Positions 1 through 64,000 of a DNA stretch of 64,000 nt are shown here, in pieces. This DNA is from Dehalococcoidia bacterium (GTDB lineage: Bacteria > Chloroflexota > Dehalococcoidia > Lucifugimonadales > Lucifugimonadaceae). Both the position numbers and the translations under genes were made by a program. The stretch is from contig JAPKBN010000001.1 of the NCBI GenBank assembly GCA_026421215.1, positions 1-64,000 on the forward strand, written 5' to 3'. Each line of letters opens with the position of its first letter. Position 1 is the first letter of the stretch. The notes below the pieces were generated by a model. That model was not told the DNA's origin, ran no database searches, and saw only the letters and a list, made by a program, of their open reading frames with translations.

Positions 1-717
1 GTCGCTGATCCAGTTCCCGCGGCACTTGTCGATCCGGCTGCAGCAGACATTCCAGACCTACCTGATATCAGCAGTTTCGATGCAGGAACCGCCGAATCTG
101 TAGTGCTCAAGCCTTCATCAGCAGCCACCAGCCTTTCGGTAGTGGATGCGGGTGACTCGAATGTGTCAGGTTCAGTGAACTTTGGGGCTGGGGCGATCCC
201 GACCAATACCAGTGTTGGCGTCCTTACCAGCATAAGTTCAGCCGGGAGCGGCACAGCGGCTATGCCATCTGGAGTGACTTCAGTTGGCTCCTCGATCATG
301 TCGATCGCGGTGACCGACAAAGACGGCGGCGCAGTCGGTAGTAGCTACCGCCTGAATTCAGACGCAACAGTTTCGATGCAGCTGCCTCTGAGCACAGTGA
401 CAGCTGCAGGAGCGGATACACAGGGCATCTCGATTTACAAGGCGGCTACCGAAGCTGGCCCCTGGACGAAACTCTCCAGCACCGTTACTAATGTGGACGG
501 GGTGGTGGGAGTTACCGGTCAGGTAAGATCATTCTCAGTCTTCAGGATCGGTTTCGATAGCCGAGGAGAGGTTGTCGCTGAGGCCGTTCTGCCATCTGCC
601 GGTGATGCAGCCCCGACTACAACGCAGGCACTCCTCGTAACAGGGCTGGGTCTGTTGTTGATGATGGGTGGTGGTGTTTACGTACGCCGACAACGAAGGG
701 CGAACCAAACGGTCTAA
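1..717 (+). CDS. C-terminal part of a secreted/surface protein with LPxAG-like motif, hydrophobic segment and basic tail (5' end outside window)
   Basis: Frame open from base 1 to stop at 717; Ser/Thr/Val-rich; C-terminus LPSAGDAAPTTTQALLVTGLGLLLMMGGGVYVRRQRRANQTV. Confidence 0.7.
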   Translation, partial: VADPVPAALVDPAAADIPDLPDISSFDAGTAESVVLKPSSAATSLSVVDAGDSNVSGSVNFGAGAIPTNTSVGVLTSISSAGSGTAAMPSGVTSVGSSIMSIAVTDKDGGAVGSSYRLNSDATVSMQLPLSTVTAAGADTQGISIYKAATEAGPWTKLSSTVTNVDGVVGVTGQVRSFSVFRIGFDSRGEVVAEAVLPSAGDAAPTTTQALLVTGLGLLLMMGGGVYVRRQRRANQTV

Positions 718-754
718 ACGTTGACGCAGGGCGTCGACAGTGAATAGAACATGG

Positions 755-787
755 AAAAGGGGGCGCGGTTTATCCGGGCCCCCTTTT
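755..787 (+). terminator. Rho-independent terminator
   Basis: aaaaGGGGGC gcggtttatccgg GCCCCCtttt 38 bp downstream of the stop at 717. Confidence 0.8.
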
Positions 788-869
788 CATTTGCACCCAT
801 ATCTCTGTATCTCGGAATGTATCCGGCAATCGTTATGCCCCCACGATTCCAAGGCTCGCGGATGACCAT

Positions 870-2504
870 ATGAAGATTGAATCGGCGTCACGGCTAGGAA
901 TTTGGTCCGGTGCTGTGTACAGGTACCGCGTGGGCCTGATCGCACTGACGATTGCCTCGTTAGCATTCCTTCTCTACCTGCTAACACTCGCCCCCGGCCT
1001 GACATGGCGCAACTCTGCTTCAGACGGTGGAGATCTCCTCACCGCCGCGTTCACGTGGGGGATTCCGCACCCGACCGGTTACCCGACTTACCTGATTTTG
1101 TTGCGAGGGTTCTCGGCTGTGATCCCAACGGGCAGTGCGGCTCTACACGGGAATCTTTTTTCAGCGATCACTGCATCGGCCGCCATCGGGTTGTTGTTCA
1201 TGGCAACGGTCCGAATTCTCCGGTCGCTTCCGCTATCCACCGGAATGACTGACCGGTATGTATTGATCGCCGCAGGAGTCTCGAGTATCGCCATGGCCGC
1301 TTCACGCGAGTTGTGGTCTCAGGCAACGGTCACTGAGGTTTATGCGCTGAATACGTTGTTCGTCTCGGCGATATTGTGGATCACACTCGGCTTGCGCGAT
1401 CGGCAGAGAGATGCGGGTGTCGGCTGGCGATACGGAGCGTGCGTCGGCCTGTTATGCGGCGTTGCGTTGGGCAATCATCTGACTATCGCCGCTGTGATAC
1501 TCCCGTTACTGGCGTGGGGGATTCTTGGTGGTGGGGTTCGGACCCTTCGCGTCGGCCATATCCTGCCCATCATGGTGGCTGGTGCGCTGGGTCTTTGTGT
1601 GTATGCGTACGCCCCGATTGCATCGTCACAGGCCCCTGCCCTCAACTGGGGTCATCCCGACAGCCTCCAGGGCTTCTGGTGGATGGTGAGTGGGACGGCG
1701 TACCAGGGCTACGCATTTGGAGTCGGCGGCCAGGAACTCTGGGATCGCCTCGTGACCTCAGCGGATCTGCTCTTTGCCCAGTTCGCGTTCATCGGCGTTT
1801 TACTGGGACTTGCCGGCCTCCCCATCATTTGGGGCCACAGACGACATCTCACCGTAGCGCATCTCGTTTCGGTGGCGATACTGATTGCGTACGCGGTTAG
1901 CTACCACACCGTTGACTCGTTCATCTACCTAATCCCGGTATTCATGCTGTTCTCCATCTGGATTGCAGCCGGGATCCTACGGTTGTTGTCCAACATCGAC
2001 GTGATCCAGCGGGCCGTGCCCGCCCTGAGATCTATCCGGCATCGTGTGATTGCGGCCACATTTCTCTTCGCAATTGTGGCGGCCGTGCCCGGATTCTCGA
2101 TCACCACGAACTTCAGTCAGCTGGACCTGAGCGATGACCACGAGGCGGCCGACTACTCCGTCGCCGCATTCGATTCCATGGAACCAGAATCGATCGTGTT
2201 CACGCGGACAGAAAACAGTGTCTTTAGCCTCTGGTACCAGTCGTATGTGGCTGAGATAGAACAGAAAGTGATGCCGGTATCGGTGCCTCACATCGTGTTC
2301 GACTGGTACTGGGATGATCTTGTGATTCAGTTCCCTGAAAGGATGCCGACAACCCGCCCTGAAAGCATGCAGGACCGGGTACTGGCCATAATCGACCATA
2401 ACCTCGGCATCAATCCGCTTTACGAAGCTGACGCAGGTATGACCGCCTTGCCGGGTTTGCGGCTCGTCGAGGACGGGATCCTGTTCAGGATTGAACCCGA
2501 GTAA
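870..2504 (+). CDS. DUF2723-type multi-TM membrane protein (glycosyltransferase-like)
   Basis: N-terminal GGDLLTAAFTWGIPHPTGYPTYLILLRGF motif and many TM segments, typical of DUF2723. Confidence 0.8.
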   Translation: MKIESASRLGIWSGAVYRYRVGLIALTIASLAFLLYLLTLAPGLTWRNSASDGGDLLTAAFTWGIPHPTGYPTYLILLRGFSAVIPTGSAALHGNLFSAITASAAIGLLFMATVRILRSLPLSTGMTDRYVLIAAGVSSIAMAASRELWSQATVTEVYALNTLFVSAILWITLGLRDRQRDAGVGWRYGACVGLLCGVALGNHLTIAAVILPLLAWGILGGGVRTLRVGHILPIMVAGALGLCVYAYAPIASSQAPALNWGHPDSLQGFWWMVSGTAYQGYAFGVGGQELWDRLVTSADLLFAQFAFIGVLLGLAGLPIIWGHRRHLTVAHLVSVAILIAYAVSYHTVDSFIYLIPVFMLFSIWIAAGILRLLSNIDVIQRAVPALRSIRHRVIAATFLFAIVAAVPGFSITTNFSQLDLSDDHEAADYSVAAFDSMEPESIVFTRTENSVFSLWYQSYVAEIEQKVMPVSVPHIVFDWYWDDLVIQFPERMPTTRPESMQDRVLAIIDHNLGINPLYEADAGMTALPGLRLVEDGILFRIEPE

Positions 2505-3404
2505 CTAGAGCTCCGAACGTGCCAAAAGATTTTGTGCCCTGACGACGGTCGGGCGATCAATCATCTTTCCGTCCAAGGATGTAGCGCCGCTGCCCTGTTT
2601 TTCCGCCTCATCTGCGGCGGCCACGATTCTTCTGGCGTTCGTTATCTCTTCTTCCTGTGGAGTAAAAGCGTTGTTAATGATCTCGAGTTGCGCCGGATGA
2701 ATCGCACACTTCCCATCAAACCCCATCGATCGTGCCACAGCTGCTTCACGGGCAAGACCTTCCGGATCCCTGAAAGCGACGTAGGGCGTATCCAGCGCGC
2801 CTACTCTGGCTGAGACCGCTGCTGCGATGATTTCGCCCCGTGCGTGGGCCACAGAAGGGCCGTTGGGGTCGTCCGAGGAGGTGGAGGCCGCCCACCCGCC
2901 AAGGTCTTTCGCTATCCCGACATCCGCCGAGAAGTCTTCTGCGCCGAAACATACAGCTGCAATGCGTGGCGAGGCGCTACAGACTTCGTATGCATGCGCT
3001 ATCGCACGGGCGGTCTCAATCCACGGGTAGATGGAGATTATTCCGGGTTGAAGTCCGTTACGACGCTCCGAGCCAGTGATTATTGAGTCGATGCGTCGCA
3101 CATCGCCGGCGCTTCGCACTTTACCGACCGATACGCCGACAATCAGTGGCCCAATCACGGCCTCAAGGTCTTCGTCGAATAGACCGGTATCAAGTGAGTT
3201 CAATCGAGGTATTACGGGTGTGCCGCCACACCCCAGCTTCTCCAGGTTGGCAGCAATATCACGCCGTGCTGCCGTTTTTTCGCCGAACGGCACTGCGTCT
3301 TCCATGTCTGGGAAAATTGCGCCGGCCGGCGCAATAGCAGCTTTCTCGAACATATCCGGCCTGTTTCCGGGCACGAATAGGACACTTTTCGGGACTAGCC
3401 GCAT
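2505..3404 (-). CDS. HpcH/HpaI aldolase / citrate lyase beta-subunit (CitE-like) family protein
   Basis: SVLFVPGNRPDMFEKA...IFPDMEDAVPFGEKTAAR and DGKCAIHPAQLEIIN motifs. Confidence 0.88.
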   Translation of the reverse strand: MRLVPKSVLFVPGNRPDMFEKAAIAPAGAIFPDMEDAVPFGEKTAARRDIAANLEKLGCGGTPVIPRLNSLDTGLFDEDLEAVIGPLIVGVSVGKVRSAGDVRRIDSIITGSERRNGLQPGIISIYPWIETARAIAHAYEVCSASPRIAAVCFGAEDFSADVGIAKDLGGWAASTSSDDPNGPSVAHARGEIIAAAVSARVGALDTPYVAFRDPEGLAREAAVARSMGFDGKCAIHPAQLEIINNAFTPQEEEITNARRIVAAADEAEKQGSGATSLDGKMIDRPTVVRAQNLLARSEL

Positions 3405-3610
3405 GGATCACATACTCCGGGGCGCTTGTTACAGGTCATATCACTGGTTCCGGAAGCCCAGTAGACGGCTGGATGGCGATAATGGTTGCCTCAATGGCTT
3501 CAAGCGCGTCCCCAGAACGAAAGCGGGCAGATTCCAGTCATGGTTGTCTGGCACACAAGTGAACCACATCCAACAAACATAAAGGTGCGACCGATTATCG
3601 AGTTCATCAC

Positions 3611-4369
3611 ATGTCACTCCGTATCGAGATAATCGCTGTCCCGGGCCTTCCGGAAGTGGTTGAGGGCGATAATCTTTCGAACATGATCTATGACGCCGTC
3701 CGGGGCCAGGGCGCCGATCTTGAAGACGAAGACGTGGTCGTGGTAGCGCAGAAAATAGTGTCAAAGTCTGAAGGCGCGGTCGTTGATTTGAAGACGGTCA
3801 CACCGTCAAAACAGGCGCATGAGTTGGCTGAGACGGTAAAGAAGGATCCGAGGCTTGTCGAGGTCATTCTTCAACAGTCCGCACAGATCGTTCGGACTGC
3901 GCCGGGAGTTTTGATCACCGAGACGATTCACGGCCTCGTGTGTGCAAATTCCGGGGTCGATAGTTCTAACTCCGCGCAGGATGATCAGGTAATTATCCTG
4001 CCTCCGGACCCGGACAAATCAGCGCGCGAACTTAAGTCAGGGCTAGAAAAACGTTCTGGAGTTCGTATAGGGATCGTCGTCTCTGACTCGTTTGGGAGAC
4101 CCTGGCGTGAGGGAAGCACAAACATCGCAGTTGGCATCGCCGGCTTCGAGCCACTGGAAGACGCGCGGGGTCGGGGGGATGACCACGGCCGGGTGTTACA
4201 CGCCACGGTCGTGGCCGTTGCAGATGAACTAGCGTCCGCCGCCCAGCTCGTGATGGGGGAGTTTGGAGGCGTGCCAGCGGCGATCGTCCGGGGGGCACCG
4301 ATTACACGTTCTGACTCAGCGGACGCGGGGCTACTCCAGCGCAGCCCGAAGACAGATTTGTTCCGTTAG
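3611..4369 (+). CDS. cofE: Coenzyme F420-0:L-glutamate ligase
   Basis: DVVVVAQKIVSKSEG, VISDSFGRPWREGSTNIAVGIAG-like motif, AAQLVMGEFGGVPAAIVRG. Confidence 0.9.
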   Translation: MSLRIEIIAVPGLPEVVEGDNLSNMIYDAVRGQGADLEDEDVVVVAQKIVSKSEGAVVDLKTVTPSKQAHELAETVKKDPRLVEVILQQSAQIVRTAPGVLITETIHGLVCANSGVDSSNSAQDDQVIILPPDPDKSARELKSGLEKRSGVRIGIVVSDSFGRPWREGSTNIAVGIAGFEPLEDARGRGDDHGRVLHATVVAVADELASAAQLVMGEFGGVPAAIVRGAPITRSDSADAGLLQRSPKTDLFR

Positions 4370-4401
4370 GGACCCGTCGTAGACCCAGGGTCCGTAAGGA
4401 A

Positions 4402-4812
4402 TCAACTGGGGTCTTTGGCGGCCTTTGCCTTCTTTGCTTCGGCGGCTTTGGCGGCGGCGGCCTTTGCAGCGCTCGCCTTCGCGGCTCCCGCTTTTCCGGA
4501 ACGAGCCGTCCAAGATGGAGTGTATTCGTATGAGTTACGGAACTCGCGCTTCATACCGCAGACCGTGCATGATCCATCACTGGTCGGCCCGTTCGGAGGA
4601 TCGATGAGCCACGCGTGCTTGCAATCGGATTCCGGCTCTTCGGCGACCTCATCGACGACCTCATCGACGACCTCATCCATGACCGCGGTGGCCGTCGCTG
4701 CGGCGACTTTCGCCTTTGCTTCCACTTTCGTTGCTTTTGCAGCAGTTTTGCTTTTCGCTGCTGATTTGCTCACGGTCTTGCCGGAAGTGGATGCGGACTT
4801 CTTTGTCGCCAA
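4402..4812 (-). CDS. Small Ala/Lys-rich protein with central Cys/His (CxxC) zinc-binding-like segment
   Basis: CKHAW..SDGSCTVCGMKREFRNSYEYTPSW flanked by Lys/Ala-rich low-complexity tails. Confidence 0.7.
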   Translation of the reverse strand: MATKKSASTSGKTVSKSAAKSKTAAKATKVEAKAKVAAATATAVMDEVVDEVVDEVAEEPESDCKHAWLIDPPNGPTSDGSCTVCGMKREFRNSYEYTPSWTARSGKAGAAKASAAKAAAAKAAEAKKAKAAKDPS

Positions 4813-4892
4813 CGGGCGTTCCTCCCAGCTGTTATGTCCACCCTGATTGGATGGGTGTCCTGCAATCGTCCATTTCGGGACGTGTCAGGTGC

Positions 4893-4931
4893 AAAAAAAA
4901 AGCCCAATGTCTCACGCACATAGACTCGGGC
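4893..4931 (-). terminator. Rho-independent terminator (minus strand)
   Basis: On minus strand GCCCgaGTCTatgtgcgtgAGACattGGGC followed by TTTTTTTTT. Confidence 0.6.
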
Positions 4932-5358
4932 CAGCGTTCGATTCTAACAGGTTTTACTATGAGTCACTCGTCTGGACCGGATACCCATATCCTCACAGTT
5001 AAATTAGCTGTTTGGGTCCTCCCTGCGGTCTACGACTACATGGTTATCTAACTTTACTTGAACGTAACATTGGCTGGATTAGTCAATTTGCGCCCTGAAG
5101 TTAAGAACACTTCGCAAACGCCTTATGCCTTCATCATCGCCCAGAAGTTACCAAAGATAAGAACAAGGGGAGCTTAATTTGATGAGTTGCAAATTCCGGA
5201 TCCGTAGCGATAAATAATCTATCTCTTTGCGCGTCCGATATCGCCGTTATCCAGGCCGCCTCCACCTCTCCGGTCGAACGAATTACCTGCTTTTCAAGCG
5301 GTGACCTCGTTTGTAAATACCTGACCGGTGGCGGAACCAGGAGCAAAGTCTCCGCGAA

Positions 5359-5973
5359 CTAGATGATCGGCGTGACCCCATCGAGGTGCGAGGTTTGATT
5401 GAAACTCATCAACGTGGTCGGGCCGTTACCTGCGCTCACAACACTGATGCCACAATTTGAGAAGTGGAACCGTCCGAGCGCGGTTTGAGGTAGGCCCAGC
5501 AGGACGATCATCAAACATTTGAGGGAGCCGCCGTGCGCCACGATAGCCACGTCACCTTCCGCATCGAGTACCGCCGTCTCATCTAAGAAGTGCCTGGCTC
5601 TTTCGATCACATCGCCCATCGATTCGCCGCCCGGGGGGCAGAAGTCCGGATCGCCAGACGATAATCTTCGTCTCCCCAGCGGGTCAACTCCGCCAATGTC
5701 ATCCCAGAGTTGACCTTCCCATTCGCCAAAGTCAATTTCTCGTATGGTTTGAGACAGTTGAATGGGACCACCAATGGCATCCGCCGTCCGAGCACACCTC
5801 ACCAGGTCACTCGACCAGATCGTTTGCACATCAAAATTATCGCGAACGAATCGCCCCGACATCTCAGCTTGCGCTAACCCACGCTCGTTCAACGGTTCAT
5901 CGTGATGGCCCTGGGCGCGCCCAGTGACATTCCAATCAGTCTCTCCATGGCGAACAAGGATCAATCTCGTCAT
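5359..5973 (-). CDS. Histidine phosphatase family protein (phosphoglycerate mutase-like)
   Basis: LILVRHGETDWN RHG motif and AIVAHGGSLKCLM. Confidence 0.9.
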   Translation of the reverse strand: MTRLILVRHGETDWNVTGRAQGHHDEPLNERGLAQAEMSGRFVRDNFDVQTIWSSDLVRCARTADAIGGPIQLSQTIREIDFGEWEGQLWDDIGGVDPLGRRRLSSGDPDFCPPGGESMGDVIERARHFLDETAVLDAEGDVAIVAHGGSLKCLMIVLLGLPQTALGRFHFSNCGISVVSAGNGPTTLMSFNQTSHLDGVTPII

Positions 5974-6181
5974 TTAGTAACTCAAGCGCCAACGATGAGG
6001 TCGGCGTCCTACTTGCATGCTTTGGGTCTCGGTTTGGAATTCTACTCGGACCAATAATTCCAGAACCAGTTCTCCCACTTGAAAGTTTCTTAACATTGCA
6101 CGCGTAGAACAGAGTTGAACAATGTAATTAAAGACAATCAGCTATGGCTTTGCTGCGCGAAAAGACATCCTAGAATCAATG

Positions 6182-6234
6182 TTGACAATACATAACAGGT
6201 ATTTGACAATGATGTTTATGTTCACACATATCAT
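6182..6234 (+). promoter_or_regulatory. Candidate promoter/operator region with two TTGACAAT direct repeats 21 bp apart
   Basis: TTGACAAT at 6182 and 6203 in an AT-rich spacer; TATCAT at 6229. Confidence 0.4.
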
Positions 6235-6430
6235 TATTCAGCACTAGTAAGATGACTATAAACAGCATTAACCGAGATTTAGTAAACACCTGTGTCTCAC
6301 TGCCGGTTCGTTATGACGTGCAAGGTAATCACTCGGCCAAAACCATGGCTTTTGACTGGTGGCTGCACGACAATAATGTGTCGGAATTGGCCGCCAGACA
6401 CTCGGATCGGGTTACCCGGAGGATCCAAAA

Positions 6431-7132
6431 TTGGCAACTGGCTTGAACATCATCGAGGCACAGAACATATATAAAACGTATCGATCACGGAGCGTCGTCG
6501 TAGAGGCTCTAAAAGGGGTCAGTCTATCGGTGGCTACCGGAGAGATGGTCGCAATCATGGGGCCAAGCGGTTGCGGAAAGACCACCTTACTTAACTGCAT
6601 ATCCGGGTTGGATGCTGTGGATGAAGGGGAGGTTGTTATCGATCACAAATCCCTGAAAGGGATGTCCGATGACGCCCTCAGCGAATACAGGGCGAAGTCT
6701 ATGGGTTTCGTCTTTCAGGCATTCAACCTTCTTCCAGTCCTATCCGCTCGCGAGAACGTGGAGCTTCCCCTTGTGCTTGCAGGAGTCAAGGCAGACGCAG
6801 CCCGTGAGAAAGCAATGGAGAAGCTTAGACAGGTCGGGCTGGTTGACTGGGCGGATCACAACCCAAATGAATTGTCCGGCGGTCAAATACAGCGTGTCGC
6901 TATTGCACGCGCACTGGCAAACGACCCAGCGATCGTCTGGGCGGACGAACCGACGGGGAACCTGGATTCTGAGAATACCGTTCAGATCATGGATCTGCTC
7001 TGCGATCTAAACGAGTCTCAGGGCCAAACATTTGTACTAGTCACACATACGCCGGAAGTCGGCAGCCGAACACACCGCATCGTGAACATGCGTGACGGTT
7101 TAATTGAATCATCTGCACACATGGGCTCTTAG
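6431..7132 (+). CDS. ABC transporter ATP-binding protein (LolD/MacB type)
   Basis: Walker A MGPSGCGKTTLLN, signature LSGGQIQRVAIARAL, Walker B IVWADEPTGNLDS; TTG start. Confidence 0.92.
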   Translation: MATGLNIIEAQNIYKTYRSRSVVVEALKGVSLSVATGEMVAIMGPSGCGKTTLLNCISGLDAVDEGEVVIDHKSLKGMSDDALSEYRAKSMGFVFQAFNLLPVLSARENVELPLVLAGVKADAAREKAMEKLRQVGLVDWADHNPNELSGGQIQRVAIARALANDPAIVWADEPTGNLDSENTVQIMDLLCDLNESQGQTFVLVTHTPEVGSRTHRIVNMRDGLIESSAHMGS

Positions 7133-7147
7133 GAGAACTAAGAAAAC

Positions 7148-10100
7148 TTGGAAACCCTATTTGGCGTTCCGATGTTGTGGCTGTCCATTTCGCTGGCGAC
7201 GATTCTAGGGATCACCAGCCTCGTACTCATCAGTATGGCGATGCGTAACCGCATTCTCTTGAAACTCGCCCTCAGAAACATCCCGAGACGACGAGCGCAA
7301 ACCATCCTGATCGTTATCGGTTTGATGCTGTCGACAACCATAATTTCTGCCTCACTGGCTATTGGAGACACGGTCACCGGATCGATTCGCGGCGTGGCTC
7401 TGGACGCACTTGGCCACACCGACCTCAGACTCCGGACACCACTAGCCAGTGGTGATGCAGAAAGTGCCGTCTTTGCCGACGACCCGGACGGCACAGCATT
7501 TTTTGTTGATCGTTACCTGAGTTCAACAACACTTGGTTTGGCTATCAAGGTCGTCGAATCTGACGGGCGCATCGATGGCGTGATGCCCCAAATACGGGAG
7601 GTTCTGCCCGTTCTGGATATGCAATCGCAATTAACCGAATCCAGGATGACCGTGGTCGGATTTGATACGTCACGACAGCGGGGGTTCGGCGAGATCCACG
7701 ATCTCGACGGACAGATAGTCAAGCTGGATTCACTTTCGGATACCGAAGTATTTCTGAACAGAGCAGCAGCGGAAGAGCTTGATGCAGTAACAGGTGACAT
7801 GCTTCAGATTGTGTCTCCTAGTGGACATCATACCTTCACTACAAAAGCGATCGTCCGTAACAACGGGCTGGCAGCGAACGACTATCGGACGATTATGTCG
7901 CTATCTGCGATGCAGCGGATTATGGAACGCCCGGGACAGGTCAACCGGATAGATCTATCCGTAACCGGCGGAATAACGAGCGGGGTGGATCTTGCCGGAC
8001 AGGCGGCGAAGGATCTACGGGTTCAGTTGACAGATCCCTTGGTCGCACAACAGTTATTCGATGTCCTGCGTTCCCCGACCGTGATCCAGACGCTGACCGC
8101 CTACGCAAACGATACCGGCAGCGGGGACCTTTCTCCCGGAGATGCCGCCAAAATACTTTCGCTTATCGACGAACTTGTTCCTGGCGACACACATACTGCC
8201 CGCCATGCGTCGCGCATCGGGGCCATCCTCGCTTCGTTGTCAAACGACGACACAGTCGAACATTTCATAGCGGCGCTCGGTGAGAAGGTAGTTACGGCAT
8301 CTTCGATCGCCAACGGAGATGCATCTCCCGATACGCCTGAACAAATTTTAGATGCCTTGACCAGGCCGAACGACGGGCTGGCAAGCATCAGCCCACTTGT
8401 AGATGCACTCTCTCAACTTAACGCCGGAGACGATATCTCCCGATACATTGAGGCGAACTCAGTCGAAATTCCTACGGCAACGGTATCGCTGCTTAAAATT
8501 GCAGGAGAAGCGCTGTCGCCTCAGCCATCGTTTACGACATCGCCTGATGCCATTGTGACGGACGAATTTAGGATGCTCGCTGGAGACTCCGAACTTGCGG
8601 CACACATCCTTGCAGCTCTCGACTCGGTTAACAGTTCTGGCCGGCCGGGCCTCGCCCTAGCTGTCACCGCGCTGTTTTCTACTCTTCAGATACTGTCCGT
8701 CGATGAGTTAAAGGGCGATAGCCTTGAGCTGGCAGAATTAGTCGGGAACATCTTCCTGACCTTTTTTACCATCTTTGGTAGCTTTTCGATAATCGTCGGA
8801 TTGCTTCTAATCTTCCTGGTGTTCGTAATGCTGGCGGCCGCGAGATCAACCGAGATGGGGATCGCTCGTGCAGTAGGCGCGAAGCGCCGCCACCTCATCC
8901 AGATGTTCACTTACGAAGGTTTTGCTTACGCGCTTGGCGCCGCTCTGATTGGCACGGTCCTTGGAATCCTTGCGAGTCTTGTCCTTGTGAAGATGTTGGC
9001 CGGAGCTATCGGTGACGAAGAAGATACCGCTTTCGCCTTCAAGTACTCTTTCACACTTACTTCTGTCGTGGCCGCGTTTTCTGCCGGAATGTTACTCACG
9101 CTGATGACAGTGGCTATCTCTGCTTATCGAGTCAGTCGTCTCAACATCGTGGTAGCCATCCGAGATCTTCCTCAGGAGTTCGTAACTTCGGATACACCAC
9201 CGCTTAAAACGCGATTGTTGCAGCTAGCCCAGTCAATTCTCGGTCCGTTCTATCAAGCCTTCAGGGCGCTAAGTGCGGGCAGGCGCGGGGAGGGCGCATT
9301 CCTCCCGCTGGTGCTAGTGATCATTCTCTTCATCCCCCCGGTTTGGGGATTCAGAATTGTGTGGGCAGTATTCAAAGTCTTCCAGCCATATCTTGCTATC
9401 GGTTGGCCGTTGATTGTCATCGGTGCGGCGATGGCAGGACTCGGATTGGCGACCAATCTGGCGGCGTTCTGGAGCCTGGGTATCAGCCTGATGTTAGTTG
9501 GGATCGGGCTATTTCTTCGCGGAATGCTTCGACGATCTGGCATCCGGGAGTCTGCTGCTGATCGATCTTCCTACACCTTCATTGGAGCGACCGTTCTCGT
9601 GTTCTGGGCATTGCCCTTTGACGCGCTTGAGTTCATCACAGGAACCCTTGATAGCAATTTCGAAATGTTCATCCTCTCCGGAACCTGGATGGTGGCATCC
9701 GCCGTATGGCTTGTGATGTACAACGCCGATCTGATCACGCGTGGGCTAGAAGCTTTGTTTAGTGGTTCACCGCTTATCAAAGCTGTCCTAAAACCCGCGA
9801 TCGCATATCCGATGACGTCGAAGTTCCGTACAGGACTCACATTGGCGATGTTCTCGTTGGTCATATTCACGATGATGGTATTCGCCATACTGAACAGCAT
9901 CGGGAGCGATCTCGACGAAACCCCCGATCGGGTGACCGGCGGTTTCGATATCAGGGCCGAAACCAGCATCAATCTGCCTGTGGCAGATATCGGGGCGGTG
10001 ATTTCAAATTCAGAGAACCTGAACGCATCTGACTTCGACTTGATTGTCGGGCACACGGACATCCCTGCGCAGGCGCGCCAAAAAGGGGCCAAGGAACAAA

Positions 10101-11089
10101 GATTCTTAGGACTGGGCGTCCGTGGAGCAGAACAGATATACCTGGAAGAGACCCTGCTCGAGATCACCCATTTCGATCCAATTTACCTGCCGACCAGTAC
10201 TCTTCTAGACAATCCCACCGCTGTTTCTGAGGCCATTTGGGATGCGTTGGCGAATGATCCGACACTGGCCGTAGTTAGCGGTGACATGCTGCAGTCGAGC
10301 GGCGGGCCTCCCATATTTGGTAAGGCGGAATTCTCTGTGGAGGGACTGTCCCAAGATGAGATCGGTCCCATCACCGCATTTGAAATAGAGATACGCCAAG
10401 CCCAAGGTAGAGGTGCAGCTTCAACGCGAACGGTGATCGGGGCTATAGATCAGTTTGCCGAGACCTCTGAATCCGACGGCGGACCAATGGCACTCCTAAT
10501 CACACGTGATGACCTGTTCACCGAACTGTCTGGAAATTCATTGCCCTTCACTACGTTCAGGATTCGCCTTGGGGAAGAGGTCGATGCTGGGCGCGTTGCA
10601 GCAGCGATGGAAACGGTCTTTCTGGATAACAGTATGAAAGCCATAGATACACTCGATGAGATCAAAACAGGGATCGCGCAGAACAATGCGTTTAACAAGT
10701 TGTTCCAAGGTTTCATGGGACTGGGCCTAGTGGTTGGGGTCGCCTCCCTAGGGGTCCTGTCGTTCAGGGCTGTCGTAGAGCGCAGGCATGCCATCGGGAT
10801 GATGCGAGCGATTGGTTACAAGAGCCGGATGATCCAGATCCAGTTCCTGTTGGAGTCGATCTTCGTCACAGTGCTTGGGTCAGCGCTTGGTTTAGGCCTT
10901 GGCGCGCTCATCAGCTGGAACATCATCAATGAGATCAGTAACAGCAGGACCGAAATCACGTTCGACATCCCCTGGCTGACGGTCATGACCATCGTAGGGA
11001 TCGTTGTTGCAGCGTCGTTACTAGCAACCTTCATACCGGCGCGGCAGGCAGCACACATCCACCCTTCAGAAGCACTCAGATACGAGTAG
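7148..11089 (+). CDS. Large (1313 aa) FtsX-like permease family protein
   Basis: FtsX hallmark regions AAARSTEMGIARAVGAKRRHLIQMFTYEG and VVERRHAIGMMRAIGYKSRMIQIQFLLES; immediately downstream of ATPase. Confidence 0.88.
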   Translation: METLFGVPMLWLSISLATILGITSLVLISMAMRNRILLKLALRNIPRRRAQTILIVIGLMLSTTIISASLAIGDTVTGSIRGVALDALGHTDLRLRTPLASGDAESAVFADDPDGTAFFVDRYLSSTTLGLAIKVVESDGRIDGVMPQIREVLPVLDMQSQLTESRMTVVGFDTSRQRGFGEIHDLDGQIVKLDSLSDTEVFLNRAAAEELDAVTGDMLQIVSPSGHHTFTTKAIVRNNGLAANDYRTIMSLSAMQRIMERPGQVNRIDLSVTGGITSGVDLAGQAAKDLRVQLTDPLVAQQLFDVLRSPTVIQTLTAYANDTGSGDLSPGDAAKILSLIDELVPGDTHTARHASRIGAILASLSNDDTVEHFIAALGEKVVTASSIANGDASPDTPEQILDALTRPNDGLASISPLVDALSQLNAGDDISRYIEANSVEIPTATVSLLKIAGEALSPQPSFTTSPDAIVTDEFRMLAGDSELAAHILAALDSVNSSGRPGLALAVTALFSTLQILSVDELKGDSLELAELVGNIFLTFFTIFGSFSIIVGLLLIFLVFVMLAAARSTEMGIARAVGAKRRHLIQMFTYEGFAYALGAALIGTVLGILASLVLVKMLAGAIGDEEDTAFAFKYSFTLTSVVAAFSAGMLLTLMTVAISAYRVSRLNIVVAIRDLPQEFVTSDTPPLKTRLLQLAQSILGPFYQAFRALSAGRRGEGAFLPLVLVIILFIPPVWGFRIVWAVFKVFQPYLAIGWPLIVIGAAMAGLGLATNLAAFWSLGISLMLVGIGLFLRGMLRRSGIRESAADRSSYTFIGATVLVFWALPFDALEFITGTLDSNFEMFILSGTWMVASAVWLVMYNADLITRGLEALFSGSPLIKAVLKPAIAYPMTSKFRTGLTLAMFSLVIFTMMVFAILNSIGSDLDETPDRVTGGFDIRAETSINLPVADIGAVISNSENLNASDFDLIVGHTDIPAQARQKGAKEQRFLGLGVRGAEQIYLEETLLEITHFDPIYLPTSTLLDNPTAVSEAIWDALANDPTLAVVSGDMLQSSGGPPIFGKAEFSVEGLSQDEIGPITAFEIEIRQAQGRGAASTRTVIGAIDQFAETSESDGGPMALLITRDDLFTELSGNSLPFTTFRIRLGEEVDAGRVAAAMETVFLDNSMKAIDTLDEIKTGIAQNNAFNKLFQGFMGLGLVVGVASLGVLSFRAVVERRHAIGMMRAIGYKSRMIQIQFLLESIFVTVLGSALGLGLGALISWNIINEISNSRTEITFDIPWLTVMTIVGIVVAASLLATFIPARQAAHIHPSEALRYE

Positions 11090-11092
11090 TTA

Positions 11093-11809
11093 CTAAAGGC
11101 CGCCTGGCCTGATGTCCGGCCTGACGATACCGGTAGACCCCAGCATTCGGCGCGCCTGCGCAAGACTATCCGGCGTGTCGATATCAAACAGGCTGCGGCC
11201 GTCTGGATCGAACGATTCAAGTTCGGCGTCTTCCATCACGTGCACGCCCGGATCTCCCGTCGCTATGGCGGAATTCACGAGGTCATATATCGATCTCCCG
11301 CCGGCGTCCAGTGCTGACGAAATCGTCGGCAACCACGCCTTAGGCGAATAAACGGCGTGCAGCGGCTCGAGCCGACCGGCCTTTGAGGGAACGACGGTAT
11401 CAAACGGGCCTCTGATGGCGACACCTGCCATTCCCATGATCAGGTCCGCCGACAGAAATGGGTGATCAGCGGCCACGAGAAATGCCTGAGGAGTGCCCGT
11501 CGCCTTCAGGCCAACTTCAATCCCGGCAAGTGGCCCGGCATCAAACAATCGATCTGCGACAACATGCATGCCAAGCGCCAGCCCTGTGTCAGGCGTGGCA
11601 TCGTCCTGGTCCGCTGCGACCACGAGTACGATCTCATTGCAAACTCGGTCGAGTGCCTCTTTGATTCGAGCCAGTAACAGCTTGCCTCCCAGAACGACAA
11701 GCGGCTTGGGGCGGCCCATTCTGGACGACGATCCGCCAGCCAGTACGACGCCGGTCAGCCCCGTATCGGGTCGGTTCCCCGAACCTTGCTGTTGCGAACG
11801 CGTTGCCAC
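11093..11809 (-). CDS. mobA: Molybdenum cofactor guanylyltransferase-like NTP transferase
   Basis: TGVVLAGGSSSRMGRPKPLVVLGG and VAADHPFLSADLI; GTG start at 11809, 1 bp after the upstream stop. Confidence 0.82.
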   Translation of the reverse strand: MATRSQQQGSGNRPDTGLTGVVLAGGSSSRMGRPKPLVVLGGKLLLARIKEALDRVCNEIVLVVAADQDDATPDTGLALGMHVVADRLFDAGPLAGIEVGLKATGTPQAFLVAADHPFLSADLIMGMAGVAIRGPFDTVVPSKAGRLEPLHAVYSPKAWLPTISSALDAGGRSIYDLVNSAIATGDPGVHVMEDAELESFDPDGRSLFDIDTPDSLAQARRMLGSTGIVRPDIRPGGL

Positions 11810-11810
11810 G

Positions 11811-13214
11811 CTACTTCCCGTCGTTCTCAGGCTTTTTGGAATCCGGCATAAGACCGCTGAGGTCTGGTCTCGGGGGCAGACGGGTAGACGGGTGGAAGTT
11901 GGTCCACGCAAACCAGAACGACAGTCCGGCTACCACCGGTTCAAGCTGCTCGCCTTTGAGCTCGCCCTCGACACACATACCGTTCGTTGCGTGCCAACGG
12001 CTTTCGGTCTCAATGTCATAAATCATCATCGGCTCGTATTCGAGATCCTCCTCATCTTCCCAGTCATCGCCATCCGACTCATCCTCATCGACGATGTCGT
12101 CTATCGCGTCCCCAAGTACGTCGTTTGACTCGTCTTTTTCCTCATCTTCGTCATCGTCCCACTCCTCTGTTTCAAACGTCAGCGTCTGGCCGTTTGAGAT
12201 CTGTGCGTGGAACGCCACCACAGAAGCGCTGCCCTGCTCGTACAAGACCACGAGGGGTGTCCCTCCGACGGTCTCATTGACGACCGGCTCGATCTGGAGC
12301 CATGACATCGGAAATGCGCAAGCATCGCCCTCGATATCCACCCCGGCGACGATCTCTTTCGCGGGCCACCGTGCATCACGATGCGGGGCCCGATGCATGC
12401 CGGCACGCCCACCGGCGTAGTAATTGTCAAACAGATCTTGCGTTGGGGCGACACTATCTCTAATCACATCAGATTCGGGGTAAGCATTGAGCCACGCCCC
12501 AAGCGTCGTGTTGAGCGATGGGATCTCGGGCAAACGGGTTCCTGCGTCGGGGCCTTCCAGTGGAGCGCCGTGGTACTGGATCCAGCGCACCCCGGACCTA
12601 ACGTCATACATAACGGGCGAGTTAATAAGAACTCGTCCGGTAAATCCGAACTGCGGCACAAAATGCATCTCGGAATCCGACGAAACCAGAAATACCCGTG
12701 CGGTGTAGCAAAAGGGCGACCAGGTGACAGCCAGTGGCGCGTCGCCAACGAGGTCGTGGACCACTTCTCTGTAGCTTAGAGTCGCGAGCGGGTAGGCCCG
12801 GACCTGGCCCTCGTGAACGATTCCGATCACGCGCGTCAGGGGGGTGTAGTATTCAAGCGCCTCGTCACCGGTCATCGTCTCGGGGTTATGCAGGGGCTGG
12901 ACACGATCGGTCTTCAGAACCGGTCGGACCTTCTGGCGGACCTCCACCCGTTTGCCGTCTCGGTCGACAAATACAGACAGGCGATCTGCATAGAAACCTC
13001 GTCGCGCCAGAATCAAGGTCACGACCAGAGCGATGTACGTCGACATACCGGCGCCACCGAGTGTCACGTTCTCGAAGCCGCCGGAGATCAGGGTCAAAAG
13101 CGCCACCGCTATGAAAATACCGCCGATTATCGCTCGTCTACGTGGGTCCAAATTGCGGTCCCAGAACTGGCGGATCGAATTGAGTCGACTGCCGGTCGTT
13201 TCACCTTGGGCCAA
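11811..13214 (-). CDS. DUF3179 domain-containing membrane protein with acidic insertion
   Basis: YPLATLSYREVVHDLVGDAPLAVTWSPFCYTARVF motif; two N-terminal TMs; Asp/Glu-rich tract encoded about 12034-12174. Confidence 0.8.
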   Translation of the reverse strand: MAQGETTGSRLNSIRQFWDRNLDPRRRAIIGGIFIAVALLTLISGGFENVTLGGAGMSTYIALVVTLILARRGFYADRLSVFVDRDGKRVEVRQKVRPVLKTDRVQPLHNPETMTGDEALEYYTPLTRVIGIVHEGQVRAYPLATLSYREVVHDLVGDAPLAVTWSPFCYTARVFLVSSDSEMHFVPQFGFTGRVLINSPVMYDVRSGVRWIQYHGAPLEGPDAGTRLPEIPSLNTTLGAWLNAYPESDVIRDSVAPTQDLFDNYYAGGRAGMHRAPHRDARWPAKEIVAGVDIEGDACAFPMSWLQIEPVVNETVGGTPLVVLYEQGSASVVAFHAQISNGQTLTFETEEWDDDEDEEKDESNDVLGDAIDDIVDEDESDGDDWEDEEDLEYEPMMIYDIETESRWHATNGMCVEGELKGEQLEPVVAGLSFWFAWTNFHPSTRLPPRPDLSGLMPDSKKPENDGK

Positions 13215-13566
13215 CGGGACCTCCGGGATGTGAATGATCGCCGACCGAGGTTCAACGTGTTTGTAGTGTCCGGGTCGGCGTAAATATGAGGGGGGGAGTT
13301 TAGCAAACGGGTCTACGGGAAGAGTGCCGATTGCACCCGTATATAAAGAGCCAGATCACGGGATCTCCCTTGCTATACTCCCGTTCTTCGCGAATTGAGG
13401 AGGTCTCCTTGCCGTCATTTAGATATTTGCACGGTAGACGGGACTGCTGGGTCTCTCTCACTGGTACGACCGGGAACCATGTTCCGGGTCATCGCTTGAT
13501 TTATTCAAGGTCGAATCCCGGCCTTGTGAGTCAGCCCAGGTCACGAAAATAAGTATTGGAGCAAAT

Positions 13567-14307
13567 GTGAGCAAACCCACCGCACATGTCTCGGACGAAC
13601 TGCTCTCACAGATATTCGAGGTGTCGAACGCAACGGTCCTATCGGCGCTTCGACAGCGCGGCTATCACAAGGTGTATATGGAGGGCGTAAAGCCGCTCGC
13701 AACGGGCCGACGACTTTGCGCCCGTGCGATTACGTTGCGCAGCCTCCCGGTGCGGCCGGACCTTGCCGAACGAATCGCCACGGGAGAGCACGGCGACGGC
13801 TTCAACAACACGCCTCGCTGGCAGGCGGTCGACAGCGTCGGCCCAGGGTATGCGCTTGTCATCGACGCCATGCGCCGCTCGAACGTATCGACGGGCGGCG
13901 ATGTCGTCTTCTCACGAATACTGACCCGAAAGGGCGATGGAATCGTGACGGACGGAGCCATCCGCGACGGCGCAGCAGTGGCCGAATACGGCTTCCCGGT
14001 TTACGCCGGGGGATCGACCTCGATCGTTGGCGAGGACCATATCCTGCCCTACTCGGTGAACGAACCGGTCCAGTGCGGCGGCGTCCTCGTGTGGCCGGGC
14101 GACATCATCATGGGCGACGACGATGGCGTAGTGGTTCTGCCGTCGCAGCTGGCGGAGGAAATCCTACCGTGGGCGATAGAGCACGATGAGATGGAACAGG
14201 CTGTGTTGGAGCACTCGATACGCACGGGCGAGTCTCCGGCTCCGTACTACCCGTTCAACGAAGAGACCAAGAAGTTGTGGGAGAAGTGGAAGGCGGATCG
14301 AGCGTAA
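13567..14307 (+). CDS. RraA-like / 4-hydroxy-4-methyl-2-oxoglutarate aldolase family protein
   Basis: ISNATVLSALRQRG-like start, GDGIVTDGAIRDGAAVAEYGFPVYAGG, GDIIMGDDDGVVVLPS. Confidence 0.85.
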   Translation: MSKPTAHVSDELLSQIFEVSNATVLSALRQRGYHKVYMEGVKPLATGRRLCARAITLRSLPVRPDLAERIATGEHGDGFNNTPRWQAVDSVGPGYALVIDAMRRSNVSTGGDVVFSRILTRKGDGIVTDGAIRDGAAVAEYGFPVYAGGSTSIVGEDHILPYSVNEPVQCGGVLVWPGDIIMGDDDGVVVLPSQLAEEILPWAIEHDEMEQAVLEHSIRTGESPAPYYPFNEETKKLWEKWKADRA

Positions 14308-14402
14308 TGCCGGAAGGTACGGGCCGTAGGATCACGATCCCGGCGGGAGATGTGACGATCGATGGGCATCTCAACGATCCACCAACGGCGGACCTCGAGT
14401 AA
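14307..14402 (+). pseudogene. Candidate truncated cyclophilin-like (TM1367/DUF3830-type) N-terminal fragment
   Basis: ATG overlaps the RraA-like stop (taATG); 31 aa MPEGTGRRITIPAGDVTIDGHLNDPPTADLE then TAA. Confidence 0.4.
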
Positions 14403-14577
14403 GAGACGGCGTAGCTCAGTCAGGCCAGAAGCCCTGAAAGGGCAGTTATCTACAGAACCATCTATTCACTTTGTAGTCTGCGGATGTGGGGGCGCATGGC
14501 AACACACCCAATTTTCTCCTTCAACCACGCTCCAGACGATACATGGGTGTGGCCAGCGGCGATCACACCCTCACACG

Positions 14578-14605
14578 GTAGGAGCGAATGGCTATCCGCC
14601 TAACC
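14578..14605. repeat. Short decayed palindromic intergenic repeat
   Basis: GTAGGAGCGAATGGCTATCCGCCTAACC; resembles 39058-39084 and 50531-50558. Confidence 0.55.
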
Positions 14606-14808
14606 TGCCCTCCTCAACAATCCATGTTTAGGCCCTCGAAGCATAAAACGTGCGATAACGTGCCCCCCCATCCTCTTGAGGGAGACGATCGAGGTGAGGG
14701 GTCACGTCCCCAGTGCAACGCAAATTAGTCGTCTGCTATCACACTCGTCCCGATACGGCATAATGCGGGCGACCGGTTACTGTCCGAAAACGTGAGTCAA
14801 AATAATGT

Positions 14809-14858
14809 CCAGCCTCGGGCTGGCGAGAATCTCAATAAGGCCCAGCCGTCGGCTGGCG
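14809..14858. promoter_or_regulatory. Twin 15-nt palindromes CCAGCC-N3-GGCTGG directly upstream of an AsnC-type gene
   Basis: CCAGCCTCGGGCTGGCG at 14809 and CCAGCCGTCGGCTGGCG at 14842, 33 bp periodicity; ATG at 14862. Confidence 0.6.
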
Positions 14859-14861
14859 TTA

Positions 14862-15104
14862 ATGGCCACAAAAATCCGAGCATACCTCTTGATCGAAGCA
14901 GCGGCAGGCGTTGGCAACAACGTGCTGGAAGCGTTGCGAGCGATGCCAGAAACCGTGCAGGCCGACCGCGTTACGGGTCCGTACGATGTGATCGTGATCA
15001 TAGAAACCGAGTCCATGGACGCCATAAGCTCTGTCCTGCATGACCGAATTCATCCGATTAACGGCATCACTCGTACGATGAGTTGCCTCAGGTTCGAGAC
15101 GTAG
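14862..15104 (+). CDS. Stand-alone Lrp/AsnC ligand-binding (RAM-like) domain protein
   Basis: MATKIRAYLLIEAAAGVGNNVLEALRAMPETVQADRVTGPYDVIVIIE...; no HTH domain. Confidence 0.8.
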   Translation: MATKIRAYLLIEAAAGVGNNVLEALRAMPETVQADRVTGPYDVIVIIETESMDAISSVLHDRIHPINGITRTMSCLRFET

Positions 15105-15171
15105 CCGGGTTGGCCGAACTGTCGATGCCACGATCCCAGCACGCCTGCTCACACAAGCGTAGTGACGACTA

Positions 15172-15552
15172 ATGGAACGACTTCTCTTCCTGTTCGCCGC
15201 GGGCGGACTCGGCACATTGGCCAGATACGGCGTCGCCACCTGGGTGCAGCGAACGACAACTACCGATTTCCCTTGGGGAATCGTGGCCGTGAATGCCATC
15301 GGTTCGTTCGTGCTTGGGCTGCTCTACACCCTGGCCGAAGAGCACAACCTGCTCACCGGCGAACTCCGAATAGCCGTCCTCGTCGGCTTCCTCGGCGCAT
15401 TCACCACCTTCTCCACCTTCGCCTTTGACACAGGCCAACTGATCCGAGAAGACCGCTACATGTGGGCCGCCGGAAACATGATCCTCAACAACGCCATAGG
15501 ACTATCGCTGGTGTTTGTGGGGATATGGATCGGGCGGTTACAGGCAAGTTAG
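15172..15552 (+). CDS. crcB: Fluoride efflux transporter CrcB
   Basis: GGLGTLARYGV, NAIGSFVLGLL, GFLGAFTTFSTFAFDT motifs. Confidence 0.93.
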   Translation: MERLLFLFAAGGLGTLARYGVATWVQRTTTTDFPWGIVAVNAIGSFVLGLLYTLAEEHNLLTGELRIAVLVGFLGAFTTFSTFAFDTGQLIREDRYMWAAGNMILNNAIGLSLVFVGIWIGRLQAS

Positions 15553-15860
15553 GGAGACGGGGTCCCAACGACCAAGCTTAAGCGAAGATTTTCGGCAACG
15601 AGCTCAACGATAAAGTTGTGATGCCGATGTTAAGAGCCGCTTAAGGCTATCCCTGACGTCGAGTAAGAGATCGTATCCAGGCATTGCTGTGTTTTGTTTT
15701 AACAGTTCGTATCCGAGACCGATTGCATACTGGTTGAAGGCGATTTCGTACGACAGCCGCCGACCAGCGCGTCGTTCACTTACTCTCCGTGCCCACCATG
15801 TCCATGACACGAGCATAAGGGTCACCCGAATCAACTTCAGGCGGCCCCCACAGACCCTAA

Positions 15861-17015
15861 TCAGTGCACGGAAACCATTCGTTCTGCTATGTAATCGAAG
15901 TTGATGTCTTCTCCTAGGCCGGGGCGGCTTGGCATTGGGATGTAGCCGTCTTCGTCCATCGGGTCAACAATGCTGTTGAGGTGTGCAGGGACTTCGTCGT
16001 AATCAATGAACGGGTGTAGTAGGCCCCGCTCGTACCAGGTGGTGTTGGAGATGCCTCCGATGACCGCTAGGTTTCCCGCCCCACCGCCGTGTATTTCGCA
16101 ATCCATGTTGAACGACTCGGCCAAATGCGCGGCCTTCATACTGGGGCTTATTCCGCCCACGTCGTGAACCCCCACTCGCGTGATGTCACACGCCTTGCCG
16201 GTGATCCACTCCGCCCGTGTATGGAACTTTCCGTAGGCGTATTCGGGGCCGATGATCGGGATCTCAAGCTGCTCGGCAAGCCAGCGGTAAGATTCAGTCG
16301 AGTGCTCGTCCATGGGTTCCTCATACCAGTAGTAGCCAAGTGCCTGGATTCCCTTGCCCAGTTCCAGTGCCTCCATCCTTGAGTACCAGTGATTGGCATC
16401 AAGCATCAGAGGAAAGTCTTCGCCGACGGCCTCACGAACGGCCGCGCAGGCCTTGATGTCCATCTTCACGTTTGGCGCCCATTCAACCGGCGGCATCCAC
16501 GTGTGCAGCTTGATCGCCTTGTATCCGCGCTCGACCATCCACTCGGCATACCTGCCGTAATCCTCAGGAGTGGCAAGGCCTCCGTCCATCTCGTCACCGC
16601 ACATAGTCGATCCGTAGGCAAGAACCTTGTCCCGATAGCCGCCCAGTAGTTTCCATACGGGAGTGTTCAAAGAGCGACCTGCGAGGTCCCACAGCGCCAG
16701 TTCTGCGACGGCAAGGGTGCGATCCGTAAGGTTGTTTCCGCTCCCGCGCTGCCACTTGGCGAGATTGATCCAGAGTCTCTCTCGATCCATGGCGTCTTGA
16801 CCCATGAAGACCTTCTTGATGTAGTTGTCAATCAGGTACGGACGGAGTAGGTCAGGCGACCCGAACGAGTAGCCGGAGTGGCCTTCATCCGTCGTGATGG
16901 TGAGCATCGCCTCTTCGGAATCGTGCTCGTCGCCAGGATGGGTGTGGCCGTCGGTGTCATTGACCTTTTTTGACGGGGTATTGAACACGGTGACTGAGAT
17001 TTGCTCGATCTTCAT
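15861..17015 (-). CDS. Mandelate racemase/muconate lactonizing enzyme family protein (enolase superfamily, K-x-H motif)
   Basis: AIKLHTW, MLDANHWY, YWYEEPMDEH, IIGPEYAYG, EIHGGG. Confidence 0.9.
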   Translation of the reverse strand: MKIEQISVTVFNTPSKKVNDTDGHTHPGDEHDSEEAMLTITTDEGHSGYSFGSPDLLRPYLIDNYIKKVFMGQDAMDRERLWINLAKWQRGSGNNLTDRTLAVAELALWDLAGRSLNTPVWKLLGGYRDKVLAYGSTMCGDEMDGGLATPEDYGRYAEWMVERGYKAIKLHTWMPPVEWAPNVKMDIKACAAVREAVGEDFPLMLDANHWYSRMEALELGKGIQALGYYWYEEPMDEHSTESYRWLAEQLEIPIIGPEYAYGKFHTRAEWITGKACDITRVGVHDVGGISPSMKAAHLAESFNMDCEIHGGGAGNLAVIGGISNTTWYERGLLHPFIDYDEVPAHLNSIVDPMDEDGYIPMPSRPGLGEDINFDYIAERMVSVH

Positions 17016-17341
17016 ACCGGGTACTCTCTTTAAAAGGGTTGATCACCGACGCGGGCTCGGACTGTGCGGGTTGTTCTTTGCGGCATTTTAAGACCGAGGC
17101 GAATTCGATGGCCTACTCACCGATGTGGACAATTCAGACGGCGCCACTCTACTCGCTAAATAATGAGCGGGGAATTGTTGAGGAGACGTCTGGGCTCGGC
17201 CGAGACCGTAAATAATTGGGAAGGTTGAATGTGAGACATACCCGTTATCTGATGGCCGCGAGTTCTCGAACGTTCTTGCTTGGTCTCGATCGGTCAACGA
17301 TGGTGTTTGATAAGCGATCCACACCTATGGAAAGGGAAAAC

Positions 17342-17668
17342 ATGCACACGTTTTCCTTTGGTGCGGATGAGATGGAGCATTTGCTGAGCGGGACCGTGCC
17401 AGATCCAATTCCCAGTCACTGGGAATACCGACGAAACAACCTCGTCGAGAAAGTCGTCGACCGTGCGCAATATGGAGGTGAGGGGATTGTTATTGAGTTC
17501 AAGGCTGAAAAACTCGAAGTGCCCGGATTCACTTATGAATACTCGGATGCCTCCCCATTGATGTTTGGCTTCACACCGGGAGTTGCGCATGTCTCTGCGG
17601 TCTATCGAATGACTCAGGACGACCCGCTCACAATTGCATCCGTTAAGGTCGAGAGTCTCGCGCCTTAG
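17342..17668 (+). CDS. Hypothetical protein (about 108 aa)
   Basis: ATG at 17342 preceded by AAGGGA; globular-looking composition; in frame with supplied ORF 17216-17668. Confidence 0.5.
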   Translation: MHTFSFGADEMEHLLSGTVPDPIPSHWEYRRNNLVEKVVDRAQYGGEGIVIEFKAEKLEVPGFTYEYSDASPLMFGFTPGVAHVSAVYRMTQDDPLTIASVKVESLAP

Positions 17669-17782
17669 TCCGTCCGACATGACCGATCTCGGCATCTGAC
17701 TTTCGCATGTTGAATCTCCAAATGTTGGAGAGGCGAAAGGAGCGAGCTGCAAAGCTAATTACAGCTATCGGTTAGAAAATGG

Positions 17783-17854
17783 CTCCGGAGGCAGGAATCG
17801 AACCTGCGACCAATCGGTTAACAGCCGACCGCTCTACCGCTGAGCTACTCCGGA
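17783..17854 (-). tRNA. tRNA-Asn (GTT)
   Basis: Reverse strand TCCGGAG acceptor, GTAGCTCAGCGGTAGAGC D-arm, CTGTTAA anticodon loop, GGTTCGATTCC T-arm. Confidence 0.95.
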
Positions 17855-18134
17855 GCGTCGCATGTCGTCGCAGTTAATCCTGTCGCTTTCAAACAGGGAC
17901 GCGCGTACTCGCGAACTTCAGATGGTAGCACCGGGGATTGTCGATGTCTCCGAATGATCAGGGCGAATTCTGGCAGTGTGCCACCTGAATTTGGATTCCC
18001 GATTTCTCGTAAAGGACGGAGTTTGGGTATGTCACCCGTATGGAACCACTCTTTCATCCCTTCCTACGTTAGGAGGGGGCAACTGAATCGCGGGCGTTGA
18101 CGGCAGGGAGTCCCGTTGCTAGCCTCGATCCGAT

Positions 18135-18926
18135 ATGGCTGACATTAATAACTCCGCGCGCAAATCTCCTAAGACCAAATCCCGTTCCAAGCGCGGCGCT
18201 GTCGAAACGCGTCTGACGCAGGCTGCTGAAAACTATTTGCTCTCAATTTACATGGTCCTAGAGCAAGGGCTTACGGTCACAAACGCCCACCTTGTTGATC
18301 AGTTGAAGCGCACTCCAGAGTCCGAGGGACTCGGCACATCCGCGCCGTCGATCGCCGGGATGCTTCGACGCATGGAAAAAGAGGGGCTGATCACACACGG
18401 CCCGAGCCGGGAGATCGACCTCACCAAAGAAGGCAACCGGCTGGCCGAACAGATGGTGCGAAGACATCGGCTCGCCGAGCGAATGATCGTCGACATGCTG
18501 GGCCTGGACCTGGTGAATGCCCACGTGGAGGCACACCGCCTCGAGCACGCTATCTCCGACGAGCTAGAGGAGCGGATCCGGGTGACGCTGAAAAACCCGA
18601 CGACCTGCCCCTTTGGCCACCCGATACCGGGGAGCGGTTACAGCCCCTGCCCGGCAAGCATGACAATCGACGAGGCGCCGGTCGGCCAGCCTTTGCGATT
18701 AGATCGGATTCCAGAGGAAGACCCGGAACTGCTGGAGTACCTTGTGAGTAACGGGCTGGTACCGGGCGTCGCTATAGAGATTCTGGAATACGCGCCGTAT
18801 CGGGGAGTCGTGACTCTCAAGACGGCCGATGCTTCGCCGGTGCTTGGCGCTGACGTGGTGTCTCGCATCTGGGTATGCCCTATGAATTGCGGTCTGGATT
18901 GTGCGACGCAGGCTGCTGGCCGCTGA
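18135..18926 (+). CDS. DtxR/MntR-family metal-dependent transcriptional regulator
   Basis: AENYLLSIY...SAPSIAGMLRRMEKEGLI, LTKEGNRLAEQMVRRHRLAERMI, EHAISDELEERI, NPTTCPFGHPIPG. Confidence 0.92.
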   Translation: MADINNSARKSPKTKSRSKRGAVETRLTQAAENYLLSIYMVLEQGLTVTNAHLVDQLKRTPESEGLGTSAPSIAGMLRRMEKEGLITHGPSREIDLTKEGNRLAEQMVRRHRLAERMIVDMLGLDLVNAHVEAHRLEHAISDELEERIRVTLKNPTTCPFGHPIPGSGYSPCPASMTIDEAPVGQPLRLDRIPEEDPELLEYLVSNGLVPGVAIEILEYAPYRGVVTLKTADASPVLGADVVSRIWVCPMNCGLDCATQAAGR

Positions 18927-19142
18927 GTAGGTCCGGTCCATGAATAGCGCGCAGGTGCATTGTCCTTTTACCGAAGGAGCCCTTAATCCTGACTGAGAGA
19001 AGCCGCACGCGATCGCGTTCCATTTGTGGAATCTCTCCTGCATTGATATGACGCTGCGCGCCTTCCCGTCGTAAAATTGGTTGTCTGCGGTATCACCTAC
19101 CGGCGCTGCCCTGTTAATAGACGAACCACAAACGGACTACCC

Positions 19143-19547
19143 ATGAACAAGCGAAACGGACGCGTCAACTTCACGTTGCAACGCGAACTTGGCATGCTGA
19201 TCGACGAGTCGATCTCCGATCCCAGGCTCGCACCGATGACTTCTGTCACGCGGGTTGAGTGCACGGCGGACTACTCGACGGCACACGTCTACATAAGTTC
19301 CCTCGGAGATCCTGAGGTTCGACATGGGAGCCTTGAGGCATTGGAATCGGCCTCAGGATTTCTTCGCCGAGAAGTCAACAAGCGAATCCAGATCCGGCAC
19401 GTTCCACGCCTCGTCTTCCACCTAGACGATACGCTTGTCGAGGGTGCCAACATGCTCAAGATGATGGACGACGTGGCTCAACAGGACAGCAAACTCCCCG
19501 AGAACAAGTTCGAGGAGCCCCCAGAGGGGACCGAATCTGAGGAGTAG
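19143..19547 (+). CDS. rbfA: 30S ribosome-binding factor A
   Basis: LQRELGMLIDESISDPRL, VECTADYSTAHVYIS, RHVPRLVFHLDDTLVEG; followed by truB. Confidence 0.88.
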   Translation: MNKRNGRVNFTLQRELGMLIDESISDPRLAPMTSVTRVECTADYSTAHVYISSLGDPEVRHGSLEALESASGFLRREVNKRIQIRHVPRLVFHLDDTLVEGANMLKMMDDVAQQDSKLPENKFEEPPEGTESEE

Positions 19548-19549
19548 TG

Positions 19550-20527
19550 ATGGGACACTCGAATGCTGATCAGGTCGAGTCAGATGCCCCACAGAAAGGC
19601 GGCACGCCCAAAAAAATGTGGCCGCCTCAGATAAATGGCGGCTTCCTGAACATCAACAAGCCGGCCGGGATGACGTCGATGGATGTGATCCGGATTGTTC
19701 GCCGGTTGACGGGTCAGCGAAAGGTCGGGCACGGCGGTACCCTTGATCCAGACGCTACCGGAGTACTGCCGATCTGCATCGGCCGCGCAACCCGATTTAT
19801 CGACAGATTCGTCCAGGGCCGCAAGGTGTATGAAGCCACGGCCACGTTCGGAACATCAACCGATACATACGACGCGTCCGGCCGAGTTACCGCCGAGTCC
19901 GACCCTAGCACGATCACCCGAGAAGCCATTGAGGCCGCACTACCCGGGTTCATGGGTGAGATCAGCCAGATACCGCCCATGTACAGTGCTATCAAGGTGA
20001 AGGGTGTACGACTGTACAAGTTGGCGAGGGAAGGTAGAGAGATAGAACGTGAACCACGTGAAGTATTGGTGTACGGGCTCGACATTACGTCGTGGAAGTC
20101 GCCCACCCTCGGGTTACGTATTGAATGCGGGAGCGGCTTTTACGCGCGGTCCGTCGTCCACGATCTCGGTCAGGCTCTGGGCAACACAGCGCACCTCGGT
20201 AAGTTAATTCGATCGCAGGTCGGTCGGTTCGCGTTAGACGAAGCCGTGACCCTTGAAGGGCTGGAAGAATCGACGAAAGCCGGCGACTGGGAACAGATGC
20301 TGCACCCGATAGACTCTGCCCTATTGGACCTCCCTGCTGTTGTCGTAGATCCGATACAGGAAGAGGCCATTGGTTTCGGAAAATCGATCCAGCCCGAAAT
20401 CGGAGCGAGTACAAGCGACGCGTCACAGGTAAGGGCCTACAACCGTGACGGTGAACTGATCGCCCTGATGAAACACGACCCTATACTCGGTCAATTGAAC
20501 CCCGTTCGGGTTCTGGCAACCTCTTAG
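19550..20527 (+). CDS. truB: tRNA pseudouridine(55) synthase
   Basis: GFLNINKPAGMTSMDVIRIVRR, VGHGGTLDPDATGVLPICIGRATR. Confidence 0.95.
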   Translation: MGHSNADQVESDAPQKGGTPKKMWPPQINGGFLNINKPAGMTSMDVIRIVRRLTGQRKVGHGGTLDPDATGVLPICIGRATRFIDRFVQGRKVYEATATFGTSTDTYDASGRVTAESDPSTITREAIEAALPGFMGEISQIPPMYSAIKVKGVRLYKLAREGREIEREPREVLVYGLDITSWKSPTLGLRIECGSGFYARSVVHDLGQALGNTAHLGKLIRSQVGRFALDEAVTLEGLEESTKAGDWEQMLHPIDSALLDLPAVVVDPIQEEAIGFGKSIQPEIGASTSDASQVRAYNRDGELIALMKHDPILGQLNPVRVLATS

Positions 20528-20622
20528 ATCAACTTCACTGAACCCGTCATCAATCCTTTTGGCAGTAATCTGACCTCTTTCACATGTGACGCCTTCGTTG
20601 GGGCATCCTTAAGATCACGATC

Positions 20623-22032
20623 ATGGATTTTCCTTTGCCGCTCCTAAGCGCGGCAGAATACATACTGGTTGAGGAAGTAGGGCATCTCGTTCTTCTCCTC
20701 GCGTTCATTGTTCTCGCAGCCAAACTTGCGGGCGAGATGGTGGAACGCTTCGCGTCACTGCCTTCGGTTATCGGAGAGCTCGGGGCGGGAATCTTGATCG
20801 GGCCGTTTGCGTTGGGCGGCATCGAGATCGGATCGTTCGGACCATTGTTTGAGGTTCCTAAAGCGATCGATGGCCTTGGCAATGCAGTCGATGTGATTAC
20901 ACCTGTTTCGCCGGAGTTATTCTTCGTTGCAGAGATCGCTGCGATCATCCTGCTATTCCAGGCCGGACTTGAAACAAACAGAGCACAGTTCTTCCGTTGG
21001 GTGAAGCCAGCGACAGCAGTGGCGGCCGGTGGTGTAGTTGTTCCGTTTGCCTTCGGGTTCCTGGCGACACTATTCTTGGGATTCGCCAGCCTTGATAGCA
21101 CACAGGAAATGCTCCCGGCGCTATTCGTGGGCGCAATCATGACAGCGACATCTGTCGGCATCACGGCACGCGTCCTCGGAGACATACGACGTCTCGACAC
21201 CCCGGAAGGCACAACGGTGCTCGCCGGGGCCGTGGTGGACGACGTGCTCGGCATCCTCATTCTGGCTATCGTCATTGGTATCGCAGAGACCGGCGAAATC
21301 CCGATCACGGATATCGGATTCTTTGGCACCAATATTCCGGTCCCGATGGACATCGTTGTTATCGCCACCAAAGCGATCGGGTTCTGGCTGGGCTTACTTA
21401 TAATCGGAAGTCTGCTCGCAAATCGGATATCTAACGCATTTCTATGGTTCAGGAGTCCCGGCGTGCTGGTTGGGCTGGCACTGTTCCTGGCATTCCTGGC
21501 GTCGGCGGTCGCGGAGATCTACTTTGGCCTCGCTATGATCATCGGCGCTTACACAATTGGGTTGGCGCTCTCCGACACGGATCTGAAACACCGAATCGAA
21601 GAGCCGATGATCCAGATAGGCCACTTCGTGGTGCCGGTCTTCTTCGTAGTAATCGGGATGCAGGTGGATCTGGGCGCCATGAGCGCCGCGATTACGTTTG
21701 GAATAATCCTCAGCATTCTCGGAATTCTCAGCAAGGTGATCGGCGCCGGACTGCCGGCGCTGGCTGTCGGATTCAATCGTCGGGGCGCATACCGTGTGGC
21801 GATCGGCATGCTCCCCCGTGGCGAGGTCGCGCTGATCATAGCCGGGATCGGGTTATCGGCCGGAGTGATCGGACAGGACGTGTTCGGGGTCGCTATCGCC
21901 ATGACCATCGTGACTACTATGATTGCTCCGATTCTCCTGGTCCCGGCCTTCACGGCGGGTGGGTCTGGTCTTCGAAAGCCCATGGGCGGTGCAAGAGCGC
22001 ATCGAGACCGAGGCCGCCCAGAAGACAATTAA
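20623..22032 (+). CDS. Cation:proton antiporter (CPA2/Kef type)
   Basis: LGAGILIGP, LLFQAGLETN, AGAVVDDVLGILILAIV, LPRGEVALIIAGIGL. Confidence 0.9.
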   Translation: MDFPLPLLSAAEYILVEEVGHLVLLLAFIVLAAKLAGEMVERFASLPSVIGELGAGILIGPFALGGIEIGSFGPLFEVPKAIDGLGNAVDVITPVSPELFFVAEIAAIILLFQAGLETNRAQFFRWVKPATAVAAGGVVVPFAFGFLATLFLGFASLDSTQEMLPALFVGAIMTATSVGITARVLGDIRRLDTPEGTTVLAGAVVDDVLGILILAIVIGIAETGEIPITDIGFFGTNIPVPMDIVVIATKAIGFWLGLLIIGSLLANRISNAFLWFRSPGVLVGLALFLAFLASAVAEIYFGLAMIIGAYTIGLALSDTDLKHRIEEPMIQIGHFVVPVFFVVIGMQVDLGAMSAAITFGIILSILGILSKVIGAGLPALAVGFNRRGAYRVAIGMLPRGEVALIIAGIGLSAGVIGQDVFGVAIAMTIVTTMIAPILLVPAFTAGGSGLRKPMGGARAHRDRGRPEDN

Positions 22033-22070
22033 CACGGCTGTTCCTCATGCTATATTTGAACGTCCAAAGA

Positions 22071-22145
22071 GCCCCCGTAGCTCAGCGGATAGAGTACCGG
22101 CCTCCGAAGCCGGGGGCGTGAGTTCGAGTCTCACCGGGGGCACCA
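22071..22145 (+). tRNA. tRNA-Arg (CCG), CCA encoded
   Basis: GCCCCCG...CGGGGGC acceptor, CTCCGAA anticodon loop, GTTCGAGTC T-loop, encoded CCA. Confidence 0.95.
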
Positions 22146-22210
22146 CTCACAGTCTGTGATCCATTGGGACCAACAGGCGCCCGCCGCACGAGTGATAAGG
22201 TCGGTGCGCT

Positions 22211-25200
22211 ATGACATCACGTGAGCACCGGCAACGATGGGTTCCGCTTGGGGAGCGATTGATCGAGGCGCTGTGGGATGAAATCGCAGCCGCCCGAAGC
22301 GACGATCCACTCAGCCCCATCACGATCGTCCTCCCGTCTTTTCACAGCGCATTCTTCATGCGACGCCGACTTGCGAGCGACGGACCATTGTTCAACGTCC
22401 AGTTCCTTCGCGTCGAAGACCTTGCGGATGCCCTCGCCGGTCCCGCCGATCCCAGACCACCGCTTTCCAGGCTGCGCGCCTCCGAGATAATTCATGCGGT
22501 GGCTAACGACGAAACGATCGTTCTGCCAGAGGCTTTCGGCCGAATACGCGGCCAGGACAGTTTCCAGCGCGCTTTGCACCGAACCCTTGACGATCTCGAT
22601 GCATCTGGCGTGGGTCCTGCGATCGTTGCAGGAACTGACGGAGGCCCAACCGGCTGGAAGTTCACTTCGGCGGTGCTAGGGTTGTTTGCCCGCTACCGAG
22701 AACGTGCCGGCATATTCGCGTCCGCCTCAGACGTGGCGGCCCGGGCGGCTGAATCCGTCAGGGCAAACGTCGCATCGTTGGACCGATTCGGTCTCATCGT
22801 GCTGGCGCTTATCGAAGAGCCGGCGGCGCAGCATAGTGAACTGATCACCGCGCTACTGGGCCGGCCGGCGACCCGGGTAGTCATCGGCGCAACAGGGGAT
22901 CACGATAGCGACCGACTTTTGTGGCAGGCTCCAGGTGTCCTTACCTCGCCAGACGCCGAGGTCGATTCATTAACGAGATCCGGGTCCAATGAATGCAGGC
23001 TCGTCTCGACACCCGACGTGGCTGAGGAGGCGCGATGGATCGTCGGGGATGTTCTGGCGGCAGCACGAGGAGGCACGCGTTTTGCCCGAATTGGCGTGTT
23101 CTTTGAGGAGCCCTCCTATGGAGCGCGCTTAACCGGAGCGTTCCAGTTGAGCGGAGTCCCGGTCTCTGGGCCTTCGCCGGTCACCTTGGCCAACACTTCC
23201 GGCGGACGCTGGATTCGGGGGTTGCTAGCCTTCCTGGACCGCCCCGGCTCAACGGATCAGACGGGTGAGGGGGATTCGAGGTTCGCCAGGGACCGGATGG
23301 CGGCATGGGTCACGGGGAGCCACGTCGTCGCTGCTGACGGGAAGCCCGCGGCGGGCGCTGCATGGGACGTGATCTCTCGACGTGCTGGCGTGGTTGCGGG
23401 CGTTGAATCCTGGGACCGCAGACTGGGCGAACATGCCAGGCGACTGCGCGTTCGGGCGGAGAAAGCAGCAAGACAGGATGAGGACGATGATGCATCTCGG
23501 TCAGCCTGGATCACCGAGGCCAACGAGAGCGAGCGACTTCGTGAATTCGTGGCCCAGCTGGCCTCCGAGCAATTGCCCGTAGAACGAAATGCGTCCTGGG
23601 GCGGCTTCGTAACATGGCTCAAAGCGCTCCAGAAGCGATACGGCCGGGCTCCTACTTTGGAGCCAGATCGCGACGAGGCTGGACAAGCTCTGAATTCTGC
23701 GCTGGACGCTATCAGCGATCTCGACTCAATTAATCTTCCGTCACCCACGTTTCAAAGGTTTCGTCGAACGCTTGAACAAGAGCTCGACCGGCCACTCTCC
23801 CGCGTCGGGCGGCTTGGAAGCGGCGTGTTTGTCGCACCTCTGAGACAGGCCGTGGGTTGCGATTTCGACCTGATATACGTTGTCGGAATGGCGGAAGGCA
23901 GCTATCCAGCGATCGGATCAGAAGACCCGTTGCTTCCGGACATCGTTCGGAACGGGATACCCGGTCTCAAGACCTTGCGAGATGACCGGGCCAGCGCCCG
24001 ACGACGTTATCTGACGGCGCTCGGCAGCGCACCCAAACGTGTACTGGTGTGGCCCCGATCCCAGCCCGGAGCAACGCGGCAGGTATGGCCGTCTCGATGG
24101 TTCCGTGAAACTGCGGAGACAGTCCACGGCAAGCCCCTTCCCACCAACTTGCTGGATACCGAGAACGGTCCAATAGAGATTGTCCCGACCCCCACGCGGC
24201 AAACGTCAGAGACCTGGCCAGCCGATCGATATGAATACGAGTTGAAAAGTCTCGCCGCCTGGGGCGCAAACGGGGGCAACCCAGAAGATCACTTCCTGTT
24301 CACCGCCCCGGGTGAAACCCTCTCATCCAGCCGAGATCTGGAGCGTGGCAGGTTCCAGACGAATCAACTGACACAATGGGACGGCGCTGTCGGCCCGAAC
24401 GTAGGCCACGGAGAGACATGGTCCGCAGGGTCACTGACTGGCGTGGCTTCTTCCACCCGATTTGAGACGTGGGCCAACTGTCCGTTCAGATACTTTCTGA
24501 CATACGAGATCGGCGTCGAGCCAACCGAGACACCGGAGGCCGCAGAGACGCTGAGCGCCCTGGATCGAGGCATCATCATCCATGACATCCTCGATAGGTT
24601 CGTCAAGGATACCTTGACCCAACGGGCCACAAGCGCTGCAACAGACGCCGAACGCTTGCAACAGATCGCAAACGGCCAGTTCGATGAATTTGAGCGCAAC
24701 GGCCTGATCGGCAGGCCAGTGCTGTGGCGACTGGAGAAGGAGCGGATAAAGCGCGGCCTCCTCGATTTCTTGGATGTACACCGATCTCGTATAGACGAAC
24801 GCGGCCAGCGGCCCGTGGCGACCGAGCTTGGCTTCGGAGATGGGACAGAGATTCCGGCGGTGAGCCTGAAGTTGCCGGGCGGACGGACGGTGCGATTCAG
24901 GGGGTGGATAGACCGGGTGGATGTATCCAGTGACGGCTCGGCGGCTACGGTCATTGACTACAAAAGCGGACGGGGTTCACGTTTCTCCAGAATTGCCAAC
25001 GACCCAGTGGATGGCGGCAAGCATCTCCAACTCCCCATCTACGCCATGGCCCTCAAAGGGTGGCGGCCTGAAATCGAATCGATCGCCGCCGAGTTCTGGT
25101 TCGTCATGGATAGCGGTGGTTCGAAAACGGTCGGCACATCCCTTGAAATCGCAACTCCCAGGTTTGAAGAGGTTATTGACCAGATTGTGTCCGGAATCCA

Positions 25201-25414
25201 GGAAGGCATCTTCCCGGCTTACCCGGGAGAAAGGTCCATCCCGGGTCGTTCCGGCGTACTCGTACAGGAGAACTGTGCTTATTGCCCATACGACCGGATC
25301 TGTCCGGGCGGGAGAGCATGGGCATGGGAGCATAAATCTGACGATCCTGCGCTGGCGCGTTTTGTCGGGCTGGCTTCAGGAAGATCGAGCGATAGTTCAG
25401 GAGTGGATTCTTGA
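22211..25414 (+). CDS. addB: AddB-type ATP-dependent nuclease subunit (PD-(D/E)XK, Fe-S cysteines)
   Basis: C-terminal VIDYKSGRG nuclease motif; ANCPFRYFL and ENCAYCPYDRICPG cysteines; followed by addA. Confidence 0.85.
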   Translation: MTSREHRQRWVPLGERLIEALWDEIAAARSDDPLSPITIVLPSFHSAFFMRRRLASDGPLFNVQFLRVEDLADALAGPADPRPPLSRLRASEIIHAVANDETIVLPEAFGRIRGQDSFQRALHRTLDDLDASGVGPAIVAGTDGGPTGWKFTSAVLGLFARYRERAGIFASASDVAARAAESVRANVASLDRFGLIVLALIEEPAAQHSELITALLGRPATRVVIGATGDHDSDRLLWQAPGVLTSPDAEVDSLTRSGSNECRLVSTPDVAEEARWIVGDVLAAARGGTRFARIGVFFEEPSYGARLTGAFQLSGVPVSGPSPVTLANTSGGRWIRGLLAFLDRPGSTDQTGEGDSRFARDRMAAWVTGSHVVAADGKPAAGAAWDVISRRAGVVAGVESWDRRLGEHARRLRVRAEKAARQDEDDDASRSAWITEANESERLREFVAQLASEQLPVERNASWGGFVTWLKALQKRYGRAPTLEPDRDEAGQALNSALDAISDLDSINLPSPTFQRFRRTLEQELDRPLSRVGRLGSGVFVAPLRQAVGCDFDLIYVVGMAEGSYPAIGSEDPLLPDIVRNGIPGLKTLRDDRASARRRYLTALGSAPKRVLVWPRSQPGATRQVWPSRWFRETAETVHGKPLPTNLLDTENGPIEIVPTPTRQTSETWPADRYEYELKSLAAWGANGGNPEDHFLFTAPGETLSSSRDLERGRFQTNQLTQWDGAVGPNVGHGETWSAGSLTGVASSTRFETWANCPFRYFLTYEIGVEPTETPEAAETLSALDRGIIIHDILDRFVKDTLTQRATSAATDAERLQQIANGQFDEFERNGLIGRPVLWRLEKERIKRGLLDFLDVHRSRIDERGQRPVATELGFGDGTEIPAVSLKLPGGRTVRFRGWIDRVDVSSDGSAATVIDYKSGRGSRFSRIANDPVDGGKHLQLPIYAMALKGWRPEIESIAAEFWFVMDSGGSKTVGTSLEIATPRFEEVIDQIVSGIQEGIFPAYPGERSIPGRSGVLVQENCAYCPYDRICPGGRAWAWEHKSDDPALARFVGLASGRSSDSSGVDS

Positions 25415-28400
25415 CGACGATTGACCAGGCTGCCCGGCACCGCATCGTCAATGATTTGGACACAACATTGTTCGTGGAAGCCGGCGCTGGCACTGGGAAG
25501 ACGACAGCACTTGTCGGTCGGGTGACGGCGCTGCTCAAAAGCGGCGTTCCGGTCAACAATCTGGTCGTAATAACCTTCACGCGCGCAGCGGCCGCCGAGC
25601 TCCGAGAGCGCGTGCGGCTCAACGTTACTGCGGCACGCGATGAGGCGTACATCGGTGGCGCCGAACGTGAAAAGTTGGATACGGCCGTTCGTGAGATTGA
25701 TTTCGCCGTAATACAGACCATCGATTCCTTCGCACTATCGATGCTCCGTGAACGGCCGTTGGAGGCCGGGCTACCTCCCGTGATTGAACCCGTCGACGAG
25801 GTTCAGGCCGAGCTCGACTTCGATGATGCCTGGTCGCGTTGGTTGGACGAACAACCGGATACGGGTGAATTCGCCTCGGCCATCGCAACGGCGTTTCGGC
25901 TTGGTCTAGAGTCTCCGCTTGGAGATCTAACCGACACAGCCCGCCAACTGCACAACAACTACCACCTGGTCGAGAAACACGATTTCAAGGAACCGGGTGA
26001 TGTCCCCCTCCTAGCAGGAAAAGAGATTGTTGCCGCCAGCAGGTGGTTGCCCGAAATGGCGCGTTTATGCCGACTTCCCGAGGGAGACAAACTGACCGCA
26101 AGCCTGGAGGCCTTCAAAACGATCGCCGACCGGCTGGAACAAATCGGGCCCGACAGTGAGGACGCCGACTGGCTGTTGGCCAGCTCGAATACCAAGATCT
26201 CACAAACCGGTGGAAAGCAGACAGACTGGGACGACGATGAGTCGGGTGTCAACGCCTGTAAATCAATTAAAGCGTCCCTGAAGAATCTCCAAAACCAGCT
26301 GAGTGTTGAACTCGCCGACCGGCGACGCCACGCCGTCGGGGATCTACTCGGCCCTCTGAAGGGGTTCGTTACCGGGTACGCCGAGAAGCGACGAAACACC
26401 GGTAGGGCCGAGTTTCACGACATGTTGACGTGGGCAGTGGCGCTCCTGCAGGACGACGACGCCCGCAGACATTTCCAGGAGCGATATACGCACGTCCTGG
26501 TAGACGAGTTCCAGGACACTGACCCGCTACAGGTAGAACTGGTTCGGGCCCTTACCGATCGTGACGGTGTCGGCTCTCCGAGCCCGGGCGCGTTGTTCGT
26601 CGTCGGAGACCCAAAACAGTCAATCTACCGCTTCCGACACGCCGATCTTCCGACGTTGAATCAACTTCGTTCCGAGCCACATGTAAACCTAACTATGATC
26701 ACCCAGAACTTCCGTTCCAACACCTCTCTGGTTGGCTGGGTCAATCACATATTTGGCCACTGGATGGACGGTAAAGGCAGCCCGTACCAGGCCAACTATG
26801 TGGCGCTTGAGAGCGATATCGCCCCACCCGATGCCGAGCCGCTATTTGGCGTGCATATAGCCGGGGAGCCGTTAGATGAGGAGCGAATCGAAACAGTGCG
26901 CCGAAGGGAAATGGCGGACCTTGCGCGCGTTGCTCGTGAGGTCGGAAACGGACAGTGGACGGTGCGGGATGGCCACGAGATGCGGGCGTCGAATTTCGGC
27001 GACCTGTGCATCCTTTTCCCGCGTCGAACGTCATTGCCCCTGCTGGAACGGGCGCTCGAAGATTCCGATGTGCCGTACACGGCATCTGGCAATTCTCTCG
27101 TGTTCGTTACGGAGGATGTCAGAGACCTTTTAAGCGCTTTGACGGCCATTGATGACCCAACGGACCAGGTTGCCGTTGTGGCGACGCTCCGATCAGCAGC
27201 ATACGCGTGTTCTGACGCAGATCTATGGGCTTGGGCACAGGGCCGGCACAGTTTTAATTACCTGGAGGGCAGCCCTGGCCCCGACGGACCCATAGCAAGA
27301 GCATTCAATTCTTTGAGGACGTTGCATAATGAGCGCTTGGATACGTCGCCCGGAGCGCTGATCGAGCGTTTCGTCCGGGAACGAAGACTGCGTGAGTTGG
27401 CCCTCGCCGGGGGGCGAGCCGAGGAGCGATGGTCGCGTATCCAGTTCCTCGCCGAGACGGCGTTACGCCTAGCCGACGCGGGCCGCCCATCGCTCCGTGA
27501 TTTTGTGCTCTGGGCGAGACAGCAGGCCGAGCGGGATGTACGAGTGCCAGATGTGGCATCTAACGAGCGATCCGATGTCGTCCGGGTTATGACAGTGCAC
27601 GCGGCAAAAGGACTCGAATTCCCGATCGTGATACTAACTGGCCTGAACTCAGGCAATCAAAATCACACCGAGAAGGCAATGTTTGATCACAGCACCGGGG
27701 CCACTTCGAGCATCGGCGTAAGAATGGGATCGGCAAGCGCCCCATTCGAGACAGGTGGTTTTGATGCGCTCCGGGATCAAGAGAAGAACGCCGGAGATAT
27801 GGAAAATGTTCGTCTCATGTACGTTGCGGCCACACGAGCTAAGGACCACCTGGTCGTCAGCACCTACCGGAAGGTCAACGATAAAACATCCTCCGCTGCG
27901 GTGTTCGCCGAACTTTCGGAAGACGTCCCACAAATGTGGTCTCCTGTCATTCCGGTTCCAGAGCCCCCCAACGCCGGTGGGTCTGTTGCGGAACCTACAC
28001 ATAAGGTGGTTATGTTGGACAATCCAGATGCGTGGGAACGCGAACGAGATGCGATGATTCGCCAAATGTCCGACTCACAGATAGTCTCGGCGTCCTCACT
28101 CCATGACGCGGCAGATCCCGTCGAAGACGCCAAGAAAGGAGACGAGCAGGTCGAATCAGATCCCTGGAGACGGGGGCGTGCGGCGAGTTCAATCGGGCGT
28201 GCTGTACACGCCGTTCTGCAGGACATTGATCTAACCGATCCATCTACAGCCGAACTCGGTGTGCTGGCGGCCAAACACTCGCGAGCACACGATGTCGCAG
28301 GTTTCGAAAAGGAGATCTTTAGACTGGCGCATGCAACTCTTGAAACACCTGTGATGCAACGCGCCGGAGAGGCGCTGGCGAAGGGCCGGGCGTGGCGCGA

Positions 28401-28743
28401 ATCATACGTCAGTGCTCCGGTTGGCGACTCGGGTTTGATCCTGGAGGGGTACGTGGACCTAGTGTTTGAGGATGATGGATCGCTGGTGATCGTCGACTAC
28501 AAGACTGATCGGACGACCGGTGCCGCCAAGGCATATGAGCTGCAACTGGGAGCGTACGTCGCCGCCGTCAGGAAGGCGACAGGACTCGCTGTCAGTGAGG
28601 CCGTTCTGGTGTTTTCACGGCAGGCTTCCGAAGCGCTGAAGAATAGCTCCAGCCTTGAGGATGCACAACACAGTGTTTCCGACCTCGATCAGGCCGCGGA
28701 CCTAGCTATCAAACGAGCTGAAGAAAGGTCGTCCGCCGAATGA
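25411..28743 (+). CDS. addA: AddA-type UvrD helicase/exonuclease subunit
   Basis: EAGAGTGKTTALVGRV, LVDEFQDTDPLQ, VMTVHAAKGLEFPIVILTG, IVDYKTDR; TTG start overlapping addB stop. Confidence 0.92.
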   Translation: MTTIDQAARHRIVNDLDTTLFVEAGAGTGKTTALVGRVTALLKSGVPVNNLVVITFTRAAAAELRERVRLNVTAARDEAYIGGAEREKLDTAVREIDFAVIQTIDSFALSMLRERPLEAGLPPVIEPVDEVQAELDFDDAWSRWLDEQPDTGEFASAIATAFRLGLESPLGDLTDTARQLHNNYHLVEKHDFKEPGDVPLLAGKEIVAASRWLPEMARLCRLPEGDKLTASLEAFKTIADRLEQIGPDSEDADWLLASSNTKISQTGGKQTDWDDDESGVNACKSIKASLKNLQNQLSVELADRRRHAVGDLLGPLKGFVTGYAEKRRNTGRAEFHDMLTWAVALLQDDDARRHFQERYTHVLVDEFQDTDPLQVELVRALTDRDGVGSPSPGALFVVGDPKQSIYRFRHADLPTLNQLRSEPHVNLTMITQNFRSNTSLVGWVNHIFGHWMDGKGSPYQANYVALESDIAPPDAEPLFGVHIAGEPLDEERIETVRRREMADLARVAREVGNGQWTVRDGHEMRASNFGDLCILFPRRTSLPLLERALEDSDVPYTASGNSLVFVTEDVRDLLSALTAIDDPTDQVAVVATLRSAAYACSDADLWAWAQGRHSFNYLEGSPGPDGPIARAFNSLRTLHNERLDTSPGALIERFVRERRLRELALAGGRAEERWSRIQFLAETALRLADAGRPSLRDFVLWARQQAERDVRVPDVASNERSDVVRVMTVHAAKGLEFPIVILTGLNSGNQNHTEKAMFDHSTGATSSIGVRMGSASAPFETGGFDALRDQEKNAGDMENVRLMYVAATRAKDHLVVSTYRKVNDKTSSAAVFAELSEDVPQMWSPVIPVPEPPNAGGSVAEPTHKVVMLDNPDAWERERDAMIRQMSDSQIVSASSLHDAADPVEDAKKGDEQVESDPWRRGRAASSIGRAVHAVLQDIDLTDPSTAELGVLAAKHSRAHDVAGFEKEIFRLAHATLETPVMQRAGEALAKGRAWRESYVSAPVGDSGLILEGYVDLVFEDDGSLVIVDYKTDRTTGAAKAYELQLGAYVAAVRKATGLAVSEAVLVFSRQASEALKNSSSLEDAQHSVSDLDQAADLAIKRAEERSSAE

Positions 28744-29645
28744 GAGTGTTTCCTCTGCTCCCGCGGATCTTGATCGGCACTCGGACCATATTCGCGATAA
28801 TCGCGCCCGTTATTGTCCTGATTGCAGCGGCTTGTGGCGGCGGATTGAGCGACGAAGATCTGAGACTGACGATCGCCGAGGCCCAACAGGCTGCGGTGGA
28901 AGAGGCCGTGTCTACTGCAATCGCCGGAATACCGGCCGTGCCCACCCCTGCGCCAACAGCCACACCACAACCCATCGCCACGCCAGCCCCAACAGCCACG
29001 CCCGGTCCGAACTTCGCACGCATCTACCGGGAGCAGGTGTTTGGCGTATTCCAGATCGATACCGAGGGCAACAAGGGCTCCGCATGGCTCATCGACGAAG
29101 GCGTGCTCGTGACAAATCAACACGTGGTCGGCGATAACTCGGTTGTCCTTGTCAGGCAAGCCATCGACGTGCCGTTCCAGGCGGTGGTGGCGACCACTGA
29201 TTCCGAAAGGGACCTTGCGTTGCTGTTCTTCGATCCAGCCGCTACGAATTCTCTCCCAATGCTCACTGGCTCACTGACGGCCGACGACATCGCAGAGCCG
29301 TTGATGGCGCTTGGTTACTCAGAAGGCTCTCCTAAGCCGGACGGATCCGTTGGAGCGGCGCGCGTAAAGATGGGTGTCTTATCCCAGATGATCGACCTCG
29401 GTCCTGTCGGTATCAACCTGACTATGGATGCCGCCATCGACCCGGGTGAAAGCGGCGGACCCGTATTGAACAAGTACGGCGAAGTAGTCGGCATGAACCG
29501 CGGTATCCGGGTTACAACTCCGGACGGCAGCAGCCCGGTTTTCGGGACTTTCTTCGCCCTGCATGTTGACGACATCAAGTTCTGGTACGAGACGATCAGG
29601 ACAATCCTGTCCCAGGCCCCAACGCTTGCGCCGACCGGTCCCTAG
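28740..29645 (+). CDS. Lipoprotein trypsin-like serine protease (S1C/DegP-like) with Pro/Thr linker
   Basis: Lipobox LIAAAC; linker PTPAPTATPQPIATPAPTATPGP; NQHVV, DLALL, PGESGGPV triad motifs; ATGA overlap with addA. Confidence 0.87.
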   Translation: MRVFPLLPRILIGTRTIFAIIAPVIVLIAAACGGGLSDEDLRLTIAEAQQAAVEEAVSTAIAGIPAVPTPAPTATPQPIATPAPTATPGPNFARIYREQVFGVFQIDTEGNKGSAWLIDEGVLVTNQHVVGDNSVVLVRQAIDVPFQAVVATTDSERDLALLFFDPAATNSLPMLTGSLTADDIAEPLMALGYSEGSPKPDGSVGAARVKMGVLSQMIDLGPVGINLTMDAAIDPGESGGPVLNKYGEVVGMNRGIRVTTPDGSSPVFGTFFALHVDDIKFWYETIRTILSQAPTLAPTGP

Positions 29646-31018
29646 ACGGTACGTATTTTCGGGTACGCCAGTAACGCCAGGACAACGATCGCCAGGCACA
29701 TCCCACCCAAAACCAGGTACCCGGCAGATACTCCGGCACTATCCGCTGCCGCTCCGGCGATGATACCGGCGACGGGCGCAAGCGCCGTGTCCAGAAGCGT
29801 GGCCGAGACGATTCTCCCGCGCAGATGGTCCGGCGTGTTTTCGAGCAGTGTCGTGGTATTAGCGGACCTGAAAACGGTCTGTGAAATGCCGATCGCGATG
29901 ATGAGCGGGAACACCATCACGAGCATGCTCACACCGGCGAACAGGAGCAATGTCACACCGTAAGCAGTCGCCGAACTAAGCATGATCACGCCCTTGCGGC
30001 GCAGATCCACCCGGGACGCCATGTAGAAGCCACCGGTGATCCCGCCGACACCGCCAACCGCCATGATGAATCCCATAATCGCAGCGTCACGCCCCAGTTC
30101 ATCCACGACAAGGGCAGGTAGCAGTGTCTGGTGTGAGAATCCAAACGCGAGCGGCCCAAGTCCGAGCAAAACAAGCGCCAGAACAAGGCGGTTCGTGGCT
30201 ATGTAACGAAACCCCTCGATCAACTGGCCGACCAGTGATCCGTGTTTAGCAAGGACGCTGATCGGGGGCATAGCAACGCGTGTCGTGGTCCAGATCACTA
30301 TTCCGTACGCGATGGTGGACCCGGCGTAAGCCGGTCCAACGCCCCATACAGCGATAACAACTCCGATGATCGCCGGTCCTATCAATCGCGTTGCGTTAAT
30401 GGCGATTGAGTTCAGCGCCACTGCGTTTAACAGTTGTTCTTTGGGAATCAACTGAGGAATTATCGACGTGCGCACGGGTTGGTTCATCGCCATCCCTGAG
30501 CCGAGCAGAAACGCGAGCACGTATATGTGCCACATTTCGACCCATCCGCCTATAACGATGATGGCCATGGCCGCGTTCAACAGCAGGCTCCACACCTGGA
30601 TGATGATCAGGAGCCGCTTCCGATCCCACCGATCTGCCGCAACTCCTCCGAATAACCCGATTAACAACATCGGAACGGCCCGTGCCACGTTCACACCGGC
30701 TACCGCAAGTGATGACCCGGTAAGTTCAAATACGAGCCAGCTGCGCGCAACGAGGTCGGCGTGCATAGCAGTGGCGGCTCCGACCTGTCCGAACCACAAG
30801 TATCTGAAATTACGCTCGGTTAGTGACGCGAATGATCTCGACAGACTCGACGGAATGAGGCGCGCCGCACCCGTGCGGGAAGCGGCTGAAGACTCACTAT
30901 CTGCGATGTCGGGTCTGCCCAATTCATTCCCTGGCCGATGCCCACCGATAGCCATCTCTACCGTTTGGGCAAGAGAAGCGCTGCAATGGTTGTGAGCGTG
31001 TGTGGCCGAATGGTACAC
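29642..31018 (-). CDS. MFS transporter (EntS/MFS_3-like)
   Basis: FASLTERNFRYLWFGQVGAATAMHADLVARSWLVFELTGS, GGVAADRWDRKRLL. Confidence 0.9.
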   Translation of the reverse strand: MYHSATHAHNHCSASLAQTVEMAIGGHRPGNELGRPDIADSESSAASRTGAARLIPSSLSRSFASLTERNFRYLWFGQVGAATAMHADLVARSWLVFELTGSSLAVAGVNVARAVPMLLIGLFGGVAADRWDRKRLLIIIQVWSLLLNAAMAIIVIGGWVEMWHIYVLAFLLGSGMAMNQPVRTSIIPQLIPKEQLLNAVALNSIAINATRLIGPAIIGVVIAVWGVGPAYAGSTIAYGIVIWTTTRVAMPPISVLAKHGSLVGQLIEGFRYIATNRLVLALVLLGLGPLAFGFSHQTLLPALVVDELGRDAAIMGFIMAVGGVGGITGGFYMASRVDLRRKGVIMLSSATAYGVTLLLFAGVSMLVMVFPLIIAIGISQTVFRSANTTTLLENTPDHLRGRIVSATLLDTALAPVAGIIAGAAADSAGVSAGYLVLGGMCLAIVVLALLAYPKIRTV

Positions 31019-31174
31019 CAGCGACGCGCGGGGTCGAAGCAGCTAACCATCTAAACGCATAACGGGTAGACATTCTTTACGGAAATTAACGATTCTTTGC
31101 CCCGCCATCGTTAGACTTGTCTCTAATCGACCAGTGAGTCGATAAGTGATATTTCTTCGCAGAAAAGGTAACTA

Positions 31175-31984
31175 TTGCGCATTTACGCGGCTGAAGTCGT
31201 TGGAACATTCCTGCTAGTGCTTTTCGGCACCGGCGCGGTCGCGTCCGCCGTGCTCACCGGTGCACACCAGGGATTGTGGCAGATAGCAGTTGTATGGGGT
31301 TTCGGCGTGACGCTGGCTATTTACGCCACGGCCACGATATCTGGCGCACATCTGAACCCGGCGGTGACACTGGCGTTCGCCATTTTCAGGCCCCATCAAT
31401 TTCAGAGGAAACTTCTCCCCGGTTATTGGGCCGCTCAACTGGTCGGCGGGGTGCTCGCAGGACTGGTCATTCTTGTAACGTTTGGGCCGTTTATCGACCG
31501 ATTTGAGGACGATCGCGGGCTCGTTCGCGGTGAGTCAGGCAGTGAACACTCGGCCATGGTATTCGGCGAGTACTTCCCCAACCCGGATATTTTTGGCACC
31601 GACTCGGTGGCTCACGACCTCGTGTCCCCACTTGCTGCGATGGGCGTCGAGGCGCTTGGGACCGGGATCTTGGTGTTGATCATCTTTGCACTTGTGGACC
31701 CGCGTAACGGCCGGCCAGCCGGCAAGATGACGGCGTTATTTATCGGTTTCACCGTCGCCGTGTTGATCTCGCTTTTCGCTCCGATAACGCAGGGTGGATG
31801 GAATCCAGCGCGTGACTTCGGGCCGCGCATAGTGGCGTACTTCGCCGGTTGGGAAGACATCGCAATCCCAGGGCCGCGCGACGGGTTCTGGATTTACATA
31901 ATCGGGCCATTAATCGGCGGACCAATCGGAGCTGCCATCTACGACTACGTCTTACGTCCTGCGTCGCCGGAAGAAACCGAGTAG
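31175..31984 (+). CDS. MIP family channel (aquaporin/glycerol facilitator)
   Basis: SGAHLNPAVTL and GGWNPARDFGPRI NPA boxes; six TM-like segments. Confidence 0.94.
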   Translation: MRIYAAEVVGTFLLVLFGTGAVASAVLTGAHQGLWQIAVVWGFGVTLAIYATATISGAHLNPAVTLAFAIFRPHQFQRKLLPGYWAAQLVGGVLAGLVILVTFGPFIDRFEDDRGLVRGESGSEHSAMVFGEYFPNPDIFGTDSVAHDLVSPLAAMGVEALGTGILVLIIFALVDPRNGRPAGKMTALFIGFTVAVLISLFAPITQGGWNPARDFGPRIVAYFAGWEDIAIPGPRDGFWIYIIGPLIGGPIGAAIYDYVLRPASPEETE

Positions 31985-32163
31985 GGCCGTCGGGCTTTTA
32001 TTTTGACGATGAGAGCAGGCCTCATGACGGTTCGCAAACTCATCTCAAACACTTAAACACCGATAGACTGTCGTTCATCACGCTCTGCCCTGTTCCCAGA
32101 CCTCGGGACGGAGCGAAATGAGTACCCATAATTTGGGTCAAATCACGAACGGAGAACATCTAT

Positions 32164-32934
32164 ATGGGATCTCGCGGCGGACTGTTGAAGGAAAAACTTC
32201 AAGCCGGCGAAACGGTCATCGGTCCTTTCGTCATCGTGCCGTCGATGACCATGATCGACACACTCGGTTATGCGGGAATGGACTTCTGCATCATCGACTC
32301 TGAACATGGTCCGATCAGTATGGAGACGGCTGCGGACATGGTTATCGCAGCGGACGGCACCGATGTTGCGCCGATCATCCGTGTCGGTGATAACGATGAG
32401 CGACTCATTCTTCGTGCGTTGGATATCGGATCATCTGGCGTGCAGGTACCCCAGATCAACGACCCGGATGATGCCCGGAAGCTCGTCAACTCCGCCAAGT
32501 ACTCGCCGAGCGGGGAACGAGGGCTTTCGATATTCACACGCGCCGGTGACTATTTCAAAGACGGCGCGCCCGGCCACACAGATCGTCAGAACGAAGAAAC
32601 GGTCGTTATTGGTCATATCGAGGGCAAGCGCGGGCTGGACAATCTGGATGAGATCATGGAAGTGGACGGCATCGACGTCTACTTTCTGGGCCCGTACGAC
32701 ATCTCTCAGTCGCTGGGCATCCCCGGCGACGTACGAAACCCGATCGTCGAAGAGGCTCTAGTTGAGGCTTGCGGCAAGGCTAAAGAGGCCGGCAAGTCGG
32801 TCGGTTCATATGCACGTGACATAGATATGGGCCGCTGGCTTCTAAGCAACGGCGTGCAATATCTGGCGTATAACGTGGATGCCACCGTTTACATGGAAGC
32901 CTGTGAACGGATTATGGGTGAGTTGCGGGCCTGA
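32164..32934 (+). CDS. HpcH/HpaI aldolase family protein
   Basis: GMDFCIIDSEHGPISMETA, HIEGKRGLDNLDEIMEVDGIDVYFLGPYDIS. Confidence 0.9.
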   Translation: MGSRGGLLKEKLQAGETVIGPFVIVPSMTMIDTLGYAGMDFCIIDSEHGPISMETAADMVIAADGTDVAPIIRVGDNDERLILRALDIGSSGVQVPQINDPDDARKLVNSAKYSPSGERGLSIFTRAGDYFKDGAPGHTDRQNEETVVIGHIEGKRGLDNLDEIMEVDGIDVYFLGPYDISQSLGIPGDVRNPIVEEALVEACGKAKEAGKSVGSYARDIDMGRWLLSNGVQYLAYNVDATVYMEACERIMGELRA

Positions 32935-32947
32935 GTCTGAAATGCTG

Positions 32948-32974
32948 ACGGATGGGACTCCGCGTCCCATCCGT
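32948..32974. terminator. Hairpin between convergent genes, possible bidirectional terminator
   Basis: ACGGATGGGA CTCCGCG TCCCATCCGT, perfect 10-bp arms; no clear T-tract. Confidence 0.5.
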
Positions 32975-32982
32975 CTAAACGC

Positions 32983-34029
32983 CTAGAGCATATCTTCGTT
33001 CAGATGAACACCAAACCCGGGCGCGTCCGAGGGTGCGATGTAACCGTTCTCGGCCGTCGGCTCGCCAATCCACAGATCATCGCGATCGCCGTCGCGTGTC
33101 CCCGGTAACACCTCCGCCAGGTCCATACAGCCAGAAGCGGCGATCAGATGGAGGCCCCACACCTCCCCTCCACGATGGGGAGCGACAGGGATACCCGCCT
33201 CAGCGGCGACATTCAGTATTCGTAGACCCGCCGTGATGCCTCCGCACCAGGTTATGTCCGGTTGCCACAGGTCAAGCGCGCCTACTCTTGCGATCTCGGC
33301 GAACCCGAAGTGAGTAAACTCGTGCTCCCCACCGGCAATCAGGACAGGCGCGGCAACAGAACGGAGTTGCGCCTGTGCGTCTAGCTCATCCGGCGTACAA
33401 ACGTCCTCAAACCAGTAGATATTAAACGGCTTCAGTAGCTCGGTCATACGCGTCGTGACTGTTGAATCCCACGACATGTAAGTGTCGATCATCACCAGTC
33501 CATCGCCGCCCATCACTTCACGGGCGATGGTCGCACGCTCTACCGCTGAATCGTAATCGGCCTCCTCGGTCCACCTGTGCGGGAATTTGGTGGCTGTGAA
33601 GCCAAGTTCGCCGTACCAGGACTGGTCAGCCCCGGTGGCATAGGAACGGATGTTGCCCTTGCTCGCGCCACCAAGCAGATCGTAGACCGGCTTTGCTTCG
33701 GCCTTACCAAGTGCGTCCCACAGCGCAAGGTCCAGTCCAGACAGCGCCATCACGGCGACGCCTTTTCGCCCGTACGGCAGAGACTCCGCATACACGTGGT
33801 CCCAAATGGTCGATATGTCGTCTACCGAACCCAATTCGCTACCAACAACCAGTTCGGAGAAGTGCCGGTTGACCACTTCTACGGCTGCCCGACCACCGCC
33901 TCCGTACCCAAACCCGGTCACACCGGCGTCCGTCTCGACCCGGACAACGATCTGCCAGAAATGGGTGCGCCAAGAGGCAGGTACGTTGCGGTAGTTCGGG
34001 TAGACAGCTGAAATGGCGGTGATCTTCAA
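32983..34029 (-). CDS. Mandelate racemase/muconate lactonizing enzyme family protein (rhamnonate dehydratase-like)
   Basis: ATKFPHRW, MIDTYMSWD, YWFEDVCTPDE, GGEHEFTHFGF, QPDITWCGGITAGL. Confidence 0.88.
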   Translation of the reverse strand: MKITAISAVYPNYRNVPASWRTHFWQIVVRVETDAGVTGFGYGGGGRAAVEVVNRHFSELVVGSELGSVDDISTIWDHVYAESLPYGRKGVAVMALSGLDLALWDALGKAEAKPVYDLLGGASKGNIRSYATGADQSWYGELGFTATKFPHRWTEEADYDSAVERATIAREVMGGDGLVMIDTYMSWDSTVTTRMTELLKPFNIYWFEDVCTPDELDAQAQLRSVAAPVLIAGGEHEFTHFGFAEIARVGALDLWQPDITWCGGITAGLRILNVAAEAGIPVAPHRGGEVWGLHLIAASGCMDLAEVLPGTRDGDRDDLWIGEPTAENGYIAPSDAPGFGVHLNEDML

Positions 34030-34367
34030 GTGGCGTACCTCTCCAGTGATGCTTTGTAATCAATCGCGCTCGGCAAATGAACCGAGCAGGCCACTGGAGA
34101 TTTTGCATCAGTATGGCCCGATGTGCTCGCTTATGAGACTTGCGAACACGGACATGCAGGCACAGCGATATCACAAAATAGGAACCTACAAGTAGCAGAT
34201 CCCTATAAATATCTTCAGGCGGATAACGCACAGATCCGCATGACGCCACCGAACCAGAAAGGACCTGTGGTCGGTTACTGCCGGTCCGATCCCTGAGATA
34301 GCGCGGAGGTGCCGGTTGCCCATTCATGTTGTCGCGCGTCTCTCACCCACGTCGATCAATCTCGTTG

Positions 34368-35519
34368 TTACTCGGCGACTTCTACACGACGATCTGCCAT
34401 TGAAAGGATTCGCCACGGTAGCGGTTCTGGAAGGACATAGCCTGTGAGCTCAACAAATCCGTCACCCGTTATCGGACTACCCGCCTGTGTGCCATTAATG
34501 GACACTTTACCCTCCCAGTAAATCGCTGATTCTGGCCTCGTCGAGATGATCTCCTGATCATCGACAACAGGATAAATCTCAATGTGCAACTCTTCCTCTG
34601 GCAATCTAATGACCCACCCAGACGGGTACTCAGCGCCGGTGTGCGGACTTGTCCAAAACCCCTCAGTTGTCAGCTCAAGTTCACCCGGGTTGGAACCGAT
34701 CGACTTGAGTGAACCGTCCATTTCGATAAATGATCCGTAGAGAGCGTCAATGTCTCCGTCGACGTTTCGTGTCTGGGTGACCATAAGCTCGGTCCCATCG
34801 TCCAACTGGATCCCAAACCATTGCCATCCAGCCGGATTTCCAAGTACAAAAAACTCACCCCACTGGTGGTCCATCCACACGTCACCACTAACGGTGAATC
34901 GTTGGCCATCCAGTTCCAAAGTCCCTTCACCGGCCATACGCGGACGTGAATAGTAGTAAGTCCAGCCAGTGCTGGGACCCGCAAGCCAGCCGATTTCGTT
35001 ATGCAGAGCAGGGGGATTCGTTGGGGTCATCGATAAGGACAACCTCACGCCATCTGTTCCGGCATCAATCGCGTGCAGGTCCGGATTGGCACTGAGGCTC
35101 CAATCAGCAACCTGAAATCCACTCAGTCCGGGGCCAGATTGCGGCTGTTCACCGCGGGAAAAACGGGCGTCTTGAATGTGCCTGCCTGAGCCCACACTCG
35201 TAAGCCCAAATTGCGCCGCGTATGCGGTTCCTAGGCCGTTTCCCAAATCCCGGGACGCAAGAGAATCTAGCGATTGGAAGACGACGAAGTGGAAGCCGTA
35301 CTCATCACCCGCTTCGTCCTGCAGGTGTCCACTGTAGTACCACCACTCCAGCCGGTTCTCGTGCGGGCCTTCGTCCTGCGGGAACGCGAGGGGTACCGGC
35401 GCCGGTGTCGGTGACAGGGCTGCAGGTGTGGGGACCGGCACGGTCCGATCCGTGTCTGCACATGCGAGGGCCAGAAGCGCTACTGTGCTTATCACTATGA
35501 AAGTGAATCGTCCCCTCAT
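34368..35519 (-). CDS. AttH/CrtC-like (lipocalin-like) lipoprotein
   Basis: Lipobox LLALAC; FPQDEGPHENRLEWWYYSGHLQDEAGDEYGFHFVVFQ; DHQWGEF. Confidence 0.83.
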   Translation of the reverse strand: MRGRFTFIVISTVALLALACADTDRTVPVPTPAALSPTPAPVPLAFPQDEGPHENRLEWWYYSGHLQDEAGDEYGFHFVVFQSLDSLASRDLGNGLGTAYAAQFGLTSVGSGRHIQDARFSRGEQPQSGPGLSGFQVADWSLSANPDLHAIDAGTDGVRLSLSMTPTNPPALHNEIGWLAGPSTGWTYYYSRPRMAGEGTLELDGQRFTVSGDVWMDHQWGEFFVLGNPAGWQWFGIQLDDGTELMVTQTRNVDGDIDALYGSFIEMDGSLKSIGSNPGELELTTEGFWTSPHTGAEYPSGWVIRLPEEELHIEIYPVVDDQEIISTRPESAIYWEGKVSINGTQAGSPITGDGFVELTGYVLPEPLPWRILSMADRRVEVAE

Positions 35520-37741
35520 GGCGAAATATCGATGCGCGGCAGGATCCGGTCAAGCCAACGCGGTATCCACCAGTTGAGCGGTCCGAGCAACCGCATGATG
35601 GCGGGAGCAAGCAAAGCGCGGACGATCGTGACATCGACAAAGATCGCTATCGCCAGCCCAAGCCCTATTGCCTTTACCAGCACAACATCGGCAACTAGGA
35701 AACTCAGCGACACCACGATCAATATCGAGGCAGCACCAGTGATTATCCGTCCGCTTCGCTTCAACCCTTCGGCGACGGATGCCGCGTTATCTCCGCTGCG
35801 CTTGTACGCCTCTGAGATGCGTGCCAGTAGGAATATCTCATAGTCCATCGACAAACCGAAAATAATGCTGAACAGCAATATCGGAGTAGTGGCCTCGATG
35901 ACGCCAATCGGCTCAAAATTAAGCAGGCCGGCGAAGTGTCCGTCCTGAAAAATAAACACCAGCGCTCCATAGCTGGCAAGAATGCTCATCACGTTCAGCA
36001 GTATGGCCTTGATCGGCAAAACTACAGACCTGAACAGAATGAGAAGTGAAAGATACGTCGCGATGATTACGATTCCTGCCACGATCGGGAATCGGCCGTA
36101 AAGGCTGTCTACAACGTCCTTGATTTCGGCCGATCCGCCGTCCACAAACAACGCGACGTCTGGCCCCGGATCAAACGCGCGAATGTCTGAAACGAGGCTC
36201 GACGCCTCGGGGCCGAACGGTTCTACATCCGATTCCACAAGAAACAGCACGGCTCCGTCCCTGATGCTGTCGCGCAGCAGGGTTTGCACAGTCAGATCAG
36301 TCACGGCTTCCGGCACTCTGTATAACGTGGCGTATGTGCTGGTATCGAGGTCAGGCGATACGTTGACGATGCTGCGAACTTGCGTTACCTCATCGAGCCC
36401 CTCAAGCGCTTGCCCAAAGGCGTAGAGCCGCTCCAGGTTGCCCGGCGATAGCGGATCAGTGTCTTCGGCCTCATCGAACACGTAGGCAACCGGGATCTCT
36501 GTCTGGTTCAACAGTCCGAATTCGTCACGAAGGATGTCGAACCCGCGCCTCGACTCAAGTTCGGGCGGTAGGATCGTGGCGTCCACGGTGCCCAACCGAA
36601 TTCCGCACACCGGAGAGGCGAGCAACAACAAAAACAAGACGGTAGGCACCGCGACCATCAGTGGCCGAGCCATAACCCAGCGAGACAGGCTGCCCCACGC
36701 GTCACGATCGGTACGACTCAGGATTGACGGGATGACCCGAAAAGCGTTGACCCGCGGACCCAGTATTCCCAACATCGCTGGCATCAGCGTGAGGGCAGCG
36801 AAGATGGCTGCGATGATAACGATCACCGCCCCGATGCCCACGGACTGCAACATCATGAACTCAAATGCAATCAGGCTGGAGAGGCCGATGAGACTTGTCA
36901 CTCCTGAGAAGAGAATCGCACCGCCAGCAGTAGCCTGCGCAGTAGCTACTGCCTCTTCTACCGAGTCCCCGGCGGCAAGTTGTTCTCTGAACCGGCTTGT
37001 GAAGAAGAGTGAGTAGTCGATACCAAGCCCGATCCCGAGAAGCGTAACGATGTTCAGCACAAATACGGACATGTCCACGCCGCGTGAGATAAGAGCAACT
37101 GCAGCAAGGGCCAGTATTACGCCAACTCCGCCGACAGTCGCCGGGAGGAACGCAGCGATGAGCGTGCCGAACACCAACAATAGGGCAATGGTAGACAACG
37201 GGAAGGCGAGTATTTCCGCACGACGGACGTCGCGTTCACTGCTCAAACTGATGTCAGCGTAAAGTGGTGGGCCGCCGGTGAAGGTCAGCCCCAGAGCCCC
37301 GGGTTCAATAAGTGGCCGAGCCGTCTCAAGGAACTCTCGGGCGTCCTCAAGATCCAGGTTGAGCCCGATTGTAACGTGTACCGAAAGTCCGTCGGGAGAT
37401 ACCCGGGCAGGATCATCCAGATGTGTGATGACTCTTGTTACTTCCGGGCGTGTGCCGATTTGAGCAAGCGCGGCCTGAAGATCGCTCGTAAACTCATTTT
37501 CGTAGGCCCCGTAGATCTCACTGCGAAAAATTAGCTCAAACGACATCGGCGTCAGGTCAAGCTTGTCCCGAAATACGGCGCGAGCCTGAGCGGACGGGAG
37601 GTTGTCGTTAGAGAACCCGCCCGGCTTCAGCGCGTTTGTGGCCCTAGGAGCGAGCGGGAGAGCGATAATTAACAGCACCGCCCAGAGCACGAGGACCGTC
37701 CAACGCTTCCGATAAATTGTGAGGCCTAGTGAATACATCAA
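35516..37741 (-). CDS. MMPL/RND family exporter
   Basis: GLGIDYSLFFTSRFREQLAAG and FGLSMDYEIFLLARISEAYKRSGD in two TM repeats. Confidence 0.9.
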   Translation of the reverse strand: MMYSLGLTIYRKRWTVLVLWAVLLIIALPLAPRATNALKPGGFSNDNLPSAQARAVFRDKLDLTPMSFELIFRSEIYGAYENEFTSDLQAALAQIGTRPEVTRVITHLDDPARVSPDGLSVHVTIGLNLDLEDAREFLETARPLIEPGALGLTFTGGPPLYADISLSSERDVRRAEILAFPLSTIALLLVFGTLIAAFLPATVGGVGVILALAAVALISRGVDMSVFVLNIVTLLGIGLGIDYSLFFTSRFREQLAAGDSVEEAVATAQATAGGAILFSGVTSLIGLSSLIAFEFMMLQSVGIGAVIVIIAAIFAALTLMPAMLGILGPRVNAFRVIPSILSRTDRDAWGSLSRWVMARPLMVAVPTVLFLLLLASPVCGIRLGTVDATILPPELESRRGFDILRDEFGLLNQTEIPVAYVFDEAEDTDPLSPGNLERLYAFGQALEGLDEVTQVRSIVNVSPDLDTSTYATLYRVPEAVTDLTVQTLLRDSIRDGAVLFLVESDVEPFGPEASSLVSDIRAFDPGPDVALFVDGGSAEIKDVVDSLYGRFPIVAGIVIIATYLSLLILFRSVVLPIKAILLNVMSILASYGALVFIFQDGHFAGLLNFEPIGVIEATTPILLFSIIFGLSMDYEIFLLARISEAYKRSGDNAASVAEGLKRSGRIITGAASILIVVSLSFLVADVVLVKAIGLGLAIAIFVDVTIVRALLAPAIMRLLGPLNWWIPRWLDRILPRIDISP

Positions 37742-37941
37742 TGTCGCGTACTAATGTACGAGACGGACGGTGTTCGCGGGTTTGATTACGGAAGGAACCG
37801 GAGAGTTAAGACGCTCCTGAACGCGGCCCAGATCGAGATTTTGCAACGTCCAGTGGGTCGGCAGGCGGTCACAGGTATAATTCTCTACCTTACGCTGAAG
37901 GCTCCGCTTGCCGGGACCTCTCGGCACTCAATTCAGCTTTT

Positions 37942-38940
37942 TTGAGGCTCACCGTGGCACTTCTGCTATCGCGCTCCGACGTACAACACCTACTTCCCAT
38001 GTCAAAAGCGATCGACGTGGTCGAAGGCGCATTCTCGGAACTCGCAAATGGCAGCGCAGAGATGCCAGACCGCACGGTCATCACTGACGACGAGGTCGGA
38101 GGATGGATCGCTTACATGCCCGCGTACCTAGGATCATCCGGCGCGTTGGGAGTAAAAGCCGTGACCGTGTACAAGGGCAATCCTGAAAAGTACGATCTGC
38201 CAACTACCCTGGCGACAATCATCGTTCAGGACAATCAGACAGGTAAGACCCTTGCCGTCATGGACGGCGGCTTCCTGACAGCAGTCCGCACGGGTGCGGT
38301 CACCGGTGTGGCGACGAAGCACCTGTCACGCGCGAACTCAAGTGTGGCTGGCATTCTGGGCACGGGCGTTCAAGCGTACACGCAGGTCACAGGCATGGCG
38401 GCAGCCCGGGATCTCAAGACGATTCTTGCGTTCTCGCTTGACCCCGATGACAAGCGCCGAGCTTTTTCTGATTCCCTCACGGAAGAGACCGGTGTCGAGG
38501 TTCGCCTGGCAAGCAGCACGGAGGAGTTGCTTGCAGAGTCCGACATCGTTGCTCTGGCGACGACCGCCCCAAACCCGATCGTAGAGGCCAGCTGGTGGAA
38601 GTCCGGAGCCCACATCAACTCGGTAGGATCGCACGCACCGGCCCTTCGTGAGCTGGACACCGCGTCCATACAACGAGCGAAAGTGATCTGCGATCAGACC
38701 CAAGCCTGCCTGCTTGAGGCCGGAGACATCATGATCCCGATCCAGGAAGGCGATTACTCGGCAGCCCAGATTCACGGCGAATTAGGAGCCGTAATTAACG
38801 GCACGACGGTTGGCCGGGAGAACGATGAAGAGGTGACGCTGTTCAAGAGCGTGGGACTCGCCATCCAGGATCTTTCCTGCGCTCGATTGGTGTACGACCT
38901 GGCGGTTGAGAACGGCGTTGGGACCGAGTTCGAGTTTTAG
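37942..38940 (+). CDS. Ornithine cyclodeaminase / mu-crystallin family protein
   Basis: GGWIAYMPAYLGSSGALGVKAV, TAVRTGAVTGVATKHL, GILGTGVQAYTQV, NSVGSHAPALREL. Confidence 0.92.
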   Translation: MRLTVALLLSRSDVQHLLPMSKAIDVVEGAFSELANGSAEMPDRTVITDDEVGGWIAYMPAYLGSSGALGVKAVTVYKGNPEKYDLPTTLATIIVQDNQTGKTLAVMDGGFLTAVRTGAVTGVATKHLSRANSSVAGILGTGVQAYTQVTGMAAARDLKTILAFSLDPDDKRRAFSDSLTEETGVEVRLASSTEELLAESDIVALATTAPNPIVEASWWKSGAHINSVGSHAPALRELDTASIQRAKVICDQTQACLLEAGDIMIPIQEGDYSAAQIHGELGAVINGTTVGRENDEEVTLFKSVGLAIQDLSCARLVYDLAVENGVGTEFEF

Positions 38941-39057
38941 AAGAAGGCTCTTACGCGGTAAAATGAGCGTAGACGTGAGGCTTTGGGCCTTTGAGGGCTT
39001 CAGGACGCTGCACGGGTTAGCGTGAAGACGCCGTCAAGTCCAGACCCTGACCGTACT

Positions 39058-39084
39058 GTAGGGGCGTATAACAATACGTCCACC
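39058..39084. repeat. Short decayed palindromic intergenic repeat
   Basis: GTAGGGGCGTATAACAATACGTCCACC. Confidence 0.55.
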
Positions 39085-39109
39085 TCGGACACATCTGCCG
39101 ACGAGTTGG

Positions 39110-39970
39110 CTACAGATCAACCGCAATTCGCTGTCCGTCGTAAGCGAGTTGTACGTCCAGACCTTCTGATTCTTTGAGCTTCGCCAGTTCAATGTTCGCC
39201 GGTACGTGATCAAAGTCGTGCGTCATATCTACCAACAGCGCACGTTTTGGCCGGAAGCGCCGAAGTTGCTCTAACGCCTCCTCGAGGACGAAGTGGGAGC
39301 CATGCGAGCGTGCTGGCCTCAACGCGTCCATCACCATGATCTCAGTGTCTTGCATCAGCTCGGCCGTGGAATCGGGAATACCGGAGGCATCCGAAACGTA
39401 CACGACATCGCCGAACCGGTAACCAAACGCGGTGGTTCGTGGGCCGTGTTCGACATGTAACGGCGTGATTTTAAGTCCGAATACGTCAAAAGGCCGTTCG
39501 TCGATGATTTGAAAGTCGAGTTTGGGTACCCCGCCGGGCGACGCCAGACTTGTGTCTACAAGCCAGTAAAACGCCTTTGCCACGTGATCCATCTCGGACT
39601 GACGCAGGTAGAGCGGGATAGCCTGCTGGACGTTGTTCGTCCAATCACGGAGATCGTCCAGCCCGCCAACGGCGTCCGCGTGCTGGTGCGTGAGAATCAC
39701 GGCGTCTAATGTCGTCACCCCGACCTTCGGAAACCAATCGATCGCTGAGTGGTAAAAGAACTTACCTACATCGATCACAACGTTCTTTTCCGCGCGGTCC
39801 GGCGACCTGTAACGGATCAGCAACGACGTATTACGACGCCGATTGTGTGAGTCGGGTAAAACCGCGTCCGGGCACACTTTGCAAGTCTGCGGTTGGCGGG
39901 TCAGACAACTGACACGCGGCACGCCTTCGGACGTGCCGGTGCCGAGGAATACGATTTCGCTATCAGACAC
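39110..39970 (-). CDS. MBL-fold metallo-hydrolase (PhnP-like) with THQHADA variant motif
   Basis: VFLGTGTSEGVPRVSC, CKVC, ILTHQHADAVGGLDDLR, HVEHGPRTTAFGYRF, DMTHDFDH. Confidence 0.88.
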   Translation of the reverse strand: MSDSEIVFLGTGTSEGVPRVSCLTRQPQTCKVCPDAVLPDSHNRRRNTSLLIRYRSPDRAEKNVVIDVGKFFYHSAIDWFPKVGVTTLDAVILTHQHADAVGGLDDLRDWTNNVQQAIPLYLRQSEMDHVAKAFYWLVDTSLASPGGVPKLDFQIIDERPFDVFGLKITPLHVEHGPRTTAFGYRFGDVVYVSDASGIPDSTAELMQDTEIMVMDALRPARSHGSHFVLEEALEQLRRFRPKRALLVDMTHDFDHVPANIELAKLKESEGLDVQLAYDGQRIAVDL

Positions 39971-39973
39971 GGT

Positions 39974-40456
39974 TCAATCTTTGGACATGAGGACTTCGCC
40001 GGCCATCGTCTCGACGCGTTCAAGCTCGATAATCACAGCAAATCCATTTCCGTCTTGATCTCGGTCGATTTCAGCCTGGACCGTGCGCCCCTTCACAGCT
40101 TCCCGGACATTTCCGGTTTCGTGAAGTGTCGCTTTCCCGAAAAATTTCCACGCCTGTCGGGTCGCGGGATTGCGGTACATCACGATCACGTAGGGACTGG
40201 TTTGGATGTTTCTCAGGCCCCCGCGTTTGGCTCGTTCCCAGTACGCCAGGTTCTGGCCGTCGTAGGCCATTACGCTGCCACGGTAGCCGATTCCAGGCAT
40301 GCCGTCCGCAGATGCGGTGGCGAGGATACAGGGCACTTGATCGGCAAGTGCATTGTCGATAGCGGTCTTCATCTCGTCGGTCAGATCGATCAAGGACATT
40401 TCCTCCTCAAAGCGGACGCCAGGGTAAGTTTCTTCAAGAATTCCGAATCGCCCCAC
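39974..40456 (-). CDS. Pyridoxamine 5'-phosphate oxidase-fold (PPOX) family protein
   Basis: PCILATASADGMPGIGYRGSVMAYDGQNLAYWERAKRGGLRNIQTSPYVIVMYRNP. Confidence 0.8.
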   Translation of the reverse strand: MGRFGILEETYPGVRFEEEMSLIDLTDEMKTAIDNALADQVPCILATASADGMPGIGYRGSVMAYDGQNLAYWERAKRGGLRNIQTSPYVIVMYRNPATRQAWKFFGKATLHETGNVREAVKGRTVQAEIDRDQDGNGFAVIIELERVETMAGEVLMSKD

Positions 40457-40759
40457 TAACGATTCGAGGACCCAGCGTTCCGACCATGGCGCGGGTAATC
40501 GTACATCGGAGTCGGCATTTTATGGCACGGCTTGCGGGAATGAGTGTGAGTAGATAGAGGTCGACGACGATTCGTTGGCTGACCAGGCATCGAGTGTAGC
40601 GGCGTGGCCGTTAATAGGGCTGGCAATGAAGAACCCCTGTTGTTTTACTCGTAACCCTGACAATGATGTTGACGGGAGAAGCGATGCTGCTAGCCTCCTC
40701 TGTAACCAATGCGTCAATTCGAACGGCGCAGCAGATCATCCACCGTTGGAGGCCTCGCT

Positions 40760-41194
40760 ATGAGCGACTCAAGCACCGGGAAAATTGTCGATATCCGCCT
40801 GAACGTCGCACGCCGACAACCGATGCGCGTAGTCGAAAGCGCAGAAGTAAAGGCCGGCGAGGGTCTAGTCGGGGACCGTCATTCGAAGGCCGGAAGCACG
40901 CGGCAGATCCTGATGATGGATCGAGCGATCATGGACGTGCTTGAAGTGGAGCCCGGCCAGCTCCGGGAGAACATCACCGTCAAGGGCATATCGCTATTTG
41001 GCCTCGAGAAAGGTCAGACCTTGAAGGTGGGCGACGGGCTGGAGTTCAAGATCGGTGAACTGTGCGATCCGTGCGAGAACATGAGCCACATCCGGCCAGG
41101 GCTGCGAGAGAAGATCGAGGGCCAGCGCGGCCTCTTTGTAACACCGTTATTTGACGGCACGGTCACAGTTGGGGACGACGTCAGCGTTAGCTAG
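40760..41194 (+). CDS. MOSC domain-containing protein
   Basis: GEGLVGDRHSKAGSTRQILMM, LRENITVKGI, GELCDPCENMSHIRPGL. Confidence 0.85.
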   Translation: MSDSSTGKIVDIRLNVARRQPMRVVESAEVKAGEGLVGDRHSKAGSTRQILMMDRAIMDVLEVEPGQLRENITVKGISLFGLEKGQTLKVGDGLEFKIGELCDPCENMSHIRPGLREKIEGQRGLFVTPLFDGTVTVGDDVSVS

Positions 41195-41344
41195 ACCTCA
41201 CAGGACTCTACGGAAAACGACGGCGTGCCAAACGCATCAGCCGTATCAGGATTGCCCGCTCTCCCCCTCCGCCAGAGAGGCAGACGTGCATCAAAGCGTG
41301 GAGGGCGACGCGACGCTAGTCGGCCCCATCCGCAGCAGCCATGA

Positions 41345-42538
41345 CTATCCAAACAGCCCTTCACGCTGAAACACGTCTGCCAGGATCTCTATGCCCTCGC
41401 CGATCTCTTCTGGCGAGTTATGGCTGTAGGTCAGGCGCAGGAAGTTGTGGCCATCTCGCTCGGCCCTAAATACCGGTCCGGGGTTGTACTTCACGTCTGC
41501 TTCCACAGCGGCCGGAAGTGCCGCGAGCGTATCTGCACCTTCTGGCAACTCCACCCACAACATCATCCCGCCGTCTGGGGTGCTCCACGATGTGTTTGAC
41601 GGGAAGTGTTTCGAAAGCGCTCCCAGCATCGAGTCCCGACTGGCCCGGAGGGACGACGCAACGTCCGACACGTACTCCTCCCGGTTGTCGGTCATGTACT
41701 GGTGGACGGCCATCGAGGCGAGATGGCTGGGGGCGCCACCGAAGCGGATTTTCCGGAGGGTCTCCATCACGGGTTCCGGCACGACCCCGTAGCCGAGTCT
41801 CAGGCCGCAGCCGAGCAGCTTGGTGTAGGCGGAGACGTACATGACTCGGTTTGGGTCACCCATACCGAGCATCGCCGGCGGGATCGGGTCTCCGTCAATC
41901 CTGAAGTCTGCGTACGACTCATTTTCAAAGATTGGTACGCCGTACTTTCCCGAGATCTCGAGCATGTGCCTGCGTCGGTTCAGGCTCAGGGTTACGCCCA
42001 TCGGGTTCTGGTAGACGGAGATGGTGTAGATCATCTTCGGGCGTTTCCCCTCTGCGATCACCTCTCCAATAATGCGGTCAAGGGCGTCGGTGTCCATGCC
42101 TTCGTCATCGGTGGGGACGTGTCGGACGTCTGCGCCGCGCTCAAGTAGCATCTTCATGGTGCCCAGGTAGCTGAACTCCTCGACGAGCACAACATCACCG
42201 GGGTCGACGAATACGTCGAGGATGGCGCCGATCGCGCCGCCTGCGCCGCTGCTCAGGAATATGGACTCGGGATCGATGTCCGGCGCTCCGCGTTGCCCAG
42301 CGAGGTTACCGGCGATCAACTCCCGCATCCCGAGGTGGCCCTGAGGTGGTGGGTACTGGGAGAGGGTCTGACCGTCACGTCGAATAGCTACGCTAAGGGC
42401 GTCGATCAAGCCTTCCGTCGGAAACACACCCTGGTCGGCGTAAGTGACAGAGAAGACGTATTTGGTGTCCGCCATGAGGCCGACCGGCATCTCGACCGGC
42501 AACGGCATATTTGAAGAGAAAAGCCCTGAATAGTCCAT
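41345..42538 (-). CDS. PLP-dependent class I/II aminotransferase (MocR/2-aminoadipate type, no GntR domain)
   Basis: LSQYPPPQGHLGMRELIAGNL, SISVYQNPMGVTLSLNRR-like segment, VSAYTKLLGCGLRLGYGV; start at 42538 preceded by GGGAG. Confidence 0.88.
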   Translation of the reverse strand: MDYSGLFSSNMPLPVEMPVGLMADTKYVFSVTYADQGVFPTEGLIDALSVAIRRDGQTLSQYPPPQGHLGMRELIAGNLAGQRGAPDIDPESIFLSSGAGGAIGAILDVFVDPGDVVLVEEFSYLGTMKMLLERGADVRHVPTDDEGMDTDALDRIIGEVIAEGKRPKMIYTISVYQNPMGVTLSLNRRRHMLEISGKYGVPIFENESYADFRIDGDPIPPAMLGMGDPNRVMYVSAYTKLLGCGLRLGYGVVPEPVMETLRKIRFGGAPSHLASMAVHQYMTDNREEYVSDVASSLRASRDSMLGALSKHFPSNTSWSTPDGGMMLWVELPEGADTLAALPAAVEADVKYNPGPVFRAERDGHNFLRLTYSHNSPEEIGEGIEILADVFQREGLFG

Positions 42539-42683
42539 CGAGTGAACACTCCCGCTCACGATCAACTCCCGTTGTTGGCGCTTGTTGTGCATCACGCGTG
42601 TGCGCCGGGAACAGTGTACTGGGACGGGGCGCTGACAATATTAAATTTCGTCACTGAGCGGTGTAAGAAACAGTTACAACACT

Positions 42684-43739
42684 CTATTCTGCAAAGTGCG
42701 GCATTACCTCTTCTTTGAACATTCGCATGCCGTCTAACATCTTGCCCTGATCCAGGCCGGCCGCTCCGAAGGCGCATCTGATTGAATTGATACCGAGGGA
42801 TCGCAGGGTTTCGATTCGCTCGATTACGACCTCTGGCGTCCCTATTAGCGGGAGGATTCCTGCGTCTTGAGCGCGTTGTGAAGCCACTGACCTGTCTCGA
42901 TCCCGGTGCTCCCAGTGCTTGTAATCGTCAGGTGTCTTCCCATCGGCGGTTCTCGGGTTGCCGACCCGTGCAAAGTCCTTCTCGATCACATCTTCCAGCC
43001 CTGCAATATCAGACTCCGCCTGCTCCTGAGTCGACGCGACATAGACGTTCACCGCCACCGCCAGATCGATGTGCTCGTGGGGATTCCCGTAATGCTCCAT
43101 TCGCCCATGCCATAGTCGAAGCACTTCCGGGACCTGACCCATGGTCGCGGTCGGGCCTCCGACGATGATCGGCATATTCTGGCTAGCTGCGAAATCGACA
43201 CTCTCGGGGCTCGTGCTCACCGCTATGTGGATCGGGATCCCGCCCTCTTGAAGCGGCTTCGGGAGTACATTGACGTCCTGGACATCGACAAATTCGCCCT
43301 TAAAGGTCAGCGGTTCGGGCTTCCAGGCCTGCTCAATGACGGCCAGGTATTCGCGGAACTTTGCACGGGCCTCTCCAATGTCCAGCCCGTAAGCCTCAAA
43401 CTCCATGCGTTGGTATCCGGCACCAACCCCGAGGGTCAGCCGTCCACCCGAGAGGATGTCTACGGTTGCGGCTTCTTCGGCGACCTGTATCGGGTTACGG
43501 AAGGGCAGGACGACGATCGCGGTACCGATTCTTGCGTTCTTGGTACGTGCGGCGACGTTGCCGAGCAGGGAGAAGATACCGGAGACGAGGCCGTGGCGCG
43601 AAAAATGGTGCTCTGCGAGCCAGATCTCGTCCATTCCGATCTCGTCGCCGAGTTCGATTTTCTCCATGGCGCGACGGATGCTGTCTTCGGGGGTTAAGTC
43701 CTGGTGCCAACGGACGAGTTCGAACTGGCCGAATTTCAT
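42684..43739 (-). CDS. LLM class flavin-dependent oxidoreductase (luciferase-like)
   Basis: EIWLAEHHFSRHGLVSGIFSLLGNVAARTKNARIGTAIVVLPFRNPIQVAEEAATVDILSGGRLTLGVGAGY. Confidence 0.93.
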   Translation of the reverse strand: MKFGQFELVRWHQDLTPEDSIRRAMEKIELGDEIGMDEIWLAEHHFSRHGLVSGIFSLLGNVAARTKNARIGTAIVVLPFRNPIQVAEEAATVDILSGGRLTLGVGAGYQRMEFEAYGLDIGEARAKFREYLAVIEQAWKPEPLTFKGEFVDVQDVNVLPKPLQEGGIPIHIAVSTSPESVDFAASQNMPIIVGGPTATMGQVPEVLRLWHGRMEHYGNPHEHIDLAVAVNVYVASTQEQAESDIAGLEDVIEKDFARVGNPRTADGKTPDDYKHWEHRDRDRSVASQRAQDAGILPLIGTPEVVIERIETLRSLGINSIRCAFGAAGLDQGKMLDGMRMFKEEVMPHFAE

Positions 43740-43899
43740 AGTTAGTTTGTCCTTACCTCTTTACTTATTGAGGTCCCGTATTACCGCACATCTTATGCTC
43801 GTGACGTGACTGCTGCTGTGGCTCTCGTGCCAGACGCGGGTTTACGCGAGCCGGATGGTCCAATGGAAGGCGATACCTCACACCCCAGAGGCGGTATTT

Positions 43900-43975
43900 T
43901 GGTGGAGCTGGCGGGATTCGAACCCGCTACCTCTTCAATGCCATTGAAGCGCTCTCCCGAGTGAGCTACAGCCCC
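43900..43975 (-). tRNA. tRNA-Ala (GGC), CCA encoded
   Basis: Reverse strand GGGGCTG/CAGCTCC acceptor with G3:U70, ATGGCAT anticodon loop, GGTTCGAATCC T-arm. Confidence 0.96.
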
Positions 43976-44202
43976 ACTTGCGGCGCTCGACGTAGGTCGG
44001 CGCACTGCGTCAGGAAATCGTATCACGGGGCTCGGTGTATAGGGTGACGATTGTTGATGGTTTGCGCTGTGGGTGGTTGGGTGCTAGGGCTCGGGGGTGA
44101 GCCGGAAGATTCGTCGTCTCGGGGTCAGGATCACAAAGGTTTGCTGCCCTGCTGCTTACAGAGGTGTCTAGAGGGCAGGCCTGCGTGAATAGTCATTCGT
44201 CC

Positions 44203-45597
44203 TTACGGTGTTTTTGCCGGATTGCCTTCCTCAATTATTGAATCGCGTGATTTCGCAGGAGGATTGTTTCGATTCTTGCCCCTTCGGCCTGATGTTTCTT
44301 GGGCGATGAAGGCGAGGATAATTCCTATACCGACAAGGAGGAAGACGTTGATGTGGAGGGCGGTGGTCATACCTGATGTTTCTGCGATGAAGCCGAGAGC
44401 TATCGGGCCGATTACGAAGCCGAGGTCGCCGAAGGTGCGGTAGAGACCCATCGCCAAGCTGGTCTGGCCGGGTGGCGCCAGGTCTGCGATGTAGGCGGCC
44501 GGAGCCGGGCCGGCCACGCCGGTGCCGATTCCCATGATGATCGCTGCGATAAACATCATCGTTACGTTCCCAGCGAGGGCGAACAGCAGCAAGCCAATTC
44601 CGGCAAGCAGGATCCCCGGCACCATAACCGGTTTGCGCCCAAACCTGTCTGCAAGCCACCCGGCCGGGAACACGATGAAGAAGTTGATAGTGGTCATCAC
44701 AAACAGCATCACACCCAGCATCGTGAGGCTCATCTCTATCTCGTCGACGGCAATTATCGGGACCAAAGTCTGGCGCGCCCCGGTCCGCGTTAAGAACACC
44801 ATCAGCGTGAAGAGCCCGACCACGATGAAGGTCGGGTTACTCAGCATGGTCCTCGTGCCTGATCTGGCACGAGGCTGGCTCCTGACCTGTGATGCCGCCA
44901 CGGAAACGACGGGAGGGCCGTCCGGCGTCCAACCTGGCGGTCGGTTAGGCAACCGGAACACGGTCCATACCGCGGCGGCAGCGGCCAGTCCACCAGCCAT
45001 GAAAAAGGGCCAAGCGAGTCCCCAGGTATCGGCGACAAAACCACCAAGTGGCGGGCCTATATCAACGCCTAATAAAAGCGCGCCCTGCTGGATGCTCATC
45101 AACTGGCCGCGATTTTGTGAGGTCGATATGTCGGCTACGTACGCCATCGCGCCGGTCATGAACATTGCAGATCCGGCTCCGGCGAGCACGCGCCATGCGA
45201 TCAACTGGATGATCTCGGGTGCGAACCCGCTACCGACGTTACCGACGGCGGTTATGGCCAGTCCGGCGGACATCAGAACCGTGCGACCGTATTTCGCCCC
45301 GAGGACCCCGGACGGAATATTCAGGAAGAGTCGTGAAAAGCCAAATGCTGCAACCACAAAGCCGATGGATGTGGTCCCGACATCAAAGTCTTGTGCATAC
45401 GCTGGCAGCACGGGTGCAACCACACCCTGCCCCATCATCGAGATCGTCGTGGCAAGTGCGATGGCCGTCATCGCCCGGTTTTCACGGAAGAAGTGAATCG
45501 TCCGAATTACAATGCCCGCAGGATGTCGGTTATTACGAGTCGTGTTCGTACTCAGACCCGTATTCGCATCGGTTTCCGTACTGCCATCAGACCTCAA
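44203..45597 (-). CDS. MFS transporter
   Basis: FGFSRLFLNIPSGVLGAKYGRTVLMSAG, GWLADRFGRKPVMVPG. Confidence 0.9.
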   Translation of the reverse strand: MRSDGSTETDANTGLSTNTTRNNRHPAGIVIRTIHFFRENRAMTAIALATTISMMGQGVVAPVLPAYAQDFDVGTTSIGFVVAAFGFSRLFLNIPSGVLGAKYGRTVLMSAGLAITAVGNVGSGFAPEIIQLIAWRVLAGAGSAMFMTGAMAYVADISTSQNRGQLMSIQQGALLLGVDIGPPLGGFVADTWGLAWPFFMAGGLAAAAAVWTVFRLPNRPPGWTPDGPPVVSVAASQVRSQPRARSGTRTMLSNPTFIVVGLFTLMVFLTRTGARQTLVPIIAVDEIEMSLTMLGVMLFVMTTINFFIVFPAGWLADRFGRKPVMVPGILLAGIGLLLFALAGNVTMMFIAAIIMGIGTGVAGPAPAAYIADLAPPGQTSLAMGLYRTFGDLGFVIGPIALGFIAETSGMTTALHINVFLLVGIGIILAFIAQETSGRRGKNRNNPPAKSRDSIIEEGNPAKTP

Positions 45598-46721
45598 TCC
45601 GAGTCGATCACGGCAGGCTCAGAGCCGCCCACGTTTTCAGAAGATTCGATGGGCGGCAGCCCGTTACCTCGCTTACCACGCCGGACAACGAAAGTCTGCC
45701 AACTTACAAACAAGGTGCCGCCGATAACAATAATGCTGATCCAACTGATTGATCTGTCGACTATCGTCAGGGTTAGCGCCTGTGTGTCGTCCAGCCCCAG
45801 GAATATCAGCATGCCGGTGAGTCCCCCTTCCACGAATCCAAACCCACCCGGGGTGGGAATCGTCGATAGAACTGCGATGGTCAGGGCGGCGGACATGATT
45901 ACGAAGAAGCCAATGTCCAACCCGAGGCTCTCGGCGACAAAGTAGACCCGGCCGATTTCTAGTGCCCATCCGATCATGCCAAGCAAAAACTGCAGCGGCA
46001 GTTGGCGGGCCTTAAAGCTGCCGAGCGCTCCGACCTGTAAAGGGTGATAAATCTCTTCGATTCGGTCCGGAAGGTGGCGCGCCAATCGTTCGCCGTAGTT
46101 GCGCATGGTGATGAGCGCTAGGAGTATGGTGGCGGATACGACGATAGCGGCGATGAGCACGTAGATGGGCAGGGTGATTTCGCCCGTGACCAACAGGCCG
46201 ACAGCTCCGACGACGAGCAGCAACAGCACGATCAAGATGTCCTGAGCGCGCTCCCCGAGCAAGGTGCCCAGGGTGTTGGTAAGTGGAATGCGTGTTTCTC
46301 GATGCAGGGCGTAAGCGCGGTAGGCGTCTCCAAGTCGGAAGAATGCGACAGAGTTTGCAAACCAACCCATGAGGATGATCGCCGCGTATTTTGCATTGCC
46401 GGCTTGGACGACACCCGGCTGGTTGTCGACGCCGGACGCACGCACTATCAGCCGCCAGCGGATACCGCGGAACCAGAAGCTGATGTAGTAGAAAACTCCG
46501 GCAAGTAGGTATGTGAGCGGATCGACGCCTTTCACCTGGTCCCACATGTCGCCCCAATCGATATCGAAAACCCGGAAAGACGTGACCGCTAAAATGGCGA
46601 TCGCAACCACGCTTACCGCAAGGGTCCTTTTGGAGAACATCCGGTCGCTGAGCCGGGGCCTGTCTCCATTTGCCCGGATTTCAGGATTCAAGAGCTCCGG
46701 TTGGGCTGGCTGGTTGCTCAA
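45594..46721 (-). CDS. Lysylphosphatidylglycerol synthase TM region / flippase-like (UPF0104) protein
   Basis: Multi-TM; YYISFWFRGIRWRLIVRA, FFRLGDAYRAYALHRE, STIPTPGGFGFVEGGLTGML. Confidence 0.82.
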   Translation of the reverse strand: MSNQPAQPELLNPEIRANGDRPRLSDRMFSKRTLAVSVVAIAILAVTSFRVFDIDWGDMWDQVKGVDPLTYLLAGVFYYISFWFRGIRWRLIVRASGVDNQPGVVQAGNAKYAAIILMGWFANSVAFFRLGDAYRAYALHRETRIPLTNTLGTLLGERAQDILIVLLLLVVGAVGLLVTGEITLPIYVLIAAIVVSATILLALITMRNYGERLARHLPDRIEEIYHPLQVGALGSFKARQLPLQFLLGMIGWALEIGRVYFVAESLGLDIGFFVIMSAALTIAVLSTIPTPGGFGFVEGGLTGMLIFLGLDDTQALTLTIVDRSISWISIIVIGGTLFVSWQTFVVRRGKRGNGLPPIESSENVGGSEPAVIDSD

Positions 46722-47506
46722 ACAGTGCCCTCGTCAGTGTTCAAAACTGGCTTCTTTACGCTGGCAGGGTCTGGCACGCCGAGAGGACGCTTATGGGGGA
46801 TCCCCGTGCGTCTAGGAAAGCGGGCCGGGGTGTTGGAGACCTTGCGCCATAAGACGGCGGTGTCAGGTTCGGGTCGTGGTCCGAGTGCGACTGATCTTAA
46901 CAACGCCGTTGAGGCACCCATCTGTGCTGCAGCGGATGCGGCGCTCTTCGCTTCTTCGTCCACATTTGCGCCCTTCAAGGCTAGCGATATTCCACCTACT
47001 TTGCAGAACGGAAGCGTTAGTTCGGCCAGTTCTGGCAGAGCGGCGAGTGCACGGGAGGTGACGATGTCGTAGGACTCCCGGTGTGCGTCATCTCGGGCCA
47101 GTTCCTCGGCCCGGCCATTGACAACTTCGACGTTCCCAAGCCCCAGCGCCTCTACGACAACAGCAAGAAAATCGGTCTTCTTTCGTGTTCCGTCGAGGAC
47201 AGTGACATGTGTAGTCGGGAACACTATCGCCATCGGTAGGCCCGGGAATCCGGCTCCGGTTCCGACATCCATCAGACGCTTGCCATCTCCTAGGTATCGC
47301 CCGCGTTCGGCAGGCGTTAGGGCCGCTGCAATCTCCAGCGAACGCACAAACAATTCATCCCGAACCCGGTCCGGGCCCGTGATAGAGGTAAGGTTGGCCC
47401 GCTTGCGATGCTCTTCCAGCAGCTCGTGATAGACGACGAACTGTTCGCACTGATCCTGGCTGATCTCGATTCCGGCACGTCCGGCTTGATCAATTAGGCG
47501 TTTCAG
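46718..47506 (-). CDS. rsmG: 16S rRNA (guanine(527)-N(7))-methyltransferase RsmG; apparent CTG start
   Basis: LMDVGTGAGFPGLPMAIVFP and VTSRALAALPELAELTLP; frame extends to 47506 (CTG) with AGGAGA 8 nt upstream, N-terminus LKRLIDQAGRAGIEISQDQCEQFVVYHELLEEHRKRANLTSITGPDRVRDE. Confidence 0.85.
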   Translation of the reverse strand: MKRLIDQAGRAGIEISQDQCEQFVVYHELLEEHRKRANLTSITGPDRVRDELFVRSLEIAAALTPAERGRYLGDGKRLMDVGTGAGFPGLPMAIVFPTTHVTVLDGTRKKTDFLAVVVEALGLGNVEVVNGRAEELARDDAHRESYDIVTSRALAALPELAELTLPFCKVGGISLALKGANVDEEAKSAASAAAQMGASTALLRSVALGPRPEPDTAVLWRKVSNTPARFPRRTGIPHKRPLGVPDPASVKKPVLNTDEGTV

Positions 47507-47558
47507 GTGAGGGTTCTCCTGTGATGATTATGGTGAACGCGTCCAACAATAACCTTGT

Positions 47559-47580
47559 CATTCCGACGAAGGTCGGAATG
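47559..47580. repeat. Short palindromic intergenic repeat
   Basis: CATTCCGAC GAAG GTCGGAATG, perfect 9-bp arms. Confidence 0.6.
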
Positions 47581-47882
47581 GCGGTATTTACGATGCAAAG
47601 GGTGGATCTAGTGATCCTTCATTAAGGATTACAGCAGTTCAGGATACGCCCGCGGCACCGTTAATCCGTGCATCAAGTGGACCGCCGTTCAGGCAATCGA
47701 TGTCGGTAGCAGGTAATTCAGGACCGTTCGGGTATCTACTTAGCTTGACATCCCCGATTGACTGACCCTAAGTCCAGTGATATTTTGGAGTCATTGGAAG
47801 TCGCTAATGCGGCTGTCATGGCACGACCTTCACCCGGTGCGATCTGCACCGCGGTTAGTCACACTGAACACGAGTTGGAGAG

Positions 47883-48686
47883 GTGCGGTTGGCGCTTCGA
47901 ATCGCAGTTTGCGTGAAGCAGGTACCGGACCCGGAAACTCCCGCATCGGCGTTCAAGGTTGACGAATCCGTCAATCGGATCGTCCCAGCCCCGGGTATTC
48001 CACCAGTTGTAAACGGCTTTGACCTTCACGCGGTCGAGGCAGCTCTACGCATAAAAGACGCCGGAGACGCTGAGGTCATCATCCTCGCCGCCGGTAACGA
48101 CTTCGTCATGGACGTGATGAAGAAACCGCTGTCCATGGGCGCCGATGCGCTGGTCCTGGCGGAAGATCCCATCTTTGAGGATATTGACGCCGTAGGCACA
48201 GTCAAAGTGCTAGCGGCCATGATCGAAAAGACCGGGCCATTTGACCTGATCCTAGGCGGACGACAAGCGTCCGATTGGGATCAGGCGCACGTACCACTCG
48301 GTCTTGCCGAGAAACTTGGGCTTCCGTCCGTGACGCTGGCACGAAATGTTGAACCACAGGACGGGGTGGTCCGGATTGAACGTGCGTTGACCGACGGTTA
48401 CCAGGTCGTTGAAGCCCCGATACCGGCCGTGGTCACCGTCAGTAACGAACTAGGTGAAGCGCGCTACCCGACGCTGCGTGGCATCATGGCGGCATCTCGC
48501 AAACAGCCAGAACGGTTGACGTTGGATGAGCTCGGTCTAACAGCTAATGACCTGAAACCAGATCTCTCACTCCGCAGGTTGTTCATCCCAGAGAGCGAGA
48601 GTCAGGTAGAAATTATTGAAGGCGAAGATGAGGCGGATGCAGGCCGGAAGTTGGCCCTTCGTCTCAGAGAGTTGAATCTGATTTAA
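47883..48686 (+). CDS. etfB: Electron transfer flavoprotein beta subunit
   Basis: RIAVCVKQVPDPETP, NGFDLHAVEAALRIKD, GGRQASDWDQAHVPLGLAEKLGLPSVTLA. Confidence 0.95.
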   Translation: MRLALRIAVCVKQVPDPETPASAFKVDESVNRIVPAPGIPPVVNGFDLHAVEAALRIKDAGDAEVIILAAGNDFVMDVMKKPLSMGADALVLAEDPIFEDIDAVGTVKVLAAMIEKTGPFDLILGGRQASDWDQAHVPLGLAEKLGLPSVTLARNVEPQDGVVRIERALTDGYQVVEAPIPAVVTVSNELGEARYPTLRGIMAASRKQPERLTLDELGLTANDLKPDLSLRRLFIPESESQVEIIEGEDEADAGRKLALRLRELNLI

Positions 48687-49679
48687 ATGGCTGGAATTCT
48701 CGTAATCGGAGAGATACAGGACGGCGCAATTTCCGCCGTTTCTGGCGAGCTGCTGGCGGCAGCCGGCAAACTTGTGGCCGAAGGTGTTAGTGGAGGCGTA
48801 AGCCTTGCCGTTATGGGCGACGATCTGTCAGCCATCATGGCCGTTCAAGCGCCCGGCGCTGACCGCGTAATCCGTATGTCCGATCCCGCCCTCAAAGATG
48901 AAGGTACCGGCGGCTACGACGCACCGGTACTCGCTGTGGCCGCGCTCAACGAAAGCATCTCCCCAGATATCATCCTGTTCGCCAAAACAGACTTCGGCGC
49001 AGTCGCCGGACCACGGGTGGCGTTCAAGCTTGGTGTGGCGGTGGCGCAGGACTGCATCGACGTAGCGCTCGATTCCGAAACCGGACGCGTTGCGGTGACG
49101 AGGCCGGTATTCGGCGGCAATGCGCTGGGCATATATGACTTCAATGGAGATGGCACGCAGGTAGTGACCATACGCCCGGGCGTATTTGATCCTGTAGAAG
49201 GTGAAGGCTCCGGCACGATCGAGGATTTCGACGTGTCCGACGCTGTTTCAAGAGTGCGTGCGGTTCTGGTCGAGACGATAGTCCAGGATAGCGAGGGTGT
49301 CCGACTTGAGGACGCCGACGTGATCATCTCCGGCGGACGCGGACTCGGCGGCCCGGCGCCGTTCGAGCAGCTTCAAGAGCTGGCAGACCTCCTCGGTGGA
49401 GCGGTTGGCGCGTCTCGCGCAGCCTGCGATGCGGGGTGGGTCGACCACAGCTACCAGATCGGTCTGACCGGCAAGAGCGTCAAGCCGACCGTTTACCTGA
49501 GTGTCGGTATTTCCGGCGCTTCGCAACACATGGCAGGTCTGTCCGGCGCACGCAACATCGTGGCCATCAATAAGGACGACAACGCCAACATTTTTAAGTC
49601 AGCACGGTTCGGTGTCATTGGCGACTGGGAGAAGGTTCTCCCGGCGTTCACGGCCACCGTACGGGACCTCGCAGGTTAA
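48687..49679 (+). CDS. etfA: Electron transfer flavoprotein alpha subunit
   Basis: ADVIISGGRGLGGPAPFEQLQELADLLGGAVGASRAACDAGWV, GKSVKPTVYLSVGISGASQHMAGL. Confidence 0.95.
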   Translation: MAGILVIGEIQDGAISAVSGELLAAAGKLVAEGVSGGVSLAVMGDDLSAIMAVQAPGADRVIRMSDPALKDEGTGGYDAPVLAVAALNESISPDIILFAKTDFGAVAGPRVAFKLGVAVAQDCIDVALDSETGRVAVTRPVFGGNALGIYDFNGDGTQVVTIRPGVFDPVEGEGSGTIEDFDVSDAVSRVRAVLVETIVQDSEGVRLEDADVIISGGRGLGGPAPFEQLQELADLLGGAVGASRAACDAGWVDHSYQIGLTGKSVKPTVYLSVGISGASQHMAGLSGARNIVAINKDDNANIFKSARFGVIGDWEKVLPAFTATVRDLAG

Positions 49680-49754
49680 CTAACCCCCCAAGCACCGATG
49701 AGTGAGCCGCAGGGCTTAGACTCACCGGAGAAACTCGAAAGGTAGGGTGGCAAT

Positions 49755-50189
49755 TTGGACCGCGAATTCGGTTTGGATATTGACACCATCGTCGGGCATA
49801 TCGACAGCGCTCCGACGCTTTCGTTCTTTTTCCCTCGTCTGAGGCGATCACTCGTCCTGGACATGAGGCAGGGGCCAGAAGACGGCCCCTTTATCAGGGT
49901 GTTGCCTATGGCACGCGGGCTGCACGAGCGGCTCCGAAGCCTAAAACGGGCACGCCCGCACCTCCCGAAGGCAACAGAGATCGTCGCCATCCCATGGCCG
50001 ATCTATGTCGAAAACCTCGTGCGGTCTGGCGTATGGGCACGAGTGATGAAGCGTATCGAGTCGACCGGCTCACAAGATGCAGTGGCGTCAGCAGAGGCCG
50101 CCCTCAATGAGCTCCGAGCCTTGGAGAGTCAGGAACTGACGGCCCTGATCAAAGGCGGTCAGTACGAGACGATCTGGGCGCGCGAGTAG
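49755..50189 (+). CDS. Conserved-looking hypothetical protein downstream of etfA
   Basis: TTG start preceded by GGTAGGGTGG; 144-aa ORF ending just before a strong terminator. Confidence 0.65.
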   Translation: MDREFGLDIDTIVGHIDSAPTLSFFFPRLRRSLVLDMRQGPEDGPFIRVLPMARGLHERLRSLKRARPHLPKATEIVAIPWPIYVENLVRSGVWARVMKRIESTGSQDAVASAEAALNELRALESQELTALIKGGQYETIWARE

Positions 50190-50216
50190 AGTTCAGTTTA
50201 GTACACCTATTAGAAC

Positions 50217-50253
50217 AAGAGGCCGGTCCTGATTGGGACCGGCCTCTTTGTTT
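50217..50253 (+). terminator. Rho-independent terminator
   Basis: AAGAGGCCGGTCC TGATTG GGACCGGCCTCTT then TGTTTG; 13-bp perfect arms. Confidence 0.85.
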
Positions 50254-50485
50254 GTTCGCCGTTGGGCGCAATTTGGGCGTACTTGTGGAACACAACCACG
50301 CCCAAACCCACTGCTGCATTAAGAGTGGGCCGTTTGTAGCCTCCTCCCCAAGAAGGAAAGAGGTAAGTCGCGTGGCGCGTCAGCGCCCCTAAGCGACCTA
50401 CACGCCTTCACCGTCATCTTGGGCCGACGGTGAAGGAACTCAGGACTAGCAATCCGACCGGCAAATCTACCCCGATTACTTGACT

Positions 50486-50558
50486 CTGGATTCCCGACTA
50501 ATCAGGAATGACGCTACTTATATGAACATGTGGGGGCGGATCGCTATCCGCCCCTAAC
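50486..50558. repeat. Cluster of short palindromic intergenic repeats
   Basis: CTGGATTCCCGACTAATCAGGAATGACG (50486-50513) and GGGGCGGAT CGCT ATCCGCCCC (50533-50554). Confidence 0.6.
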
Positions 50559-50585
50559 GCGTGATGATTTACAAGGTAAATGCCC

Positions 50586-50978
50586 TTAGCCCAGCAACAC
50601 TAGACCCCACACCAGCAACACGCTCAGAAGTGCCACGAAGACGGCCGCTGAAGCAAGGTCCTTTGCGCGGGCAGATAGCTCGTTGTGCTCCGTCCCGATG
50701 CGATCTACAACCGTCTCAACAGCGCCGTTCAACAACTCAACGAGCAACACCAACAACAACGGCAAGATGAGCAAGGCACGCTCGACCCCGTTATCGCCCA
50801 ACCAGACGCCAATCGGAGCCAGAATGAGGATCCCAACAAACTCCTGTCTGAACGATGTGTCGTGGACCAGCGCATGCCGGAAGCCGCTCGCCGTGTAGCG
50901 CGCGGCTCTGACAATCCGAAGGGGGTTAAAAAATCCTTTCCCCTGATTATCACTGGGATTCTGGCTGGGCTCAGACAC
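50586..50978 (-). CDS. Diacylglycerol kinase family (DgkA-like) protein
   Basis: RIVRAARYTASGFRHALVHDTSFRQE, LLVELLNGAVETVVDRIGTEHNELSARAKDLASAAVFVAL. Confidence 0.93.
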   Translation of the reverse strand: MSEPSQNPSDNQGKGFFNPLRIVRAARYTASGFRHALVHDTSFRQEFVGILILAPIGVWLGDNGVERALLILPLLLVLLVELLNGAVETVVDRIGTEHNELSARAKDLASAAVFVALLSVLLVWGLVLLG

Positions 50979-50989
50979 GTATCTACCCC

Positions 50990-52126
50990 CTACTCATACG
51001 CAGTCACGATGGCTGCTTTGAACGCGTCTTCTTCGATCACCAATCCGTGGCCCGAACGATCCGGCAGCGTGATCGTTCCCGTTGCTTCGTCAAACGTAAT
51101 TGGTTCTTGGAAGAGAACCTCAAGGTCACTACGGGGACCCGTGTACTCGTGCGGTCGTTCCGGGTGACGAAGCGTTGAACAGAACGCCAGTGACACAGCG
51201 TTGCCTATCGACGGCTGCGTCATGTGCGGGATGATCTGCATGTCTGCTACCTCCGCCATCGCGCCGATACGGATGATCTCGGTGATCCCGCAGCACTTCG
51301 TCACGTCCGGCTGCAGAAGGTCAGGGCGGGCAACCTCGATCAGATCACGGAACTGCCAGCGGGTGTACTCCTGTTCGCCCGCAGATACCGGCACATCCAG
51401 AGCGTCAGCCACCTCACGCAAACCCTTGTAGTTGTAGGGCAGCACCGGCTCCTCGTAGTGGTAGATGCCAAGCTTCTCAAACTCTTTGCCCTGCGAGATC
51501 GCAGCGCTAACCGAATAGCCGTTGTTGACGTCAAAACTCAGAGGGACATCGTCCGGCAACCACTCTCGGCAGACTCGGAACATCTCGAGGTCGCCCTTAA
51601 GTCGCTTATCCTGATGGTATTGCCAGTCCATGCGAATCTTGAAGGCACGGAAGCCCTGGTTGTAGCCGTCCTCGACCTTCTGACGCATCTCTTCGGCGGT
51701 GTCCCGAGAGCCTCCGCCTATGCTTTTGTACATCTTGAAGGTCTTCTTCGTGGCCCCACCCATCAACTGGTAAAGCGGCATGTTCGCCGCCTTGGCCTTG
51801 ATGTCCCACAGGGCAATATCTACCCCGGAGATGGCGTTCGGTCCGGCGCCCATGCCGCCGATTTTGAAGGTGCCGAAGTACATATCGTCCCAGAGCCGAT
51901 TCGTGTCCCTCGGGTCCTTGCCGATTAGCAGGGGTTTGAGGGCCTTCTGGACGTATACAGCGGTCACGTCCGATTGCACGACCGGGCTGCACTCGCCCAC
52001 CCCTTCGATACCCTCATCCGTGTAGATGCGGACAAAGACGCTGGTGGTATTGAGGACGTAAGTTTTGATGTCTGTGATCTTCAACGGTGATCCTGTCTGT
52101 TTCGGATTGGTGTGTAGTGATGGCAT
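50990..52126 (-). CDS. Mandelate racemase/muconate lactonizing enzyme family protein (K-x-R motif)
   Basis: AFKIRMDW, SFDVNNGYS, YHYEEPVLPYNY, VSAGEQEYT, QPDVTKCCGITE, PHM. Confidence 0.9.
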   Translation of the reverse strand: MPSLHTNPKQTGSPLKITDIKTYVLNTTSVFVRIYTDEGIEGVGECSPVVQSDVTAVYVQKALKPLLIGKDPRDTNRLWDDMYFGTFKIGGMGAGPNAISGVDIALWDIKAKAANMPLYQLMGGATKKTFKMYKSIGGGSRDTAEEMRQKVEDGYNQGFRAFKIRMDWQYHQDKRLKGDLEMFRVCREWLPDDVPLSFDVNNGYSVSAAISQGKEFEKLGIYHYEEPVLPYNYKGLREVADALDVPVSAGEQEYTRWQFRDLIEVARPDLLQPDVTKCCGITEIIRIGAMAEVADMQIIPHMTQPSIGNAVSLAFCSTLRHPERPHEYTGPRSDLEVLFQEPITFDEATGTITLPDRSGHGLVIEEDAFKAAIVTAYE

Positions 52127-52224
52127 CGGCAGCGATGTTTAAGAATCAGAGATTTCTCCGTCACTTCTAAACCATTGGCCCTCTACCGCTGGGAGCGGGA
52201 ACCTGGTGTAGGCGCTGGTAGGTA

Positions 52225-53385
52225 TTAGAAAGCGGCCTTCGCTTCCGCGAATGCGTCTTCATCCAGTACCAGGCCGTGACCAGGTCTGTCCGGCAGATCT
52301 ATGAAACCGCTTTCAGGGATTATCGACTCTTGGAACAGTCCTGCGACAGCGTCGAGCGAGCCGCTGAATTCGTACGAATATTCGTGCGGCCGGACTGCAT
52401 GCTGGTAGGTAGCGTACAGGTTCAGACTGGCGGCGCTTGAGATGCCCGCAGAGGGGCAGTGCGGCATCATCGGTTTGTTGTACGCCTCGCATAGTGTGTA
52501 CACCTTCCGCAGGCCCGTAATGCCGCCTGCCATGGCGATGTCCGGCTGCACAATATCGGGGTCTCCGATGGTAATCATGTCCCGGAAGTTGTAGAGCGAT
52601 CGCTCGTTCTCGCCGGAAGACACCGGCACCCGGAGCGCTTCGACAACTTGCTTTAGACCTAGGTAATCGTATTGCGGAAGCGGTTCCTCGAAGTGGGTCA
52701 GTCCCTGGCTCTCCATGTAGCGACCCTGTTGAATGGCCGTGGACACGGTGTACCCGTTGTTGGCGTCAAAACTCAGTGCAGCGTCATCCGGCAGAAAGCT
52801 GCGGCATGCGTCGAAGAGACGCATATCCTTTGCCGGATCGGAGTCGAGCCGGTTGTTGTACCAGTCCATCCGGATTTTGAATGCGCGATAGCCGAGGTCC
52901 CAGCCCTCTTTGACCCGGTCCAGCATCTCATCGGGAGTTCGCTGCCAGCCGAGGCCGGAGCTCCAGTAGACCGGGATGTGAGTACGCACCGCACCTCCCA
53001 GGAGTTTGTATAACGGCAAGTTCGCCGCCTTGCCGGCAATGTCCCACAGCGCGACGTCGATGGCACCCATTCCTGTGCTCTGGAGGCCTCCTGGACCAAG
53101 CGATTTGGTCTCAGTCCACACGGCATCCCAAACGGTCTGTGTGTCACGCGGGTCCATGCCGATGATCAGGGGTCCAGCGATGTCTTCGATGAAGGGCTTG
53201 AGGGACTGCCAGTAGCGGCCGCTGCACTCGCCGATGCCCTCGATGCCTTCATCAGTCTGGACGCGCACGATGAGCGGCACTGAGGAACTGGAGACGTTGT
53301 CCGAGCTGAACCTGATAGGGGTGGCTATGACTGATGTGATTTTCATGTGAGTGGAATCTTTCTGAAAGAGGTGGCGTGGAAGCAA
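52225..53385 (-). CDS. Mandelate racemase/muconate lactonizing enzyme family protein (K-x-R motif)
   Basis: AFKIRMDW, SFDANNGYT, THFEEPLPQYDY, VSSGENERS, QPDIAMAGGITGL, MPH. Confidence 0.9.
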   Translation of the reverse strand: MLPRHLFQKDSTHMKITSVIATPIRFSSDNVSSSSVPLIVRVQTDEGIEGIGECSGRYWQSLKPFIEDIAGPLIIGMDPRDTQTVWDAVWTETKSLGPGGLQSTGMGAIDVALWDIAGKAANLPLYKLLGGAVRTHIPVYWSSGLGWQRTPDEMLDRVKEGWDLGYRAFKIRMDWYNNRLDSDPAKDMRLFDACRSFLPDDAALSFDANNGYTVSTAIQQGRYMESQGLTHFEEPLPQYDYLGLKQVVEALRVPVSSGENERSLYNFRDMITIGDPDIVQPDIAMAGGITGLRKVYTLCEAYNKPMMPHCPSAGISSAASLNLYATYQHAVRPHEYSYEFSGSLDAVAGLFQESIIPESGFIDLPDRPGHGLVLDEDAFAEAKAAF

Positions 53386-53406
53386 AATACAGCGGACGGA
53401 CGTCCA

Positions 53407-54534
53407 CTACCTATCAATCCGATAAGCCTCAACCGCTTCACCAACCGCAACCAGACCGTGGCCCGGGCGATCTGGTAGATCAACGAATCCATCCTTCGGA
53501 ACGATCGCTTCTTCGTAAATTCGTGTGGCATTCTCAAGACCGCCGTTGAACTCCCAGCTGTACTCATGCGGAAGCGTGGCGTTCACCTGCGTTGAGAAGA
53601 CGTGAAGGCTGACGGCGTTCTGTATTCCCGCGCCCGGTCCGTGCGGAAGGACCGGCTTGTTGAACGCCTCGCACAGCGTGAATATCTTGCGTAGCGGTGT
53701 GATCCCGCCAACGAACAGCAGGTCCGGCTGAAGGATATCGGGATCACCTATCTCGATCAGGTCCCTGAAGTTCCAGAGGGTATGCTCAAGCTCGCCGGAA
53801 GTAACAGGCATGTCCAGCGCATCGACCACCTGCTTGAGGCCAGCGTAGTCGTACTGCGGCAGCGGCTCCTCATAGTGTGCCGCGCCCATGTCCTGTAATT
53901 TCAGGCCCTGTTCGATTGCCGTCGAGACCGAGTAGCCGTTGTTGATGTCTATGCTCAATCGGCATTCGTCGCCCAGAAACTCTTTGCAGGCCTTGAAGCG
54001 GGTGAGGTCGCCTTCCGGGTCGACATCTTGTCGCTGGTGCATCCACTCAAGTCTTAGCTTAAAGGCCGTAAATCCAGCCTCTCGGCCCTCACGCATCCGT
54101 TCGATCAGGGCATCGGGTGTACCGGGATCGCCTTCGACTCCTCCGCTCGCCCGAGCCTGCCATGCTATGCCTGTGCTCCAGTAGACGGGTAAGTGTGTCC
54201 GGGCTGCGCCGTTCATGTAGCGGTGCAGGGGCTGGCTAGCAGACTTGGCTGCGATGTCCCAGCAGGCGATATCGATGGCACCCATGCAGATCATCTGCAT
54301 GCCTCCGGGGCCGATCCACTTGGTCGGCGGGAACATGGCGTCCCAGATGAGCTGGGTGTCACGCGGGTCCATGCCGATGACGATCTCGCCGAGCGTCTCT
54401 TCGATAAAGGGCTTCATGGACCGCCAGTAGCGCGCCTGGGCCTCGCCGATGCCTTCAATACCTTCATCTGTACGAACACGAACCAAGAGTGGTCCTGATT
54501 CGATAGGAATGGCCTCTACAGAAGTGATCTTCAC
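53407..54534 (-). CDS. Mandelate racemase/muconate lactonizing enzyme family protein (K-x-R motif)
   Basis: AFKLRLEW, SIDINNGYS, AHYEEPLPQYDY, VTSGELEHT, QPDLLFVGGITPL, LPHG. Confidence 0.9.
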   Translation of the reverse strand: MKITSVEAIPIESGPLLVRVRTDEGIEGIGEAQARYWRSMKPFIEETLGEIVIGMDPRDTQLIWDAMFPPTKWIGPGGMQMICMGAIDIACWDIAAKSASQPLHRYMNGAARTHLPVYWSTGIAWQARASGGVEGDPGTPDALIERMREGREAGFTAFKLRLEWMHQRQDVDPEGDLTRFKACKEFLGDECRLSIDINNGYSVSTAIEQGLKLQDMGAAHYEEPLPQYDYAGLKQVVDALDMPVTSGELEHTLWNFRDLIEIGDPDILQPDLLFVGGITPLRKIFTLCEAFNKPVLPHGPGAGIQNAVSLHVFSTQVNATLPHEYSWEFNGGLENATRIYEEAIVPKDGFVDLPDRPGHGLVAVGEAVEAYRIDR

Positions 54535-54713
54535 TGCGATATTCCCTTGAAAGAAATGGTGGCATCATCATGGCCGTTGGCGGTGCGGCGCAAGGTTAAT
54601 GCAAACGCAGTGAACACGCGCCGTATCGCGTCTGGCCTCAGGTAAAGGGTCGCTTCGGTGCCTCGTGATAGAGTGCGGCGCCAACCGAAGGTCGGAAGTC
54701 GAGGAGATCTACG

Positions 54714-55003
54714 GTGGCAGCAGATGCAGTACAGGCGGCGGGAGGTTTCTACAAGGTCATCGTTGAGAACGACACTGTACGAATGCTTCAGTGCCGTGGT
54801 GCCCTGGCTCAAAGACGGCGATGCCGGGTGCCCGAATGTAATCGCATCCGCGGTCACGGATTGCAAAGTCCGACTCGAATGGCGAGTCGGTGGACCTCTA
54901 ACTCATAGCTGGCCGCGGGATGGAGACCCCTCCGTTTGAGCACGCCATCATCGAGATAGGCGACACTAAAGCCGTGGTGATTCTGATCGAAATCAAGGGA
55001 TGA
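54714..55003 (+). pseudogene. Frameshifted small cupin-like protein remnant
   Basis: Protein-like segments in three frames: AADAVQAAGGFYKVIVENDTVRML / DGDAGCPNVIASAVTDCKVRLEW / FEHAIIEIGDTKAVVILIEIKG*. Confidence 0.6.
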
Positions 55004-55039
55004 TTTCACTAGACCCGGACCATAACCAGACAAAGACAG

Positions 55040-56497
55040 TTGGGTAATTTGCCGAGCGAGAACTCTTTCGCCTTTATTCCGGCCCATGAGCTTGCCCGCA
55101 TGGTGTCAGCGCGGGAGGTCTCGCCGATCGAGCTGACCGAATGGACGCTGCGACGTATAGAAGAGACGAATGACACGTTGCACGCGTATTTGACGGTCGT
55201 AGCAAATCAGGCCATGGAATCAGCCCGGGCCGCAGAGACTGCTGTGATGCGGGGCGACGATCTTGGGCCACTGCACGGGTTGCCGTTTCCGATTAAGGAT
55301 CTTGTGCCGACTGCCGGAATACGGACGACCTTTGGCTCGGCCGTGTATGCCGACAACGTCCCCCATAAGGACGATATCGTGGTGCAACGAATCAAAGCGG
55401 CCGGTGCCGTCATCATCGGGAAGACCAACACGCCGGAATTTGGGCATCTTGGCTACACGTCCAACAAGCTCGGCGAGGACTGCCGAAATCCGTGGGACAC
55501 AACGCGTGAGAGCGGGGGATCGAGCGGCGGCGCAGCGGCTTCTGTTGCGGCGGGGATCACGCCACTTGCGCAGGGTGGAGACGGCGGCGGATCGATACGA
55601 ATCCCATGCTCACTATGCGGTCTATATGGCATCAAGGGAACCGAAGGCCGAGTGCCGCGTTCCGGAGGAGGCGGTGATGCCGCGTGGCACCCGTACAACC
55701 TCGCGCAGAGTGGCCCACTGAGTCGGAACGTTCGTGATTCGGCACTGTTGATGTCTGTGCTTACCGGCCCCGGAGAAAACGCTGCTCCTGGGACGCTGGA
55801 TGGACCGTCACCAGACTATGTCGGAGCGCTTGTACGAGGTCTTCAGGGATTACGTATCGGCTGGACTCCAGATATGGGCGGGAATGCCGTTGACCCAGAC
55901 GTGGCTGAAATAACGGCACGTGCTGCACGTTCCTTTGAGGGACTGGGAGCCAGCGTCGAAGATTTTGAGTTCGAGATCGACCCCGAAGAAATGTGGTTGT
56001 CGTTCCGTAACTACTTCAATCTCAAAGCGCTTGTCGGATACGGCAACCTACTTGATACGAGCCCGGACCTTTTAACCGATGTCGTCCGGGAAGGCATGGA
56101 GCAAGCGCGAACGCTTACGGCGGTGGACCACCACGAGACGATGGCCTTCATCGCAAAAACGCGTGACTACTTTCAACGCCTGTTTAAGCGTTACGACCTG
56201 ATCTTGAGTCCGACGCTGGCAACCACCGCGTTCAAAGTGGACGACGGCCCGCCGCACGAAATTGGTGGACGCGTGATGGATCCGGATCGAGCCTACTGGA
56301 CCTGGAGTCCATTCACGTACTCGGTGAACATTACGGGGCATCCAGCAGCCACGGTGCCCTGTGGTTTCGATCGAAACGGGATGCCGATCGGCCTTCACCT
56401 GATCGGCGGATTCGGGGACGAAGAAACGGTACTTGCCGCGTCCGCCGCGTTCGAAGCGGATAGCCCGTGGGCGGACAAGCGCCCCCCGGGCTTCTAA
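55040..56497 (+). CDS. Amidase (amidase-signature family)
   Basis: GLPFPIKDLV, ESGGSSGGAAASVAAGITPLAQGGDGGGSIRIPCSLCGLYGIKGTEGRVP: Lys-cisSer-Ser triad. Confidence 0.95.
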   Translation: MGNLPSENSFAFIPAHELARMVSAREVSPIELTEWTLRRIEETNDTLHAYLTVVANQAMESARAAETAVMRGDDLGPLHGLPFPIKDLVPTAGIRTTFGSAVYADNVPHKDDIVVQRIKAAGAVIIGKTNTPEFGHLGYTSNKLGEDCRNPWDTTRESGGSSGGAAASVAAGITPLAQGGDGGGSIRIPCSLCGLYGIKGTEGRVPRSGGGGDAAWHPYNLAQSGPLSRNVRDSALLMSVLTGPGENAAPGTLDGPSPDYVGALVRGLQGLRIGWTPDMGGNAVDPDVAEITARAARSFEGLGASVEDFEFEIDPEEMWLSFRNYFNLKALVGYGNLLDTSPDLLTDVVREGMEQARTLTAVDHHETMAFIAKTRDYFQRLFKRYDLILSPTLATTAFKVDDGPPHEIGGRVMDPDRAYWTWSPFTYSVNITGHPAATVPCGFDRNGMPIGLHLIGGFGDEETVLAASAAFEADSPWADKRPPGF

Positions 56498-56524
56498 GTA
56501 GTGTCAGCCGCTCATATCCATCAT

Positions 56525-56541
56525 CCTGAATTTAATTCAGG
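56525..56541. repeat. Short palindrome downstream of amidase
   Basis: CCTGAATT T AATTCAGG, perfect 8-bp arms. Confidence 0.5.
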
Positions 56542-56601
56542 TAGACATTCCGTTATATCGGCGATCTGAAGCATCAAACCGTATCGTCGAATCCACATAA
56601 G

Positions 56602-56853
56602 CTACTCACCCATGTCTTCGATCACCTGCTGCTCGACCAACGTGGAGGATTCGGTCTGACGGGTCAGGATATCCTGCGGCCACTTTGACTTGAAATAGGC
56701 ACGTTCAACGTAAACCTCACCGTCACTGAGCGTGCCCCGGAATCCTGGCATCACTTGTGCGAACGGCCGGGCGGCCAGGATCCATTCGAATAGGTGCCGA
56801 TAGCGGGTTATTACATGTACCGGGAAAGACGGCCATTTACTTAGTCCGCGGGC
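56602..56853 (-). other. Open frame lacking a start codon at its 5' end, protein-like (possible gene remnant)
   Basis: Reads ...VITRYRHLFEWILAARPFAQVMPGFRGTLSDGEVYVERAYFKSKWPQDILTRQTESSTLVEQQVIEDMGE*; no ATG/GTG/TTG until mid-ORF. Confidence 0.35.
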
Positions 56854-58775
56854 TCAGGGATCCGGTCCCGACCGCTATCGGAGCCTGATACGGGTCTGGA
56901 ATCCTCACCCAACAGGGGTAAATCGGTCGGTATTGCTGTGAACTGTTCTACGTATAACTGCCTGAACAGGCCGGAACGCGATACCAGATCATCAAACGTG
57001 CCGCGATCCACAACGCCCCCATTCAGCACGACCAGTATCTGGTCTGCGGCGATAATGGTGGACAGACGGTGGGCGATGGCGACGGTAGTCCGGCCGTCCA
57101 TCAGTTCGCCGAGCGCACGCTGAACCATCCTCTCTGATTTCGTGTCCAGGCTGCTAGTAGCCTCGTCCAGTACCAGAACCCGGGGATTTGCCAGCACGGC
57201 GCGGGCGATCGCTACCCGCTGGCGTTCGCCACCGGAAAGGCGATATCCGCGTTCCCCGACTATCGTGTCAAACCCCTCTGGCAGGCCCGAGATCGTGTCG
57301 TAAATCTGTGCCGCCTTCGCCGCCCGTGCCAGATCATCGTCGGTGGCCGTGGGATCACCGTATCGCAGGTTGTCGGCGATAGACGCGTGGAACAGGAACG
57401 GATCCTGACTCACCACACTGACGAGTGTCGACAGATCACGTAGCGCCATATCGCGCAGATCCACGTCGTCGATCCTGACGCTTCCGCTATCCACGTCGTA
57501 TAGCCGTGACATCAAGTAGCCGATCGTGGTCTTCCCGGATCCGCTCGGGCCAACCAACGCGGTCAATCGCCCGGCAGCAGCCGTAAAGTTCACATCCTCC
57601 AACCCGAAGCTGTCCTCGATTCCCCGAGCAGCGTCGTACTGGAAGTCGACATTCCTGAACGCGACTTCTCCTTTGACCGTGGCCGGGTTGACCGGTACAG
57701 GATCGACCGGGTCCTTGATATCAGGATCCAGATCCAGGTATTCAAATATCCGCTCGAACAATGCCAGAGCGCTTGTCACATCGACACCTCGGTTCAGCAG
57801 GCCGGCCAGGGGGAATAGAAGCCGAGTTTGGATAGCGGTGAAGGCGACGATTTCACCAACGGTCAAGCCTCCTCGCTCGTTGAAAAGTAACCAGCCACCG
57901 AAGGCCCACACGATTGCTGGCGCCATACCGAAGAAAGTTTGGACCAGAACGAAGAATCCGCGCCCCGTCATTTGCTGCCGCACCGAGACCCGCGTCAGTT
58001 CTTCATTGGTGGCGTCAAAGCGCTCTAGTTGCTCACGTTCACGTCCAAAGGTTTTGGCGAGCATTACGCCGGACACCGACAGGGTCTCTCCCGCGCTCGC
58101 CGTCAACTCTGCGACGGCCTGCTGTGTCTCACGGGTCAATCGTCGTCGCCGGCGCCCCACCTTGACTGTGAAGAAGACGAATATGGGTGTTACACCGAGC
58201 GCGACCAGCGAAAGTTGCCACGAAATGATCACCATCGCAATCACAGACGCGATCACGACGGCGGCGTTGGAGACGATGGTGCTTATCGTGTCGGTGAGGA
58301 CCAGCTGGGTGTTCGTGACGTCGTTGGTCAGACGGGACTGGATCTCGCCGGTCCGGGTGCCCGCGAAGAACGACACAGGCTGACGCTGGAGGTGGCTGTA
58401 CAGCCGGCCCCGAAGGTCCCGCATCACCGACAAACCGACCCTGGTGTTCAGGTGGGCCTGCAACAGGTTGAACCCGCCGGACGCAGCAGTCACACCGAGC
58501 ATGATCGAGACGATCGTAAGCAGTGTGTGCGTATCGCGGTTCGGGATCGCATCGTCGATGATGGTGGCGACAAGGAGCGGCGGTATCACGCCCAAGCTGG
58601 CGTTGACCAAGACCGACCCGATGACGCCTGCGAGGCGACGGCGGTAGGGCCGATACAGGGCGAAGGTTCGCCACAGCGTGTCTCGTTTGACCAGACGTTC
58701 AGGCGCGTCGGGCGGAGGGCGATTGAATCCCATTCGTCCCCCTCCGCCGCCGCCGTGTCCTGTTTGCATCGTCAT
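56841..58775 (-). CDS. ABC transporter, fused permease/ATPase (MsbA-like)
   Basis: ABC TM region plus ALVGPSGSGKTTIGYLMSRLYD, YRLSGGERQRVAIARAVL, VLVLDEATSSLD. Confidence 0.94.
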   Translation of the reverse strand: MTMQTGHGGGGGGRMGFNRPPPDAPERLVKRDTLWRTFALYRPYRRRLAGVIGSVLVNASLGVIPPLLVATIIDDAIPNRDTHTLLTIVSIMLGVTAASGGFNLLQAHLNTRVGLSVMRDLRGRLYSHLQRQPVSFFAGTRTGEIQSRLTNDVTNTQLVLTDTISTIVSNAAVVIASVIAMVIISWQLSLVALGVTPIFVFFTVKVGRRRRRLTRETQQAVAELTASAGETLSVSGVMLAKTFGREREQLERFDATNEELTRVSVRQQMTGRGFFVLVQTFFGMAPAIVWAFGGWLLFNERGGLTVGEIVAFTAIQTRLLFPLAGLLNRGVDVTSALALFERIFEYLDLDPDIKDPVDPVPVNPATVKGEVAFRNVDFQYDAARGIEDSFGLEDVNFTAAAGRLTALVGPSGSGKTTIGYLMSRLYDVDSGSVRIDDVDLRDMALRDLSTLVSVVSQDPFLFHASIADNLRYGDPTATDDDLARAAKAAQIYDTISGLPEGFDTIVGERGYRLSGGERQRVAIARAVLANPRVLVLDEATSSLDTKSERMVQRALGELMDGRTTVAIAHRLSTIIAADQILVVLNGGVVDRGTFDDLVSRSGLFRQLYVEQFTAIPTDLPLLGEDSRPVSGSDSGRDRIPEPAD

Positions 58776-59360
58776 AGGTGTTCATGGAGCGCCGCAGGTA
58801 GGTCAATGGCAGTCGTCTGCGGAGCGGAGCCTCGTATACAAGCGTAACCGCGTACCGCGTGTCAGGTATCGCCCTAGCTTCATCTAATTTGCAGCAAGGT
58901 CCTCGTATCGACAATGTCTTTTCTCCCAATTCCCAGATACCCGGGGTTTATGGCAGAAAAGTAACGCCCGGCGATGGCAACAATGTGCATTCACACGATT
59001 GATTGGAAGAGCCACAATGCGTCGCACCAAATCGCTCATTTGCGGGCCCTTATCGGGCCAGTGCCATAAGCCTTTTAGCCAAAAAGACCCTCACCAGCGT
59101 CCAGAGGCACGAGTTGTCCTTGCCGACACAACAATTGCAACCTCAATCCACCGGTCTGGGCATTGATCTGGTTCGAACCTGGCAGATATCGCATATCCAC
59201 GGACCGTTCAACGCATATGCGGCCGATTATGGTCGCTGGCGACGGATCAAACTTCCAGATGCATTAATCCCTATCGCAAAACCATCATGCTCTATGTGTA
59301 GGAAATGATAAGCTGCGATTCGTGGTCTCCAGGAACAGACAAGTGAATACCTGTGGGTAA

Positions 59361-60329
59361 TTGGCCCCGCCGCGGAACGTGAACATGCTTGCATTGCGCA
59401 GATCTACCGATGTAGCTAAACCCGCCAGCATAGGCGGTCGAGTAGCTTCATGGCAGGGCGCTACCCACCTGCGAGAATTTGGTATCGTGGGTGGCGCTTA
59501 CCTTCTTTACATGCTGATCCGACAGATTATCGCAGCAGATATTAACGCCGTCGCGTTCATCCACGCCGAGAACGTGATGAACCTGGAAAAAGATCTCGGT
59601 TTCTTCTGGGAGCCCGCTTTGCAGGGCTGGGCGATCGAGACGTCTGATAAGTTGGTGGTCTTCTTCAACTGGGCGTACATCCTCACGTTTTACCCGATTA
59701 TCGTCACGGCATCGATCATCCTGTATATGAAGTCTAAGCATCGCTATCGGTACTACCGTAACGTTGTCTTCCTGTCTTTCGTGTTCGCTCTTGTAGCCTT
59801 TGCCATATTCCCGTTGGCTCCTCCCCGAATGCTTACAAGAGAATTCGTTGACACGATGGCGATATTCGGGCCTGCGATCTACTCCGGTGCCGAGGGTGCC
59901 AGTTTCTACAACGCGTTCGCAGCGATGCCCAGTTTGCACTTCGGCTGGAGCGTCCTGTTTGCAATGATCTTTTTCCGCTCTGGCAGCCGTTTCTTGCGGA
60001 TCTTCGCTTTCATCTACCCGTCGATGATGCTTTTTACGATCGTAGTCACGGGCAATCACTACTTCCTGGACGCCATCGCTGGTGGATTTGTGATCGCCAT
60101 CTCGTTCGGTACGGTTAACGTAATTGGCGCTTTCCGGCGGGGTGAGTTAAGCACCAGTCAGCTCATCCCGACGACGAGCCGATCACTGGTGACTATCGGG
60201 GAAATGTGTCGCCTACAGCCGGACCGGGGCATGTTGACTCGCGGGTCACAGCCAGAGCAACAGGTTACCGGCCAGCGACAGTACGATCGGGACTACCAGC
60301 ACTCGGTCTACGTCTCTACGTTCATTTAG
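59361..60329 (+). CDS. PAP2-family / inositol phosphorylceramide synthase-like membrane protein
   Basis: FPLAPPRM, AAMPSLHFGWSVLFAMIFF, TGNHYFLDAIAGG. Confidence 0.85.
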   Translation: MAPPRNVNMLALRRSTDVAKPASIGGRVASWQGATHLREFGIVGGAYLLYMLIRQIIAADINAVAFIHAENVMNLEKDLGFFWEPALQGWAIETSDKLVVFFNWAYILTFYPIIVTASIILYMKSKHRYRYYRNVVFLSFVFALVAFAIFPLAPPRMLTREFVDTMAIFGPAIYSGAEGASFYNAFAAMPSLHFGWSVLFAMIFFRSGSRFLRIFAFIYPSMMLFTIVVTGNHYFLDAIAGGFVIAISFGTVNVIGAFRRGELSTSQLIPTTSRSLVTIGEMCRLQPDRGMLTRGSQPEQQVTGQRQYDRDYQHSVYVSTFI

Positions 60330-60738
60330 GCACGGCCGGGACCAGCGATCCAAGGGATTTCGGGCAATGCTCAATCCCAACCTCCCGCACGGTTCAAGGC
60401 ATTGGACGAATAAAGTTCTGCCGAGTGGAGCTTTTCAATTGTCACAACGAGTCCCGATCATCAAACCTTCCACAACCTGACGCTGATATCACCGCAATAC
60501 GTGCCATCGGCATCCACCGCACCCGTTGACGATTGGCGCACACCCCAGCGACCATTCCACTTCACTGGGCAGATGGCGTCCCGATCCTGCCCCGGGACGC
60601 CGTCACGGAGCGTTAATCGATTCGCCGTAACGATTCTTAAAACAGCCAAATTAATGGTGTTCTTGGCGTTCCTGTAATTGAGTGTGCACAAACATTTCGC
60701 TATGGGCTTCGCGACGCCGGTCCATCGCCGGAGATAAC

Positions 60739-60767
60739 AAAAAAAGGCCCCCGCCGAAGCGGGAGCC
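60739..60767 (-). terminator. Rho-independent terminator following tRNA-Gln/tRNA-Glu
   Basis: Minus strand GGCTCCCGC TTCG GCGGGGGCC TTTTTTT. Confidence 0.85.
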
Positions 60768-60777
60768 AAAATTTAGC

Positions 60778-60854
60778 TGGTAGCCCCTACGGGATTCGAA
60801 CCCGTGATCTCCGCCTTGAGAGGGCGGTGTCCTTGGCCGCTAGACGAAGGGGCC
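60778..60854 (-). tRNA. tRNA-Glu (CTC), CCA encoded
   Basis: Reverse strand GGCCCCT/AGGGGCT acceptor, CCGCC-CTCTCAA-GGCGG anticodon arm, GGTTCGAATCC. Confidence 0.95.
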
Positions 60855-60857
60855 TTG

Positions 60858-60931
60858 TGGCTGGCGATCCAGGATTCGAACCTGGATTGACGGATTCAGA
60901 GTCCGCTGTCCTACCGTTGAACGAATCGCCA
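60858..60931 (-). tRNA. tRNA-Gln (CTG), CCA encoded
   Basis: Reverse strand TGGCGAT/ATCGCCA acceptor, CTCTGAA anticodon loop, GGTTCGAATCC. Confidence 0.95.
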
Positions 60932-61004
60932 TTGACGGTCCGATTTTATCAGGGTCTGACGACAGAGCACATCGTTAATTCCGCTATTTTCAACTCGGTC
61001 TTGA

Positions 61005-62153
61005 TCAACGGGGCCCGCGACTGACTGAATCATCACCAAATCTATCTCGAATTCGGTCAAGTGTCGATGATAGAGTCGAGACATCTTTTACGGTTGAATC
61101 AAGCAGAGACAACTGGGCAGCGGGTTCGGAAAGGTTCTCCACTCCGACACCAATCAGACGCACCGGCGCGTTGCGTTGCTTCAACGTAGCGTCCAACAAA
61201 GCCGTGGCGATCTCCACAATACGGGCATCGCCATCGAACGACACATGTGGCGTGTTGTGCCGTGTGAGCGTCGTGAAATCGTTATAGCGCAGCTTCAGGC
61301 TCACGCTACGAGCATGCTTTCCTGTACGCCTGAGTCGCCTACCAACCCTCTCGGAGAGATCAGCGACCGTCTTGTCCAGGAAGGCCCGATCGGTCGAATC
61401 GGCATGAAAGGTCGTCTCCGAAGAGATCGATCTAGATTGGGTTTCCGACGATAGCTCAGAGTTATCAATTCCTTTTGCCCGTTCGATCAATCTGGAAGAC
61501 TGGTTGCCCATCTCTCGGCGGAGCGGTCCTTCCGGAAACGCCGCAAGTTGCCCGAGTGTTTGGATGCCAAGTCGAGCCAGTTTCTCCGCGGCGCGAGGGC
61601 CGATTCCCGGCAGTTTCCGGACTGGCATCGGTGCGAGATAAGCAGCCTCATCACCCGCTTGTACGGTGAACATGCCGTCCGGTTTACGTTCATCCGACGC
61701 TATCTTGGCAACAAGCCGAGAGGGGGCGATGCCGATCGACGCCGTCAATTTTAATTCTTCGCGCACACGATCCTTGACGGCCCGGCCGGCCTTCTCAGGT
61801 GGACCGTAGAGACCCTCCGTGCCGGTCATATCCATGTAGGCCTCATCTACACTCATCACCTGCACATCAGGCGTGTAGTCTCGGAGAATGGCCATGAACG
61901 ATTTCGAGATCTTGCCGTAAAGGTCGTGACTGCTGTTCATGACAAGCGCATTCGGGCAGAGTCGTAAAGCTCTTGACATCGGCATGGCGGATCGGACCCC
62001 GTAGGGCCTGACTTCGTAAGACGCGCACGCCACGACTCCCCGCCCCCCGGTGCCCCCAATGATCAGTAGTTTTCCGATCAGGTCCGGGTTGATCGAGCGT
62101 TCTGCGGCGGCAAAAAATGCGTCGATATCGACGTGGAATATGGTTCGTTCGAC
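61005..62153 (-). CDS. dinB: DNA polymerase IV (Y-family)
   Basis: IFHVDIDAFFAAAERS, VMSVDEAYMDMTG, LPGIGPRAAEKLARLGIQTLGQLA; GTG start at 62153. Confidence 0.93.
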   Translation of the reverse strand, partial: VERTIFHVDIDAFFAAAERSINPDLIGKLLIIGGTGGRGVVACASYEVRPYGVRSAMPMSRALRLCPNALVMNSSHDLYGKISKSFMAILRDYTPDVQVMSVDEAYMDMTGTEGLYGPPEKAGRAVKDRVREELKLTASIGIAPSRLVAKIASDERKPDGMFTVQAGDEAAYLAPMPVRKLPGIGPRAAEKLARLGIQTLGQLAAFPEGPLRREMGNQSSRLIERAKGIDNSELSSETQSRSISSETTFHADSTDRAFLDKTVADLSERVGRRLRRTGKHARSVSLKLRYNDFTTLTRHNTPHVSFDGDARIVEIATALLDATLKQRNAPVRLIGVGVENLSEPAAQLSLLDSTVKDVSTLSSTLDRIRDRFGDDSVSRGPR

Positions 62154-62294
62154 GGCCACCGATGGCCTCCCGTACTCGTGGCGGGACGTGGTACAGCGTA
62201 ATTTCACTGGACACGAGCGTAGCACCGGCACTTTCGCTCTCAAAGTCCGAGTGTCCGGATTCTCGAGCGTCTTGGGTTCTCGCGTCCGGGCAAA

Positions 62295-62771
62295 CTACGC
62301 CGGCTGCGAGCAGTCGCCCACTTCAAACCAGTCACGGCTTCGGTGCAGGTCGTTATTTCCAGACCATACGGATGAAGGTACGGCTATCACCTCGCCCGGG
62401 ATCACAAACCTGATGCCGTAACGCTTTCCAATCGGGCCTTCCGGGAATAGTCCGATGGCGGTGACCGAAGATTTCCCCCCCGACGCTAGGTCGATTTCAC
62501 TCTCAAAGAAGATCGAAATCAGACGTTCCTCGTCGACGAGAGCGATGCAGTACGGAGTTTGCCAGGCGACTTTGTCCAGATTTTCAAATTCGATGTTGAA
62601 TGAGCTTTGCCCACCGCCGACGTGTTTGTTGGCCTCTCCAGAGATATTGACGATTCTGTCTGTTTCAAAGGTCCATCCAAACCTGAAACTGGCGTCTGTG
62701 TTGGCGCAGGACACTGCCAGCAATATCACCGTCATCGCTGTCGCTAGAATAATGCCGGAGGGACGATGCAT
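62295..62771 (-). CDS. Hypothetical lipoprotein
   Basis: Signal peptide with lipobox LLAVSC; start overlaps ribH stop by 1 nt (TGATG). Confidence 0.65.
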   Translation of the reverse strand: MHRPSGIILATAMTVILLAVSCANTDASFRFGWTFETDRIVNISGEANKHVGGGQSSFNIEFENLDKVAWQTPYCIALVDEERLISIFFESEIDLASGGKSSVTAIGLFPEGPIGKRYGIRFVIPGEVIAVPSSVWSGNNDLHRSRDWFEVGDCSQPA

Positions 62772-63229
62772 CAGGCGTCGTTCAACGCACGCAGTAAGTT
62801 TGCCATTTCCACGGACGCTTCTGCGTACCCTGAGGCATGGCCGATACGTGCGTAGGCCTGGTCCGTGGTGTACGTAGTCTGGACGCCGAATATCACCGGG
62901 ACTCCGGTATCGAGGGACAAGCGGGCGATCCCGTCTGCGGATTCTTTCGAAACGTACTCGAAATGGGCCGTCGCGCCTTCGATCACTGCGCCTATGCAGA
63001 TCACCGAATCATAGTTGCCCGAGCGCGCCATCGCTGCTGCCGTAACCGGTAACTCAAACGCTCCTGGTACATGCGCGACCGTGACATCGGCATCCGATAC
63101 GCCAAGCTCCTCGAGCCTCGCCAGTGCCGATTCCAGCATGCGGTCCGTGATGTAACTGTTAAAGCGCGCAACCGCTATGCCGATGCGTAAGCCGGACCCG
63201 TCGCCGTGGCCGTTCAATTCTCTTGGCAT
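62771..63229 (-). CDS. ribH: 6,7-dimethyl-8-ribityllumazine synthase
   Basis: IGIAVARFNSYITDRMLESALARLEELGV, VPGAFELPVTA, CIGAVIEGATAHFEYVSKESADGIARLSLDTGVPVIFGV. Confidence 0.95.
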   Translation of the reverse strand: MPRELNGHGDGSGLRIGIAVARFNSYITDRMLESALARLEELGVSDADVTVAHVPGAFELPVTAAAMARSGNYDSVICIGAVIEGATAHFEYVSKESADGIARLSLDTGVPVIFGVQTTYTTDQAYARIGHASGYAEASVEMANLLRALNDA

Positions 63230-63240
63230 AACGCCGGGAG

Positions 63241-64000
63241 CTACCCGTCCAACCCAGCGCCGGACAGTGTGTGGCCCATTCGGTCCCGCTTCGTCTTCAG
63301 GTAGCGACGATTCTCGGGGTTGGAAGGCGCTTCTAGCCCGACCTGATTGATCTCAAGTCCGTAGCCCTGAAGACCGACTACTTTACGGGGGTTGTTGGTC
63401 ATTTGATTGAACTTCTTCACGCCTAGATCGACCAGGATCTGAGCGCCCACTCCGTAGTGACGGAGGTCCATGGCAAATCCGAGATGCTCGTTGGCCTCGA
63501 TAGTATCGAACCCCTCGTCCTGCAACTGGTACGCCTTCAGTTTGTTGTGGAGGCCAATTCCACGGCCCTCCTGACGCATGTAAAGCAAGACACCCCGTCC
63601 TTCAGCGGCGATGGCCTTCCGAGCCATTTCAACCTGGATGCCACATTCACAGCGAAGGCTTCCGAAGACGTCACCGGTCAAACATTCTGAGTGGATTCGG
63701 CCAAGGACCGGGTTTCCATCTGAGACATCTCCCATCACCAGAGCAACGTGCTCGTCATGGTCAACGAAACTCCGGTACGCGATGACGGTAAATTCGCCCT
63801 CCGGGGTTGGGAGCCGTGTTTCGGCGACCCGCTCCACAAGCTTCTCGTGCCGAAAGCGGTACTCGATGATGTCTGCAACGCTAACGATCGGGATGTCGAA
63901 CTCGGTGGAAAGCAATTCCAGCTCCGCCCGGCGGGCCATCGTGCCGTCCTCGTTCATCACTTCACATATAACTGCGGCCTCGCGCTGCCCGGCCATCCGG
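63241..64000 (-). CDS. ribBA: RibBA: end of DHBP synthase domain plus GTP cyclohydrolase II (5' end outside window)
   Basis: AAVICEVMNEDGTMAR followed by HSECLTGDVFGSLRCECGIQ, RQEGRGIGLHNKLKAYQLQD, GLQGYGLEI. Confidence 0.93.
   Translation of the reverse strand, partial: RMAGQREAAVICEVMNEDGTMARRAELELLSTEFDIPIVSVADIIEYRFRHEKLVERVAETRLPTPEGEFTVIAYRSFVDHDEHVALVMGDVSDGNPVLGRIHSECLTGDVFGSLRCECGIQVEMARKAIAAEGRGVLLYMRQEGRGIGLHNKLKAYQLQDEGFDTIEANEHLGFAMDLRHYGVGAQILVDLGVKKFNQMTNNPRKVVGLQGYGLEINQVGLEAPSNPENRRYLKTKRDRMGHTLSGAGLDG

Follow-up and report, generated by a model that had tools for sequence, protein, structure and literature searches.

Three adjacent K-x-R enolase-superfamily genes in a SAR202-type Dehalococcoidia genome: an old gene pair beside a separate, older lineage

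Introduction

The expansion of enolase-superfamily genes (COG4948) in SAR202 bacteria is a described trait of this group. In their passages on enolases, Thrash et al. 2017 (PMC5596340) noted the expansion, Saw et al. 2020 (PMC6946804) described it (4-75 copies for group I), and Lim et al. 2023 (PMC10444878) reported 80 enolase-superfamily genes in cultured strains. The same part of the last paper states that SAR202 group I cells in culture show better growth with fucose, rhamnose, and the corresponding acids and lactones, and it proposes enolase-superfamily enzymes as the dehydratases. The enolase passages of PMC6946804 and PMC10444878 describe no tandem arrays (the word "tandem" is applied there to flaB only), and in the literature searched we found no relevant paper on K-x-R enolases or tandem enolase duplication.

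Here, we analyzed a stretch of 64,000 nucleotides (the window; GCA_026421215.1, contig JAPKBN010000001.1, positions 1 to 64,000) in which a first-pass annotation had singled out three neighboring mandelate racemase/muconate lactonizing enzyme (MR/MLE) genes, referred to here as E1, E2, and E3. The genome, at 2.37 Mb in 127 contigs and with 91.8% completeness, is from a marine SAR202-type bacterium and contains 60 matches to PF13378, i.e., the same superfamily in the same bacterial group and in numbers similar to those described for SAR202 groups I and II (PMC6946804 and PMC10444878, enolase passages); the annotation's reference to a SAR202 enolase expansion thus agrees with the literature. The contigs of the congeners are from public Dehalococcoidia/Chloroflexi metagenome-assembled genomes (MAGs), whose nearest wider relatives are SAR202.

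Results

The trio and its immediate neighbors are arranged as follows (positions in the window):

53407..54534, minus strand: E3, MR/MLE enzyme with K-x-R, 375 aa (open reading frame [ORF], Pfam domains, catalytic residues, orthologues)
52225..53385, minus strand: E2, MR/MLE enzyme with K-x-R, 386 aa as the longest ORF (ORF, Pfam, AlphaFold2 model, orthologues)
50990..52126, minus strand: E1, MR/MLE enzyme with K-x-R, 378 aa (ORF, Pfam, catalytic residues, orthologues)
50586..50978, minus strand: dgkA-like prokaryotic diacylglycerol kinase gene (Pfam DAGK_prokar, 1.7e-29; synteny)
55040..56497, plus strand: amidase-signature enzyme, divergent from E3 (NCBIfam amidase matches, all below cutoffs)
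53310..53340 (approximate), minus strand: FSSDNVSSSS, the E2 20s-loop insertion with low-confidence residues, seen in neither E1 nor E3 (alignments)

As first described, the three genes are intact and on the same strand, with gaps of 98 and 21 bp when the longest ORFs are taken; dgkA starts 11 bp downstream of E1. The start of E2 is probably Met14 (plus-strand coordinate 53346), giving a protein of 373 aa, because the E2 orthologues of the congeners have 373 aa and the first 11 residues of the model mostly have pLDDT values of <50; with this start, the gap between E3 and E2 is ~60 bp instead of 21. Protein identity is 59% for E2/E3, 44% for E1/E2, and 41% for E1/E3 (63%, 54%, and 53%, respectively, at the nucleotide level). 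The motifs listed as common to the trio are mostly as stated, except that E3 has AFKLRLEW and that E1 has EEPVLPYNY in place of EEPLPQYDY. The other two paralogues in the window do differ, having IKLH and TKFP where the trio has K-x-R. Genes for the beta and alpha subunits of an electron-transfer flavoprotein lie near the trio (47883-49679), and this linkage is gone in two congeners (G004 and G005).

E1, E2, and E3 are predicted members of the MR subgroup, with capping and barrel domains (Pfam MR_MLE_N, PF02746, and MR_MLE_C, PF13378, above gathering scores in each), metal ligands, a strand-2 Lys, and a His-Asp dyad. In E2 numbering, each of the three has the metal ligands D207, E233, and E259 (strand ends 3, 4, and 5), the strand-2 K170-x-R172, the dyad D282/H309 of strands 6 and 7, and E335. 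The active-site alignment covered every full or near-full paralogue in the genome (57 in all), with positions less certain in the most distant ones; K-x-R occurs in 10 of the 57 and is therefore not confined to the trio. One very divergent MR/MLE-like protein (L050; G000 contig C119, 8752-9858; branch length 3.7) shows changes at several catalytic positions in the alignment and may belong to a different subgroup or be misaligned.

The AlphaFold2 model of E2 (pLDDT 89.9) best matches the solved structure of a Paracoccus denitrificans Pden MR/MLE protein (4dwd/3n4e), with a TM score of 0.89 by query and 0.93 by target and 33% identity. This protein shares with the trio a K-x-R in the form of KIR and the motif FDANNGYSV, and its GEQxYT and PHxTQP motifs are nearest to those of E1. 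It differs in being distant in sequence (~33% to E2) and in having no counterpart of the HEYS[YW]EF segment of E2/E3. We found no functional report on 4dwd/3n4e in the literature searched.

The leading NCBIfam matches of all three proteins are sugar-acid dehydratases, all below cutoffs. The likeness to D-galactonate dehydratase (DgoD/GalD; NF010624) comprises a full-length match, the MR subgroup, and the metal ligands, but the scores of 208.5 (E1), 161.8 (E2), and 151.1 (E3) bits against a cutoff of 311 bits exclude membership. Matches to D-arabinonate dehydratase (NF040866) and L-talarate/galactarate dehydratase (NF047820) are likewise full length, at 137-205 bits, and do not reach the cutoffs of 650 and 500, respectively. 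Assignment of the trio to a characterized family was rejected, as no member reaches any curated NCBIfam cutoff, and for the same reason the reaction is not fixed. Acid-sugar dehydration is the most likely reaction predicted from these matches. The enzymes could instead be racemases/epimerases or lactone cycloisomerases. Such reactions all occur in the superfamily, the structural matches include galactarolactone cycloisomerase (4hpn/4ggb) and 3,6-anhydrogalactonate cycloisomerases, and such activities would agree with the "chiral complexity" proposal in the enolase passages of Saw et al. 2020 (PMC6946804). An acid/base Lys is present together with the His-Asp dyad, a combination compatible with dehydration, racemization, and cycloisomerization alike. 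We nevertheless regard this alternative as doubtful, as the best curated matches, even if none is over its cutoff, are to sugar-acid dehydratases.

No gene for a sugar dehydrogenase, aldolase, or sugar transporter adjoins the trio. A pathway could not be read from the neighbors either, as the gene clusters near 80 relatives show no shared pathway and mostly contain CoA-transferase III, GMC oxidoreductase, ABC/MFS transporter, and housekeeping genes. Only at one locus (L086) does an enolase lie beside a zinc dehydrogenase, a short-chain dehydrogenase/reductase (SDR), and an aldo-keto reductase, as named from reading the sequences.

Two gene trees were built (91 and 97 proteins). The trio consists of paralogues from a single K-x-R subfamily (clade support, 100/99), and both trees unite E2 with E3 as sisters (100/100 and 100/98). 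The enolase of L086, a 62% relative of E2, branches just below the E2/E3 split. E1 falls outside the group that holds E2, E3, and a broad family from other SAR202 bacteria, Gammaproteobacteria, Entotheonella, and others, although the outgroup branches are long and the root is less certain. Five genomes from other genera of the family contain E1 orthologues (55-65% identity); none of the five has E2- or E3-like genes beside them, and in one (G018) the E1 orthologue adjoins a distant paralogue. No E2 or E3 orthologue was detected outside the genus among the 40-60 relatives searched. The trio is thus an E2/E3 pair beside an older, separate E1 lineage and not the product of one triplication; the tree, the presence of E1 in other genera, and the restriction of E2/E3 to the genus among the relatives searched indicate that the pair became the neighbor of E1 before the genus diversified. 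Five relatives of E2 (L088, L090, L112, L137, and L142; 48-55% identity) in MAGs of Gammaproteobacteria and Entotheonella are nested among SAR202 sequences, a placement for which horizontal transfer or binning error is possible. Some of these MAGs are possibly sponge associated, judging by their project prefixes.

The first-pass annotation had taken near-identical DNA blocks in E2 and E3 as a sign of recent duplication or gene conversion. One exact block of 25 bp exists, and no other exceeds 14 bp. The block encodes the conserved I-G-M-D-P-R-D-T (E1 has a similar I-G-K-D-P-R-D-T), and codons of this region vary freely between species. At E2/E3 codons with identical residues, the third position is the same in only 53%. 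Within each of six genomes, E2 and E3 differ with pS values of 0.53-0.70 and pN values of ~0.28 (pS for E1 against the other trio members, 0.66-0.72), and E2 orthologues of congeners have pN values of 0.009-0.066. The low synonymous divergence of a recently duplicated array is therefore not seen; the E2/E3 silent sites are near saturation, at values about as high as, or higher than, the E2-E2 and E3-E3 distances of the most distant congeners. In 30-codon windows compared within and between genomes, there was no clear excess of same-genome E2/E3 similarity. A recent tandem duplication or continuing E2-E3 conversion, for which the exact 25-bp block and the adjacency of the two genes can be cited, is highly improbable given these distances, the lack of a clear signal in the sliding windows, the species-variable block, and the separation of E2 and E3 into two clades (100/99 and 100/100) over six species. 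Orthologues among the congeners are 88-98% (E1; 7 of 7 congeners), 87-98% (E2; 5), and 89-97% (E3; 5) identical, which places the E2/E3 split before the genus.

The orthologue dN/dS values of 0.027-0.075, with silent sites partly saturated in the more distant pairs, show that E1, E2, and E3 are under strong purifying selection. Of the alignment columns, 224 are fixed in every orthologue set taken by itself, and 122 of these differ from set to set, including positions in the 20s, 50s, beta-5, beta-7, and beta-8 regions. E2 has a specific insertion in the 20s loop, E3 carries about 9-11 inserted residues behind strand 1, E1 lacks the S-[YW]-E-F segment after HEY, and the residues after the strand-5 ligand and the strand-7 His differ between the sets. 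These loop and strand-end regions shape specificity in characterized members of the superfamily. Substrate diversification around E-x-E (GEQE, GENE, and GELE) had been proposed for the trio. The first Glu of this motif is E259, the third metal ligand, which is invariant in all 57 aligned paralogues, so the variation lies in the residues that follow the ligand; the fixed differences in the loops and at the pocket rim and the low orthologue dN/dS values are compatible with the broader proposal. The set-specific differences in specificity-shaping regions fit the notion that E1, E2, and E3 act on different substrates. We consider it unlikely that the three enzymes instead share one substrate, being retained for dosage or distinguished by regulation alone; the catalytic residues are identical in all three and two congeners manage without E2-E3, but the proteins are only 41-59% identical, the set-specific fixed residues and specificity-loop indels are held under strong purifying selection, and copies kept for dosage usually remain more alike.

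The order amidase, E3, E2, E1, and dgkA is found in the genome itself and in five of its seven congeners (G002-G006). dgkA is next to E1 in all seven congeners, and the amidase gene is adjacent in the genome itself and in the six congeners whose contigs reach that far; the flank past dgkA differs in G004 and G005. The dgkA gene was considered as a functional partner of E1 and rejected, as it is not beside the E1 orthologues of the five other genomes of the family; the neighborhood is for this reason taken as incidental, and the function of dgkA is probably unrelated to the trio. E1 is present in all eight genomes (this one and the seven congeners), and two of them (G001 and G007) are without E2-E3. 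These two assemblies are incomplete (83% and 86%), with both loss junctions inside contigs. In G007, the absence is clean: the amidase gene is followed by E1, and the match to the window ends ~36 bp before E3 and resumes ~45 bp before E1. In G001, a short decayed 5' piece of E3 (L054; contig C286, about 280-385) lies just upstream of an intact E1 and reads as a relic of E2-E3 loss; no E3 orthologue was found elsewhere in this incomplete assembly. As the breakpoints differ, the two losses were apparently independent.

Genome-wide, ten same-strand arrays, the trio among them, hold 26 of the 57 full MR/MLE genes, and one array contains five genes. Clustering exceeds chance, with 16 adjacent same-strand MR/MLE pairs versus about 1.4 expected (2,300 gene slots assumed), and 13 of the 16, by our reading of the tree, unite members of the same small clade. 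A relative assembled as a single contig (G018) has 78 domain matches, 27 of which are in eleven arrays. With ten arrays here and eleven in G018, the trio is an ordinary case of a general pattern and not special to its site. The five-gene array (L043; G000 contig C112, 1900-8002) is monophyletic, of the K-x-N type, and reaches the contig end; it is larger and probably younger than the trio. Two adjacent genes at L038 (G000 contig C44, 35590-38023), on very short branches (0.079 and 0.075), make a stronger case than E2/E3 for recent tandem duplication, and a pair on contig C104 (L039) is similar.

Discussion

The expansion itself is already published, and the trio is real and largely explained. 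Our main reading, to which we assign a probability of roughly 0.7, is that E1, E2, and E3 are three working, nonidentical MR-subgroup enzymes, probably co-transcribed and most likely dehydratases, in which an old E2/E3 duplication, predating the diversification of the genus, stands beside an older E1. The genes would probably be transcribed together in the order E3-E2-E1, with E3 first. A scan for sigma-70-like promoters at the trio found none, with nothing above shuffles, and a weak terminator-like site between E3 and E2 is no commoner than in shuffled sequences. Each enzyme would hold Mg2+ by the three acidic ligands (roles assigned by alignment), either the K-x-R Lys or the dyad His would remove the alpha-proton of a carboxylate substrate, and elimination of water would most likely yield a 2-keto-3-deoxy acid for nonphosphorylative sugar-acid catabolism. 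This chemistry would have been kept in the trio while divergence took place at the pocket rim. The data show directly which genes are present, how old they are, which catalytic residues they keep, that they are under purifying selection, and that two congeners are without E2-E3; we infer the operon, dehydration over racemization or cycloisomerization, and the different substrates.

The trio represents a dated and bounded case in a biochemically blank expansion, i.e., a core E1 with a genus-level E2/E3 pair that two relatives have lost. The array counts here and in G018 suggest that local duplication and subsequent divergence formed a main route of the SAR202 enolase expansion, and the arrays supply sets of neighboring paralogues for side-by-side assay. 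A more speculative and rather unlikely extension is that E3-E2-E1 form a stereoisomer set, in which co-expressed dehydratases would act on different diastereomers or related acid sugars and, since dehydration removes the C2 and C3 stereocenters, would converge on one 2-keto-3-deoxy acid. If this were true, tandem duplication would be this lineage's general route to handling mixtures of stereoisomers.
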